From Gigantopelta aegis (Eukaryota; Mollusca; Gastropoda; Neomphalida; Peltospiridae): a stretch of 64,000 nt of DNA. Shown piece by piece: positions 1 to 64,000 of the stretch. The notes beneath the pieces were generated by a model. That model was not told the origin of the DNA. It did not search any database and saw only the letters and a list, made by a program, of their open reading frames with translations. The translations under genes and the position numbers were made by a program. Numbering within the stretch: the first letter of the stretch is position 1; every line of letters begins with the position of its first letter. The DNA lies in contig NC_054706.1 of the NCBI RefSeq assembly GCF_016097555.1, positions 44,270,265 to 44,334,264 of the forward strand, given 5' to 3'.

Positions 1-607
1 TACTTGGTTTGCCACCGTGCCCGTCACAATTTTTTTTTTAAACCCAGCATTTTGTTATTTAGAAATGACACAAAATGTAACATGAAATAACACATCTAGC
101 TAAGTCAGTCTGCTTGTTGACACACGAAGTGACAGATCAGTTATACCTGGATGTAAAACAAAACGTGCTAAAATGTCCATAACAATAACGTTATTTACAG
201 CAGTTTAAGTTGACAACATTTATAAATATGTGCTTTGTGACTTAAACATCAAGTGATTTTATATATCATATTAACCAATATTTTTTTTTTCGACTCGACG
301 TTGTGGTCACAAACAAGCTTCTTTCTGAGAAGCTGGTCCTGAGAGGTGCAGGAAGGATGAAGTGGTCTTGTGTCGTGCCTGCATATTTGATGCATTCATT
401 TATTTTAACCCTCTAGTGCCCAAAAATTATCATATTCATTCAACTTATAGGTGTTAATGTACATTGAACATATATTTTCATAAATTTGTATATACTTTTA
501 ATAATCTAGCATATCTGCTACATTGGGCATATAAGGAAAATATATTATATGCTACATGTTATGAACCTTGTAAAATACATTATTATGGCATAATATATCT
601 GTATCAA
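1..607. other. MARF1 intron or downstream sequence, no feature
   Basis: AT-rich, no coding frame with recognisable similarity and no clear repeat apart from short T runs. Presumed to lie inside MARF1, between exon 11 and later exons. Confidence 0.4.
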
Positions 608-910
608 AGAAAGAAAGAAATGTTTTATTTAATGATGCACTCAACACATTTTATTTACAGTTATATGGCATCAAACATATGGTTAAGGACCACACAGATA
701 ATGAGAGGAAACCTGCTATCGCCACTTCAGGGGCTACTCTTTTCGATTAGCAGCAAGGGATCTTTTATATGCACCATCCCAGACAGGGTAGTACATACCA
801 CGGCCTTTGATATACCAGTCGTGGTGCACTGGCTGGAACGAGAAATAGCCCAATGGGCTCACCAACAGGGAAATTATCCTAGACCGACCGCGCATCGAGC
901 GAGCACTGTA
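608..910 (-). repeat. SINE, head 1 + tail A
   Basis: Minus-strand copy of the main SINE family. The 3' end (plus-strand left side) starts with (GAAA)n then the TTATTTAA/ACTCAACACATT tail. The body has the conserved ACCACGGCCTTTGATATACC block, and the head is cut off before its A box. Confidence 0.85.
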
Positions 911-1057
911 CAACAGAAAGTAAGCTGCCTTCATGCTCCTCTATTGAAGGAAACGTTTGCCCCGTACCCCTCCAACTTGCCTTGGTGCCCTATCTGTGTT
1001 TATTAAACCGAAGGCAACACTTGCTATGCCCCCCAAAAATTGAACTTCGACCCCTGG

Positions 1058-1246
1058 ACACTAGAGCACACTGATTTATTTTTCATCAGCTATTGGATGT
1101 CTAATTTTAACATATCGTCCAAGAGGAAACCTGCTACTTTTTCCATTAGTAGTAAAGGATCTTTTATATGCATCATCTGATAGGATAGCACATACCACAG
1201 CCTTTGATATACCAGTTGTGGTGCACTGGCTACAACGAAAAATAGG
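1058..1246 (-). repeat. SINE fragment, tail B
   Basis: Diverged partial copy with the CTAGAGCAC/GGCTATTGGATGTC tail and the GATATACCAGT body block; both ends are lost. Confidence 0.75.
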
Positions 1247-1577
1247 CATTTGTAAGTAAATCACTTTGTAATTAAAACATTAAATTTATTATGTCTTTGG
1301 GTGGATTTGACGATTGCTCTTACACAAATACTTAACGTATCTCTAAAGTCAACTTTAAAAAAAAGTCTACCTACCTACCGACAACAATAGTGTAATATAA
1401 AAGTATTGTTACAGGAACATGTCTATCAGCTACTTGACTTCCAACACTTTCTTTTATAAGATGTACTTCCTTCGAAATAATTACCAGATAACTTTTGTGA
1501 AGCACTACTTGAATTTGACCACATATTTTGGAACAGTACCTATAACTACTACAGTTAATACCCAAAACATGACAAAC

Positions 1578-1744
1578 CTGTTTCTTGTGGTACTGGGTTT
1601 TCCATCCACTGTATTTGTTTTATTCCACACCGTGACACAATGATCTGAGTTCCAGGAACACAGCTGATGAGATGTTCTAGCGGCACACCACCTTCCTTGA
1701 CCCCGACGAGAGAGTCAAACTCAGCAGCATAGCACGCAGGAAAA
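1578..1744 (-). CDS. MARF1: MARF1 exon 11: LOTUS-type region, last exon seen
   Basis: 167 nt, acceptor AATTCAG, donor GTTTGT, phase 1 out. The split codon restores Ser before FPACYAAEF. The exon then encodes EGGVPLEHLISCVPGTQII and GIKQIQWMENP, colinear with vertebrate GGVPLEHFITCVPGV and GIKVVKW. No later MARF1 exon is recognisable between 1 and 1577. Confidence 0.92.
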
Positions 1745-1822
1745 CTGAATTCAAGAATGTTTAATTATTTGGAATTCTATACAAACAAAATGGCCACCTC
1801 TGAATCTAGACAACTTTGTCTA

Positions 1823-1899
1823 TGCATGGGCGTACATAGGGATGGGTTCGAACATTTTGGAACCCCACTTTTCAAAATCCTATGTACGCTCATGCTATG
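1823..1899. repeat. Short foldback
   Basis: Arms GCATGGGCGTACATAGG (1823-1839) and CCTATGTACGCTCATGC (1883-1899) are inverted with one mismatch around a 43-nt loop. It is either a tiny MITE or a local palindrome, and lies in a MARF1 intron. Confidence 0.6.
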
Positions 1900-2215
1900 G
1901 TCATGCAGAGTTGGTTGAGGATGTTTTATCAGCACGTTTTTAATAAAAGATTTGACAAATATAAATGTTCACATTTCTAAATGTAAGCTTTTTGCAACAT
2001 ATACAAGAAAAAACACAAAGAAAACAAAAAAGAAACAACCCATAACAATGAATACTATTTTAAGCTATAGAAATCTATAATATCTGAGGCCAATTTCATG
2101 TTCACAAATCTGCCATTAACATTAAATGCAATTTCATAAACTGTTTCAAAGAAAGCATTTGATTTAAAATTAAGAAACATTGATGGGGACAAGGAAAACG
2201 ATCTTGAGTCCACAC

Positions 2216-2391
2216 CTCATCAGTGGCATCTGTCCAATGTGCGAGAGGAGCAGGGAGTGCACTTGAGTGGCAAACGTCTTCATCATGATCCTCACGTATG
2301 GCAGCATACACGAGTTCATTGCCTCTGCATAGAACACTGTGCCATCCACACAGTGTGTGGCACAAACGGGCTGGTCGAGAACTTCAGAGGC
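2216..2391 (-). CDS. MARF1: MARF1 exon 10: inter-LOTUS segment and start of next LOTUS-type region
   Basis: 176 nt, acceptor ATTTCAG, donor GTGTGG, phase 2 out. It encodes ASEVLDQPVCATHC, matching vertebrate EPVCRQHC, and KTFATQVHSLLLSHIGQMPL, matching [20 protein letters not shown]. The frame stays open past the donor to 2170, but homology stops at the donor. Confidence 0.9.
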
Positions 2392-2715
2392 CTGAAATAA
2401 CGGTGCCAGTGACTGAGTGAATGTACAGAACAAGACTTCACATACAAGACTTGTAGAAAGTCAAATTACCCTCATGTACAATATTCTGACCTGTCACATA
2501 AAAAGTGTTATATGTGACCGTGCACAAACAAAAAATACAGGTAGCATATTCAAATATTTTTATATACATGCCCCCCCGACCACCCCCAAAAAAATAACCC
2601 CAACAAAAACAAACCATGTAGAATATTCAGATATTTCACATTTAAAAATATGCGCTTTTCACACAAACGCCTATTATTATATTTGAAAGTTTTAAAATGA
2701 ATTGTATTATGTTAA

Positions 2716-3034
2716 CAGTGTTCGAGATTAAAAATTTGGGACAGTATCCCAGTTGGATACTAACATTTCAAAATCTGGTATCCCACCTGAGAATTTAGTA
2801 TCCCACTTAAATGAAATTCGTAAGTAACATCGTAACAAACTTGGATGACACTGTTACTCAACTTTACCAGTAAATGACTACTTTCATTGTTTCAGCAAAA
2901 ATAATAATGCAGGATTAAAAAAAACAAAAAAAACATATGGTATCCCGGTGGGATACTGGGTTATTGAAGTCTGGTATCCAAAATTAAATTCTGGTATCCC
3001 CGGGATATCGGGATACCATTAATTTCGAACACTG
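2716..3034. repeat. Foldback MITE with CAGTGTTCGA termini
   Basis: The termini CAGTGTTCGAGATTAA and TTAATTTCGAACACTG are inverted and flanked by the 5-bp duplication GTTAA. Both arms carry repeated GGTATCCC/GGGATACC phrases. It is hAT-like in its CAG terminus, but the target duplication is 5 bp rather than 8. Confidence 0.75.
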
Positions 3035-3186
3035 GTTAACACATACCAGCATGAAAAAAACTAAAACATCTGAAATCTTTTTTTTTTAACAAGGCATCAA
3101 AAATGCCGAAAATCCTCTCAGTTTCATGATCCTATTCCAATGTGAGATGTTTTATAAAAATAAGGTAAAAAATAAGTGACTAGAGT

Positions 3187-3490
3187 GATGTTAAGATCCT
3201 ATCGATTCAGGAATGATCAAAATTGTCTGACTACCTTAGTTCAGCACCAAAATTGTCTGACTACCTTAGTTCAGCACCAAAATTGTCTGACTACCTTAGT
3301 TCAGCACCAAAATTGTTATTCTATTTTCAGCAGGGTCCCACATTTTTTAAGAACTAGTAGAAATTTACTGGCCAGATATTTTATAATAAACACTGTCACA
3401 TTTATTGCCAATGGCTGGACTGGTCTCCTTAACTGTGGAATGAAAAGTTGGGTGCATTTCAAACTGAACTGCTACTTGTACTCTTGATCA
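3187..3490 (+). repeat. Diverged MITE copy with a 30-bp triplication
   Basis: It contains three head-to-tail copies of a 30-bp unit (CTGACTACCTTAGTTCAGC core, about 3222-3315). The rest resembles the inner MITE at 43383-43841 (shared CACATTTAT, AACTG and GTGCA(C/T)CTCGAACT-type blocks). Confidence 0.55.
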
Positions 3491-3680
3491 ATGTCAATGG
3501 AAAAATAAATCTTATATTTCCTGCCTACAACTTGCGAGGTCGACAAATAAAACATTTTAATATTCAAATAGTTCACTCGACTTAATCCATATTTTGTTAT
3601 GCTTATTTCATGAAACTTCACTAAAAACTATTTAGCACAAATCTTCAGTTTGAAAATAGTTTTAGGTTAAACAGACATAC

Positions 3681-3864
3681 ACCAACCTCCTGCATAGTTC
3701 CTTGCCAGGTAGTACCAAGCTCAAGATTGAACATTTCCTGTGGTGTAGGTGAGCGATAGGTTCCTGGGGACATGTACACCATACGGCCCGACCCTTCTTG
3801 GTCCCTTATGTCCAGAATGTCTCTCATTTTGTACAATTCAGAGACGCTGATTGTCTTGTGGTAT
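3681..3864 (-). CDS. MARF1: MARF1 exon 9: first LOTUS-type domain
   Basis: 184 nt, acceptor TTCTCAG. It encodes YHKTISVSELYKMRDILDI then DQEGSGRMVYM, the wing of the LOTUS fold, and a variable tail ending TMQEVG. The donor GTATGT was preferred over GTTGGT six bases upstream because it is the stronger site; both keep the frame, so two residues are uncertain. Confidence 0.92.
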
Positions 3865-3889
3865 CTGAGAATTAAAAACAATAAAAAAG

Positions 3890-5160
3890 ATAAGAAATTT
3901 GGGGATCAGCCCCGAGTAAATTCATGAAAAATGGTAGCTCTACGCCACTGAACTTCATTTACAAAACAAAACATAATTGAAGACTTCCAGAATCACTTCT
4001 GAAAGGGTCATTGGGATAGATTGTGCATCATTGGAGGATGTTACTTTGACAGGAACAACACATAATGTTTAAGTATCAGAGCTCACCGATCAATTTTTTT
4101 AACCAATTTATTGCTCTCCAGACAAAATTCACATGCTAATGGAAGCTAAAAATTATTCTTTACAACAGTCTCAGGGGAATGATGCATGTATATTGTTTCA
4201 AACAAATGCCATTAGAACTTTGTATTACACCTAGCACATGCATAAATTAACTGCCACCATTTTAACCATTAGGTGATCATCATTAGGCTTAAAATAATCA
4301 CTGATCGTTGGATATATGTGCATCTTATTTCCACTAATCACTAGCTTAGTTAGACCTGATACTGTTGTAGACTAGTCACTTCACAAGCAGGCCATAAGAA
4401 TTGTTATGACACATACTATCAAAGTGGCATATTGTATGAAGTATGTCAAATTTGTTAATTATGTACTTAAATTACATCTACCTGCAGATTCATCTGACAA
4501 TCATGCCACAGTAATGTTTTTAATATTTACCCGAATTAAAGATTTAAACAAGTTAAAGACTTGCTTTAATTGCTTAAGTGCATATACATGGCTTGCTCTG
4601 GGTGATGCAAAAATGCAAAACCTATAGCTATTTTCCAACAAAACATCAATTATTAAAAACAAAAATTAGTAAAATTAAATAAAATTCACAAAATTCTTAA
4701 AATTTGCAATTTATATAAGCAAATTTGTTGACAGGCAGAGCTAGCCCTAAAATTTATATTACCCATATGGGCTGGGAGACGCAGATGAATATATTTTCTA
4801 TCTTTCTATAGAAGATTGAAGCTATATTTCCCCACTGATGTCATGACGTTAGTTTGGTAATGTCATCGGTTTCCTCGACTGTCAAGTCTCTCATTGATGA
4901 GATTTTACAAACAGTGAATGTTTAGATAAATAAAATATCTTTGTAGTTCATTCACTTCCCACTAGAAACATCAGTTAATTATGAATGACCTCTCTTGCTT
5001 ACATTTTATTTGTGTACCTAAAGATAGCTTTTGACTTGACGTAACTGCTTTTCTTTCATGATGTCATCAGTTTCCTCAGACTTTCTCGTCTTGTATATTA
5101 TATAGTTTGTGTCATGTAAGAAGTTTAAAGTTTAAGTTTCTAAACTATTTACTCTATGGG
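3890..5160. other. MARF1 intron 8, unremarkable AT-rich sequence
   Basis: No coding frame or recognisable repeat seen. Confidence 0.5.
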
Positions 5161-5167
5161 TAGTAAA

Positions 5168-5310
5168 TACAATAACCCACTCGATACTCTGAATTACGGA
5201 TTATTCGTCCCTCATGAAATTAATGTCAGTAACTCGCTAAAGCTCGTGACCGACATTATTTCACTCGGGACATAATTTGTAATTCCTCGTAACTCGTAAG
5301 TTATTGTCTA
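5168..5310. repeat. Imperfect long hairpin beside the exon 8 donor
   Basis: The left arm starts ACAATAACCCACTCGATAC and the right arm ends TAACTCGTAAGTTATTGT. The two arms, about 68 bp each, pair with interruptions around the centre near 5240. It looks like a foldback element in the intron just 3' of exon 8. Confidence 0.65.
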
Positions 5311-5322
5311 TATATTTCCTAC

Positions 5323-5403
5323 CTTTTATCAAATAATTCAATAAATTTGAACAATGGTAGAACATTCCCTTTAGCTTCAGATAATAAAGCTATGGCTTCA
5401 GCT
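5323..5403 (-). CDS. MARF1: MARF1 exon 8: start of first LOTUS-type domain
   Basis: 81 nt, acceptor CTTTCAG, donor GTAGGA, phase 1 in and 2 out. It encodes AEAIALLSEAKGNVLPLFKF then IELFDKR, matching the vertebrate AETMSILQDA and LPLFKFTDIYEKK. This is the first helix pair of the LOTUS/OST-HTH fold. The exon lies 13 nt from a long imperfect hairpin in the following intron. Confidence 0.92.
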
Positions 5404-6096
5404 CTGAAAGAAAACAAAAAACCCATCAACAAGAACTCCACGGAATTAAATGTCTTGTCTACCATATATTTATTTGGTGTCACTGATAGTTGCATTCATA
5501 AGATTTATTATCAATGTAATTTGTTTTTTTAATTCTATTAAAAAATTAATTTAATTTTTAATTCTTTTCACTTAACCTAATGAACATCCAAAGCTGCATC
5601 TAAAAAACAAGTTTTATTGACCTAGGACAGTGAGAAACGGATTTAAACACAAAAATTAATACAAAAGTTGATGCCGTCAGAAAAGTAATACCCATCTCTT
5701 CTTTTTACTTTATAAAAACAAGACAATACAATTGCAATGAAAATGGTTAATTAAACTTTTCCAACCTAAATTCGTTATATATGGTCATCAGACATGCATA
5801 AAACAATCGGCACTTGCTGGTAGCCTCTTAGTATTAAAGAAAATATTTTTTTTATACTTTATAAGAACGTAAGAAAACCTATTTATTGCCAAATTAGCCA
5901 ACAATATGGTAGTCTTTCTCAAAATTCTATATATAACATAACAGTCTCAATATTTAAAAACCTTATGGACTGTACTAATGATTAAAAACACTTTTCAGTC
6001 CAATTAACAAAACCGATAACTGACTTTGGCTGCAGTGGTAAAACCATGATTTGATGACTTAGAAAAAACAATTTATTAAATTAAAGGAACAAGAAC

Positions 6097-6275
6097 CGGA
6101 TGTTTGCTGCAGCAGTCAAGCTGTCGTCGTTTTTCAGAGTGACCTGGATCCGTTTATATCCAATCTTCTTGCGGTGGAACTGGGAGATGGCAAACCTGGC
6201 CTCCTCAACACTGGGCACCTTGACCATGCCAATACTCGTGTTGTCCAACTGAGTCTTTATGTGCACGTTAAGAAC
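6097..6275 (-). CDS. MARF1: MARF1 exon 7: second RRM
   Basis: 179 nt, acceptor AACTTAG. It encodes VLNVHIKTQLDNTSIGMVKV, then EEARFAISQFHRKKIGYK and IQVTL: the body of RRM2, colinear with the vertebrate QLKAVVQM and HRYKIGSKKILVSL strands. The donor used here is GTTCTT, weak for an animal gene. It is chosen because it gives phase 2 and joins directly to the next exon in frame. Confidence 0.87.
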
Positions 6276-6387
6276 CTAAGTTCATATCCAAAACAAAAAC
6301 GTTATTATTCATGGAATATGTCCAGCTGAAATTTTAATAATATAATTGGTCTTGACCAACTTATGCACAAATACAATTCAGGCCTTG

Positions 6388-6712
6388 ACCTCAACCTTTT
6401 TCAGTGGTAGCCCGTCAGGCTACCAGGTTATAAAATCTGGTAGCCCTCAGTAAAAAATTGGTAGTCCCGTAATTTTAATAAATTAAAAAAAAAAAAGATA
6501 AAAAAAAAAAAATCATTTACTTTTATCTAAACATGGTTTAAGTGAGGGTTTTAGGTGTTTCAGCATTTTGTTGATTGCAGAGTAACTGAAAATGCAAAAA
6601 AAATTAAAATCTAGTAGCCTGGTGGACTACTGGGTTTAGATATCTGGTAGCCCCGAGCCACAACTGGGTAGCCAAAGCAACCCAGGCTACCACTAAGGTC
6701 GAGCTCTGCAAT
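6388..6712. repeat. Foldback MITE with internal GGTAGCC phrases
   Basis: The inverted ends share AGTGGTAGCC and a GACCT(C/T)-type outer block. Both arms repeat GGTAGCC/GGCTACC, with an A-rich centre at 6480-6510. Same architecture as the elements at 2716 and 43075. Confidence 0.65.
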
Positions 6713-7330
6713 TAGTGAGAACATACATTACTATATGAGAATATATTGTGAAGTCTTACGTAAACAAAGTTGGTTCATATGATTTTACCTAGGTAACCAA
6801 TTATTTGATTACCTGAATTGTATTTGCATAACCAGTGAGTAACCCAATTGTAACATCTGCAAATGTTCTGTACTACATCAATATTTCAAATGTAAATTTC
6901 AAACAAAGCGATTTTGCAAAGTAATTTTTCAAATGTCCAAATTGTCTACAATACAAAATATTATAAAATGGTTTGCAACTTATTTAAAAAACAGATTCAC
7001 CATGTAGCCTATTGGTGATTGTCATGAATTTAACTTTGCATAACCTACACACTAACAGGACAATTTACATGAAATAAAGTGCTATGATGCTGTCTTTACC
7101 GGGATGGATCCTACAAATTTGTAAAAAACAAACAAAAAAACACATTCAATATTGTTTGTCTTTACATAAACTTGACAAATCTAAACTCGAGCAGATTTCA
7201 TATTGCTTCATCTGGACAATAAAAATAATAGTCATTTTCCAAGATAATTTGATTATAGATATAACCGGATATCATATTGCTAAAAACCGATCAACTTTCA
7301 ATAATAATTGATAGGAACACCACTAAGTAA

Positions 7331-7374
<44 letters not shown>
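7331..7374. repeat. Poly(A) run, about 44 nt
   Basis: Uninterrupted A run in the intron between MARF1 exons 6 and 7. No retroelement body is recognisable directly upstream. Confidence 0.9.
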
Positions 7375-7377
<3 letters not shown>

Positions 7378-7601
7378 AAATTGCAGATTAACGCAGCTAA
7401 CGAATGACAAAATTAATGGGGCAAAGATATAATTATTGGTTCTCCATGTTAAGTCCTATATAGCAAAAAGCAAGTGTGGAATATTACTAAAAGAAATGTG
7501 TGCCAAATATATGTACTGTACATATCCGAACCATTACACAAAGTTTTATGTTACTAAAGCAGCTAATGGTACACTCATGCATATCCATGGCTTTAACTTA
7601 C

Positions 7602-8815
7602 CTTCACATGTGGATGAAAAGTAGTAAAGAGGATCTTTCGCCACTCTTTGGGGCTGATATTGTAGTCGAGATTGGAAACAACCAGTTCCACAGAACGTGT
7701 TGCGGGTAGAGATCCATCCGAATACCCTCCTTCGTCAGAAAATGTTGGTGACGGGGACGTGCTCTTTGATATGGGCTGAAATGAGGTATTCAGCAGATGG
7801 CTGGCTGGTTGGCTGAATGACGCTTCGATGTGTTGGAAACTACAGTTGTGGTAGCTATTCTTCAGTTCTGTGTACGATCTGTAGTTGCTGTTGTAGTAGA
7901 ACGACCCTGAACGGTGATGGTCATGGTTTCGGTTTTGATTATCTTTAATGAATGGATATAAGTCCCGGTGGTTGTTGTTGTTGAAGTTATTCAGCTCTGC
8001 AACAGGGCTGTTTGAAGCACTTCTGAAGGTCAATCCACCTCGATGCCTCGATTCAAACAGGTAGGGTGAAGGAGTGTTGTTTCTGTGGCCAAATGGCTCA
8101 CTGTTTGGCCGTGAACTGGTGCATGATGAAGATCCACTGTTGAACCGTAGCCTCACGTAGTTGTTTTCATCTGCTAAACATGCACTATTCGGTCTGCGAC
8201 ATCTAGAACTGGATGTCTCGTCATCTTCTGAGTTGAGTTGTCTTTCCTGGTACAACTGCTGCTGCAGCATTAACATTTCTCGAGTTTGTTTCCTTGGCAA
8301 CGATGACGACGACACCATTTCTGAATCAATCTCAATCATCCTTGCAGTATTTGACACCACAAATGAATGATTATGCGAATCACAAAAGGTTTTGTTTTTC
8401 TGAACATTTTCCTGGTTATTTGTGAATTCAAGTTTTTTGCCTCGGTTTGCTTGCATTAGTGTTACTTTGTTATTACCATTTGCTGGGGCACTTTTCCCAG
8501 GAGAATCTGCCCTGGTTTGTCCCTTGGTAGCAGAGTCTGAGTGATGGCCACTGCAATTGCTTGGTGCAGTCACACGTAATGCTGGAGATGTCGATGTGCC
8601 CCGGACAATCCACTTGCTTGGTGTCTGTGGTTTCTTGAACACTGTTTCGGTGTCGGACACGTTGCCACCTTCAAACACTGGCGCACTTGAACAGCCACGG
8701 TAAGGCCGATTACAGACATTGTCAACACGGGCTTTCTTAGATGGGCTACTTGGATTTTTTCCTTTTAGTTCCTTGAAGCTATCACATTTGGTTAAAGTAG
8801 ATTTTCTCGCTTTAC
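7602..8815 (-). CDS. MARF1: MARF1 exon 6: disordered linker and start of RRM2
   Basis: 1,214 nt, acceptor TTCTGCAG, donor GTAAGT, residues about 246-650. Most of it is low-complexity Ser/Asn/Arg-rich linker with SPSKKAR-type basic patches and many Ser-Pro sites, poorly conserved as in other MARF1 proteins. The last 30 residues, from VELVVSNLDYNISPKEW, form the first strand and helix of the second RRM and fix the frame. The frame also runs 19 codons upstream of the acceptor to an ATG at 8834; that part is intronic. Confidence 0.92.
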
Positions 8816-9412
8816 CTGCAGAATAAACTGACATCTGTTAACTGAAGAATTAAGGACTTTCCTCACGCATTAATAAATTTAATATAAATTTAGTGTAAGT
8901 ACTTTTTTCACATTAAGATACATATATGCCTTGAGATTCTAGACTTACACAATATTTACATTGGAAACTAGACTGCATAATCAATCAACTAAACATTTAG
9001 CCATTTTGTGGATAGGTGCTTTCTATTTTGACAGAATAAACCACATCTGTATTGTACATGTTCAGATTTTTCTTTACTTTGGAATATACATGAATATTTT
9101 TTAAACTTTTGAAAATAATATGGCATATAAGTGGGCTGTACATTTTTGACAGTTTTACATCATTTTGGTATTTTAACACTCATTAAGATTATATGACCAG
9201 AACCAGGTTAGTAAAGAAATATATATTTTTAAAAAGCTTACTGAATGGGGAGCAAAATGAAATGTTGACAATTTAACGAGTTATTAGTCTTCAGCCAGTT
9301 TGTATTCAACAGTATATATACTGATGAAAGATTTGGGGTAACATATCTTTCCTCAGCAACCAACTGAAACAATGATTATAACTGGAAAAATCCATGGTTC
9401 AACAGAGGGAAG

Positions 9413-9697
9413 GAGGAGGAAATATTTTATTTAAAGATGCACTCAACATTTTATTTACGGTTATATGGCGTCAGACATGGTTAAGGACCACAAAGATATT
9501 GAGAGGAAACCCGCCGTCACTTCATGGGCTACTCTTTTCGATTAGCAGCAAGAGATCTTTTATATGCACCATCCCACAGACAGGGTAGTACATATCATGG
9601 CCTTTGGTATACCAGTCGTGGTGCACTGGCTGGAACGAGAAATAGCCCAATGGGGATCAAGCGGGCGCTTTACCACTGGGCTACGTCCCGCCCGGTT
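9413..9697 (-). repeat. SINE, head 1 + tail A
   Basis: Near full-length minus-strand copy. The head at the right end reads CTTTACCACTGGGCTACGTC on the plus strand, the complement of the pol III A-box region. The B-box region is partly deleted. Confidence 0.88.
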
Positions 9698-9880
9698 CCA
9701 TAGATGGAATCTATAATAAGCCCCACTGCATACCACAATTTTCATGAAAATAATGCAATGAATTCAGAAGATTTTTCTGGGAATATAGTTAGTGTATGTC
9801 GCAGGAGCTTGTCAGATGTTAATAAAACCATGTTTGATCAACTAGCTTGTGTTTGTACATGCCTGGTGTATTTTCTTTAC

Positions 9881-9954
9881 TATTTACATCTGTAGACAGC
9901 TCAACAGAGATCTTGTTTCCATAAACATCTTCTCCGTCCATTCTTTTTCTTGCC
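9881..9954 (-). CDS. MARF1: MARF1 exon 5: end of first RRM
   Basis: 74 nt, acceptor CCTACAG, donor A then GTAAAG, phase 1. It encodes ARKRMDGEDVYGNKISVELS, the RRM1 C-terminal helix and strand, colinear with the vertebrate RMENEDVFGNRI segment. The intron before it is 7.6 kb and loaded with repeats. Confidence 0.93.
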
Positions 9955-10166
9955 CTGTAGGAAATGTTAAAAAAAGTTATTGTCCATTTCAATTTAGATA
10001 TATATGGTTTGTTCATTTCTGAGTGTAAATATTAGCCCATACACATTACTTTATAAAATAATTTACAATATACAAGCATGTAGTCTTAATAGTCCATGTC
10101 TGGTTGACATATCTTAGCATTTTATTTCCGCATTTCAGCCGATCTGTCCAGAAAGCTCATCCCATT

Positions 10167-10330
10167 TCAGGGGCACAGAAATAAAAAATATTTCACTAGC
10201 CCGCTGGATAAGCAACTAAAATGTACTAGCCCGCCAGAATTTCTACTAGTCCACCAGCCTAAAAAACAATATGTTTAATATTATAATATACACCAGACCA
10301 TGCCCTTTTACGGTGCGCGGGTGCGATTGC
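10167..10330 (+). repeat. MITE end with internal CTAGCCCGC phrases
   Basis: Begins CAGGGGCACAGAAATAAAA and repeats ACTAGCCCGCC three times. The copy at 26455-26596 carries the complementary end, so the two are opposite ends of one family. Confidence 0.55.
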
Positions 10331-11578
10331 ACTCGTACAGACATCTTCGAAGACGTACCAATCCGATCAAAACTTCTTTGCCTATTTAATTTATTATTAA
10401 TTAGAAACAGTTCACTTTTGTAAAGTAATAGATCACAATGTCTGATAAGGATAACTCATGTATACTGTTCATATAGTTATAACAAAAAGAGAAAAGGGAT
10501 TGAATTAAATATAGTGGCTTCTGTAGCCTACACAAATGAACTTGTTACGGAAATCAGCAAAGTCGGTAAAATTGTTTTTAATTAGTTCATGACTTAACCT
10601 ACAAAGGTTACGTGAGGTCCTGAAAATGGCAATAGTGTAATGTTATACTTGCTTTAAAAAACAAGAAAGAAATGAAATTTAGACGGAATAATAAAAAGGA
10701 ATAATGATAATAGGTATGTAAAAATAAGCCAAGTTATTTTTTTTACGTCTATTATTTTTCTTTTTTAAATTTTATCTTTAAAAAAGATATGAAATAAAAC
10801 TTTCATTTAAATATTTGTATTTCAGCCAGAGGTTAATGAATGTGCATATGTTATTTATATATGTATATATGTAGTAACAGTAATCAATGATCATTGCCAA
10901 CTATTTAATTTTTGTTTGTTAGAAAGTCACAGACGATGTGACTGGAACATGATTTGATGCACCATATAGCATATTGACCATTCAGAGCTATCGAGGTCAG
11001 ATTATTTTTACTTTTGGAATTCTGCATGCACACACTGGTCTACTTGACAACTTATTATGCAGTGACGATGGGGGTGGTGGGGGGGGGGGGGTATTAACTT
11101 TTTTATGGCATTCCACGTTTGGAATAAAATCCTTTGTAATGACAGATTTTGTCAGAGTTTGTATATTTTTTATCAGCAACATTGGGGCCGTTCTAGATCA
11201 ATGACGTAATGTTGTCAGAGCCGTTCGTAACTTGTAGCAGTACGTCAAATGACGTGTTACAAAATGTTGAAGGGAGACTGGTTGCGTAACTGTAGAATTA
11301 AAAATGCCACGCTAATGTCAATGTTCCAAACAACACTATCAATTGAAGTAATTGTAGGCCTACGTGTCACGAGTTATTTAAAAAAATGTTTTAATAATAT
11401 GAGTCGGTAGTGCACACCTGAGATGCTTGGGTTATAGTTCATGAACCACGCATATACCTCCTCGTAACCAGTGGGTTTTTCCCATCCTAACTATCCTAAT
11501 CATGTTCGTTGTACATAATAAATTTAAGACAAGTTGATTCCTATATACATGTATGTTTAGCAGCACGTTCATCAAAAC

Positions 11579-11591
11579 CATCTAACACTGA

Positions 11592-11660
<69 letters not shown>
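11579..11660. repeat. (TA)n microsatellite
   Basis: About 29 TA units in MARF1 intron 4. The local Ile-Tyr reading frame is an artefact. Confidence 0.95.
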
Positions 11661-11661
<1 letters not shown>

Positions 11662-12479
11662 ACATCAAATTATCTGAATAGTACATTTTATAATTAAAAA
11701 ATCAAATTGTCTGCATCAGTGTAAATACATGTTATAATTATATTTCTATAGTACTACTCCTGAAACTTTTTAATCAATTATAACTCCATTTCTGAAAGTC
11801 AAAAGGAGTCAGACTACACTAATGAACCAAACATAAAATTAGAAGAAAACATTGGTTTGATTAATTAATTTTTGCAATATATGTCTCTGCATTTACATGT
11901 ATCAATTACTTCATAAATTAATAATGCTTGGTTTTCACTCACCTTAGCATTTTGATGAGTGCGATTTTTCACTCGCCTAAGCGTTTTGAGGTGTTATTTT
12001 TCACTCTCCTTTGTTTTTCAAAAGCCAAGGACTGATACACTGTCTTCACATCAAATGATATTTATATTTTAAAATATTTGAATAAAGACAGCTTTTCAGT
12101 GTTCTTTCATATAGAGTTACAAAATACACATTTCATAAAATAACAATATTGTCAGTCAGAAAAAGACAGATTGCTTGTCGGACTGATAGTTGGATTTTTT
12201 AACTTGTTTTGTGTGAATATTTACTCGCATTTGGCGAGCACTTTCTGCACCACTGCCTTTGACCACATATGGAGGAGCACCTAAGTCCAGCATTCGATAG
12301 AGATTCATTCCAAATTGGCTTTGTCCTCACCGACGCCGAGGCATAATGTCCATCCTGGTATCTCCAAATTCAACAATTAGATGACCATTATTCATTATTA
12401 AGTCTAATGTGCACAATATTTATGTGCATGACTAACAGTAAAGTTAGTCAAAATGTCTAATTTTTCAAAGGCAAAATAT

Positions 12480-12760
12480 CAGGTCACAGACCACAATTAA
12501 TTACACTCTTTGTATATAGCGTTAGCTATAAAAAATTTTTTATTAATATCAGCAGCCCCATGGATTTTGGTATGTACCTTTGCCTGCTTTTGGGGGGGGG
12601 GGGGGGGGAGACACCCTGAAAAGGACAACCACCATTGTCCAGCTTTTTCTCTCAGGATATTGGTTTAAACAAACACACCAACTAAACCTGGCCGGAGTAC
12701 ACCCATTTTACACAAAAAGCACTACTTTTGCATGGGCCGAAATGACCAAAAACAAGTCTT
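12480..12760 (+). repeat. Interspersed repeat with G run, copy 1
   Basis: Shares TTTATTAATATCAGCAG, a G run, CCTGAAAAGGACAACC and ACACCCATTTTACACAAAAA with 31665-31960. Family unknown. Confidence 0.75.
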
Positions 12761-13221
12761 CAATGAGGTGTGTTATTTTTCATTCGCCTTTGTTTTTCAA
12801 AGAATGAAACTGCATGTATTTTAATGAAATATATGCTGTAGGATAACTAAATTAACCGTAACCCAACAATGTTTTAAAAAATAATTTTAAGATGGGGAAA
12901 ATTCAGGATGTCTCTCCCAGATTTATTTAAGCCGCACTGGACTAATTCGTAAACACTTGGTGGGGGAAATATTATACAAGAAACTGATTTCTGTTAAACA
13001 CTAAATAATAACAAATAAATAAATACACCATACAAACCATTCCATGCAACCGCACTGTACAGCTACATTATGCAACTGAGCTACCTTGGAACAAGCACAT
13101 GGCAAACCATGTAACATTGTATGTGTTATGAAAATGCATGCTCTAAGCTGCTAAACACCATCTCATCCCAGAAAAAAGAACAAGCTGCTATATTGTTATG
13201 CAAATGAGGACTGTACTCACT

Positions 13222-13371
13222 TCAGTGATCCCACTCTTTATGGAGTGGACTGATCTGCATGCTTTTAGCACTCAGATCTTGAAAAGGCAGCAAAATATTG
13301 TGGAAGCTTGTGTCAATGTCAACATATTCAGCCAATATGGTCAGTTCAGGGATGGGCTTGTTCAAAGACAT
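13222..13371 (-). CDS. Small unassigned ORF in MARF1 intron 4
   Basis: A 49-residue frame with an ATG at 13371, MSLNKPIPELTILAEYVDID at its start and a moderately coding-like composition. A good donor, GTGAGT, lies one base after its stop codon. It might be an unrelated exon, a transposon scrap or an accident. No family recognised. Confidence 0.2.
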   Translation of the reverse strand: MSLNKPIPELTILAEYVDIDTSFHNILLPFQDLSAKSMQISPLHKEWDH

Positions 13372-13484
13372 AGAGGGGTGTACCTTTATCCACCCCCATC
13401 TTTAAGCATATAGCTAACTATTTAAAATGATAATATATAACATGTTACATGTACAACAACATTTTTCCTGTCATGGACAGAACA

Positions 13485-13580
13485 CACTGGTGAAGTCACA
13501 GGTTGTGCCCATGACAGGTGTGCTTGAACAGTTATTTGATGGAAGCATGCCAAAAATTACCCAAACCCACACACCCCACA
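13485..13580 (+). repeat. Interspersed repeat, copy 1
   Basis: The segment GGTGTGCTTGAACAG and nearby ACCCAAACCCACAC recur in inverse orientation at 29630-29720. A short dispersed repeat of unknown class. Confidence 0.55.
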
Positions 13581-13839
13581 ACTACATTATTATTATTACT
13601 ACCTACTTGTAATACTCTGAGAGAATCTGTAATCAAGTAGTTGGGTGGGGTGGGGTGGGGTTGGGTCTGGGAATTAAAGCCTCGACATAAAACAAGTTTA
13701 ACGACATTCCTTAAAACTGTAAATCAGTGACTATTAATAATAACACTAGGTATAATGAACTAGAGAAGAAACTCAATGTCACCATATTAGCAATTTTTTT
13801 TATAGCAGTTCTCTGAAAATGACAATGAAAACAAAATCA

Positions 13840-14119
13840 GGGTGAGACATAGGCTAGCCAAGTGGTAAAGCACTCGCTTGATGAGCAGTTGGTCTGGGAT
13901 CGATTCTCGTTGGTGGGCCCATTGAGCTATTTCTCATTCCAGCCATTAGTATATCAAAGGCCGTGGTATGTGCTATTCTGTCTTTGGGATGGTGCATATA
14001 AAAAATCCCTTTTCCTTTTTAAGACTATATATAGAAAAAAATTACCAAATGTTTGACATCCAATAGCCGATGATTAATAAATCAATGTGCTCTAGTGGTG
14101 TCATTAAACAAAACAAATT
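13840..14119 (+). repeat. SINE, head 1 + tail B
   Basis: Plus-strand copy running from the tRNA-like head (GCTAGCCAAGTGGTAAAGC as A box, GGGATCGATTC as B box) to the tail GCTCTAGTGGTGTCATTAAA. Confidence 0.88.
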
Positions 14120-14327
14120 TTCAGAACATATATATTTTTTTCAATGTTCATCTCTATACTTTTCCACAGAACATACATGTAGCCTTTCATATACCAGTTG
14201 TGGAGCAATGTTTGCAATGAGAAACAAGCCAAAGGGTACAGGTTGATTGTCCAGTGTGTTTAACCCAGCACTCAGACTCTACTAATTAATATTAATTGAC
14301 CGCAATTAGGCCTTGGCTATTGAAAAA

Positions 14328-14730
14328 AAAAGTAAAGTTAAGTTTGTTTTATTTAACACCGCCACTAGAGCACTTTGATTTTTTATCTTATCATCGGCTA
14401 TTGGACGTAAAACATGGTCATTCTGACACTGGTTTTTTTAGAGGAAACCCGCTGTTGCCACATAGGCTACTCTTCTACGACAGGCAGCAAGGGATATTTT
14501 ATTTGCACTTCCCACAGGCAGTATAGTACAAACCATGGCCTTTGTTGAACCAGTTATGGATCACTGGTCGGTTCAAGTGGTTTACACCTACTTATTGAGC
14601 CTTGCAGAGCACTCACTCAGGGTTTGGAGTCAGTATCTGGATTAAAAATCCCATGCCTCGACTGGGATCTGAACCCAGTACCTACCAGCCTGTAGACTGA
14701 TGGCCTAACCATGACGCCACCGAGGCTGGT
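14328..14730 (-). repeat. SINE, head 2 + tail B, with 13-bp target duplication
   Basis: Flanked by GGCTATTGAAAAA at 14315-14327 and 14731-14743. Head 2 (CGGTGGCG, GGTTC B box) is at the right end and tail B at the left. The clean duplication marks both ends of one insertion. Confidence 0.9.
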
Positions 14731-14793
14731 GGCTATTGAAAAACCATGGCGAGTGAAAAATCGCACACCTTAAAATGCTTATTCCAAACGTGG

Positions 14794-15087
14794 GAAGGAA
14801 ACGTTTTATTTAACGATGCACTCAACACATTTTATTTACAGTTATATGGTGTCAGGCATATGGTTAAGGACCACACAGATATTGAGAGAGGAAACCCGCT
14901 GTTGCCACTTCATGGGCTACTCTTTTCGATTAGCAGCAAGGGATAGTACATACCACGGCCTTTGTTGCACCAGTTGTGGAGCACTGGCTGGAACGAGAAA
15001 TAGCCCAATGGGTCCACCGATGGGGATCGATCCTAGACCGACCACGCATCAAGCGAATGCTTTACCACTGGGCTATGTCCTGCCCCT
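14794..15087 (-). repeat. SINE, head 1 + tail A
   Basis: Minus-strand copy with a small internal deletion after the GCAGCAAGGGAT block; head and tail are both present. Confidence 0.88.
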
Positions 15088-15398
15088 CCTAGTGACTCCT
15101 ACTCCATGGGATCGAAATTAGTTGCTTGTCGGACACTGCAACTCTGTAGGCACAATGACAAATTTCTTTATGTGTATACCACCAAATAAAATTTCATAAA
15201 CGACAGCTTCTTATTGAATGCAACATACTTTCAGCATGATGGAGGATCAATGTACAAAATTATGTACATGGATCTAGTCAAAGAAGATACAAAAGGTGTA
15301 CATAATTATTATGTTACATAATAATAATTAATACTTAAATTTGTTGAATGTATTGTCAAATTTGTTTCATTTTTCTTTGTAATGATCGTTTGAAAAAA

Positions 15399-15873
15399 TA
15401 AATTGTCATTGTGTTCATGCTGTTCCCAATGTGGAATGTTTACAAGAAATAAATTATCTCACCTTAGCTGGGAGTGGGGGTTAAAGGCTTTACTGTGTCT
15501 ACTTTATGGATGGTGGGTGCCTTATTTACCAATGGATGTCGCATGCAGTTGGTGAATAAATTGTCATTGTGTTCATGCTGTTCCCAATGTGGAATGTTTA
15601 CAAGAAATAAATTATCTCACCTTAGCTGGGAGTGGGGGTTAAAGGCTTTACTGTGTCTACTTTATGGATGGTGGGTGCCTTATTTACCAATGGATGTTGC
15701 ATGCAGTTGGTGAATAAATTGTCATTGTGTTCATGCTGTTCCCAATGTGGAATGTTTACAAGAAATAAATTATCTCACCTTAGCTGGGAGTGGGGGTTAA
15801 AGGCTTTACTGTGTCTACTTTATGGATGGTGCCTTATTTACCAATGGATGTTGCATGCAGTTGGTGAATAAAG
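15399..15873 (+). repeat. 158-bp tandem repeat, three copies
   Basis: Units start at 15399, 15557 and 15715 with AATAAATTGTCATTGTG. They are nearly identical apart from a few bases missing in the third, which suggests recent amplification. Confidence 0.93.
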
Positions 15874-17534
15874 AATTGTATTGTTAATTTTTTTTATAGG
15901 CATGAAAACAAAAATATTATTAATACACAACAAATTTCACGTTAAAATGATGACAATTTGTCAGTTATCAACCTAACAAAGAATAACAAATTAACCATGC
16001 CATCAAACCATACAAATTTATTGCGAACAAAAACAGTGCTCTGTGGTCACAATTACATGTCACATGATCATGTGAAAACAAATCATGGTTGATACTAGAA
16101 GAGATGACTTTTTCAGTTATGTTTTTTAGTGGAATACATAGAGAAATAAACAACAGAACATATATACATGCAGCATTCTCGTTGTGTTAAAATTAAAGGA
16201 GGGCGGCCGTGTGACCCCACCACATAAAACAAAAATACCCAAAAAATGGGGGAAGAGGGTGGAGGGAAAGCTTGGTACTGTATATCAATGTGTGGTAGTC
16301 AACTTCTTGGTCTGTATCTGGTACTAAAAAGTTGATACGATGTACAAGCCGACTAATTTTTTATGTAGTTAGTTAAAATGGAGAAATTGTCGGTCTGTCA
16401 ATTCATGGGTTTTTGTTTTGCTGAACTGATCAAACTTTTTAATTTATTATTTTAATAAAGATTTCAAGATATCTAAAAAAAGAATATAGATTTTTTTTTA
16501 AGTGATCCCCTACAGTAGGATAACATTTTTCTGTTCTTTTTATTTCCATCTTCATCGAATGAATCAATCGCATTGATATCACCAGCTGATTAAAAGTAGT
16601 TTTGTTTTTGTAAAGGTGGTATCCCCAAAATTAAAAGTTTCTAATATTTTATAAAGAATTGCTGAATAAACAAATGACAGTAATTAAAAGTCATCTGTTA
16701 TGACCAATTAAATCTGCAATTGAGAATAAAATATCAGATGAGAGTTAGTGGACACAAAAGACAGAATGACAAATTTGACACCAAATAAGTGTTTTTTCAG
16801 TCAGAGATTGCCAAAACGATAAAAATAAACTGTTTTCAATTGCTCAAATAAAATATAAAATATGTTATTGTGTGTATCAAACATAAAAATGGACATTGGT
16901 ATGGGACACAAGAGAGGCTGTTAAAAATAGTGTTAAATCATGTTACGGTAACTGTTGTACGCTACTAAGTTTTTCGTCAGTTGCGTTTAAGTACACAACA
17001 TGGCTTGTTTCCTTTGATATTCAGTGTGCAGACTGATCAATTTTGTTTGCAGTGTGTGAAAAAAGTGAGCATTTTGAAATGGCAGAGCTGGGTGCTATAA
17101 AATAGAGAAGGATGCAGGAAAATAAAGAGTGCAGAAAAATAAGGGGGGCGTGGCAGAATGTGAAAAGAGGGTGGCAAATCACAAAGGAGGGGCAGCTTAA
17201 ATGAAGAACACTGCCATGTATACAAGGGTGACACGTATAATAATCAGAATGACTTATTAATTATTTCCAGTCAAATACAGTAGCTGAAATGAATTGCTGA
17301 CTATGATCTGATTGACTGAGGGCATCTACAGCAAGTAGGGTATAAAGTGCATGGAAATACCATGCCATTGGTATAGGGGTGGCATTGGGATGGCTTTCTG
17401 GCAAAGGTATGGGTATGACTGCAATTGCCATATCCAGTACTCCATTTTATGGTTAATAGAGGTTGTGAAGAAGATTTTATTTAAAACTGTTGACAGTTTA
17501 AATGGAGAACATATGTTAAGCGTACTGGACTCAC
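15874..17534. other. MARF1 intron 4, unique sequence
   Basis: No coding exon or clear mobile element recognised. AT-rich with short homopolymers. Confidence 0.45.
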
Positions 17535-17704
17535 CGCTGTGCAGTTTCCAGAGTAGAAAAGCGAACCAGTGCATAGTCTGGTGTGACAGAGACGACCCTT
17601 CCACCACAGTTGTAGGACAAAGTTTTCAATCGATTCCGTATCCTTTCTGAAGGGAGCTGAAAGTTGAAACCGGTCACCATCAACTCTGATAAGCCATCTT
17701 CCAA
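17535..17704 (-). CDS. MARF1: MARF1 exon 4: first RRM
   Basis: 170 nt, acceptor GGTTTCAG, donor GTGAGT, ending in phase 2. It encodes residues 165-221 of an RNA-recognition motif: VTGFNFQLPSE then NRLKTLSYNCGGRVVSV and a YALVRFST strand. Vertebrate MARF1 has the same NRLxxLSxNCGGxVxSxT signature. Confidence 0.93.
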
Positions 17705-17952
17705 CTGAAACCAAAAGCAGGGATTTATATTATAAACAAGAATGGTTCTATGTTAATGCTTCTCACACTATCGAGCTATAATAAAAATCCTAAATATTAG
17801 AACTGCAATATTGACTGCTCTTCTTCCTTATATCCACATACATACCTACATTTTAAAGGTAAAACGTCAGTCAGATAATTTTAAAATATAACATAACACA
17901 AAGTTGTGAATGTAGATCTACAGCATACCTTCTTAGCTGAAAATTGCAATTG

Positions 17953-18190
17953 AAAAACCCTTAAGGAGTATTTGTGTAATGACAAGTCGCATATAATAAA
18001 TTAAGGTGATTAGGAGTCTAAAATATGATCTGAAAAACCTGCAAGGAGTATTTGTGTAATGACAAGTCACATATAATACATTAAGGCAATTAGGAATCTA
18101 GCATATGATCTGAAAAACCTGCAAGGAGTATTTGTGTAATGACAAATCACATATAATATGTTATGGCAATTAGGAATCTAACATGACCAT
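17953..18190 (+). repeat. 80-bp tandem repeat, about three copies
   Basis: Units begin AAAAACC(C/T) at 17953, 18033 and 18113 and contain AAGGAGTATTTGTGTAATGA. They have diverged by several bases each. Intronic in MARF1. Confidence 0.88.
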
Positions 18191-18711
18191 TTCGACATTT
18201 CTTCAACGAGTAAGAAAACTCACTTCTGCCACGTAAGTTATTCCTACCAAAGAATATAAGGAGCTCTTTTATGCACTTGGGATGGCAAAAACCTCACTGA
18301 GTATCAGTCCGCCAAGGGGATTGATCCTATTACCCATCGCATCAGAAGCAAGCACTCTACTATAGAGCTACACCACTCCATCCCCATCCCCATCCCCCAC
18401 GAAGATAAAAAATATGAAAAAAAACGTAGGTGACTTAATTGGGAATGGTACATCTAGATGTACAATTCTAAAGCAAAATCAACCATTTCTTTTAAGGAAA
18501 TGATTGTTAAATGACACATTTTAAGTCGCAGCTGCTTGAGGTGTAACATGTTATTTTAATATTAGGGCAAATGTAAGAGAGAAAAAACCCAGCGACTACA
18601 CATGCTCTTCTAACAAGAATACAGTGAGGAATCTTCTATATGCATATTGATGTGTCAGTCACGGGGCACTGGTACAGCAATGCTTGAAGTTTGGCTGCAT
18701 AATTTACTTAC

Positions 18712-18878
18712 TTTTGATGGTGTACGGCATGGTAGATTGAAGACCAAGTCATCAAAGATGTAGTGTTCATTGGCACATGCTGTGAGGGCCTCACTGACCT
18801 GATGCTTATGAATGAGAATAATGTAAAAATTCTTCCTGTGCCGCAGGTCGGAAAGGTCACAAGTGAAATTTACATCAC
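18712..18878 (-). CDS. MARF1: MARF1 exon 3: end of NYN domain
   Basis: 167 nt, acceptor CTTTCAG, donor GTAAGT, ending in phase 0 after residue 164. The split codon gives SSDVNF, whose Asp (D110) corresponds to the third conserved NYN acid. Then LSDLRHRKNFYIILIHK, SEAL and a FDDLVFNLP segment follow, all diagnostic for MARF1. Confidence 0.94.
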
Positions 18879-19046
18879 CTGAAAGCAAAGAAATGTTTTA
18901 TTTAAAAAAAGGAATATTTTTAAAGTATAGCTATTTGTTATTTGGGGTCTAGTATGTGGATATTTTTCACTTGGTTGAACAAAAGAACCATGGAAAGATG
19001 CTGCTATCATACAGGGCACTCCTGAATAAACAGAAAGGTTTATATA

Positions 19047-19510
19047 CTGTAGATCTTGAAATTAACGCCTCCCTAAATTAATGTGAGTAACGGTGAAGAC
19101 TAAAATGCAACATGAAATTAATGCGAGTGGCCTACTTTTGAAATATTACTTTCCTAACAACATACGTCTGTGTACTTTTCGGTTAAATCCAAGTTACAGG
19201 CGTCTTCAATGAGATCAACTCGCTAACATATCTGTGGACACATCAATTAGCCCGTTTAGTCCCTTGTGTTTTTGGAGAGATCAACTCATAGCTTGCTGGA
19301 CTAGTCAACAATATGTCTGTCTCGCCTACAATGAATTGTTTTCCAGTTGTTTTTTATAAATATATTATAATTTTAATCTGTGTTTTGTTTTAATAATGCT
19401 GGACACATAGACAAAACATAGAAATAAATGTGTCATATTATTAATGGGAATAACACTAACTTGCATTTTTCGCATTAATATTATGATCGCATTAATTTCA
19501 AGATCTACAG
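19047..19510. repeat. Tc1/mariner-type MITE
   Basis: Termini CTGTAGATCTTGAAATTAA are inverted and nearly perfect over more than 20 bp, with TA on each side as target duplication. 464 bp, no transposase. It lies in MARF1 intron 2. Confidence 0.82.
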
Positions 19511-19714
19511 TACACACACACATGCACTTTTTTCATTGACAGAATAGCAGTCACTACAGCCATTGATATACCACTCCTCATGGAGCTGTTTAAAATGGGA
19601 AATCCCCAAAATTAGCCTGCACATGACCTACCAACCCACACCTTCAGGTCTGATTATAACATGCGGTTCATGACTGAATGCTTTAAAACAAAATCATGCC
19701 ATTCATGCCTCTTA

Positions 19715-19930
19715 CTGGGTCCAAAAAATGTTCCTTTCTCTTAAGTTCAAGGGCCATAACTCTGTAAAACAAATTGGTTAATTCCTTTTAAAGTCAATGT
19801 TGATCTGCAACTCTACATCATGCTATATACAAAATTTCAGCTCAATATCTTGTGGCACTGCAAGAAGGGCTCTCAAAACTATATGTGGGACAGACAGACA
19901 GACAGATGGAGGGGACCAGTAGGGAACTAA
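19715..19930 (+). repeat. Dispersed repeat ending in (GACA)n
   Basis: The block AAGTTCAAGGGCCATAACTC, through ATTTCAGCTCAATATCTTG, to a GACAGACAGACAGA end is a layout I recall from repeats common in molluscs. The family name is not certain. Confidence 0.55.
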
Positions 19931-20227
19931 AAACTGGATGCCAAACAAAGGTAGATACTATCTTTAAACTAACAAAACCCTGTATCTGTATTTTTTTATT
20001 TTTTATGAGGCAAAAAAGACAAACTGTTTTTGTTACAAGCTGATTCAGTGTAATAAATGCTTTATTCTTCATGGTATACATGTAGCTCTTCAAAGCCATT
20101 TGTTACAAAGAAACAGCTCGTCTCCTGAAAAACATTAAATAATGCAGATACGACGATTTTTTAGCGACAATATATAAAACATCAGTGTATTCAACATGTT
20201 TCAGTTGCTCAAACATCATTTTATTTC

Positions 20228-20228
<1 letters not shown>

Positions 20229-20266
<38 letters not shown>
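20229..20266. repeat. (TA)n microsatellite
   Basis: About 18 TA units in MARF1 intron 2. Confidence 0.9.
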
Positions 20267-20270
<4 letters not shown>

Positions 20271-20476
20271 ACAAAATTATTGGGAAATAAAATCTAGTTA
20301 GGGTTACTACAGTTATTAGGATGACAAGAAGCATACTGAATATACAAACACTGATATTCTAAACACAAAAAGTTATTTAATATGTAATTTCAATTGTTAA
20401 AAAGGATCCATTAGATAATTTGGCTAACTCAAAATAGTCTCTTTAAGGATAGCTGAAAACATGTGGAAATACATAC

Positions 20477-20594
20477 TTGATATCAGAATGATTTTTGTCT
20501 GTGCAGGATGAGTGTCAGCAAATCGTCTAAGACTTTGTCGGATTTTATCATCGGCCGCATTTTTGGCAGTTGCGTTAATATGAACGACATTCAC
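20477..20594 (-). CDS. MARF1: MARF1 exon 2: NYN domain
   Basis: 118 nt, acceptor TTTTAG and donor GTATGT, ending in phase 1. It encodes residues 70-108, including [18 protein letters not shown] with paired acids D84/D85, an expected part of the NYN metal site, and the strand TKIILIS. The match to vertebrate MARF1 is near colinear with no gap. Confidence 0.94.
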
Positions 20595-21223
20595 CTAAAA
20601 CAAAGAAACATTTTAAATTTAATCTGTATTTAATCTGTATCAGGATTGAAGTTGGAGGGTAAGAAAGTTAACAATAAAAGGAATTTTGTTTGAAAAAAAT
20701 GTAGTTAAGCAACTGTGTTTAGACTGTAAAATAATGGCTCAATAAACATGGCAATTCTTGAATTAGCTTCTGATAAATATATTATGAAATATAATACTTA
20801 AATTCAAATGTAGGTTAGCTTCCCATCTATAAAATAAACGTCAGTTAAATTTTGAGCACAGAAATAAATGTAAAAAAAATATTTAGCTATTCAAAGATCA
20901 AAGAAAACAAAACTGTTCCATTTGTTAAACATATAATATAATAAAATTTCCACTGGACATGTTATATTTATTGTGTATGAATCCAAAACAATGCTGTAGG
21001 AAAGTCCTGATGGCATAACGTGTTATTTCCCTGCAAATGATGTTCTAAATATAGAGCACAAAGGAAAAATAGGTTGTGCAAATTTAAATTTCTGTGATTT
21101 CTTATTCTTGCATTTTCGGAGGCCTCCATGAATATAACACACTCTCCATAAAGTAAAGGAAAGTTTATCAACACCCCAGCACATCAAACTACAGCTGTTA
21201 TTTAGGTGTGGTAGATGGAACAA

Positions 21224-21616
21224 AAAAAGAAAGAAAGAAATGTTTTATTTAATGATGCACTCAACACATTTTATTTACGATTATATGGCGTCAGACATAT
21301 GGTTAAGGACCACACAGATTTTAAGAGGAAACCCGCTGTCGCCACTACATAGGCTACTCTTTCAGACAAGCAGCAAGGGGTCTTTTATTTGCACTTCCCA
21401 CAGGCAGGATAGCACAAACCATGGCCTTTGTTGAACCAGTTATGGATCACTGGTTGGTGCAAGTGGTTTACACCTACCCACTGAGCCTTGCGGAGCACTC
21501 AACCAGGGTTTGGAGTCGGTATCTGGATTAAAAATCCCATGCCTCGACTGGGATCCGAACCCAGTACCTACCAGCCTGTAGACTGATGGCCTAACCACAA
21601 TGCCACCGAGCCGGTT
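21224..21616 (-). repeat. SINE, head 2 + tail A, with 14-bp target duplication
   Basis: Flanked by GGTAGATGGAACAA (21210-21223) and GGTAGCTGGAACAA (21617-21630). Full length, minus orientation, with (GAAA)n at its 3' end. It lies in MARF1 intron 1. Confidence 0.92.
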
Positions 21617-21797
21617 GGTAGCTGGAACAAGTGACAGGTAAAATAACATAGGTCTGCAATCAGTCTACTCCTAGTAGGAGTCCTACTGATATGTAGAGCA
21701 GTATAAAATTTTAAAATGCTAATCAGAGCAATCCGTTGCGAAGTACCCAACTAGAGCACATGTTGTGATCTTCACCAGCTGGTGTGCTAAGACGAAT

Positions 21798-21888
21798 CCC
21801 AAATTAGCAGCAAGGTGTTTTTTATATACACCTTTCCTCAGATAGAACAGCATACACCACGGCATTTGATATACCAGTTGTACGGCAA
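21798..21888 (-). repeat. SINE body fragment
   Basis: Diverged stretch with AGCAGCAAGG and TTTGATATACCAGTTGT; head and tail are missing. Confidence 0.6.
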
Positions 21889-21977
21889 AAGTTGAACAAC
21901 AAAAAAAGAAGAAAAAAGAATCAACTGCGGGGATTCTTCTGCCTGCAGCCCACCCCACTTCCACAAAAGCACCTTAC

Positions 21978-22207
21978 CTGAGCAGAGTTAAGCTCCTGAA
22001 TAACATCCTTGCTTTCCTTGTGGATATCACACACACACATAAATTCAACCTCTCTGAGACCTGAAAAAAACCTGTCCCTAATACACTGGACCACAGAGAA
22101 AGCAGACTTCCATTTAGGCACATGGACATTTTCGATGTCCCAAAAGACCCCAATGGATACTATGCTGTTGTTGCTGTTAGACATGCTAGGGTAAAAGCGA
22201 AGTGTAC
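21978..22207 (-). CDS. MARF1: MARF1 exon 1 (coding from 22184): start of NYN domain
   Basis: The exon opens after acceptor TTTGTAG, has 23 nt of 5' UTR, and the ATG at 22184 starts 69 codons ending at donor GTAAGG in phase 0. The protein begins MSNSNNS and goes at once into the NYN core: IGVFWDIEN (residues 11-19, acidic D16), a basic VVQxIRDRFF helix, and [11 protein letters not shown] followed by KDVIQELN. This matches the vertebrate MARF1 NYN domain closely. The first coding ATG is chosen because it is in frame with the domain and no longer frame precedes it in the exon. Confidence 0.94.
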
Positions 22208-22919
22208 CTACAAAAACAGAAAGAGTACATATTATAACACATCATAGAACCAACAAACTACATTCCTCTAATCATGTAAATAGTAATAATATGGTAAAAA
22301 GAAAATCCAACTTAAATTGGATCCCAAATTTCTGACAGTAATTTTCTTTACTGGTCTGTTGTACTTGAACAGATTATTTTACACAACGGTGACAAATTAC
22401 ATGTACATGTATGTAATTAAAGTACCAGAAATAAGCAATCTTCACACATTCAATGGTCCTATTAAAAATTAGTATTCATTCAAAAGTTCATTTACAGTAT
22501 TCTATAGAGCTCACAGCTAGTACCTACTAATATAGACCAAAACAAAATAAAAATAATTTTAAAACTGTAAAATTTACCAACTACATATATTGAGTAGCCA
22601 CATGATTTATGAATTGAAATTAGTAAACTAAAAGCAAAAATATGATTTTTTTAATTTATTTTTCTATCTCGCTAGCTGGAACTGTCAACAAAAAATTAGT
22701 GTTCATTGGTTATAATCAGTCGGCACCAACGAATCAACTTTTGATTATATATCATCTCAGTTAGAAAATATTATAATATAGAAATTTAAGACTAGATACA
22801 CCTATTGCTGTGTTTACAATAAATTTACTCCATGAGTTTTGCAGTCTTCTTTACATATACTTTAAACAAAAACAAGCCCAACCCCTACAGATGTCACACA
22901 CACACATGGATGGACATAT

Positions 22920-22926
22920 ATATGTG

Positions 22927-22994
<68 letters not shown>
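22920..22994. repeat. (TA)n microsatellite
   Basis: About 35 TA units preceded by (CA)n, in the 5' UTR intron of MARF1. Confidence 0.95.
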
Positions 22995-22997
<3 letters not shown>

Positions 22998-23107
22998 AAT
23001 AATCAGTGTTACGTTTTTCTACAACAATCAATTATAGTTGGTACAACTAAAATGATCCACTCTTTTAAAGATCCACCCACCAATAGTAATAATATTTCTA
23101 TACTCAC

Positions 23108-23319
23108 CTTAAAATGTGCAGGCAATAAAATGTCTTATAAAAAGTGGATAAAAGCAGTAATAACTTGGTATATTAAAATTGGCTGTGCATGAAACCACCA
23201 AGCAAAGCTGATACATGTATGTGATGGGGTATGAAGATAAAATGATTAAAAATGGCTTCTCGTCCCTCAAACACAGTCCATCATCTGAATATTCTCAACA
23301 ACCCTCCTTCAGACTGGAT
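23108..23319 (-). other. MARF1: Probable MARF1 5' UTR exon
   Basis: A 212-nt segment bounded by a good acceptor (TTTTTCAG) and a strong donor (AAG then GTGAGT), between the candidate promoter and the first coding exon. It holds no long reading frame, so it is read as untranslated. It is inferred from splice signals only. Confidence 0.42.
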
Positions 23320-23968
23320 CTGAAAAACAAAAACTAATTAATTCAAGAACGTCAGGCTTTAACCTTGATAAAAAAAATACTGTTAGCAATTTCGTCAAGT
23401 AGTGTAGTTTTAAAATGTGTACCAATTTTCTACAACCTCAGAAGTGTACTGGTTTGAGTTAATCCGAGGTTTGGACCAGTAATTTTTCACATGCATGAAC
23501 TGGAGTACATTAATTATTTGATTTTACATAGCAAAATCACAGAATGTACATTATTCCTTTTGCAGGCAGCTTCCCTCCCCCATAAATTTGCATAATGCAA
23601 AATAGACATATTAATTATTTGAATTTAAATACAAGCACATACATGTACATTAGATTACTCTTTTAAATTCTAAAGCTTAATGGGTTTTTTTTAATGAAAC
23701 TGAAAAAAAAAAATTGGGGGGTAAAATTTTCAGATCGAAACCATAGATGTCAAGCTACATTTTAGAAATAAAACTCTAGATGACCGAATACTAAGTAAAT
23801 ATAATGATACATTATATTGTGCACAAAATAATTTCTTCCTTTTTTTTCAAATATATTTTTGTAAAGTGTTCCCTATACAAATATGTGGTTACATCAACAG
23901 TCAACACTGCAGAGTTTAGACTTTAAAATAGAATTGCAAAGTATTGTATAATTGAGATTTAGTAAGCT

Positions 23969-24083
23969 CGGGGACAGGACGTAGCCCAGTGGTAAAGCAC
24001 TCGTTTGATGCATGGTCGTTTTGGGATCGATCCCCGTCGGTGGGTCCATTGCGCTATTTCTTGTTCCAGCCAGTGCACCACAT
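23969..24083 (+). repeat. SINE head 1 fragment
   Basis: Only the tRNA-like part is present: ACGTAGCCCAGTGGTAAAGC as A box and GGGATCGATCCCCGTC as B box. It ends at GCCAGTGCACCAC. Confidence 0.85.
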
Positions 24084-24549
24084 AATATATGGGTGTGACC
24101 ATGTCATGTACACATTATAGAAGTCTAAAAGAAAGATATATGTCAAGACATATTTCTGTAATGTTTATTATTACTTTGATGATGTCAAATCTTTGATGAG
24201 AGGTAGATTTTTTTTAAAGTATGGATTACTTGATATAAGCCCAAATACATAACATATAGGCCTACTGTTGATTATTTAACTCAACACAAGTTACATAAAA
24301 AGCTATCACTGATTGAAAAAAAAGAAGAGAATAAACAAGCACAAGTACATGTGTATGTACATAATATATAATAGTGAATTATTTAACTAGTTAGTATTTT
24401 ATTTTAATTTTTTTTGCTTGTACTGAAAGTGAAAATATAAATTTGCAGAGATTTATTTTTTTTTAAAAAGAAGAAAAAAAAAGTGCAAAGTAGTTTGTGT
24501 ACATTGTAGTTCAGGAACTGCGGACGATTTCGTCCCGATAAAAACTTAC

Positions 24550-24650
24550 GGAAATTGGGCGCCATTTTATAATTCTTGAAGTTAACACAACTGGGACGAA
24601 ACATATTTAAAATGTTTATTCTCACAGCGGATTAATCACCAAGTCAGTCC
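24550..24650 (-). promoter_or_regulatory. MARF1: Candidate MARF1 promoter / non-coding exon 1 with YY1-like motif
   Basis: On the minus strand the core AAAATGGCGCCC (24557-24568) resembles a YY1 initiator-type motif. It is followed directly by a strong donor, GTAAGT (24544-24549). That is the layout expected of a short 5' UTR exon just downstream of a TATA-less start, about 1.2 kb above the next UTR exon. There is no transcript evidence, and the exon's 5' limit is a guess. Confidence 0.3.
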
Positions 24651-24701
24651 CTATTTTGGGATGTTACAATTTTTAGTCCTGGCATGAAATTCATGGGTTA
24701 T

Positions 24702-25125
24702 CGGTTTTACTTTAAAAATGTTTGCATCTTGTCAGGGGGCGGAAATTAGGGTTTGCTGAATTTGTAGAGTACACTTATTCAGGTTTGCTGAATTTGTAGC
24801 GTACACTTATTCAGGTTTGCTGAATTTGTAGTGTACACTTATTCAGGTCATTGAGAACACTTTGACCTATTTATATTCGTAATCAGCCGAGGTGTTCCAA
24901 ATTATCACTAATTTGTAGAACGGGTGGGCGAAGTGTGTTGCTTTTGTAGCAATCTGGCAAATTAATTGTAACCAATGTCAAAATAAAACGATATTGCTAT
25001 GTTTATTTTTTTGTTTACTTACTAGTAACTCCCTGTTATATTTAATTGGCGGTTTTACTTTCAAAATGTTCGTGTCTTGTCAGAAAGCAGAAATTAGGGT
25101 TTGCCGAATTTGTAGGGTACACTTA
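24702..25125 (+). repeat. Direct repeats including a 32-bp triplication
   Basis: A block from CGGTTTTACTTT through GTTTGC(T/C)GAATTTGTAG occurs at about 24702 and again at about 25050. In the first copy, GGTTTGCTGAATTTGTAG plus the following 14 nt is tandemly triplicated (24751-24846). Confidence 0.75.
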
Positions 25126-25246
25126 TTTATGCCTGACGTCAGACATGAAGTCAAGAAGGTTAGTAATTAAATTTAATGACAGTGAAAACTTCAAAAGAAC
25201 AGTGATTAATAATTAACTATGTATAGATTAGAAGGCAGTAAGACGT

Positions 25247-25299
25247 TTCTTCAGAAATAAGAATGGGCGGAGCGAAGTGTATTCTTATTTCTGAAGATA
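25247..25299. repeat. 16-bp perfect-arm hairpin
   Basis: CTTCAGAAATAAGAAT and ATTCTTATTTCTGAAG are exactly inverted around a GC-richer loop (GGGCGGAGCG). It lies directly left of the TTAA-flanked MITE. Confidence 0.8.
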
Positions 25300-25303
25300 C
25301 ATC

Positions 25304-26118
25304 TTAAAGCCGCACACCCTAGTTCCATCCAGCGAAAATAAATTATACTTTGGTTAATCTACAAACCTGTAACACACTTAGATCACGTTTTTATCAAATG
25401 GAGTGAAAAAGCAGGTTTTATATCGATAAATACCATGGGAATCCACATGTCCCAATTGCTTGAAATAATTTTGAAAGTTAGTATTCTGATGTCACGGGTA
25501 GATGTCGCTCGAAGCACAACAATGCCTACGCCACGACAAATTTCACAGACTTGGGGTGCGTTCGTTTCACCTCTCCTGGACATGTTCCAACTGTTCTGTC
25601 CTGGTTGTATCCCCTCTCCAGATATCGTAAGACTTAGCAAAAGTATTGGTTTTAAGGGTTTGTAACATTTTGTATTGAGACACTTACTTGTCTGAACTCT
25701 ATTGTTACTGAAAATGTTCACGAACTGTGAAGAAAAATCTCACAAATGAACAACAAATCGGATGTTGATTGCGCGAACCGTGCACGAGAAAACAAACCGA
25801 ACCAAAATGATAACGGTCACGTGATATACCAACGTCTGTGACATTGAAATGGAAATATCCCCTCTAAAAATAGATTGGACCTCGCTTGCTTAACGGTTTT
25901 TTCTCGAAAACACGTCTTGTGAAAAAATGCAAAAAATGCATTTCGTGGTTTTACAAACATCAGGATTACCAAAAAGCACTTCAGGTGAATGGAAATGTGT
26001 ATTCTAAATAATAAAATGGAAGTAAAGTGCAATTTTATTTGTGAAAAATGGGGTTTAATAGCGAAAAACAACGCCGTAATGGTTAACAAATAAACGTAAC
26101 TAGGGTGTGTCCCTTTAA
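25304..26118. repeat. TTAA-flanked MITE, about 815 bp
   Basis: Ends TTAAAGCCGCACACCCTAGTT and, on the other strand, TTAAAGGGACACACCCTAGTT, with TTAA at both borders. This fits a piggyBac-type target site. It contains no transposase; a 112-residue minus-strand frame inside it is not recognised. Confidence 0.75.
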
Positions 26119-28450
26119 TGTACATCACCACTGTAAAAAGTAAACAAGGCAACCAATTGAGCATCACTTCAAACAGGATACATACTGCTTGTATGTTATC
26201 AGGTGCCCTCTTTTGCACATTGGGGATATGTAACATATGTTTTCCGCAAGTTTTGATATGTATATATCTAAACATTGTTTCAGTAAAATCTTTAACCTGT
26301 AACACACACACACACACATATATACATGTATAACAGGGCTGTACCCATCTCACTTTTTTCTTTCTTTCTTTTTTAACTCCAGAAAATAGCAGGGTTTAAT
26401 TTGTATGTGTTTATTTTGTTTATAAAAAGTAGTTCCCCCCCCCCCCCCCCCACCAGGATTTTGATCAGGGCATGGCACTGTATAAAGTACATTTTCTATA
26501 GGTTGGCAGACTAGTAAAAATTCTGGCGGGCTAGTATTTTAGTTGGTTCTGGTTCTGGTCCAGCAGACGTGTGAAATATTGTCCATTTCTGCACCCCTGG
26601 GTTTGCGTTTGTTTGTTGAAAAATAGGCAGGCATAAATACTTTGTGGGCCCAGCCTGTGATTAAAATCAGGATTGCACATTTTGTTTGTTTTGTATTGTT
26701 TTGTAGGTATTAACGTGCTTATATTCAGAGGTTTCAAACACGCTAACTGGGGGCACAGCCTCTGATTAAAATCAGGGGTTGTTCCCATAATAAACTGAGG
26801 ATTGATGGTTATACGGTACTATAATGATGTCGGCTAACACCAAACAGGGAACATTTTGTTTTCAAAATCTTGATATTTCTAGTCAATTGAAAACTGATTA
26901 ATGACTACTGTTTAATGTTTTAAAATTAGTGTGTAGATACTGAACAAAATGTTCCCTGCCAAAGAATGCTTTGAACCACAGACCATGTGGCCTTTTCTTG
27001 CATGTGTATATGTAGCCTCAATGGTATTCATTGTCCTTTGTATAATAAGGGATTAATGAATGAGCAGATTGCCCTATAATTAGTAATATTTTAAGAAACA
27101 AGACTAACGCACATAGTGATTACAGTTAACATATTAATACATGTTATAATTATAAAACACCTTCCTTTCTCACTGTCCCTACCTCATGTAAATATACTTT
27201 CATGATGAAATACACAACATTTTGGTCAGCCTAAATCATACGGCCTCTCGTGTTACAGCCGAAGATACACCAAACCATACGGTTGTTTGTTTTGGGTTTT
27301 TTTTTTGCAGGGGCGAAGTGGTAATTCATTGGGAGCTAACTGGTAATGTGTTGGGGTCGAACTTACATATATTTCGGGGGCAAACTGACTAGGTCATGCA
27401 AACATTTTACATAGGTTGGTCTCTGGCAGTAAGAGAGTTAATAACTGTCCAAATGTCCGTCTAGTTCTCTTCCCGTCAGAGTAGTCAGGCTAGCACGAAT
27501 CGTGCATGAGAAAACAAAACTAAACGGAGTTTGAAGCATAGGCTAATGCAGTTATGGACGTTGACGATCCGAATCGTATGGAAGAATAGAATCATCACTA
27601 TAATAATTTTTCTCGACTATCCCATTTCTATTCTATCTACTCTCTACCTTTATTACTATCCTATATTAATACATATTAATTATGTTAAATACTTTATGCC
27701 ACTGGACATTATGTTATTATATTTTATATATGATTATAAATATTGATTATTGTCTAATGTCCATCTTGTTTAGAGGAGCACTTATGTGGGCTCTGCCTGT
27801 TGTGCAATCCTTTTGACTTTTTTCTGATCAATAATTGAATAAAATATCAAACAAATGCCAATTTTGGACCAATGGAAGTTTGGGGGGGTACCTGCGAGTT
27901 TAATCAAGCAACGGTTAATATTTCGATATCAACATTAAAATATATATATATATAACCTTTCACCTCGAATATATAAAGTTACGTACCTCTAGTGAAGGCT
28001 ACATTTATTAAAAAGTCTATCCAAAATCCATACTAAAATATTAAAATCAAAATATGTTTTTCTTTTTCTCTACTTCCTTTGGAGAACGCACAACAGTTCC
28101 GGTAATTTTCACTACGCGTTAAAAGAATAGTACCTCGATTAACATACTTTGTATTTAAAATACACGCATCTGTTAATGAATAGGTAGCCTTTTTGTTAAA
28201 ACAACACACCATATTTATATAATGTATACATACATGGCATATTAGTAACTAATGTAATGTACTAATGTGTTGTGATATTTATTTATATATAAGTAGTACC
28301 TGACCCCTCTGTGTTCAGCGACAGCGAGCGACACTAACGTTCGCGAACTAAGCGTATAACCCAGTCTAACAAACGTTTATCCTGCTCTATCTAGTTGAAC
28401 TCAGCCATGGCGTTAACGGGACAATCAATTCAAATATGACTTTATGCGTT
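26119..28450. other. Intergenic, repeat scraps only
   Basis: Holds a CA run (26301), a C run (26433), a MITE end (26455-26596) and a short (TA) stretch at 27942. No gene recognised. Confidence 0.5.
26455..26596 (-). repeat. MITE end with GCGGGCTAGT phrases
   Basis: Ends ATTTCTGCACCCCTG, the complement of the start of the copy at 10167, and has the same GGCGGGCTAGT phrase. Confidence 0.55.
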
Positions 28451-28458
28451 AGATGCAA

Positions 28459-28590
28459 AAGTTTGTTTTGTTTAATGACACCACTATTTTTAAAGCATAT
28501 TGATTTATTCATCATCGGTTATTGGATGTCAAACATTTGGTAATTATGACATATTGTCTTAGAGAGAAAACCCGCTACCTTGTTACATTA
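28459..28590 (-). repeat. SINE tail B, left piece of a split copy
   Basis: Minus-strand SINE whose body continues at 29317 after a 726-bp insertion. It ends with the target duplication TGTTACATTA. Confidence 0.82.
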
Positions 28591-29316
28591 TGTCATGTCA
28601 TAGGGTTTTACGTGCACATTCAGAACAAGCTGTTGTAGCGCCATGACAGGAACGGTCGGGGGGGAGGGGAGAGGAGGGACCGCCTGAACTGGCAGGAGCA
28701 AGGGAGCACCAGCAGCCCGATCAAATCGGTAGCAGGCGGGTGGGGGTGGTGGTGGTGCTATGGAATTTGAATGGAGCAGTTAAATGCCAAAGAGAAAAGG
28801 GTGCGCAATTTTGATTGAGGGAATTTGGCGCAATTTTGAACGGTCGGTCGAAAGGTAAATGGCCGAGCTAATATAGGTTTTGATATTAGTGAATCGAGAG
28901 TAGCTCGTTAATTTTAGACCTTTAAGATGCTGTGGTGTCTCCCTAGGTTGCCCATAGGGCCCTTATAAAGGGCCTGACCGCTTCTGGTCGAGGCATCACC
29001 AAGTACCAAGTTATTACCAGCAGCAAGTATTGGGGGTTTGGGTGGGGGAGGCCGATATTCTTTTGTTCAGCTTCCCCCGGGTGCATTGCAATTGTGTACT
29101 CGGAACGGTATTCTTTTGTCCGGTTCCTTATTAGAGTACGTGCTGGACCATTAAATGGGGGCGGGTGCATTGTTATCATTAGTCAATGCACCCTGTGTAC
29201 CGATGCAGTGAGCGTGTAGTCTGTGTGTGAATCCTAGTTTTGTGTTACGGTTGTACCTATTGTCTTAAGTCCCTATTTTAGTGAGTTCAACGGTCATTCA
29301 TGACCATCCATCCCCC
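28591..29316 (+). mobile_element. Unclassified 726-bp interspersed element inside a SINE
   Basis: Bounded by TGTTACATTA at 28581-28590 and 29317-29326, so it is a complete insertion. It starts TGTCATGTCATAGGG, with TTTTACGTGCACATTCAGAA nearby, then a GC-rich palindromic section (GGGACCGCCTG and CAGGCGGG). It shows no poly(A), no inverted ends and no coding frame. A longer-armed partial copy is at 47996-48435 and a scrap is at 32066-32125. Confidence 0.7.
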
Positions 29317-29440
29317 TGTTACATTAGTAGAAAGGGACCTTTTATATGCACCATCCCATAGACTGGATAACACACATTATCACGGCCTTTGATATACCAG
29401 TCTTGGTACACTGGCTGGGACGAGGAAAGATGCATATCCG
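29317..29440 (-). repeat. SINE body, right piece of a split copy
   Basis: Continues the SINE at 28459 with AGTAGAAAGGGACC and CTTTGATATACCAGT; the head is missing beyond 29440. Confidence 0.8.
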
Positions 29441-29629
29441 GACCACCAACACATTCACTGACAGTCTAACAAATAAAACAACGCGTAATATTAGAATTCA
29501 TAATATAAAATAGGCTTACAAAAATCATGATTATTCCTGTTAATTGCTGATCGCTGAACGGTACTCTAACTTGGAAGGGACGTGACGTCAGCTCATAAAA
29601 ATTACTAGGCCTACTGCTGTAGCCTATGA

Positions 29630-29720
29630 ACTGAGTGGGTGTGGGTAATTTTTTGCATGCTTTTATCAGAGAACTGTTCAAGCACACCTGTTGTGGGCAC
29701 AACCTCTGACTTCGCCAGAT
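29630..29720 (-). repeat. Interspersed repeat, copy 2
   Basis: Inverse of 13485-13580 (shared CTGTTCAAGCACACC). Confidence 0.5.
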
Positions 29721-29754
29721 AGTTACATCCAAAATAGGGAGCTGTGCACCGAAT

Positions 29755-29756
29755 AA

Positions 29757-29824
<68 letters not shown>
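29755..29824. repeat. (CA)n(GA)n microsatellite
   Basis: Ten CA then about 25 GA units. The Leu-Ser frames over it are artefacts. Confidence 0.95.
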
Positions 29825-29826
<2 letters not shown>

Positions 29827-30368
29827 ATATAAGGCAAGGCGCTTCATTTTGATCAGCCTGACTTGTAAAATGTTTTGTCCAACATACGCTGCAATACTCA
29901 TTTACTGAACTATTATAATCTCAAGTGTCATACTTTACTATTTGGAGATTCTAATTTAAGTGTCCAAGATAATATCTCTATATTTAAATCTGTTCAGAAT
30001 TTTCTTATTAATAGTAAGCGTTTCGAGATCAATTAACCATTTAACCATTCTAACTGTGCTATTTATTCTTTGTTTTATCTACACCTTCCTCTCTTATACC
30101 CCCCCCCCCCCCACACACACACACACACTATCCGTGTTATCTTTATTGTAATATTGTTCTAGCCATCTTGATGTATAATTTGTTAAATGTAGGGATAGGC
30201 ACTTGTCTGTTGGCCAATCCCACATTTGATCTGCAAATAAATATTATTTAAACCAAAATAACATAGTTATGCCATGAGGACACATGAACCATGTGATAAA
30301 AAAAAGTTTCTACTTGAACTACTTGATTGGTCAGTTCTGTGATTTTAGATGACGCTGTCTACTTGATT

Positions 30369-30808
30369 AGGGTCTCCACGAGTACTCGAGTACTCGGGCA
30401 TGGGTCGAGTCTAGCAAGACTCGAGTCCGTTCACAGGACTCGAGTATCCGTACAAGGTGGAATACAATCATCAACTATAATATAATGGACAATGTAAGAC
30501 AATAATTTCAGTAGTAGACAATCAACGATATAAGTTACACAATAATTATATGATCATGCGCTAGTTTCTTTTTTTTTTTGAACTGGCCGTCCGTCCATTA
30601 CAAAGCTGAATGTAACAACAGGTTTGTAAATGCAATACAATGACGTGATTTGGCATCCATGTTCAGCGCTGGAATTGAGATTCATAAGGCTATTTTACTT
30701 TATTCCTTAATCTCATTATCTTTTAGTGTAAGTGTCGGGTACTCGGGTCCGGGTCGAGTTTGACCCTCGAGTACTCGAGTCCGATATTTTGGACTCGTGG
30801 AGGCTGTT
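30369..30808. repeat. Foldback MITE with ACTCGAGT phrases
   Basis: The left end has GTCTCCACGAGTACTCGAG and the right end has GACTCGTGGAGGC. Both arms repeat CTCGAGT/ACTCGGG-type phrases around an AT-rich centre. Confidence 0.68.
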
Positions 30809-31432
30809 CAGTCATGATCCACTTCATGCAAATAACAGTTAGGTGCCTACATTTTCCCCCATATCATTATACAAAGACTAATATATGTGATGTTAATAAC
30901 ACCTTTACGTATTCTTTTTGTGTCCAGTCAAGTGTCCAGACGACGGCATCGCTACCAGACAATTAGGCCTACATTGTCTGTTAATCCACCAAATGCACAC
31001 CAGGTTCTGCCAAACAGACACCACGGGCGGAGGCAACTGAAAAAAAAAAATTACTAATCAAAATTATACCCAAGTGATTTTCTAGTCGTATATCTTAGTT
31101 GTGGAAATCCCTGAAATAAAAAACATAAAAATGTATCAGTATTATCATGACCTGTTACGGTATTCAAACAACCGGTACAAACAATGACAATAAATTACCT
31201 GTTATAGATAGAAATACTAAAATTATACTGCAAACCATATGTAATTTGAAACAGACTATAACACCCAGGTTGATATTGATTACACCTGACAGGTGAAGTC
31301 ACAAGTACGGTACTAAGCTTTTCAAGTTCAAGTTCTTTAACTTATCAGCTAAGCAGAGGGGTGGTCTCAAAATTTATTGCACTGCACTACTGTCATGTTT
31401 GGCTGTCACGGTTAATTATGACTGGACCGTTT

Positions 31433-31593
31433 GTGCTAACATCGGACAGTTTGAAAGTGGTGTTATTATTAGCAATAAAATGTTTACAGTTTGCCCAAAT
31501 AAGCTCGATGGGATTGAGCTCACATTGACGGACTGGGGTCCTTAAAACAACATGTTTGCTACCTTTGGAAAGTTTTAATTTTGTGATAGTCAA
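31433..31593 (-). pseudogene. DDE transposase C-terminal fragment
   Basis: The minus-strand frame contains VVLRTPVRQCELNPIELIWA then NNNTTFKLSDV. This is the D-to-E catalytic end (NPIELIW) of IS630/ISL2EU-like DDE transposases, where the Glu of NPIE is the third catalytic acid. Only about 50 residues remain, with no terminal repeats visible. Confidence 0.7.
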
Positions 31594-31664
31594 TTGAGTT
31601 CATTGTTGATTTAAAAAAAACAAAAAACAAACAAACAAACAAACAAACACTGTGTGTTATGTGG

Positions 31665-31960
31665 CCTCAGACCACAATTAATTTCGCTATATGTTTCTAC
31701 ATAGCCTTAGTGGCTATAACATTTTTATTAATATCAGCAGGCCCGTGGATTTTTGTATGTACCTTTGCCTGCCTGGGAGGGGGGGGGGGGGGGGGGGGGG
31801 CACATACCCTGAAAAGGACAACCCCTGTTGTCCAGCTCTTTCTCCTAGCATATTGGTTTAAACAAACACACCCTCTAAACCAGGCCGGAGTACACCCATT
31901 TTACACAAAAAGCTCTACTTTTGCATGGGCCGGAATTACCACAAACATGTCTTCAATGTC
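31665..31960 (+). repeat. Interspersed repeat with G run, copy 2
   Basis: Second copy of the repeat at 12480. It starts CAGACCACAATTAATT and has a longer G run. Confidence 0.75.
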
Positions 31961-32464
31961 AACAAGTTACACATGTTTACAAACTACATGCTCTCTCCTG
32001 TCACTTCAGTCAAATAGTTGCCACTTCATAGCTGTCTGCCATGACAACCAAATGGGAAGATAACTGAGGTCAGGTCATATGGCTTTACGTGCACATTCAG
32101 AGCAAGTTGTCGTAGCGCATGCTAAGATAACTGTAATCTAAGGCCATATCACCAACGAGATCCCGTAATGCTGTCGTTTCATTGGCCGGTGCTTCAAAAC
32201 AACTCTACGTGAGGCTCTCGGGGAACAAGCCCTGTATGAATCCAACAGTTTTTGATGGTCGTGGCACTAACAATGTTACCAAACGAATGCCGCCACCTAG
32301 TGGTAATTTGAGATCATTACCAGACCAGACGATTAACTTCTGACCACACTGTTGGTGGTATTATCAAGGGGATTTTAATGACTAAATGGAGTTCGGTACA
32401 AAAAGGACTTTTGCGGATGGCGAAGGTGGCAGTGAATCGAGGGTACACTGTAATTGAAATGGAA

Positions 32465-32650
32465 AGTAGTACAAGGGCCTATATAGAGCCATAACCTACT
32501 TTCCGTGAACTTGACCTTGGTAGGTGTCTGACCTTGGTGTGAGTCATAGACTGACCTTGCCATACTTGGTAGGTGTGTGTCATAGACCGACCTTGACACA
32601 CTTGGCAGGTGTGTGACCTTGGTGTAAGTCATAGCCTTGACGTACTTGGT
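32465..32650 (+). repeat. Left terminal inverted repeat of the Polinton-like element
   Basis: Pairs with 35775-35960 inverted; shared blocks include AAGGGCCTATATAGAGCCAT and CCTTGGTAGGTGTCTG. Confidence 0.85.
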
Positions 32651-32858
32651 ATGTAACTCATGGCTTAGTCTTGACCTACTTAGAGGGCAGTTACTGGTAG
32701 GCAGGCGCACGAATTTGGCACAGGTGTGTGCCCGACTTCCATGAATAACCGTGCCCCTGACCTACTTAAACTAGTCGCGTCGTGTCCTTGGACTGTCCCC
32801 GAATATTGTCCTTGACCTAGTTACGACTGGCCATGACCTATGTAGGCTCGTATTGGGA

Positions 32859-32867
32859 TATAAAAAG
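32859..32867 (+). promoter_or_regulatory. TATA box of the BIR gene
   Basis: TATAAAAAG stands 97 nt before the ATG at 32964. A start site about 30 nt downstream would leave a short leader. Confidence 0.65.
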
Positions 32868-32963
32868 GGGGTGTTTTGTTAGTAGCGTCATTCGCTTGCC
32901 GAAAGTTCTGTGAACGAGATCTATTTTTGCTTTGGAGTTTGAAGATATTCTAGTACGAAGAAA

Positions 32964-33443
32964 ATGGCATCGGGATATTCGAGCAGTGTTAGTAGCAGCA
33001 GCAGTAGCGACGAGGACGACGTCTTGGTCTGCAAATGTTCAGAAAGACATACAATCAGTGACTACCAAACACGTGAAATTGGGGTTGGAACTGAAGAAGG
33101 CGAACTCGTGGATGAACCCACAGATCAGACGGATGCTGCCTGTGAAACAGATGCTGCCTGTGAGGAAGACTGCTATTCAAGACGTTGCTTGTTCTGTCAT
33201 CGTCCCGAAATGATTTATTTCTATGGCCGGATGCTGACGTATGCTCGGTGGCCTATACAATTACGTCATAAACCAAAAGAACTTGTCAAGGCCGGTTTCT
33301 ACTACACGGGAGATCACGATGCCATCACCTGTTACTGTTGCGGACTTCGCGTCTACCGATGGAAGAAGACAGACGACCCAGTGATGGAACATTACAGACT
33401 CTCTCCAAGATGTCCCTATGTGAACAACATGTTCAGACATTAA
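32964..33443 (+). CDS. Single-BIR inhibitor-of-apoptosis-like protein, 159 residues
   Basis: A single-exon frame with ATG at 32964. Residues 1-66 are acidic and Ser-rich and include a DAACETDAACE repeat. Residues about 86-155 form one BIR domain: RMLTYARWP, GFYYTG, then zinc ligands C123, C126, H143, C150 in exact CX2CX16HX6C spacing, with W133 and EHYRLSPRCPYV. BIR domains bind caspases or IAP antagonists and block cell death (family knowledge). There is no RING, CARD or UBA domain. It has its own TATA box and an AATAAA at 33490, and lies just inside the left terminal repeat of the Polinton-like element, so it is read as cargo of that element. The frame looks whole. Short single-BIR proteins also occur in mollusc-infecting herpesviruses, so a viral source is possible. 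Confidence 0.85.
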   Translation: MASGYSSSVSSSSSSDEDDVLVCKCSERHTISDYQTREIGVGTEEGELVDEPTDQTDAACETDAACEEDCYSRRCLFCHRPEMIYFYGRMLTYARWPIQLRHKPKELVKAGFYYTGDHDAITCYCCGLRVYRWKKTDDPVMEHYRLSPRCPYVNNMFRH

Positions 33444-33487
33444 ATGTTTCAGACACTTGTGTGCTAAGTTTTCATGTTGTATGTTGT

Positions 33488-33496
33488 GAATAAAAC
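33488..33496 (+). terminator. Polyadenylation signal of the BIR gene
   Basis: AATAAA about 45 nt after the stop codon, followed by a GTTTTGC-type U-rich stretch. Confidence 0.55.
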
Positions 33497-33714
33497 CGTG
33501 AATAACAGGTTTTGCTTTCTTATTTATGTCCTGCGTCCATGAGTGTGTCTCTAGACGTGTCCCTATGGTAGTGACACTGGTAAAGGGTAACATTTTGGTA
33601 ACGATGTTTTTTGGGAGCTCGCGCGAGGAGTTTTGTGCTTGGGAGGAGGGGCACTGGTCATACGTATCACACACATTCGAACTTTCCTGTACCATATCTT
33701 TATGCGTCATAAGG

Positions 33715-33722
33715 TATATAAG
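33715..33722 (+). promoter_or_regulatory. TATA-like box before the Gln-rich frame
   Basis: TATATAAG lies about 40 nt before the open frame, the same layout as the BIR gene. Confidence 0.5.
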
Positions 33723-33754
33723 TAAAATAGTTTTGGAAAACTCATTTGAGGTAG

Positions 33755-34108
33755 AACCTTCAGAGGAGCAACTTGTCAGACCAGTACAAGTTATATGTAC
33801 TCGAAGTGGATAAGTGGACCCGTTTCTATAAACAACAGGCACAAGGTAAACTTCAACGTCACTTCGAAATTCAACGTGGTGGGAAAAGTCAGATCATGTA
33901 CAGTGTGGATCGATGTCTAGAACTCTACGATCCCACGTGGAAAGAAGAAAACGAGGAACAGAACAAGCCCCCGACACCCGAAGTAGTCATGGTCTCCCCA
34001 ACACAACAGGTGGTAGAGCAAGCCAAGGCCGATCTGAAACGGAAACAACAACAACAACAACAAAGTGGTACGGGTTGGAAAGCCCCGAAACTGCAGAAGC
34101 ATTTCTAA
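33755..34108 (+). CDS. Gln-rich charged protein frame, cargo of the Polinton-like element
   Basis: Open frame of about 115 codons. The first half has DQYKLYVLEVDKW and a basic GKLQRHFEI segment. The second half is Lys/Glu-rich with a (CAA)n-coded Gln run and ends PKLQKHF. No family recognised. The translation start is not assigned, and it is described only as part of the fossil element. Confidence 0.5.
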   Translation, partial: NLQRSNLSDQYKLYVLEVDKWTRFYKQQAQGKLQRHFEIQRGGKSQIMYSVDRCLELYDPTWKEENEEQNKPPTPEVVMVSPTQQVVEQAKADLKRKQQQQQQSGTGWKAPKLQKHF

Positions 34109-34159
34109 ATAAACTATAAAAGAAACTATGTGGGTCAGATATCGTCATTTTATTTAGAG

Positions 34160-34232
34160 TCGTCATGCAGAGCACATGTTCAGAATGTGGTTTCACATTC
34201 TCGAGGAGAGACGCCATGTTAAGACATTTTTA
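34160..34232 (+). pseudogene. C2H2 zinc-finger-like remnant
   Basis: Short frame with CSECGFTFSRRDAMLRHF, the front of a classic C2H2 finger. Too short to be a working protein by itself. Confidence 0.45.
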
Positions 34233-34245
34233 ACAAAAACATGCT

Positions 34246-34430
34246 AAAGGTCTACCACCACCACCACGACCACAGCAGCAGCCACCACCACCACCATCAC
34301 CACCACCACAGCAGCAGCCACCACCACCACCACCACCACCACCACAGCAGCAACCACCACCACCACATCAGCAGCCACCACAGCAGCAGCCACCACCACC
34401 ACCACAGCAGCAGCAGCAGCATCTCCTAAG
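34246..34430 (+). repeat. (CCA)n/(CAG)n interrupted trinucleotide block
   Basis: Alternating runs of CCA and CAG over about 185 bp. The His-rich and Cys/Gly-rich frames here follow from the repeat. Confidence 0.9.
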
Positions 34431-34942
34431 ATAATACAGTATTAAAATATTTAAAGTCACATCAATCACATCAAGGTTATACACAGAGCAGAAATAAAAA
34501 TATTTACCAAAGTCCAACGGACTACGTTCCCTGGGAGCCTTCCTATTCTGGTTCTCCTCCATATCTCTAAAAACTAGCTATTTATTATTAAAAAACAGAA
34601 TTCGCCTGGGGGTACAAGGCGGTACCTCCCCCTATCATCTGATATTTCCAACGCGACCAAGCGGTATTATTTCTCTCTGATCGTCAGACTTACTGACGCC
34701 ATCGTCGCCAAATCACGGTTGTAAAAACCGCACTCGCAGAGGTATTACGTAACTACTCGCCACATGGCCTCCACAGCTGGACTAAGTGCATATTGGAATG
34801 CCCGATCGCGCGAAGTATTACGTAACAACTTGCCCACCTGGGCTACGGGCAATGAAACTGCACACGGCCCTCTAACACAATTAAAATCGCCACAGGCGAA
34901 ACAAATTTAAGCGCATGTTCCGTCACAGGTTGTTAAGTTATT

Positions 34943-35239
34943 ATGGAAGCCAATACTCACGAACCAAAACAATTATCAAGAAAGGTCACGATATTTCACA
35001 GGGACATTTCTAAACTGACAGAGCGAACACATGTTGTGAATTCTTCAAACGCCGACCTTTTGCCAGTTTTTTCTGTTAATATATTTGTTCTACACATAAT
35101 ATTTGATTTGTATGTTATTGTGTTCTGCACATGTTTGGGATTTTGTGCGTACGTTCTTGGTTTTGTCGTTTTTGATTCTCAGCTTGGTAAGTTATTATTT
35201 GATACAATTTATGTTTTTCTTTTCAATTTTGTTTGTTAA
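34943..35239 (+). CDS. Small membrane protein frame, 98 residues
   Basis: ATG at 34943. Residues 1-38 are hydrophilic (METANTHEP-like start, KLTERTHVV); the rest is strongly hydrophobic with VNIFVLHIIFDLYVIVF and LGFCAYVLGFVVF, enough for two membrane segments. No family recognised. Cargo of the Polinton-like element. Confidence 0.4.
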   Translation: MEANTHEPKQLSRKVTIFHRDISKLTERTHVVNSSNADLLPVFSVNIFVLHIIFDLYVIVFCTCLGFCAYVLGFVVFDSQLGKLLFDTIYVFLFNFVC

Positions 35240-35774
35240 AAAATGTCATTCAACCTACAATGAGATCAATAGTAGAGTTTGGTTTCTAAGGGGTATGTTG
35301 ACAAGTTGTTTCCTTCGCAGTAATTTCTTTCCCTGGGGAAGTCTTCGGTCGTTGAGTAACTTTTTCTCCACAGCAACACTGAATGTAGATCTCGTTTGTA
35401 TACTTATACTTGACAAGCGAATGAAGATACTAAGAAAATACTCTTTTTATACTCTAAATTAGCAGTCCAAGGTCAGTCCAAGGACGTCAGAACCTGGCCA
35501 AGACCAGCGCAAGGACGTCAGTACCGGCCCAAGTATGCCAAGGCTACAATATGAGTCACGGCTGCATACCTGCACCAGGTATGTCAGTCACTGCCCTCTA
35601 GATAGGTCAAGGCTACCAAGGTCGCACACCTGCCTAGGTATACCAGTCACTGCCCTCTAAGTCGGTCAATGCTAAACAAATCGGCCAGAGCCAGTCCAAG
35701 TACGTCAGTAACAACCTAAGTCGGCCAGGGACACGGGCGGGCGTTCACCCTAGTAGGCCACGCAGCTGTCCCAA

Positions 35775-35960
35775 GTGTGCCAAGGTTAGTCTATGACTCA
35801 CACCAAGGCCAGACTCCTGCCAAGTGTGCCAAGGTCGGTCTATGACACACACCTGCCAAGTATGTCAAGGTCAGTCTATGACTCGCACCAAGGCCAGACA
35901 CCTACCAAGGTGAAGGTCACGGAAAGTAAGTCATGGCTCTATATAGGCCCTTACACTACT
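35775..35960 (-). repeat. Right terminal inverted repeat of the Polinton-like element
   Basis: Inverse of 32465-32650. The region to its left (35465-35770) carries more diverged CCAAGG/GTCAGT motifs. Confidence 0.85.
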
Positions 35961-35969
35961 ATGGAACAC

Positions 35970-36145
35970 CATATGTCCTGTGGAGAAGCAGAGTAGGTGA
36001 CCGAACATGTCATCCAAGATTGCAAATATGTACAGCAGAAGAAGCTGCACGGTACCAAAAAGTGATCTACAGAGACATGGATACAGCAAGAAATATTTTG
36101 TTAGCTAAAACACTTATTAAACTAATATGTGGCAAGTCGCTATAG
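35970..36145 (+). pseudogene. Possible Fanzor/TnpB-like C-terminal fragment
   Basis: Just outside the Polinton-like element the plus-strand frame has KVIYRDMDTARNILL. It resembles the RuvC-III motif RDxNAAxNI that ends Fanzor and TnpB nucleases, whose Asp is catalytic. The paired zinc-ribbon cysteines expected before it are poorly kept. A polyadenylation-like AATAAA follows at 36270. Sequence of the same sense also stands left of 32464, so the Polinton-like element may have landed in this gene. Confidence 0.4.
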
Positions 36146-36284
36146 CACTTGTTTAATGTATATACTATTTAGTCGTTCATTATTCTTATCATTAGCTTTA
36201 TTATTGCTGGGTCACCACTGTGTTTATACGTATATAATAATTATATGTATGCATCATATGTAAGCACGGTAATAAAGCATTTTG

Positions 36285-36307
36285 TATCGTATCGTATCGT
36301 ATCGTAT
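36285..36307. repeat. (TATCG)n microsatellite
   Basis: About five copies of TATCG. Confidence 0.9.
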
Positions 36308-36364
36308 CATTCGTAGTCACAGCTGGCTTCGACGTGTAGTCGTCAAGCGAACGAAAAGAAGAAG

Positions 36365-36669
36365 AGTTTGTTTTGTTTAACGATACCACTAGAACGCATT
36401 GATTTATTAATCATCGGCTATTCGATGCTAAACATATGGTCATTTTGACACCGTCATAGAGATGAAACCCGCTACGTTTTTCCATTAGTAACAAGGGATC
36501 TTTTATATGCATCATCCCACAGACAGGATAGCACATACCACGGCCTTTGATATATCAGTCGTGGTGCATTGCCTAGAGCGAGAAATAAACAATAGGCCCA
36601 CCGACAGGGATCGATCCTAGACCGACCGCGTATCAAGCGAGCGTTTTTCCACTGGGTTACGTCCCGCCC
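36365..36669 (-). repeat. SINE, head 1 + tail B
   Basis: Full-length minus copy. Tail GTTTTGTTTAACGATACCAC at the left, head CACTGGGTTACGTCCCGCCC at the right. Confidence 0.92.
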
Positions 36670-36678
36670 TTAAAAAAG

Positions 36679-37006
36679 AAGAAAGGAAATGTTTTATTTA
36701 ACGACGCACTCAACACATTTTATTTACGGTTATATGGCGTCGGACATAATGGTTAAGAACCACACAGATATTGAGAGAGGAAACCCGCTGTCGCCGCTTC
36801 ATGGGCTACTCTTTTCGATTAACAGCAAATGCTCTTTTATATGCACCATCCCATAGACAGGATAGCACATACCACGGCCTTTGATGTACCAGTCGTGGTG
36901 CACTGGCTGGAGCGAGAAATAGGCCAATGGGCCCACTAACGGGGATCGATCCCAAACCGACCGCGCATCAAGCGAGCACTGTACCACTGGGCAACGTATC
37001 GCCCAC
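36679..37006 (-). repeat. SINE, head 1 + tail A
   Basis: Full-length minus copy directly after the previous SINE: same head, other tail. Confidence 0.92.
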
Positions 37007-37010
37007 CCAT

Positions 37011-38255
37011 CCAAAAAAGAAAAAAAAAGAAAAAAGAAGAACACCATAATAATAGCCGAGCTAAAAATAAGTCCGCGACATGAAGCCAGTATCAATTATA
37101 AGCGAGATTACCGTGTGGAACCACGTACCCGGTAACTTTCCTAGAAAGCCCACTAGTCGTTTGGAATGACCACAGTGTATGAACGAAACTATAGTTTTAA
37201 ACATTTTCCGGAAACTGTGCCTTTGTGAAGCGACAATCACGTACTTTCGATTTGAGTTCGACGTTTTATTCTGAACGAGTAAGTTTGACCACAATTTTAT
37301 CTTCATTCTAGGTATAAACACAAAATATAAATTATTGTTTTGGCAAAATCAAACCATCCCAAATTAGCACAACCAATTTTTATACATTTAAATAAAAACG
37401 AACAGACATATTCAAACATTTTATTCTTCGCTACCAGGTCACAGGGGATAACTGTAATTGTATTCTTATCCAATATGGCGGAGGACGCACATATGAGTAT
37501 TAATGTGACTTTCCGTATTTCTAAGCATTACATTCACAGTTTAATATATATAGCGTATCGGCAGTTGGTTTAGTATGAATATATTTTGACTCGATGCACT
37601 AAGGATAAGTTGTGTAATTCATCAGATAATGAAATCACAAAGTTAGGCATGATGAAAGTAACTTCGAAGCGATGATGTAGGTCAGTCAGTTTCAGATGGG
37701 ATGTGGGTATCTGATAAAAGGGATGCGGGGTAATTGCAATGATGAGCGTAGCTGTAGAATGAGAGTAACTGCTGCAGTTGTCTCTTCACAACTAATGATC
37801 GCCATGTGCGTCTAGAAACAATCAGTAAAACACATTATTCTTATGTTTCCCCCTTCATATTTTTTTTCAGATTATTACATGTGCTATTTGTGCGATACAT
37901 CCTCCACCAGAGCCAATACTATTTTAACACACACCATCAAAATGTACACTGGGCCGCTCGAGTGGGTGGGTGTGGGTCCAAATGTTATGTGGCGTTACAG
38001 GGGGTGGGTAGGTGTATTTAGCAGCATTATGTAACCCACTGTTTTTTTATTATTACATCTCTTTTTTTTCTCTCTGTTTTTTTTTCATAAACGCTCTGTC
38101 ATGGCGACACTGTTTAACGTAGGCTAGTTATAGCTAGAAGTATAAATTCAATAAGGATTATAAATCGAGTTGAAATCGGTATCTGCGCTTTCCCACATTG
38201 CAAAAAAGTACGTTAAAATTACATTAAATCCATCGCATGACTTGTTTGTGAATGT
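37011..38255. other. Intergenic, no gene recognised
   Basis: Contains an 86-residue minus-strand frame (37061-37321) without similarity. A plus-strand GTAAGT donor at 37278 might close an unseen first exon. Otherwise AT-rich sequence. Confidence 0.4.
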
Positions 38256-38650
38256 ACCGGCCTCGGTGGCGTAGTGGTTAGGCCATCGGTCTGTAGGTAC
38301 TGGGTTCGGATCCCAGTCGAGGCATGGGATTTGAAATCCAGATACTGACTCCAAACCCTGAGTGAGTGCTCCGCAAGGCTCAGTGGGTAGGTGTAAACCA
38401 CTTGCACCGACCAGTGATCCATAACTTGTTCAACAAAGGCCATGGTTTGTGCTATCCTGCCTGTGGGAAGCGCAAATAAAAGATCCATTGCTGCTAATCG
38501 GAAAGAGTAGCCCATGTAGTGGCGACAGCGGGTTTCCTCTCAAAATCTGTGTGGTCCTTAACCATATGTCTGACGCCATATAACCGTAAATAAAATGTGT
38601 TGAGTGCGTCGTTAAATAAAACATTTCTTTTTTGTTTTTCTTTTTTTTGT
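38256..38650 (+). repeat. SINE, head 2 + tail A, with 11-bp target duplication
   Basis: Flanked by TTTGTGAATGT at 38245-38255 and 38651-38661. Head 2: GGTGGCGTAGTGGTTAGG (A box) and GGTTCGGATCCC (B box). Tail: GCGTCGTTAAATAAAACA followed by a T-rich end. Confidence 0.93.
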
Positions 38651-38709
38651 TTTGTGAATGTCAAAATGTTACGTAACATTTTGTGGAAGTTACGGAGCGT
38701 TATACAGAG

Positions 38710-38832
38710 AATACTAAATGAGTTCTCGTGTAAGACCGTTTATATTACGAGTTTACTTTTAATTTTTATACGATTAAAAAAAACACGAGTTGTAATATAA
38801 ACGGTCTCACACGGGGACGAGTATAGTATTTT
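38710..38832. repeat. Long hairpin
   Basis: Arms share GTGTAAGACCGTTTATATTAC / GTAATATAAACGGTCTCACAC, extending outward to AATACT and AGTATT, around an AT loop. Read as a foldback element. Confidence 0.78.
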
Positions 38833-39221
38833 TATTACACTGCACGTCAATGAAAAAAACAAAAACCCGTCATGTTGTGGCTACTTCATTTAGTTATTTA
38901 TCAATGAAACTTTGCATTCCTACGCCACACATGAAGTTTACACAAACAATATTATAAACATATTCAAGGCTAAACTAAATTATTAAAAAATATATTTGGT
39001 TAAATTATGCTGCTAATATTAATTACACAGCAAGTATTTTTCCGATTAAAAAAATATGAATAGAAAGAACCATGTGCACACTTTTCGCATAACATCTTTG
39101 CGGTTTTGTACTGTGTGACACCTCTGCTCACGTGATCAACACGCGCTCTGCAAGTCCACAGCTAATAACAATATCAAATGGCAAAACTAGTTGAAGCACT
39201 CATACCTAAAGACGTTGGATA

Positions 39222-39225
39222 GCTT

Positions 39226-39267
<42 letters not shown>

Positions 39268-39280
39268 TGTTGTTGTTTGT
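39222..39280. repeat. (AT)n(TTG)n microsatellite
   Basis: About 16 AT then six TTG units. Confidence 0.93.
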
Positions 39281-40139
39281 CTTTTATTCTCCCTTGCCGG
39301 GGCATTTTGATGTTCAACAACAAAATACATAACTGTATGGAATGCGTGCGTGCGTTCATGATTCGGCAAATATCGGGAGTATATTTTAATTTTAATTTTG
39401 GTATAATCTAACATTAAATTCTCGCTTGGTATAATTGTCCTTTCATCTTTCAGAGTTTGAGTAATATGTCAGACTACTTCAATCTTGAAAGTTAATACAA
39501 GAAGACTATAAAGACATAAAGCTATATTATATTATTACAGAATAGAGTATGACAATACCGTCGAGTCATTTCGTCTTATATTCAAATTAAAGTAATCAGT
39601 CACCCAATTTTGAATTGTTTGTGACTTGAACGGCATTCTGCATCGAACAATTACCCTCATCCAACCGTAACAGATACACACATCCTTATGATGTTGACAC
39701 TTTCAGTTACCAACATCACACTCGATTTTTGATGCCCGTTATCTAATTCCTAAATACTTTTTTTTTCTTCTTCTTTTTTAAACGTATGCTTAAAAAAATG
39801 CATACTTTATATATTTCACGAAGTCTCTGTATATAGACATCTCAAAAATACCCGTTAAGAATGGAAATTCACATTGATTAATACTCATCATGTGCGACCA
39901 TCGCCATCTTGGATGCGAGTAACTACAGTTACCCGCATGCGGTTATCCCCTGTACAGGTAAAATCATTTTGAAAATCCATTTTGAAAGCAGATTGTTTTT
40001 TTCAGTTTCGAAATATATTTTGTTGTATTGAAGATGTATGGGTGACATTAGGCATACTGAAGTTGAAAAACATGTTTAAAAATAATATACTTGCAATATA
40101 CAAGAATAACAAGACTTTTGCAAGCATGGCGGAAGCAAG

Positions 40140-40320
40140 CAGACATTGGGAGGGGGGGGGGGGGGGGGGGCTGACTGAAATCGAGTGCGCAAAGCAAAAT
40201 TTCTATGGGGTTCGGGTGTATGCCCCCTCGTAAAATTTAGCATTTTACAAGTAAAATTCATCTCTGCCTTAAGATTTACTACCAATAATATTTTTTATTC
40301 AGAATTAAGGGGTGGGGGGC
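40140..40320 (-). repeat. Interspersed repeat with G run, copy 1
   Basis: GGGCTGACTGA, then AAATTCATCTCTGCCTTAAG and CCAATAATATTTTT, then TTCAGAATTA. It matches the sequence on both sides of the SINE at 51846, in opposite orientation. Confidence 0.7.
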
Positions 40321-40324
40321 AAGA

Positions 40325-41289
40325 TTTCATGACTTGCAGTTCAACTACGCCAGAATCTGTTTCTATCATCCAGTAGCTCGAGTCACCTCCAGCCCTCCCC
40401 TTATTGATATGTAGGGGAAGGCTAGAGGAAACTATGTAATGCTTTGGCAATCGTCGACAACCAAATGGTCGCAAGCTACTGTGTCTAAAATACACATTTG
40501 TTTCTAAATCTGATGCCACAGAACTTTAGTTTGATTGTTCTCGAGTCCTGTCATGACATTAAACGTAGGCCTACATGTTGTTAATCAGTACCAACGCTAG
40601 ACGAAGAAACGCGACGCCCCTATGCGAAACGAATTTGCGCTGTAATTTCTTGTGGTGGCGTAGAGCAAAGTGTGTGCCCACGTGACATTTGTTATAGTTT
40701 ATGGTATAAAATTATGTTCTAAACTATAGATATGTGTAATAATTGACATAAAATGTTAATGTGCATTCTCAAAGTGGATGTCGGCAGGTGTCCGTAACAG
40801 GGGAAAAACGGGTGGAGGCAGTTATGAGGTACCTCGTATATATATGCACACATAATTGTTATAAAACAATTAGGAATGTTTAATACAGTGCTCTAATAAC
40901 AGTGCATGCATTTGTGATACATTACTAGTGTTGGAACACGGCTGGAATTTCGTTATCGATTATCGGGTATAATCGATATGCACCGACCAATCAATTATAC
41001 AAAGAATTATAAATTGAACTTAGGGCCATGTACCTATTGCCGTGCTTAGCAAGACAGATACATTTTGAAGAGTTAACCGTGTTTAGATGTTGGCATGAGA
41101 CAAAGTTGAGTGACAGTCTTCTAAATATAGTTAACGAATCAAAACTATGCTACGACTGTTTTGTACAACGGCTGACACACATCTGTCACAAAGTCACGCC
41201 TCTCACATTGACAGTAACTGTTGACAGCGCTGTCATATCCACATGGAATTGTGCCTCTTCGCGTCAGTCGCCCGTTAATCGCGTCTGTT
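40325..41289. other. Intergenic, no feature recognised
   Basis: No gene, terminal repeat or tandem repeat seen. Confidence 0.45.
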
Positions 41290-41600
41290 AAAGTTCGTTT
41301 TGTTTAACCAAACCACTAGAGCACATTGATTTGTTAATCATCGGCTACTGAATGTCAAACATTTGGTAAATTTGACACATAGTCTTAGAGAGGAAACCCG
41401 AAAGATTTTTCCATTAGTAGCAAGGTATCTTTTATATGCACCATCCCAAAGACAGGATGGCACAAACCACGGCCTTTGATATCCCAGTCTTGGTACACTG
41501 GCTGGGACGAGAAATAGCCCAATGGGCCCACCGACGGGGATCGATCCTAGACCGACCGCGTATCAGGAGGGCGCTTTACCACTAGGCTACGTCCCGCCCC
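41290..41600 (-). repeat. SINE, head 1 + tail B
   Basis: Full-length minus copy from AAGTTCGTTTTGTTTAACC to GGCTACGTCCCGCCCC. Confidence 0.92.
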
Positions 41601-42230
41601 GATTGCGTCATTTGTGCGCCTGTGTAGGATTAAATCATAACATGGATTCGGTAGATTTAGTAGTTTTTAGTATAGAACAAGGATGAGTATGAAACAACTA
41701 TTTGTTATTGATATTTCGTCCGATCTGATGATTGCACGTAGCCTATGAATATTGTGCTCGAGAGAAGTGAACAATGACAAGGCAAGAAATAACCACAGAA
41801 ATCTTTGTACCTAATACTAGCTACAACGTCAGCACATTCTAATAATAATACTCATAACATTTACGGAGGATGATGTTTCAACATGCGGTCGACACAGAAG
41901 TTTCGTTTATGGACGCGATACAAATTCCCGGACGTGTGTTAATAATGTTTAATATGTTTTAAGTTAAATAATTAGACATGATGTGCATTTACGGGCATTT
42001 AGCCTTACAGAAAAGGACCTTGTCAATCTGATATTTCTTTCTTGATAGAGAAAGGATCATTTTAAAGTATTAACTTTGGTGTCTTGTAGCTCGAACCTCT
42101 AATGCCCCCCTCCCCCATCTGTGTATTCAAAACAGTACAGGTTAACCTAGCCATGGTGTAACTTTCAAAGTTGGAAATTATACCATGGTTAACATGCATA
42201 CGTTTTAGGCGACACCTCACACCGAAGTGA

Positions 42231-42990
42231 ATGAATGAATGAATGAATGAATGAATGAATGTTTAACGACACCCCAGCACGAAAAATACATCGGCTATTG
42301 GGTGTCAAACTATGGTAAAATGCAAGAAAAGTGTGATGATCATCATCAATATAAAAATTCAACAATTAAATAAAAACACAGTGTAAAGGACTGTGTAAAA
42401 GTACAAATATCACAGATAGATATAATTAAAATTTAGAATAAAATTCAGTATCTCGTAAAAACTGCAATAAAAGTTCTGGATGGAATCGAAATGATTCCAT
42501 CACATTTCTTTGTCCAAATATATCTTTTCGAGTTTCTGACAACTGCTTACACTCCACCAAAATGTGTCGCACAGTCAGAAGACACTAGCAGTGCTCACAC
42601 TGAGGTGGAGGATCTTTCTTCAAGATAAATGAATGGGTTAAGTAAGTGTGACCGATGCGGGCACGACACAATACTATTTCATCCTTCCTGCACCGTCTAT
42701 AGGAGGACTGCCACTCTCCCAAGACTGGCTTGATAGCATGAAGCTTGTTCGCAACCTCACCGTCCCAATCACGTTGCCAAATCGAAAAGATAAATTTGTT
42801 AATACCATATTTAAAATCAGTATACGGTACACCAACCCTGGCATGAGGCAAATCCAAAGCAGACTTGGCAGCTAAATCTGCCTTTTCATTACCCCTGATG
42901 CCAACATGGCTGGGTACCCAACAAAATACAATGTCTTTATTACCAATAGATAAAAAGACACACTTTCGTATCACCATCCCAATTAAGGGA
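42231..42990 (-). mobile_element. 5'-truncated non-LTR retrotransposon (LINE) with RNase H, 14-bp target duplication
   Basis: Flanked by TCACACCGAAGTGA at 42217-42230 and 42991-43004. On the minus strand it encodes the C-terminal RNase H: FCWVPSHVGIRGNEKADLAA (the Asp of ADLAA is a late catalytic acid), then IWQRDWDGE, GHTYLTHSFIL, PQCEHC and VRHILVECKQL, and ends near 42440. An in-frame stop after QCEHC marks decay. The 3' UTR ends (TTCA)n. LINEs with RNase H of the I/Jockey group fit. The 3' end (42261-42310 on the plus strand) matches SINE tail B: GTTTAACGACACC and ATCGGCTATTGGGTGTCAAA. Confidence 0.9.
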
Positions 42991-43074
42991 TCACACCGAA
43001 GTGACGTCCCAAAGTGATAAAGTAGTTACAGTCCAGTAGTTAAGGGAAAAACACCGTGTTATGGTACACTTTTA

Positions 43075-44078
43075 CAGGCATCGAAATAAGCATTGTGTCT
43101 GGTAACCCATTTACAGGTTACCACAAAATATAGCCTGGTAACCTATAGGTTACCACAACTATATGAAAGTTAGAATTTAATTCCTGTTACTACTACTTTT
43201 AACGCGGACGTTCTGAAATTGTATCGGTGCACGCGAACATCGGTACGAGAAACGAAATCCGGAAGTAAATGAAACCGCGGATTGCCGAAATTGCTTTGCA
43301 ATTGCACAAGTGCGCACGAACATCGGTGCAATTTTGTACGAGAAAACGAAATGCGGAAGTAAATTCATCTAGGTGACGTTGCTTAAGGTTGGACTATACC
43401 AATTCAAATCCCATAGGCGACCAAGTTAACGTTTGTGTTTAAAAACACTATATGCAATATATCAACCAAACTGTGACCCATAAATATCAGTACTACAACC
43501 CCTACCTCAAAGTATTAACTGCAGAAAATGGTACCTTTCATGGCTCATTTTCGGTATAACCAGATGTTTCTGCAACACACCTAGTTTAGCACCAAATTTG
43601 AGTACTTTTTTTTACAGGTACCCCATACATGTTCCAAGCACAAGGCTACTTGACACGGTGGTACTACATCAAATAAAATTGCATACATTTTTAGCCCAGA
43701 TGAAACTATTTTTTTTTACAACCAACACACTCACATTTATAACCAATCACAGGACTTGCGGTGTTAACTTCTCTATCAAAAGTTCGGTGCACCTCGAACT
43801 TCGACCCAGCCGGAAATTAATTGGTATAGTGTAACCTATAATGCCGAATGACTATAATTGCTTGCAATTGCACAAGTACGCGAGAACATCGATGCAATTC
43901 CTTACGAGAAAATGAAACGCCGAAGTCTGGAATGAATTGCCTGGCTTACTTACGTTCGGAAACGAAACTACAGTTCGTTGAACTTTTTGTCGAGAACGAA
44001 AGACCGTTCTCGACTTTTCTTACATGTGGTAACCTCTCGGTAACCTGAACGACCGTTCTCGACTTATTTCGATGCCTG
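43075..44078. repeat. MITE with perfect CAGGCATCGAAATAAG ends, about 1 kb
   Basis: The 16-bp termini are exactly inverted and flanked by TTTTA on both sides (5-bp duplication). The left arm has repeated GGTAACC/GGTTACC phrases, and the right arm has GGTAACC and a duplicated CGACCGTTCTCGAC. Two inner blocks with GCAATTGCACAAGT are about 550 bp apart. A second MITE is nested inside. Confidence 0.82.
43383..43841. repeat. Inner MITE nested in the 43075-44078 element
   Basis: Ends TTAAGGTTGGACTATACC and GGTATAGTGTAACCTATAA share ACTATACCAATT inverted. About 459 bp, no coding capacity. The right half resembles 3187-3490. Confidence 0.7.
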
Positions 44079-44141
44079 TTTTACTTTCTATACCTCTGCA
44101 GTACCTGTATTCTTTTATGTTCGCACGAAAACAAGTAAAAT

Positions 44142-44150
44142 ATTTATATA
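44142..44150 (+). promoter_or_regulatory. TATA box of the nuclease-like gene
   Basis: ATATAAAAA lies about 170 nt before the ATG at 44319, with room for a short 5' UTR exon between. Confidence 0.5.
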
Positions 44151-44246
44151 AAAACGCCCGCAACATATCTGCTATTCACCACTCACACAGTCAATGTTAT
44201 TAAGAGTTAACTATTATAGCATGTTCATTGTTCGTTCTACAGGGAT

Positions 44247-44287
44247 GTAAGTGGTCATCGTATATACATATTTGTCCTCATTTTCAG
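44247..44287 (+). other. Putative 41-nt intron in the 5' UTR
   Basis: GTAAGTGG at the start and CCTCATTTTCAG at the end are both strong splice signals. At 41 nt the intron would be very short for an animal. If it is not spliced the leader is simply longer; the protein is unaffected. Confidence 0.35.
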
Positions 44288-44318
44288 AATTTGACATCTT
44301 TAGTAACACTTGGAAACA

Positions 44319-45497
44319 ATGAGTCAGCCTTCAAATCAAACACGGTGGGAAAATTTCCTATCAGAGCTGAAGCCACTTGTTGGCCGAAGATCAAGAGGTG
44401 AACAGATAGAAAAGGATACGCTCGTTGGGCCAGCCTCTATCTCTTGGAAATTTGTAACCAGCTTAAGCCAATCGTTCGAAATAGATAAGGACACACAGGG
44501 CTTACAGTGTAATAAATATAGCAGAAAGGTTGGAACATATACGTCCGCTAACCAGCAGGAGGGTAATACAGAACGCGAGACGTCCACGGTATATACCCAT
44601 TCCAGTGAAGTGGAACCCAGTTGGAGTTCTCCATTAAAGGCAGCTGAACCAAACTCAAAGCCTGGTAATTATAGCAGAATGGTTGAAACATCTACGTCCG
44701 CTAACCAGCAGGAGGGCAATACAGAACATGAGGCGTCCACAGCATATTATATTCATTCCAGTCAGGTGGAATCCAATTGGAGTTCTCCATTAAAGGCAGC
44801 TGAACCAAAATCAAAGCCCATGCGGCGACCGTTATTCCAAATAGACGACCGAGCAACAAGCGTCAGTAAGTGGGATTTAAGTATGTTGAGTAAATATATT
44901 GAGTTTGAGGATGTGGAAAAGCTGAATGTCAACATTGATGAGGTAGACCAGTCAGAAGAAATGGAAAACATCATTCAGGGAACCCTGAACATGTTGCAAA
45001 CTTCTAGCATGAAGCCTAAACTCGGCGATGTGCTGCACAAAGAAGAAAATGTCAGGATGTTCCTGACGGCCATACTCCAAAAGGTATGCATGGAACGTAA
45101 ATTTGGTTTTAGAACAGAGGAACAAATTAACTTCAAATACATGCCAACTTGTAAGTTCGACTATTTGTTTCGCACACGTGAAGGAAAGCCGATCGGATGC
45201 ATGGAAGCAAAGACGTGTTCTAGTATGAACAGCAAAGCCTTCGCCCAGGCAACCATCCAGCTCCTGGTTCTACAGCAACTTGCTTGCAAGCACGACGTTG
45301 ACATTTCGACTGTTCCCGTGTTCAACATTCTTACCGATGGTCAGAGATTCGTGCTGATGCAAGTCATGGGAGATAAGATGTATCTGGAGCACGTGTCGAA
45401 AAACGGAGAGGAAGTACTGAAAATCCGCACCACTCAAGTGATGGAATCATTACTGAAAATCGTGGAAATGACTCTAAGTGTACTTCCTGAAAAGTAG
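44319..45497 (+). CDS. Uncharacterised protein with PD-(D/E)XK nuclease-like domain, 392 residues
   Basis: ATG at 44319, 32 nt after a strong acceptor, and a single open frame to 45497. Residues 66-115 and 117-167 are a near-perfect tandem duplication (SANQQEGNTE and WSSPLKAAEP in both), Ser/Thr-rich and probably disordered. Residues 240-365 look like a folded domain: a helix (VRMFLTAILQKV), CKFDYLF (D281), GCMEAK (E296, K298), then AQATIQLLVLQQL and VFNILTDGQRFVL. Asp, 14 residues, then Glu-x-Lys, followed by a Gln-rich helix, is the core of PD-(D/E)XK nucleases and relatives. So DNA or RNA cleavage is possible, but it is inferred from this motif only. No signal peptide or membrane segment. 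It could be a domesticated or mobile-element gene. No family recognised. Confidence 0.72.
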   Translation: MSQPSNQTRWENFLSELKPLVGRRSRGEQIEKDTLVGPASISWKFVTSLSQSFEIDKDTQGLQCNKYSRKVGTYTSANQQEGNTERETSTVYTHSSEVEPSWSSPLKAAEPNSKPGNYSRMVETSTSANQQEGNTEHEASTAYYIHSSQVESNWSSPLKAAEPKSKPMRRPLFQIDDRATSVSKWDLSMLSKYIEFEDVEKLNVNIDEVDQSEEMENIIQGTLNMLQTSSMKPKLGDVLHKEENVRMFLTAILQKVCMERKFGFRTEEQINFKYMPTCKFDYLFRTREGKPIGCMEAKTCSSMNSKAFAQATIQLLVLQQLACKHDVDISTVPVFNILTDGQRFVLMQVMGDKMYLEHVSKNGEEVLKIRTTQVMESLLKIVEMTLSVLPEK

Positions 45498-46220
45498 TTG
45501 CTGTGGCTGTTTCACTTCGTGCGACACTGGTATTAGCTTGTTTATGGGTGTACAACTAATATACTTTGAGAGATATTGTTGCTTTTTTTTTCTTTTTTTT
45601 TGTAAATATAACACATAAATGCTTTGTCGCTTTGGTTTTAATTAATATACTGTATATTCATGTATTTTATTTTTCACTTTGAGGTATATTGGTATTAGCT
45701 TTTTTTATGAATGTACAGTAGAATGCTTAACTATATGTCATGTTTGATGTTGTAGGTTAAAGATAATTACTGTTCATACTGTTCAAAAACATCCATTGGA
45801 AGCTTACTGGTTACGGGTCAGCATATATGACTACGTGTATCTGTCGGTACAGCGATGAGGTATACGTACATGGGTCATTATCAGATAAAGTCCCAAATTG
45901 ATGTCAGCTTTTAGGAGCTAATTGGTTTTCAATAATACTTGCAATATTCTCATGTTTTGTAACTAAATAGTAACTTACAATATTAAGTCATTATTCTACC
46001 CAAGATAGGTTCGCTGATTATGAATGTTGTTTATGCTAATGCTATGTTATGGTATGGGTAGATCATTAACAAATAATCACAAATTACAAATTACTGTGGT
46101 GGTCCTACAATGTTGATTATACATTTAGGGTCCACTGATAATTAATGGGAAATGTAATGACCTCTGCAGAGCAGTAGACAGAGATTTGCACACAATTCAA
46201 CACTTGTTCGGTTTGGTCGA
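45498..46220. other. Intergenic, 3' flank of the nuclease-like gene
   Basis: Contains TTTTTT runs and an AATATACTGTATATT near-palindrome at 45642, but no clear AATAAA close to the stop. No gene recognised. Confidence 0.4.
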
Positions 46221-46494
46221 ATATTTCACCCAGATTATTTTGGTACGGTGCTAAAATATAAAAGCAATTGAGAACAAACGGTTAAGAGTCAATAGAAAGG
46301 GGTGGGGAATTGTTACGAATTCTGAATTACACGGAAAAAATATTTCTCATTCAGAAATCACTTTCAATTGTCAGAGAATATTTAGATTTGATGGCACTCA
46401 TCTTTCCGAAATTGGTTCAGATATTTTGATACATAATTTACAGGGTATCATTGAACAATTTCTTGAAAAGGAAGAAATGATAATTTGTGAATAA
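46221..46494 (+). pseudogene. SGNH-hydrolase-like C-terminal fragment
   Basis: The frame from 46285 reads RVNRKGWGIV, then IFRFDGTHLSEIGSDIL and LQGIIEQFL. DGxHLSxxG is the block holding the Asp and His of the SGNH/GDSL catalytic triad and is common at the end of mobile-element-linked esterase frames in animals. An IFHPDYFGTVL stretch just upstream is in another frame. No start or promoter, so a fossil fragment is most likely. Confidence 0.5.
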
Positions 46495-46829
46495 TTAAAT
46501 ATGTTATAGTCCAGAATTGGTGCAGTAAGTATTGACTTACTATGTGGCAGAATTCTGGATGTACATGTGTTTACTATAAGTATTTATTAAACCTGTTTGG
46601 TTAACCAAAGGGATTTGAGTTTATTGTGTTTGCCAAAATATTTACATAAATACGATGTGCATTTCCAATGGGTCATAATATTTGTTTGCCTGGTTTTCAT
46701 AGGGGACAGGGTTTTGGCTACTTTGTCCTTTCACCAAGCTGGTGGGCATGTAACATTTGTTGTGGTCATTGCCTCCATGCTGGAGCAAGTTTCGTTGTTT
46801 AATGGATATGCCATATATATCTATATGTA

Positions 46830-47278
<449 letters not shown>

Positions 47279-47559
47279 ATTGTGTTTTTGTTTTGTTAAG
47301 GAAGATTGGCTTTATATGTGTATGTTTTATTAACTTACAGTACGGCAAAAGGCATTTTGATGTTGCAACCTCTCATTAAAAACTGGAGTCGCAATTGAAT
47401 TCCATAGTTGCCATTCATTTAGTACAGGACATAATTAAGTCAAATGAAGATAATTTTCCTTCACAAAAAAAGTCATTTCATATTGTTTTTGTAAGCCTCA
47501 TACCCAAAGACAATTGAAGCTTGCTAACCTAAGTAAAAAAAAAAGCAAAAAAAAAAGCA

Positions 47560-47700
47560 ATGAAAAATTAGGGGGAGGGGTGCTTCTTTTGCTCATAACT
47601 TTACATTATATAAAATAAATACTGAAACTTCTCCACCAGGAGTTTTTAAAATTGGTATTACTAATCGTGTGGTCTTAATACTGAATTACGTCATTAATAA
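47560..47700 (+). repeat. Direct repeat, copy 1
   Basis: From a TTTTGCTCATA block through AAATTGGTATTA to GTGTGGTCTTAATACTGAAT. A second copy lies at 49005-49140. Confidence 0.75.
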
Positions 47701-47995
47701 TGAAAATCTGATACGCTGGATGACGACAGCAACGAGGGTGGGCAGCTATATATTTCTTTGATTTTGAAATAGGCAAGGGGGGGGGGGGGGGGGGCATGCA
47801 GGGCCATCAGAAAGTATTAAGATAAGATAATATAAGATAATTTATTTCAAGTAAACGGTCCAAATTTGAAACGGCATGAACACAATGACAAAACAATCAC
47901 ATCTCTGTTTTTTCTCTACCATCTTTTATATTTATCTGTCGCCCCTAACACGACATATTTGTGTGGCCCCACCACATCCTGTATACGTCAATGAG

Positions 47996-48192
47996 GTCAG
48001 GTCAGGTCATAGGGCTTTACGTGCACATTCAGAACAAGCTGTTGTAGCGCACGCCTGTCCTGGGTACAAGAGCCGGCCTCGGCCGGCTCCTCCGTCCAGG
48101 ACAGGAAAGGGGGGGGGGGGAGGGGGAGGAGGGACCGCCTGCACTGGCAGGTGCAAATGAGCACCAGCAGCCCGACCGTGGTCGGTAACAGG

Positions 48193-48225
<33 letters not shown>

Positions 48226-48435
48226 AATGGTGCTGTGGAATATTGAATGGAGCAGAAATTATGCCAAAGAGAAAAGGTTGCGCAATTTTGATTGATGAAT
48301 TTGGGCGCAATTCTGAACGGTTTGCCAAAAAAGAAAGTTTCAGAGCTAATATAGGTTTTGACATTAGTGAATCGAGAGTAGCTATTTAATTAGACCTCTA
48401 CGATGCTGTGGTGTCTCCCTAGGTTGCCAATGCCC
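47996..48435 (+). repeat. Partial copy of the 726-bp interspersed element
   Basis: Same start (TCAGGTCATAGGG) and the same later block TAGTGAATCGAGAGTAGCT as 28591-29316. The GC-rich middle is longer, with a GGCCGGCCTCGGCCGGCTCC-like palindrome and a 31-G run. Confidence 0.75.
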
Positions 48436-48703
48436 TCATGTAACGTTTTATAACGCTAAGACCACCTCCTCTAAAACTACGTAGTAACTACTAACGCTCG
48501 TCAATACCCTTCCCCGGCTTTCCTATTAATTTTACAAATATTAATGGATTTTCTATTTGTATTTAGCCATAAACGTTACTTTGGTTTAGTAATAAATAGG
48601 CCTATTATAGAGAAAATACTTTTAAAAAAATACTGCATTTTTAATACGTTAAAAAAAGAAGAAACAAAAAAAAGAAGAAACAAAAAGACATTTCCTTTAA
48701 AAG

Positions 48704-48922
48704 CATTAATATAACTGTTGACCGACAACGGGCCCCTTCCCTGCTTTATAACGGTTCGTATATTTATGAAGTCGGTCAGAATCGGACGACGGAAGGCATG
48801 GAACCTCTCATCGACAGCGTGCAGAAACATCCGATGATTCTTCCATGGGTACGTCGTCATGACGTCATAGACGGAATTCGTCAGAATGCCATTGACGGTG
48901 TTTGTGAAAATACAATACTGAG
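48704..48922 (+). CDS. Candidate orphan coding exon
   Basis: A GC-richer island of 219 nt with acceptor CCTTTAAAAG and donor AG then GTAACC. It is open on the plus strand for 72 codons (TVDRQRAPSLLYNGSYIYEV, then GMEPLIDSVQKHP and ENTILR). The antisense is also open (YPWKNHRMFLHAVDERFH). The composition looks coding but neither reading matches a family I know, and the acceptor is poor. Confidence 0.3.
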
Positions 48923-49004
48923 GTAACCATAACAAATCATTTTATAACAGAACACAAAAACACATATAGGAGTATGGGCTCCCCCCTTCTTGGGATGGGG
49001 GTGG

Positions 49005-49140
49005 GGGAGGCCGATTTTGCTCATATATTTACATTATATTAAATAAATTCTGAAACTTCTCCATTCCGACCACCAGAAGGAATTTTTAAAATTGGTATTA
49101 ATATTCGTGTGGTCTTAATACTGAATTACGGTAAAACGAA
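49005..49140 (+). repeat. Direct repeat, copy 2
   Basis: Second copy of 47560-47700, about 85% alike by eye, 1.4 kb downstream. Confidence 0.75.
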
Positions 49141-50390
49141 AATGTTGCATGCTTGTGTTCTTGTTTTCATTTTAAAACGTTAGTGTATGTTGTTTAAAAT
49201 TGATTAGTTAAAAGATTGTAACCTGGTTTGCGGGCCTGGCCTCCAAAGCTACAAGTGACCCCCTCCTACCATTATTTCGTACGCTTGTACAAAAGCAGGA
49301 TCATGATTAACCTTTATAGATTTGTTTTCCGTTGTTCCTTCCTTTTGTACAATGCAAGGAAGACAGATTGGTATATTAAAAAAATGCCAACGTACAGAAC
49401 TCAGTAACGCGGCTTATTACAAAGATTATCTACTAAAAGTAAAGTTTATTCTTATTTGATTTTATTCATTTAACAACAGTAGTGTTTTGATGGGAGGTTA
49501 TTGTTTACATTTTAAAATACCTTTGACATGGGACATATGTTTATTCCAATATCTTCCTTTTAAAGTGTCTAATATATCAACCTAAGTAATATTTAAATTA
49601 GTGAATAAATTTTACTTTTAATATGAAATGATTGTAATTCATAACAGTTATTTTATGATATGGTCGTCACGGGAATAAATAAAGAATAACTGGTTACTGT
49701 CTTACGGTTTTATCCTGCGAAGGGTAGAAGACTGCGCAGTTGTTTGTGAATCTTCAGCTGCGATTTATGTATGCCAGCCCCTGGCATCCTAAATGACGAC
49801 TTATTGTTTAAAAATCAAGAACGATACAGGTAGTTTTAGTCTGAAGGAAATAACAAAAATTGTCATAATTATAAAGAGGACTCTTTTAAAATATTTTGAG
49901 TTAAATTGTTGTGTTAAATTCCTTAATGTGTTCTAAAACTCCATGATTTTGGTTGCATATTTGACAATGTTCATATCTATACAAACCACGCCCAAGAAGT
50001 TGGCGAATATGATACTTTTATCACCAAACCTTACAAAACCTTAAAGGTTTAACTATTTAACTTTTCACAAAATCAGCTTGTTTAAAAATTATTCAAAGTG
50101 GTCGCGCTTCACTTTTATTACAAGTGAAACCCGGTGCATGATTACCGAGCCTCATTACAACCAAACAGTTTGAACTCCGCGTGAACAAATAACTCCTTTG
50201 CTGTCACTAAGCTTAAGAATGTACTTCATATTACAAATAATTAGCCTTCAAACATGGATCTATGTAAATATAACAAGCGAACTCTTTTTGCGACTATACT
50301 ACTACTACCAAGGTTAAAATGGTGAATTTTGATATCTTAAGACAGTAATCAGTTATCCTTTATTTATTCTGCAATCCTACATTTATAAAA
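49141..50390. other. Intergenic or 5' region of the TSP1 gene, no feature recognised
   Basis: AT-rich. No exon with convincing signals seen; upstream UTR exons and the promoter of the downstream gene may lie here. Confidence 0.4.
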
Positions 50391-50393
50391 TGA

Positions 50394-50562
50394 ACCGGTC
50401 GGTGCAAGTGGTTTACACCTACCCATTGGGCCTTGCGGAGCACTCACTCACGGTTTGGAGTCAGTATCTGGATTAAAAATCCCATGCCTCGACTGGGATC
50501 GGAACCCAGTACCTACCAGCATGTAGACCGATGACCTAACCACTACGCCACCGAGGCCGGTC
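50394..50562 (-). repeat. SINE head 2 fragment
   Basis: Head and front of the body (GGTTTGGAGTCAGTATCTGG to CGCCACCGAGGCCGG), cut at both sides. It is joined directly to a tail B piece. Confidence 0.82.
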
Positions 50563-50692
50563 CGGCTATTGGATGTCAAACATATGGCAATTTTGACACA
50601 TAGTGGTAGAAAGGAAACCCGCTACATTTTTTCATTAGTAGCAAGAGATCTTATTATATGCACCACCACTGGCTGGAACGAGAAATATCTTA
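50563..50692 (-). repeat. SINE tail B fragment
   Basis: CGGCTATTGGATGTCAAACA and onward to CTGGCTGGAACGAGAAAT; probably the older copy that the head 2 SINE interrupted. Confidence 0.75.
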
Positions 50693-50744
50693 ATGGCTTA
50701 ATTAATATGTAATGCTTTTTGTATTCTGCTTCAGAACATATTTT

Positions 50745-50850
50745 GATAGAAAGAAAAAAAAAAAATATGTAAAAGAAAAAAAAAAAAACCCACAAAAAAC
50801 CCACAAAAACCCCCCCCCCCCCCCCCCCCCCCCCACACACACACAAAAAC
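50745..50850. repeat. A-rich, C-run and CA homopolymer block
   Basis: A runs, about 24 C, then (AC)n, 57 nt before exon 1 of the TSP1 gene. Confidence 0.9.
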
Positions 50851-50920
50851 CCCACAAACATTTAATAGACCTGTGAAAACTTGACAAAAGTGTTGCTGTT
50901 TTTCAGATTAATACATTGAG

Positions 50921-50989
50921 ATGGAAATAGAATTACTTATACTTTTACTTATGACAGCCAGCCACGGCAAGCCCATTCCCTTTCTAAAG
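50921..50989 (+). CDS. TSP1-precursor exon 1: signal peptide
   Basis: After acceptor TTTTTCAG (exon from 50907), the ATG at 50921 opens MEIELLILLLMTASHGKPIP, a classic signal peptide with cleavage likely after SHG. Donor GTAAGC, phase 0. The acceptor before the leader implies an upstream UTR exon that I could not place. Confidence 0.85.
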
Positions 50990-51418
50990 GTAAGCGGAGA
51001 CGTATGTAGTGTCAAATAAGTGAGGAGAGAGTGCAAAAAAATAATCACAACCCACTAATAGAGGACTTTTTCCAGGTAGACAGAAAGGCATTTTTTGTTG
51101 GGGTGGATCTGACCGTTTATATCCCCACTAGATACGGCCTTGAAGGTTAATACACAACTATAAAAAAGTTACCATTGGCGGGAAATAAGATAAGTTTTTT
51201 AAACGGATGCCGCAGCGCACTATTTAATAGTGCATGTAATACTTCTTCTTTTTTTTCTGGGTTTTTTTTTTTTTTAGTGTTTAAGAAAAGAAACCGGCTA
51301 TTGCCACATAAGCTACACCTTTAACATAACAGTAAGGGTGTAATTATATGCACTTCTGTAAACCTAAAACCCTGTTCTTCGGGATAACCTTTATTTACAG
51401 ATACATGAAAAAAAAAAA

Positions 51419-51609
51419 CCAGGGGCGTAACATGGTCTCAACCTGGAGGGGGCGGGGGTTTCGAATATGAACTTAATGCACTCTTTTGTCCACAGTTGTT
51501 TCTGGACAGTGTGAATATTATCACATTACATTTTACAAAATGTTTTAGTCTCAGCGGTGAAGTTCGTTTGACCCCCCCCCCCCCCGAACTCTCCAGTCTA
51601 CGCCCTTGT
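51419..51609. repeat. Small MITE with CAGGGGCGTA ends
   Basis: CAGGGGCGTAACATGG at the left and CCAGTCTACGCCCTTG at the right are inverted with few mismatches; a C run lies near the right end. Intronic. Confidence 0.65.
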
Positions 51610-51679
51610 ATATTGTAAATGTACTAGTTATATTCATTTTAAAATGTTATTGGTGTTCAGGGATTTATCCAGGCATTCT

Positions 51680-52370
51680 GTGGGTCCGAACATAGGCAGG
51701 CACGATGGAGCAGGGTACGGGGGGTGGGGGTGGGGGGGGGGGGGGGGGGGGGGGGGGTGAATCTTCTCTAGCCCCTCCAATAATTCTGAATCAAAAATAT
51801 TATTGGTAGTAAATCTTAAGGCAGAGATGAATTTTACTTGTAGAAAAGTAGTTTGTTTTATTTAACGACGCCACTAGAGCACATTGATTTTTTATCTTAT
51901 CATCGGCTATTGGACGTCAAACATATGGTCATTCTGACACTGTTATTTTAGAGGAAACCCGCTGTCGCCACATAGGCTACTCTTTTACGACGGGTAGCAA
52001 AGGATCTTTTATTTGCGCTTCCCACAGGCAGGACAGCACAAACCATGGCCTTTGTTGAACCAATTATGGATCACTGGTTGGTGCAAGTGGTTTACACCTA
52101 CCCATTGTGCCTTGCGGAGCACTTACTCGGGGTTTGGAGTCGGTATCTGGATTAAAAATCCCATGCCTCGACTGGGATCCGAACCCAGTAACTACCATCC
52201 TGTAGACCGGTGGCCTAACCACGATGCCACCGAGGCCGGTTATTTTACTTGTAGAATGCAGGAAAATGCATTTCAGGACATTTAGTTTTCAAAATTTGTT
52301 TTGCGCCCTCGATCTCAGTCAGCCCCCTCAAAGTCTGCTTGCTTCCGCCGTGCCTGATAGTCCCTTTCCC
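51680..52370 (+). repeat. Interspersed repeat with G run, copy 2, split by a SINE
   Basis: Matches 40140-40320 inverted: AATAATTCTGAATC, AATCTTAAGGCAGAGATGAA, then, after the SINE, CTCAGTCAGCCCCCTC. Confidence 0.7.
51846..52241 (-). repeat. SINE, head 2 + tail B, with 15-bp target duplication
   Basis: ATTTTACTTGTAGAA is exact on both sides (51831-51845 and 52242-52256). Full length and young-looking; it sits inside another interspersed repeat. Confidence 0.95.
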
Positions 52371-52809
52371 CCAAAAGAAAGTTGCACTGAAAATTCCCAA
52401 TTTGTTTACTAAAAACTCCAAATATATATATTTAATTATGTCTATAGGTTCTAATAAACCAATTTAACAGTGGTGTACTGCATTATTTAGAGGTATGAAA
52501 ACATATCCTAAGTGTGATTTCCCCATTCCCACCAGGCATGAGAAATATCCTGGATAAATCCATGGGAGTTACTATGTCACAGTGTTGTCATAATGAACTC
52601 ATTGCGACAGAAATTATTCGGGGTTAGATATTATTTAAGTAGATGATTAAAAAAAATCCACCCACCCCCCAAAAAAACCAACAACAAAAAAACCAACAAA
52701 AAACAACCTCACAAAAACCCTCCCCTTCAAAAAAAGTAAACCCAAACAAGACAAAAAACCCAAACAACAACCAAACAACAACAAACAACAGCAACCGAAA
52801 AAATATCAA

Positions 52810-53135
52810 TAAGAATATTATACATACATGTACATGTATAACGGAAGACACACCCACACGCCTTTAAATAAGGATATTATACATAAACGGAAGACACATC
52901 CACGCACCTTTAAATAAGGATATTATACATATGACGGAAGACGCATCCACGCACCTTTAAATAAGGATACTATACATATGACGGAAGACACATCCACGCA
53001 CCTTTAAATAAGGATACTATACATATGACGGAAGACACATCCACGCACCTTTAAACAAGGATATTATACATATGACGGAAGACTCATCTACGCACCTTTA
53101 AATAAGGATATTAAACATATGACGGAAGACACATT
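52810..53135 (+). repeat. 47-48-bp minisatellite, about six copies
   Basis: Unit AAGGATATTATACATATGAC followed by GGAAGACACATCCACGCACC and TTTAAAT; differences are single bases. In intron 2 region of the TSP1 gene. Confidence 0.9.
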
Positions 53136-53212
53136 ATTCACTTAATATAAGACTGGTGAAATTCTGCGGATTGTAATTTTTCTATAACTGATAATGTTTG
53201 CCCGAGCAATGT

Positions 53213-53611
53213 AAGAAAGAAAGAAAGAAAGAAATGTTTTATTTAACGACGCACTCAACACATTTTATTTACGGTTATATGGCGTCAAACATATGGTTAA
53301 GGACCACACAGATTTTGAGAGGAAACCCGCTGTCGCCACTACATGGGCTACTCTTTCCGATTAGCATCAAGGCATCTTTTATTTGCACTTCCCACAGGCA
53401 GGATAGCACAAACCATGGCCTTTGTTGAACCAGTTATGGATCACTGGTCGGTGCAAGTGCTTTACACTTACCCATTGAGCCTTGCGAAGCACTCACTTAG
53501 GGTTTGGAGTCGGTATCTGGATTAAAAATCCCATGCCTCGACTGGGATCCGAACCCAGTACCTACCAGCCTGTAGATCGATGGCCTAACCACTACGCCAC
53601 CGAGGCCGGTT
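53213..53611 (-). repeat. SINE, head 2 + tail A
   Basis: Full-length minus copy with (GAAA)n at the 3' end and CGCCACCGAGGCCGGT at the head end. Confidence 0.93.
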
Positions 53612-53799
53612 TTTTCAGTCTAAGACAAAAACCTAAGGTCACGCATTAGGTATTCGCTAGAGGGCCGATTCATTGGGATGAAGGACAACGTATAATAGCC
53701 GTCACATTTGTTTTGCTTTTTATTAATTACACATACAAATAAACTTGTTGGTAATAATCAATAATGTACCTTAAAACCTTGCCTAATTGTTTCTTTTAG

Positions 53800-53863
53800 G
53801 AAAGAGCAGACGAAGTGGTCAGTAGAAGCAATTCAGCTGCGATCGCAGAAAGACCAAAGCGAG
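53800..53863 (+). CDS. TSP1-precursor exon 2: propeptide with RPKR site
   Basis: 64 nt, acceptor TTCTTTTAG, donor GTACAT, phase 1 out. It encodes ERADEVVSRSNSAAIAERPKR; the RPKR end is a furin-type convertase site placed exactly at the exon border. Confidence 0.85.
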
Positions 53864-53894
53864 GTACATTAAATTCATCATAAAATATTGAGAA

Positions 53895-54095
53895 TATTAA
53901 TTAATTAATTAATTCATTCATTCATTTATTCATGTTTATAATATTCATTCATTCATTCATTTATTCATTCATTCATATTAATTTATTCATTCATATCCAT
54001 TCGATCCTTCATTCATTCATTCATTCATTCATTCATTCATTCATTCATGTCATTCATGCCATTAATTAATTAATTCATTCATTCATCCATTCATT
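53895..54095. repeat. (ATTC)n/(ATTA)n microsatellite
   Basis: Imperfect tetranucleotide array over about 200 bp. Confidence 0.92.
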
Positions 54096-54109
54096 ATAAG
54101 TTGATTTTG

Positions 54110-54470
54110 TGCTTATATCCAAATACATTGTCTAGACGTGTGTAAGTTATTAATTATGAACTATATAATCAGAGAAAGATGTCTCACACCATGACCAGGG
54201 GCGAGACGTAGCCCAGTGGTAAAGCGCTCGCTTATATCCAAATACATTGTCTAGACGTGTGTAAGTTATTAATTATGAACTATATAATCAGAGAAAGATG
54301 TCTCACACCATGACCAGGGGCGAGACGTAGCCCAGTGGTAAAGCGCTCGCTTATATCCAAATACATTGTCTAGACGTGTGTAAGTTATTAATTATGAACT
54401 ATATAATCAGAGAAAGATGTCTCACACCATGACCAGGGGCGAGACGTAGCCCAGTGGTAAAGCGCTCGCT
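54110..54470 (+). repeat. 120-bp tandem triplication that includes a SINE promoter head
   Basis: Units at 54110, 54230 and 54350 contain unique flank plus the first 36 nt of SINE head 1 (GGGGCGAGACGTAGCCCAGT and on, A box included). The third runs into the complete SINE. Junctions share GCTT, suggesting microhomology or slippage. Confidence 0.9.
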
Positions 54471-54757
54471 TGATGCGCGGTCGATTTGGGATCGATCCCC
54501 GTCAGTGAGCCCATCGGGCTATTTCTCGCTCCAGCCAGTGCACCACGATTGGTACATCAAAGGCCGTGGTATGTGCTATCCTGTCTATGGGATGGTGCTT
54601 ATAAAAGATCCCTTGCTGCTAATCAAAAAGAGTAGCCCATGAAGTGGCGACAGCGGGTTTCCTCTCTCAATATCTGTGTGGTCCTTAACCATATGTCCGA
54701 CGCCATATAACCATAAATAAAATGAGTTGAGTGCGTCGTTAAATAAAACACTTCCTT
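54437..54757 (+). repeat. SINE, head 1 + tail A
   Basis: Full-length plus copy: GACGTAGCCCAGTGGTAAAGC (A box), GGGATCGATCCCCGTC (B box), to GCGTCGTTAAATAAAACA. The best local reference copy. Confidence 0.94.
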
Positions 54758-55219
54758 CCAGACCATGACCGTACCTAGCTGGATGGGGAGGGGGTTGGGG
54801 TGCGAGTGGTGTGCCAGATGCACCTACAGTAAATTACAAAATAGTACCCTTTTTAGTTTGACAAATTCCTTCTTTTTTTGTCTACCTGGAGAAATCTGTT
54901 CATTACTGTTCCCCAATTATTTTTGTACTGTCATTCCAATTATATTTGGCTTGATACGGCCTTACAGGCCTGAGATAACAATTAATTTCAAATATATCCT
55001 GACTTAGTATATTGCTAGATACGTATCAAATAAACAGCAGTTGCATGATTATTTTGTTTTTCTTTAGGTAGTTTTTGATAACGGAACACATTCAGGTGTT
55101 AATCAGTCAGTTATAGCATTGTCTTTTAAAAAAAAAACCCACCCTGCTTTTACCAGAGATTGCAAAATCCAACAATTTCACAGTTTAAAACCGTCTTTTC
55201 TTTCCTTTCTTTCAATCAG

Positions 55220-57874
55220 CTGTAAGCGTCGAGGGGGATGAAACTGGAATTAACGACTACCTGGCTGGGTCTGTTGATGGTGACCTGTCAGTAACCCATA
55301 GCGCCGAGCTGGCACTAGCTCTTAGTGAGGCACTTGCTGAAGAACCCAGTGATGAAGAAACCATATTTGAGTCAGTTGTCTTAGACGATGAAGATGAAGA
55401 CCTTGATGAAGATCAAGACACTGACAACGACGATGGGAACTTCAGCGATGAAGAAACACAATATGAAGAGGAACTGGAGCCTGAGGGCAGCAAGCACAGC
55501 AGTGTTGATCCAGGATCCAGAGATAATGGAGAAAACGCCGACAAACAAGGAACCAGTGAAAACAAAGACCAGACCAATGAACGTGGAAATAAAGTATATG
55601 GAAACATAGTTAGTTGGATTAGAGGTACAGCTAATGATGATATATCTGAAGGAAGTAAGAACGAAGTTAATACAAAATACGAAAGTAAAAGCATCGAGGA
55701 GGATGGTCTAACCAGTGTAAATAAAGATGAAACGACTAAGGATGAAGACAAAGTAAATAAGCATAAGGTTGGAAATACTGAGGATGAAAATGAAACTAGT
55801 GCTAATGAAGGTGAAAATACCGAGGAGGATGAATTCATTCAGAATGACGGTCAAAATACTGAAGATGATAAATTCATTCAGAATGACGGTCAAAATACTG
55901 AAGATGATGAATTCATTCAGAATGAAGGTCAAAATACTGAGGATGATGAAATTGTTCAGAATAACGGCCAAAAGACAAAGGATGATAAATTCATTCAGAA
56001 TGACGGCCAAAAGACAAAGGATGATAAATTCATTCAGAATGATGGTCAAAATACTGAGGATGGTGAAATTGTTCAGAATGACGGCCAAAAGACAAAGGAT
56101 GATAAATTCATTCAGAATGACGGCCAAAAGACAAAGGATGATAAATTCATTCAGAATGATTGTCAAAATACTGAGGATGGTGAAATTGTTCAGAATGACG
56201 GTCAAATGATTGAGGATGGCGAAATCATCCAAAATGATAGTGAACGTGAAATCAGTGAGAATGGAGGCCATAACAACAAGAATACAAACAAAGCCAATGA
56301 CAGCGCCGGTAAAACCAACATGAATAAAGGTGCAAACAATGTTCATGGAGGTAAAATCAAGAAGAATCTAAATGAAAACTCTCATAGTGCGAAAAAAGGT
56401 GGATTTGAAGCAAAGAAAGTTAACGGCAGAAACACTGCTAATACAAATAAGGCCAATCGTGAAAATAAAATCATTGGCAGTGGAAATGAAAACAGCAAAC
56501 AAAAAAGTAAAATCAATGGACATATAAAGAAGACCATTAATAATGAAAGTAAAAACATTGTTGGTGCAAAGAAACCCAGAGTGAATAACGGTAAAAACGC
56601 GACAGCAAATAAAACCAATCAGATTGCAAATGAAAAATCTGACAGGACAAAGCAAGCCAACATGGCCAACATGAAAAAAAGTAAAAACAAAAAAGGTGAA
56701 AATAAAACAAAGAATAAAAGCAAAAATGCAAATATAAAGACTGAAAATAAGGCGAGTAAAGAAAAAAGTGGAAACAAAAAAGGTAAACATGAAGGCAGTA
56801 CGAATAATGAGGTTAGCAAAACTAAGTCTACCAAGTATGTCAAGGCAAACACATTAAACAAAAATCAAACCAGTGGCAATAAACGTGATAAACAAAATGG
56901 CGCACCAAAAGCATTAGGAAATGAAAAAACAAAACAAGAGATTCAAAATGCATTGGCTAAAGAATATCTTGGACTTGCCAAGCTAAAAAAGCAAATTCAG
57001 AAAAAATTAGAATACATAAAGAATGTCGTCATTGGGGACGCGGAAAGTGATAATACAAATATAAGCGGCGCAACAAAGAATGTTGCCAGTGTGAGAAACA
57101 AAAACGGATATACTAATAAAAAAGTCGTGCTTGACAAACCTGTGATTGTTATTGAAACGGATAAGCCACCGGAGGTGCCGAATAAGCCACCGAAGTCGAG
57201 TGAGTCAAGGCGACTGGTGCATAAATTGGTTCATAGCATACTGGGACCCGAACACAAAGGGCAGAAACTACGAGGACTAACGGAGGCAAGAGTTATATTA
57301 CAAAAATTAATTCGCAGAATAACAGCCACCAAAGAGAACAGCACCACTGCAAAAACTAAGAAAAGCCACCGGGAGCAAACGAAACATCACCATAAAATGA
57401 CTGTTTTGGCGAAACAAATCACTGTCAATGAAGAAACCAAACCAGAAAAGCAAAGAAAGAAAAGACAACTACCTGTATTAGAAACATTGCTCAGCACGAA
57501 ATCTCAATCTCAAGATTTCATGAACAATAAAGTGAAGCAAGATGATTACAAGGAAATAAAAATACACTTTATACCGAAAGAGGAAGGCGGTGATTTTTCT
57601 AATGCACAAGGTCAATACAGTTCCATACTATCAACAGGTAAAACACAGGCTAATAATGCCTTTAATAATGATGATGATGGAAGAACAAGACGTAAACGAG
57701 CAGAGACAAGTGTAATCGATGAATATGGTGATGATTCCAATGAAGATTACTTCGTGGCGATTGGAACAGAACCTGGTGATAAGGTAGTCGAGGTCGACCC
57801 TGAGACTGTGGAGTATGAGGGATCTGTAAACGATGATATGGTTCTTGAATATATAGAGGAAGACGCAAATTCAG
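55220..57874 (+). CDS. TSP1-precursor exon 3: acidic, repeat and Lys/Asn-rich regions
   Basis: 2,655 nt, acceptor TTTCAATCAG, donor G then GTAAAA; one open frame throughout. It begins AVSVEGDETG right after the RPKR site. Residues 45-248 are Asp/Glu-rich. At 55831-56220 there are ten 39-bp units coding EFIQNDGQNTEDD-like 13-mers. Residues 390-760 are mostly Lys, Asn, Gly and Ser with NKTNK-type motifs. RKKR (790-793) and RRKR (868-871) follow. The frame stays open past the donor to 58050, but the spliced form leads into the TSP1 domain. Long antisense and +2 frames over the repeats are by-products. Confidence 0.88.
55831..56220 (+). repeat. Ten 39-bp coding tandem repeats
   Basis: Period exactly 39 bp, unit GAATTCATTCAGAATGACGG plus 19 nt. 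Two unit types (NTEDD and KTKDD endings) alternate as if pairs had been duplicated. An eleventh, partial unit follows. Confidence 0.93.
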
Positions 57875-58081
57875 GTAAAACAACTCACTCAGATAGTTTA
57901 GTGGTCATAGACTGTGTCCAGACTCAAAACGTTTGCAGTCTCAAGACATTAACTTCATTTTTGTTTGTACGATACTTTATTAAAGGGACTGTGCTGAGTT
58001 TGCCGCGTTGTAAGATGCTTACGACAGATTTAACATTTTGTAACGACTAGTATTACATATTAAATATAATTTCTTGTTTAG

Positions 58082-58114
58082 AATATGAAGGTGTTTCTGA
58101 TCGTCCTAATATTT
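58082..58114 (+). CDS. TSP1-precursor exon 4: micro-exon
   Basis: 33 nt, acceptor TTCTTGTTTAG, donor GTAAGT, phase 1 in and out. It encodes YEGVSDRPNI. It is short, but both splice sites are strong and the phase matches both neighbours. Confidence 0.8.
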
Positions 58115-58342
58115 GTAAGTAGCCCAAACTGGATTTGGTTACTCAATAATTTCGTGCACAGGATCAAATTATTTTAGGAAATAAAATAAAGTTTGACCTA
58201 GAACGATCAGAAACACGTTTAATATACAATAACTAATATTTGTTTTAGAAAAATGTATTTAATATGTAATTATAATCGTTTAAACGTCTGTTGGTTAACA
58301 TCATCTTAATAATCGTCGAAAATCAGGATAGTCCTTTTTAAG

Positions 58343-58545
58343 TATGTTTTGTTTAATGACACCACTAGAGCACAATTATTTATTAATCATCGGCCATTGG
58401 ATGACATTTACATTTTGTAGTTTTGACATATGATCTTAGAGAGGAAACCCGCTAAATTTGTTTCCCCATTAGTAGCAAGGAATATTTTACGTGCACAAAT
58501 TCCAATGACGGGATACTCTACCACTAGGGTAAACCCCGTCACTAA
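58343..58545 (-). repeat. SINE tail B fragment
   Basis: TTTTGTTTAATGACACCACT to CCACTAGGGTAAACCCCGTC, with the body middle deleted. Lies in the last intron of the TSP1 gene. Confidence 0.8.
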
Positions 58546-58807
58546 CCTTCTACCAGAGACTATGGCAGAGTGGCGGTGAGATCCGATATCAGACCGATGA
58601 GGTAATAGATCTAGATCTCAATAAAATCACGAGTTGGTGCGTCTAAGATCGTATCGAGCTCGTGTCATTTTTAAGGCGGAACTTACAATAAAGACAGACA
58701 CACAATAGCAGATTCTAACGGGAGCTCAGCGACCGTCCTGGGTGCACCTATTGGGTTTAGGTGTTTTGTTTGTTTGTTGTTTGTTGTCTTATCAAAACAC
58801 AAATTGT

Positions 58808-58975
58808 AGTTTGTTTTGTTTAACAACTCTTCTACAGTGTATTGATTTATCATTCATCTGTTACTGGTTGCCAAACTTATGGTAATTCTGGCATGCGGTC
58901 TTAAGACGAAACCCGACATATTTTTATACTGGCAGCAAGGTATCTTTTATGTGAACGTTCTCAATACTATCACAT
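58808..58975 (-). repeat. SINE tail B fragment, diverged
   Basis: AGTTTGTTTTGTTTAACAAC to GCAGCAAGGTATCTTTTATG; older than its neighbour. Confidence 0.7.
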
Positions 58976-59079
58976 CATTTTCTCACTTTTAAGACCCAAA
59001 TAGTCGTGGTTTAAAAATGTGCTCGTATGTCGTTAATAAAATATTCCAGTCTTTCACAAAACTGTGTCGTATCTTGCAG

Positions 59080-59234
59080 GTTATGAGAACTGGAGTTCTT
59101 GGGGGCCGTGCACTGTAACATGTGGCTTTGGACATCGTCAAAGAAAAAGGAAGTGCCTGGATTTCGAACACTGCAGATCTGGCAATGTGGAAATCACTTC
59201 TTGCAAGATGGATGGTTGTGTAGAAGACTTTTGA
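59080..59234 (+). CDS. TSP1-precursor exon 5: thrombospondin type-1 domain and stop
   Basis: 155 nt, acceptor ATCTTGCAG; ends at TGA 59232-59234. It encodes ENWSSWGPCTVTCGFGHRQR and onward to SCKMDGCVEDF. Trp 945 and 948, the CTVTCG core, the Arg ladder and six cysteines (951, 955, 966, 972, 982, 987) form one complete TSP1 repeat. Such domains bind glycosaminoglycans and matrix proteins and are often O-fucosylated at CxxTCG (family knowledge). Confidence 0.9.
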
Positions 59235-61040
59235 TATACAATCATGTTAATGCCACCAACATGATTGTTTCCTATCCTTCAAATATCTTGGCCGTAAGAA
59301 ACAGTTTATAAAATCACCTGTATTTCATGCTTTGATTATGCTGATCTTATGTCAAGTAACTCTTGCATCCAATGGGCACAGTCTCGTAAAAAATATCCAC
59401 AAAGATACTGGTCACACCATTTTTGTTGCTGTCCTGACGATATGATTGAATGGATATTACTGGCCACTCCAAGTTCAGGTTTGCGATCTTACTAAAGCTA
59501 GTGTTATTTAGTGGCTGGCAGACATTTCATTCCACCAATCAAAGCGCCACTGATTCAAGTTACAGAAGTCTAAATGCATTCTGAGTGACTGCTAACAGTA
59601 GAAGTTTGCCTCCACAGGAAATGCCTTTGGCTAATGCTGCATCTACTAACGGGGACTACAGTGGAGTGGCAGTACCATGCTATTTCAAATAAGCTAATAC
59701 TCAACGAATTTAGTATCAGATTCGTTATGAACAAACTGTTCCCGGCTGAGAAGGTTATACATTATTTTTATGATGTGTTAGTGGGTAATTAATGTATGGA
59801 TTACATACTACATATTATGTATCTATTCAACAGACCATTTGCGTGTGTGTCTGCAGTATTGTTGTTAGGGCAGAATAGCAGGGGCAGCTTGCCAAGAAAT
59901 CGGATCCCTACTGTGGGTGTATGGTTGTAGCCTTAAACCCATGTGTGGAACAACATACTGCTTAATATTATTAATGTATTTTCAATGATAAGTAAGTTTT
60001 GAAAAAACCCCGATAAACTGACAAAAAGCAAAGGATACGATCATACGGGGTCAGCTCTATGTTCCCTCAGGGTAGGGTTCCTCAGCTTTATGTTCCCTTG
60101 GGGTTAGGGTTAGGGTTAGCCGAGGGAACATAGAGCTGAGGGAACAGAGACGTGATCCCGATCATACTACACTGCCGACGTCGTCTGGGACATAGTGATT
60201 TAATTTTGCTTGTTATGTAGCCGATAATCCATAAGAATTTGCCTTTCAGAATAGCGTAGTTTCGGGGCTTTTCTTGTACTTTGCAAGTCCATAGGAGCCG
60301 GAGATTGGGGGGGGGGGGGGGGGGGGGGCAAGCACTTGAGGTCTGAAACATTTACCTTGTTTGTCCTTATATATGTATTTATCCTGTAATCCTACATAAT
60401 ACGAAAAATAAAAGAAATGTACCTAACACTGTTATTTCAAACTTTACTGTTTTATAGAATATTAAGTCCATGCTTTGTCGCCTACAATATAGTCAGATTC
60501 ACTATGTACAGATTTTAGCTTTCGTCGATATTCGTTCATAGTTTGTGGACATTTAAAAAAATTTATTGTTAAAAACTTCATAGAATCTAGTAATCAATCA
60601 GAAAACAAATGTCAAATTCTAAGATGTTAATGTGGTGGCCATCTTGGATTTTTAAAACTAAAATGAGGATTTCCCAATTTCTCTGCTTCTAAATGACCCA
60701 GAGTTATAATTCTAATGGCTAAACCTACATTTTCCGTGCCAAGGAATCAAATGGTGTTAATTAGGGAAAGGTACATATGATAATAGTGATAGTTTACAGC
60801 ACAATTCTTGAATTCTGAAGTGCGGAGAATGGAAATGTTCATGTTAAAAATCTCATGTTCGATATGATTTAAGATTCTGATTACAGGAGCCAAATTTACA
60901 TTTACATGGCCAGTGGATCAAACTGTTTTTAAATGTGATTAGACCAACCCTAATCATGTTAATTCTGAATTAATTTATTTGCAAATCGCTTTTATGATGA
61001 CCTCAAAGCGATGTTTATTTATTTGATAGCACCGAATTCA
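59235..61040. other. 3' flank of the TSP1 gene, intergenic
   Basis: Possible 3' UTR; the first clear AATAAA is at 60405. It holds the hairpin at 60053-60136 and a G run at 60307-60327. No further gene recognised. Confidence 0.4.
60053..60136. repeat. Hairpin enclosing three TTAGGG-type units
   Basis: GCTCTATGTTCCCTC and GAGGGAACATAGAGC are exactly inverted. The loop carries GGGTTAGGGTTAGGGTTAG (60102-60120) and a second partial TATGTTCCCT. Confidence 0.85.
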
Positions 61041-61229
61041 AAACACATGAAACTTTAGCTTTCCAGTAACTTTAAAAGAGAAAGTGTGATATTTCATAGG
61101 AGTGTTGTTTATAAATAGCTGTATCTATGCAATATGTTTTCAGATGCACAATATTAAAATTTCGGGGTGTTTGATATACCAAGGTGGTAAAATGAAATAT
61201 GCATGCGTTTCCATAATGTGTATTAAATT

Positions 61230-62740
61230 GGACACGGTTAAGTACTGCTAATTGCGACGACCAACTGTGATAATGGCAATTGGTGGCATACTGCAGAGCA
61301 AGTTTGGCATGTCTAGCATCCAAACTAGAGTCGTATACATCAAGTTAAAGGTTCTCCACAGGTGTTGCTCTAGAAGCACCAAGACAAAGCCTAAGACCCT
61401 GGCTGTGTATAGGAGCTAGAATCTTCAAGTAAGACTTGCGTACCGACCCCCATACGCAATGCACCCATGACAAAGTTTAGATTTAACTAAAGATCTATAC
61501 AGACGGGGCATAACCTTTCGTTTCGCTCTCTATTCTGTATTACATATAACATTTAAAATGTTATGACCGGCCTCGGTGGTGTAGTGGTTATGCTATCGGA
61601 CTTCTGGCTGGTAGGTACTGGGTTCGTATCCCACCTGAGGCAATGAGGGATTTTTCATGTCAGTACCGGCTCCAACACAGAGTGAGTGCACCGCTAGGCT
61701 CAATGGGTAGGCGATTATGGGTGTGTCTCCCGAGTGTATGACCCCATATGGTGGATGATTACCCGGCATGCACTGCAGATTCCGTATACTCCGGGCTCGG
61801 ATGATACCGAGATAGCTCAACTGACAGCAAGCGTGGAGCACGGACCTGTCAAGTAGTCCCATACCGAAATGGAAATACTGCGGCTTCACCATTCATCTCA
61901 TCATCATCCATGGTTGTAATGTCCAAAAAAATTCTTTGTCTCTGTGTTAAATGTTTGTGGCATTTAAAAAAACAACAAAACCCCAAAACAAACCTTTAAA
62001 ATGTTATGGACCTTTAAACCATTCTTTTTAATGAATTTTAGATGTGGCACAAAGGATAGCTTCCTGTCAAGTATACCCCCAAGAAATTTAGTCTCCTCCA
62101 CCACTGGAATCGGACTTTTGTCCAGAAACAGCTACAGGTGTAAATGGAGACATCTTTTCTGACTAATTGAAAGTCATTGTCAATCGCCCATTGGTGAAGC
62201 TTATTCAAACCAAGCTGCAACTGACGTTCCATAATACTCATATTGGACTAATCTGTTGTAAATCTGAAAATCATTCACATACAACGAGCAATCAACACCA
62301 GGTTTCAAATGTTGGGTGATGCTGCTAATTTTCACAGAAAATAGATTAAATGACAAGATGCAACATTGAGCTACACCCATCTCTTGCGGGTGGGTATCTA
62401 AGAAAGTGGATCCCACTCGTACCTTGAAAGACTTTATTTTTTAAAGAAACGAGATACAATCAGGTATATGACCTCTTAGTATCATGCCATTATAAACTCT
62501 TTCAAAACGCCATACTTCCACGTGGTATCATAAACCTCCAGGTAAAAAAAAAAAGACTGCTACCAAATGGTGGTTATGGATGAAACCTTCCCTAAAATAA
62601 AAATCGAATCTAACAAGAAGATTAACCGTGCTACGTCTAGATCTGAACCCTTTATTTTACGTATCCTAGTCCCAACAGAATTCAACCTGTAGACGTAGAT
62701 GATTTCTTGCTCTATCTGCTTGTTTTACGAGCCTTTGCCT
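61230..62740 (-). pseudogene. Decayed LINE reverse transcriptase, interrupted by a SINE
   Basis: On the minus strand, pieces in changing frames give VYDTTWKYGVLKE, THPQEMGVAQCCILS, LYVNDF (the YVDD catalytic box with Asp changed to Asn) and RQLQLGLNKLHQWA, then GLRLCLGAS and LDARHAKLALQYA. These are the fingers, palm and C-terminal parts of an I/Jockey-type LINE, the same class as the RNase H copy at 42231. Frameshifts, stops and the lost Asp show an old dead copy. It is split by the SINE at 61566-61994. Confidence 0.8.
61566..61994 (+). repeat. Third SINE type (head 2-like, different body), 14-bp target duplication
   Basis: Flanked by TTTAAAATGTTATG at 61552-61565 and 61995-62008. Head: ACCGGCCTCGGTGGTGTAGT (A box) and GGTTCGTATCCC (B box). 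After TCAATGGGTAGGCG the body departs completely from the other SINEs and ends in an A-rich tail. 429 bp. Confidence 0.88.
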
Positions 62741-63169
62741 GAGCACCGTAAAGGATTGGGGACAAAGGGTACGACAGGTACTTTTAAGTATCCAGCCTTA
62801 ATAGAGTCTGGAAGCAGCGGCTTGTTAAATGTAAGGATTAAAGGCGCTCAATCACAGATTTAGTGGGCCTTATTTGTTTAAATATGGATTATAAATGACA
62901 ATTACATTAATTTGAAATACCACACCTTGCTATTGTATCACCCAGAACATTTTAATTGAACCATGATTGAGGGAATCCCATGACAACCTGTGAGCAGCTT
63001 CATTTTTAAAAATTGGAACTCTTTTATCAGGAGTCTGAAACGTACGACAAACCCGAGTATTGATGAGGCTATATATACGAAAGCCGTGTAAAGTACCTTT
63101 GAATTGTATATACAGTGCACGGCCGCCGTAGAGACTTCAAAATAATTTAAAATATATTATTTCTTGACA

Positions 63170-63201
63170 ACACCCCCCCCCCCCCAAAAAAAAAAACCCC
63201 C

Positions 63202-63232
<31 letters not shown>

Positions 63233-63328
63233 AAAAACGGCGAATACGCTGAAATAAAATAATAAATAGTTGGAAATATAAACTGTTTATTATTATTATT
63301 TGTTTTATTTATTAGGTTTATTTGGTTT

Positions 63329-63361
<33 letters not shown>
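63170..63361. repeat. Poly(C)/poly(A)/poly(T) blocks
   Basis: C runs and A runs at 63172-63236 and about 31 T at 63331-63361. Possible assembly-sensitive sequence. Confidence 0.9.
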
Positions 63362-63363
<2 letters not shown>

Positions 63364-63500
63364 GGAGCAATCGTACACAGGACCACTGCGGGCGCGTTTG
63401 CAGAAATTTTAGCAGGGGGGGGGGGGTCTAGACTGAGGTGAGCAACGTTTATAGGGGGTGACACGCTCCGCCGGACAATTTATCGGGGGGGGGGGGGGGG
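63361..63500 (+). repeat. Direct repeat, copy 1
   Basis: GGACCACTGCGGGCGCGT, TTTTAGCAGG and AGGTGAGC blocks recur at 63662-63770. Unknown family, G runs inside. Confidence 0.65.
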
Positions 63501-63661
63501 GACAGAAAATAAAATTTGCTTAAGCAGGGGATTGAGCAAGCGATTATTATTATTATTTATTTTTATTTTATTTATTTTGGGGGGATGAGTGGAGAGCGAG
63601 GGTTATTTTGTTTTTTAATTTGTTTGTTGTTGTTTTGTTTTTGTTTTTTTTGTGTGTTTTT

Positions 63662-63770
63662 TTATGGAGCTCCTTACACAGTACCACTGCAGACGCGTGT
63701 GCAGGGATTTTAGCAGGGGGGAGGAGGTCTACACGAAGGTGAGCGAAGTTTACGTTGAGGGGTCCAGACA
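63662..63770 (+). repeat. Direct repeat, copy 2
   Basis: TACCACTGCAGACGCGT, TTTTAGCAGG and AGGTGAGCG; about 80% alike to copy 1. Confidence 0.65.
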
Positions 63771-64000
63771 TGTTTTCCGAAAAATGTATTACAAAAAAAT
63801 TTGCTTGTACAAGGATATGGGTATGTGCCTGCACAGACAAAAAACATTGTGGCACAATAATTTTTGCTTAATACACAACATAATGTCCTCTAACCGTACT
63901 GATCTGCGAAACTAGCTAGACTGTTAGTACTGTTCCCAAGTCATAGTTATTAATTATGCTTATCTGTAACAATAATGGTACATTGACGGTTCGAAAACAC

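Follow-up and report, generated by a model that had tools for sequence, protein, structure and literature searches.

A short BIR-carrying element of Gigantopelta aegis as a probable non-autonomous member of a Polinton/Maverick family

We put at close to 0.9 the probability that the 3,496-bp element at 32465..35960 belongs, as a short and non-autonomous form, to a BIR-carrying family of Polintons/Mavericks in the deep-sea vent snail Gigantopelta aegis; it would be mobilised in trans, and its BIR protein would act against cell death. The window, i.e. the whole stretch of DNA that was analysed, comprises 64,000 nt of the forward strand (GCF_016097555.1, NC_054706.1, 44,270,265-44,334,264). The element is delimited by inverted ends, a 6-bp target duplication and homologous copies elsewhere in the genome. 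The family as a whole is best read as an amplified Polinton lineage with a viral-style IAP, and it is possibly satellite-like.

Ends, copies and Polinton enzymes

The first-pass annotation had described terminal inverted repeats of about 190 bp starting with AGT and an exact 6-bp target duplication, and both are borne out. The left duplication, ATGGAA, lies at 32459..32464, and the right one at 35961..35966 matches it exactly. The left terminal inverted repeat (32465..32637, plus strand) contains short internal repeats and has homology extending to about 32654. Like the right repeat (35788..35960, minus strand) it begins with AGTAGT. The two arms are 91% complementary over 173 nt without gaps, and over about 190 nt if one 5-nt gap is allowed. 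A subterminal region at 35279..35960 on the minus strand matches the ends of copies L009, L023 and L026. The middle of the element is filled by a foreign interspersed repeat (34431..34930), which has two matches in locus L026, at 82-84%. A search of 32000-36500 against Rfam gave no match at the gathering threshold.

The terminal repeats are not unique in the host genome. The left arm has at least 65 matches (best 40 of 760 candidates scored), and therefore the inverted ends did not arise by chance. Among 17 copies for which both ends were read and whose internal genes were listed, 13 show an exact 6-bp target duplication, L034 and L036 show one that matches at five of six positions, and for L012 and L019 no clear duplication was found. 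The BIR gene is present in 13 of these 17 copies.

The class of the element is given by its long relatives. A 16.4-kb copy with the same ends (L013/L014) encodes PolB, an rve integrase, a putative A32-like ATPase, PC4 and a BIR protein. Its DNA_pol_B_2 matches score 43.3 and 27.9 bits and its PC4 match 57.9 bits, while its rve match stays below the cut-off (27.4 versus 32.6 bits). A relative additionally carries an adenovirus-type protease and a chromodomain integrase. In L020, the integrase reaches 51.8 bits for rve and 33.7 bits for the chromodomain, both above their cut-offs, and a profile built from its relatives matches PFV integrase and CBX7. DNA_pol_B_2 scores 66.2 bits in L022, and the adenovirus-type protease Peptidase_C5 scores 21.9 bits in L039, the C4 copy, at a cut-off of 21.3. 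The Pox_A32 scores of L014 (18.3 bits) and L031 (19.5 bits) both lie below the cut-off of 22.8. One further frame presumably resembles a capsid protein; it has no Pfam match, and its N-terminal piece has no PDB match. L032, a long-type copy with one end, carries integrase and capsid-like genes and no BIR gene. A scan of viral_contigs with the BIR protein, the integrase, two short BIR proteins and the capsid-like frame detected no relative.

Integrase, PolB and adenovirus-type protease are absent from the window copy itself. Since the same ends flank copies with Polinton enzymes, the window element is a non-autonomous Polinton/Maverick, as had been proposed at the outset; the possibility that full-length relatives with these ends belong to another transposon class was tested, and Polinton enzymes were found instead. 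The family shares the 6-bp duplication and the long inverted repeats with (AGT)2 ends of Polintons/Mavericks, and the rve integrase, PolB and adenovirus-type protease occur in same-end or related copies.

The BIR gene and the compact gene set

The BIR gene of the window copy is an uninterrupted frame of 159 aa at 32964..33443 on the plus strand. The protein contains a single BIR domain (residues 89-153; 77.5 bits against a Pfam cut-off of 22.9) with the CX2CX16HX6C spacing reported earlier for its Cys2-His-Cys zinc ligands, C123, C126, H143 and C150. No RING domain was found in it by Pfam. The product is likely an IAP-type blocker of cell death. The TATA box and poly(A) signal ascribed to the gene were both recovered as sequence motifs on the plus strand. 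The putative TATA box, TATAAAA at 32859..32865, lies 105 nt 5' of the ATG, and the same motif is found 104-105 nt from the ATG in nine of ten aligned BIR copies (11 copies were tried, one of which had no recognisable start motif). The putative poly(A) signal, AATAAA, lies at 33489..33494.

Compared to its nearest relatives, the window BIR frame has a w of 0.52-0.79, which suggests only weak constraint. A stop would arise from 5.7% of single substitutions in this frame and it carries few private changes, so that its being open may be luck. We also considered whether the BIR gene is the reason why the 3.5-kb copy persists, and find no support for this: constraint on the frame is weak, and in the short form BIR is not clearly in a better state than the other genes. 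BIR is broken in five of 12 short-form copies, a count in which the window copy is scored as intact (two gaps of 49 and 11 nt, sum 60).

The other genes of the window copy have decayed. At 33773..34108 (plus strand) lies the remnant of a small conserved gene, for which we use the working label MSDQ; its frame is open and its start codon is lost. It is followed at 34165..34430 (plus strand) by the remnant of the C2H2 and proline-rich start of a second gene, ATPase2, with an internal stop and without the ATPase core. The first-pass annotation had seen anti-apoptotic cargo plus unknown frames. The BIR part of this description stands, and the two unknown frames turn out to be broken family genes, MSDQ and ATPase2. 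The window copy is a truncated and decaying, probably late insertion of a compact multi-gene form, with BIR open and the other genes broken.

In the compact form, the gene order from the end inwards is PC4 (not in all copies), BIR, MSDQ and ATPase2, a fusion of C2H2 and packaging ATPase. It is found in 11 of the 17 two-ended copies, and the order BIR-MSDQ-ATPase2 recurs in all seven BIR copies examined for context, which were chosen manually at ranks spread over the genome-wide BIR list; in neither set were integrase, polymerase or capsid genes detected. BIR belongs to the regular gene set of the family and is not a special cargo of the window copy. It is not exclusive to short elements either: the 16.4-kb L014 carries it beside integrase and PC4, so the view of an element dedicated to an IAP gene is not upheld. 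BIR is absent from the short copies L048 and L049 and from L015-L018, of which L016, L017 and L018 are shorter, gene-poor forms. Genome-wide, BIR gives at least 256 matches (best 150 of 1001 candidates scored); a stop codon occurs in 18 of the 150 listed, leaving at least 132 copies without one. A listed ATPase2 lies within 3 kb of 39 of these 150 genes and a listed integrase within 3 kb of two. The very high copy number of BIR and the retention of a packaging-type ATPase by the compact form both go beyond what had been noted earlier.

Selection and the origin of the compact form

For BIR, pairwise dN/dS falls from 0.89 at dS<0.05 to 0.26 at dS 0.7-1.5. Among short copies only, at dS 0.1-0.5, it is 0.42 (0.27-0.66) for BIR and 0.38 (0.29-0.55) for ATPase2. 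All these values are pairwise and hence not independent of each other. The low values among older short copies point to purifying selection on BIR and ATPase2. For MSDQ the interval is wide (0.22-0.93). Between L036 and L031, BIR differs at dS 0.75, while MSDQ and ATPase2 differ at dS 0 and 0.02, a pattern that suggests exchange of the BIR module in L036.

How the compact form arose can be read in two ways. It may have come about through internal deletions that occurred repeatedly in a second and longer ATPase2-bearing Polinton lineage, now degraded or unsampled; the signals of selection would then be inherited from that lineage, with BIR carried along as a passenger. We put this somewhat below an even chance. 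It would account for a degraded locus at C6:69.74 Mb with the order PC4-BIR-integrase-ATPase2, in which the integrase is broken (73% identity, two stops), for the shorter gene-poor forms, and for the dN/dS near 1 in the youngest pairs, where ATPase2 reaches 1.07 (0.58-2.38) at dS<0.1. The recurrence of the compact order in the sampled and the two-ended copies and the dN/dS of about 0.4 at intermediate dS speak against it; because of these same two observations, we suggest that the compact form has reproduced itself as such over time.

The compact BIR-MSDQ-ATPase2 form may instead be a distinct parasite lineage that supplies no integrase, polymerase or capsid, and whose ATPase would divert the particles of a helper Polinton while its IAP would keep the cell alive. 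This is a real possibility, short of an even chance. ATPase2 and the long copy's ATPase share only 38-39% identity, and ATPase2 has at least 85 genomic copies (best 85 of 27313 first-look candidates scored), at least 68 of them without a stop; those listed span 399 or more of the 504 residues and are 83-100% identical. One of the 85 has any of 116 listed integrase genes within 15 kb, no integrase, polymerase or capsid matches were found in the 11 two-ended compact copies, and the remaining genes are conserved, as the dN/dS of ATPase2 indicates. The one integrase-bearing exception, at C6:69.74 Mb, suggests descent from a more complete element, and a long ATPase2-bearing element may exist outside the matches listed. 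More tentatively still, this reading extends to a lineage of about 4-9 kb from which integrase, polymerase and capsid have been lost, and which keeps the IAP, the small protein and the zinc-finger packaging ATPase under selection, exploits helpers, swaps BIR modules with them and accounts for much of the 'expanded IAP family'.

That a host IAP gene or retrocopy came to lie by chance between inverted repeats unrelated to Polintons is very improbable: intronless single-BIR IAPs do occur in molluscs and are ascribed to retroposition in parts of PMC8917759, but here this gene recurs at many places together with these ends and with Polinton genes, and the BIRs of the family form their own clade with 99/98 support (98 rows, 78 columns; rough, unsettled bootstrap) in a tree built without the ordinary IAPs of G. 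aegis.

For the non-autonomous Polinton/Maverick that we favour, the integrase and polymerase of long copies would recognise the ends common to short and long copies and would replicate and integrate the short copies in trans. The BIR protein, expressed from its own putative promoter, would delay the death of a cell with replicating Polintons, and copies could thereby reach new sites, or virions if any exist. Lying close to the end repeat, BIR would survive internal deletion and could be swapped between elements.

Nine G. aegis proteins listed at NCBI fall inside the mobile-element BIR clade (P0002, P0003, P0005-P0008, P0130, P0131 and P0138). The IAP family is given among the expanded immunity families of G. 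aegis in the relevant part of PMC7895826. Because the BIR family occupies at least 150 genomic places, some of the counted immunity genes are probably mobile cargo, and IAP counts in such genomes may include mobile DNA among what is taken for the animal's own genes. Besides tandem duplication and retroposition, carriage by Polintons would give the intronless single-BIR genes of molluscs a further means of spreading. There may also be satellites of animal Polintons that retain an anti-death gene together with a packaging-type ATPase. The conservation of a packaging gene in elements that lack capsid genes would make little sense if packaging never occurred, and if such satellites exist, particle formation by animal Polintons becomes testable.

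Comparison with known systems

The 6-bp duplications and (AGT)2 ends are those of vertebrate Mavericks as described in part of PMC8097293, and an rve integrase with a C-terminal chromodomain is likewise reported for adintoviruses in part of PMC11071296. Polintons and adintoviruses also share with the G. aegis family the DNA_pol_B_2-type polymerase and the adenovirus-type protease, and the candidate A32-like ATPase would be a further likeness. Unlike them, the family carries, close to one of its ends, a single-BIR IAP and PC4, and it has a common short form with a C2H2-ATPase fusion in which no integrase, polymerase or capsid genes were detected. Anti-apoptotic genes of adintoviruses are covered in PMC11071296, the available parts of which name no BIR protein: a word starting with 'bir' occurs once in the text and 'IAP' nowhere. 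The G. aegis gene differs in encoding a BIR protein, in its mollusc host and in its at least 150 copies.

If the compact form is a satellite, it resembles the PICI phage satellites, small elements that hijack helper functions and capsids (PMC6431247, in part). These are bacterial and no homology is claimed. BIR and BCL2-like domains also occur in a mobile element of planarians, the retrotransposon Burro (PMC6431247, in part). Burro elements are giant LTR retrotransposons of the Gypsy-like kind; they encode a polyprotein, and their mechanism is unrelated. Intronless single-BIR genes are also described in oysters. For these, PMC8917759 invokes tandem duplication and retroposition, whereas in G. 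aegis the genes are carried by a DNA transposon that has Polinton ends.

Ends and genes of the window element

The window element (32465-35960) is defined by its inverted ends and a target duplication. Both ends start with AGTAGT and match over 173 nt ungapped at 91%, or over about 190 nt with a gap, and the flanking 6-bp duplication, ATGGAA, is exact. The BIR gene (32964-33443, + strand) encodes 159 aa with all four zinc ligands present. A TATAAAA motif lies 105 nt 5' of it; of 11 copies tried, 10 could be aligned and 9 of these have the motif. AATAAA lies 3' of the gene. MSDQ, a small conserved gene named after the first residues of its product, has lost its start codon, and ATPase2, a C2H2/packaging-type ATPase fusion gene, is reduced to its N-terminal part (the C2H2 start) with a stop. 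Another interspersed repeat occupies 34431-34930, and a subterminal region common to this and other copies 35279-35960. Elsewhere in the window, two + strand frames are open from stop to stop, one of 396 aa (44307-45497) and one of 953 aa (55189-58050), the latter repetitive and charged.

The left arm has at least 65 matches (best 40 of 760 candidates scored) in the 1.149-Gb eukaryotic assembly of the peltospirid vent snail Gigantopelta aegis, in which the window spans 44270265-44334264 of contig C8. Gene content was read in 27 fetched loci and the window copy, with L029, L030 and L038 omitted. Both ends were read in 17 copies, 13 of which have exact 6-bp duplications; in L034 and L036 the two flanks agree at 5 of 6 positions, and L012 and L019 show no clear target duplication. 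The 16.4-kb copy L013/L014, flanked by GCGGAG, carries BIR together with PolB (DNA_pol_B_2, 43.3 bits), PC4 (57.9 bits), an A32-like ATPase (18.3 bits, under the cut-off of 22.8) and an integrase (rve, 27.4 bits, under the cut-off of 32.6). In a copy on contig C4, the integrase is over both cut-offs (rve 51.8 bits, chromodomain 33.7 bits); the copy also has a protease of adenovirus type (21.9 bits against a cut-off of 21.3) and a capsid-like frame of 324 aa. The L014 pieces homologous to this frame have no Pfam match, and the N-terminal piece has no PDB match. The first-pass annotation had proposed a small non-autonomous Polinton-like form, and this proposal holds: the homology of its ends and remnants to copies bearing Polinton enzymes identifies the window copy as a non-autonomous Polinton/Maverick member.

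No BIR was seen in L015-L018, four of the 17 copies read at both ends, or in L032, which was read at one end and has integrase and a capsid-like gene. L016 (454-2469), L017 (481-1798) and L018 (407-3879) have both ends and exact 6-bp duplications; none of the family genes searched for matched in these MITE-like forms. Copy L011 contains, at 2502-3563 (+ strand), a frame for a transposase of Tc1/mariner type (HTH_Tnp_Tc3_2, DDE_3). Copy L020 has right ends at 5262 and 7828, each followed by the identical flank start CATATCAACAC, and contains the PC4-BIR-integrase set twice, which looks like a tandem duplication of part of a Polinton.

The compact gene order

The order end-(PC4)-BIR-MSDQ-C2H2/ATPase2 is found in 11 of the 17 two-ended copies (the window copy, L010, L011, L012, L019, L021, L024, L031, L034, L035 and L036) and in L033, read at one end. 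Integrase, polymerase and capsid gave no match in any of these, and PC4 is present in L036 alone. In L031, all frames are open (BIR 179, MSDQ 110, ATPase2 504 aa). ATPase2 joins an ATPase domain (Pox_A32 19.5 bits, under cut-off) to zinc fingers and a proline-rich stretch, and is 38-39% identical to the ATPase of the long copy.

Genomic matches number at least 256 for BIR (best 150 of 1001 candidates scored), at least 109 for ATPase2 (best 85 of 27313) and at least 116 for integrase (best 111 of 1671). Among the matches listed, stop codons occur in 18 of 150 for BIR and in 17 of the 85 main ones for ATPase2. A second integrase family (46-48% identity) accounts for 18 of the listed integrase matches, with frames of 370-372 aa that lack a stop in 16 of the 18. 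For 39 of the 85 listed ATPase2 matches, a listed BIR precedes the gene on its strand by 720-1306 nt, and no opposite-strand pair within 6 kb is among those listed. ATPase2 lies within 3 kb of 39 of the 150 listed BIR matches and integrase within 3 kb of 2; integrase lies within 15 kb of 1 of the 85 ATPase2 matches (against 116 integrase matches), and a missing partner is weak evidence because these are the best matches.

Seven further BIR copies, hand-picked at spread ranks of the listed matches, all have BIR-MSDQ-C2H2/ATPase2 and end-like repeats, with an end in 5 and PC4 in 2. From the 46 ATPase2 matches without a listed BIR, three were read: L048 and L049 contain an end, MSDQ and ATPase2, with no match to BIR, and L050 contains PC4 as well as a BIR whose sequence is divided over different frames. 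At 69.74 Mb on contig C6, the order PC4-broken BIR-integrase (2 stops)-ATPase2 marks a degraded fuller relative. The short copies may be deletion derivatives from a lost ATPase2 lineage, or they may form a true satellite, a distinct lineage exploiting helper Polintons; the two readings are about equally probable, at roughly 0.4 each. The rve/chromodomain integrase of long copies would most likely recognise short-copy ends in trans, their PolB would replicate short copies in trans, and BIR would keep cells from dying during Polinton replication.

Constraint and relatives of BIR

Pairwise dN/dS of BIR in pooled long and short copies, with pairs not independent, is 0.89 at dS<0.05, 0.50, 0.44, 0.31 and 0.25 in intervening bins of rising dS, and 0.26 at dS 0.7-1.5. 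Among short copies at dS 0.1-0.5, values are 0.42 (0.27-0.66) for BIR, 0.41 (0.22-0.93) for MSDQ and 0.38 (0.29-0.55) for ATPase2; at dS<0.1 they are 0.56 (0.38-0.80), 0.45 (0.22-1.03) and 1.07 (0.58-2.38), respectively, again from non-independent pairs. These values match the pattern expected for constrained source elements and decaying inserts. The window BIR gives 0.52-0.79 in comparisons with the copies closest to it, and 5 of the 12 short copies have a broken BIR, so the gene is not singled out for preservation. Between L036 and L031, BIR differs by 0.75 synonymous changes per site but there is hardly any difference in MSDQ and ATPase2, which makes an exchange of BIR modules between elements probable.

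A profile search recovered 67 proteins. In a BIR-domain tree with few columns, a rough bootstrap and the ordinary IAPs of G. aegis left out, a single clade (99/98) unites the element family with two unnamed ENA proteins and with nine G. aegis proteins listed at NCBI, several of which bear BIRC- or XIAP-like names; a malacoherpesvirus IAP falls outside it. In annotated G. aegis proteins, BIR sequence is fused to integrase/chromodomain (P0019), by eye to MSDQ- and ATPase2-like sequence (P0138), and to a piezo-named gene (P0167); these are either mis-annotations or element-derived exons captured by the host. Short contigs from ENA, JGI and NCBI encode proteins with no name or a loose one (P0001, P0004, P0013-P0016, P0018) that are 65-76% identical to BIR or integrase of the snail; the element may thus have a second host or a free form. 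Three unnamed short proteins, P0152, P0163 and P0169, encoded on contigs 4.9-13.4 kb long, have a similar layout with an N-terminal tail and a single C-terminal BIR, and other Polintons may be the source of their genes; scans of viral_contigs gave no relative of P0163 or P0169.

Comparison with Mavericks and adintoviruses

Section 8 of PMC7895826 lists IAP among the expanded immunity families of G. aegis, and by word search the terms 'Maverick' and 'Polinton' are both missing from its main text. Passages elsewhere name retroposition as part of the cause of oyster IAP expansion (PMC8917759) and describe BIR in Burro retrotransposons (PMC6431247, a text also naming Polinton); the words 'Polinton' and 'BIR' both occur in PMC8905726. 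Among the best-ranked literature matches (for example the first 20 of 519), in a collection with few subscription papers, no title or displayed abstract reports a BIR-carrying Polinton. Anti-apoptotic homologs are noted for mammal-associated adintoviruses in a passage of PMC11071296.

We assign the snail family to Polinton/Maverick because its ends, duplications and enzymes agree with Maverick and adintovirus features. The (AGT)2 ends and 6-bp duplications of the snail copies are those described for vertebrate Mavericks in PMC8097293. The rve integrase with chromodomain in the C4 copy is similar to that of adintoviruses, for which a passage of PMC11071296 gives an rve integrase carrying a C-terminal chromodomain as a feature.
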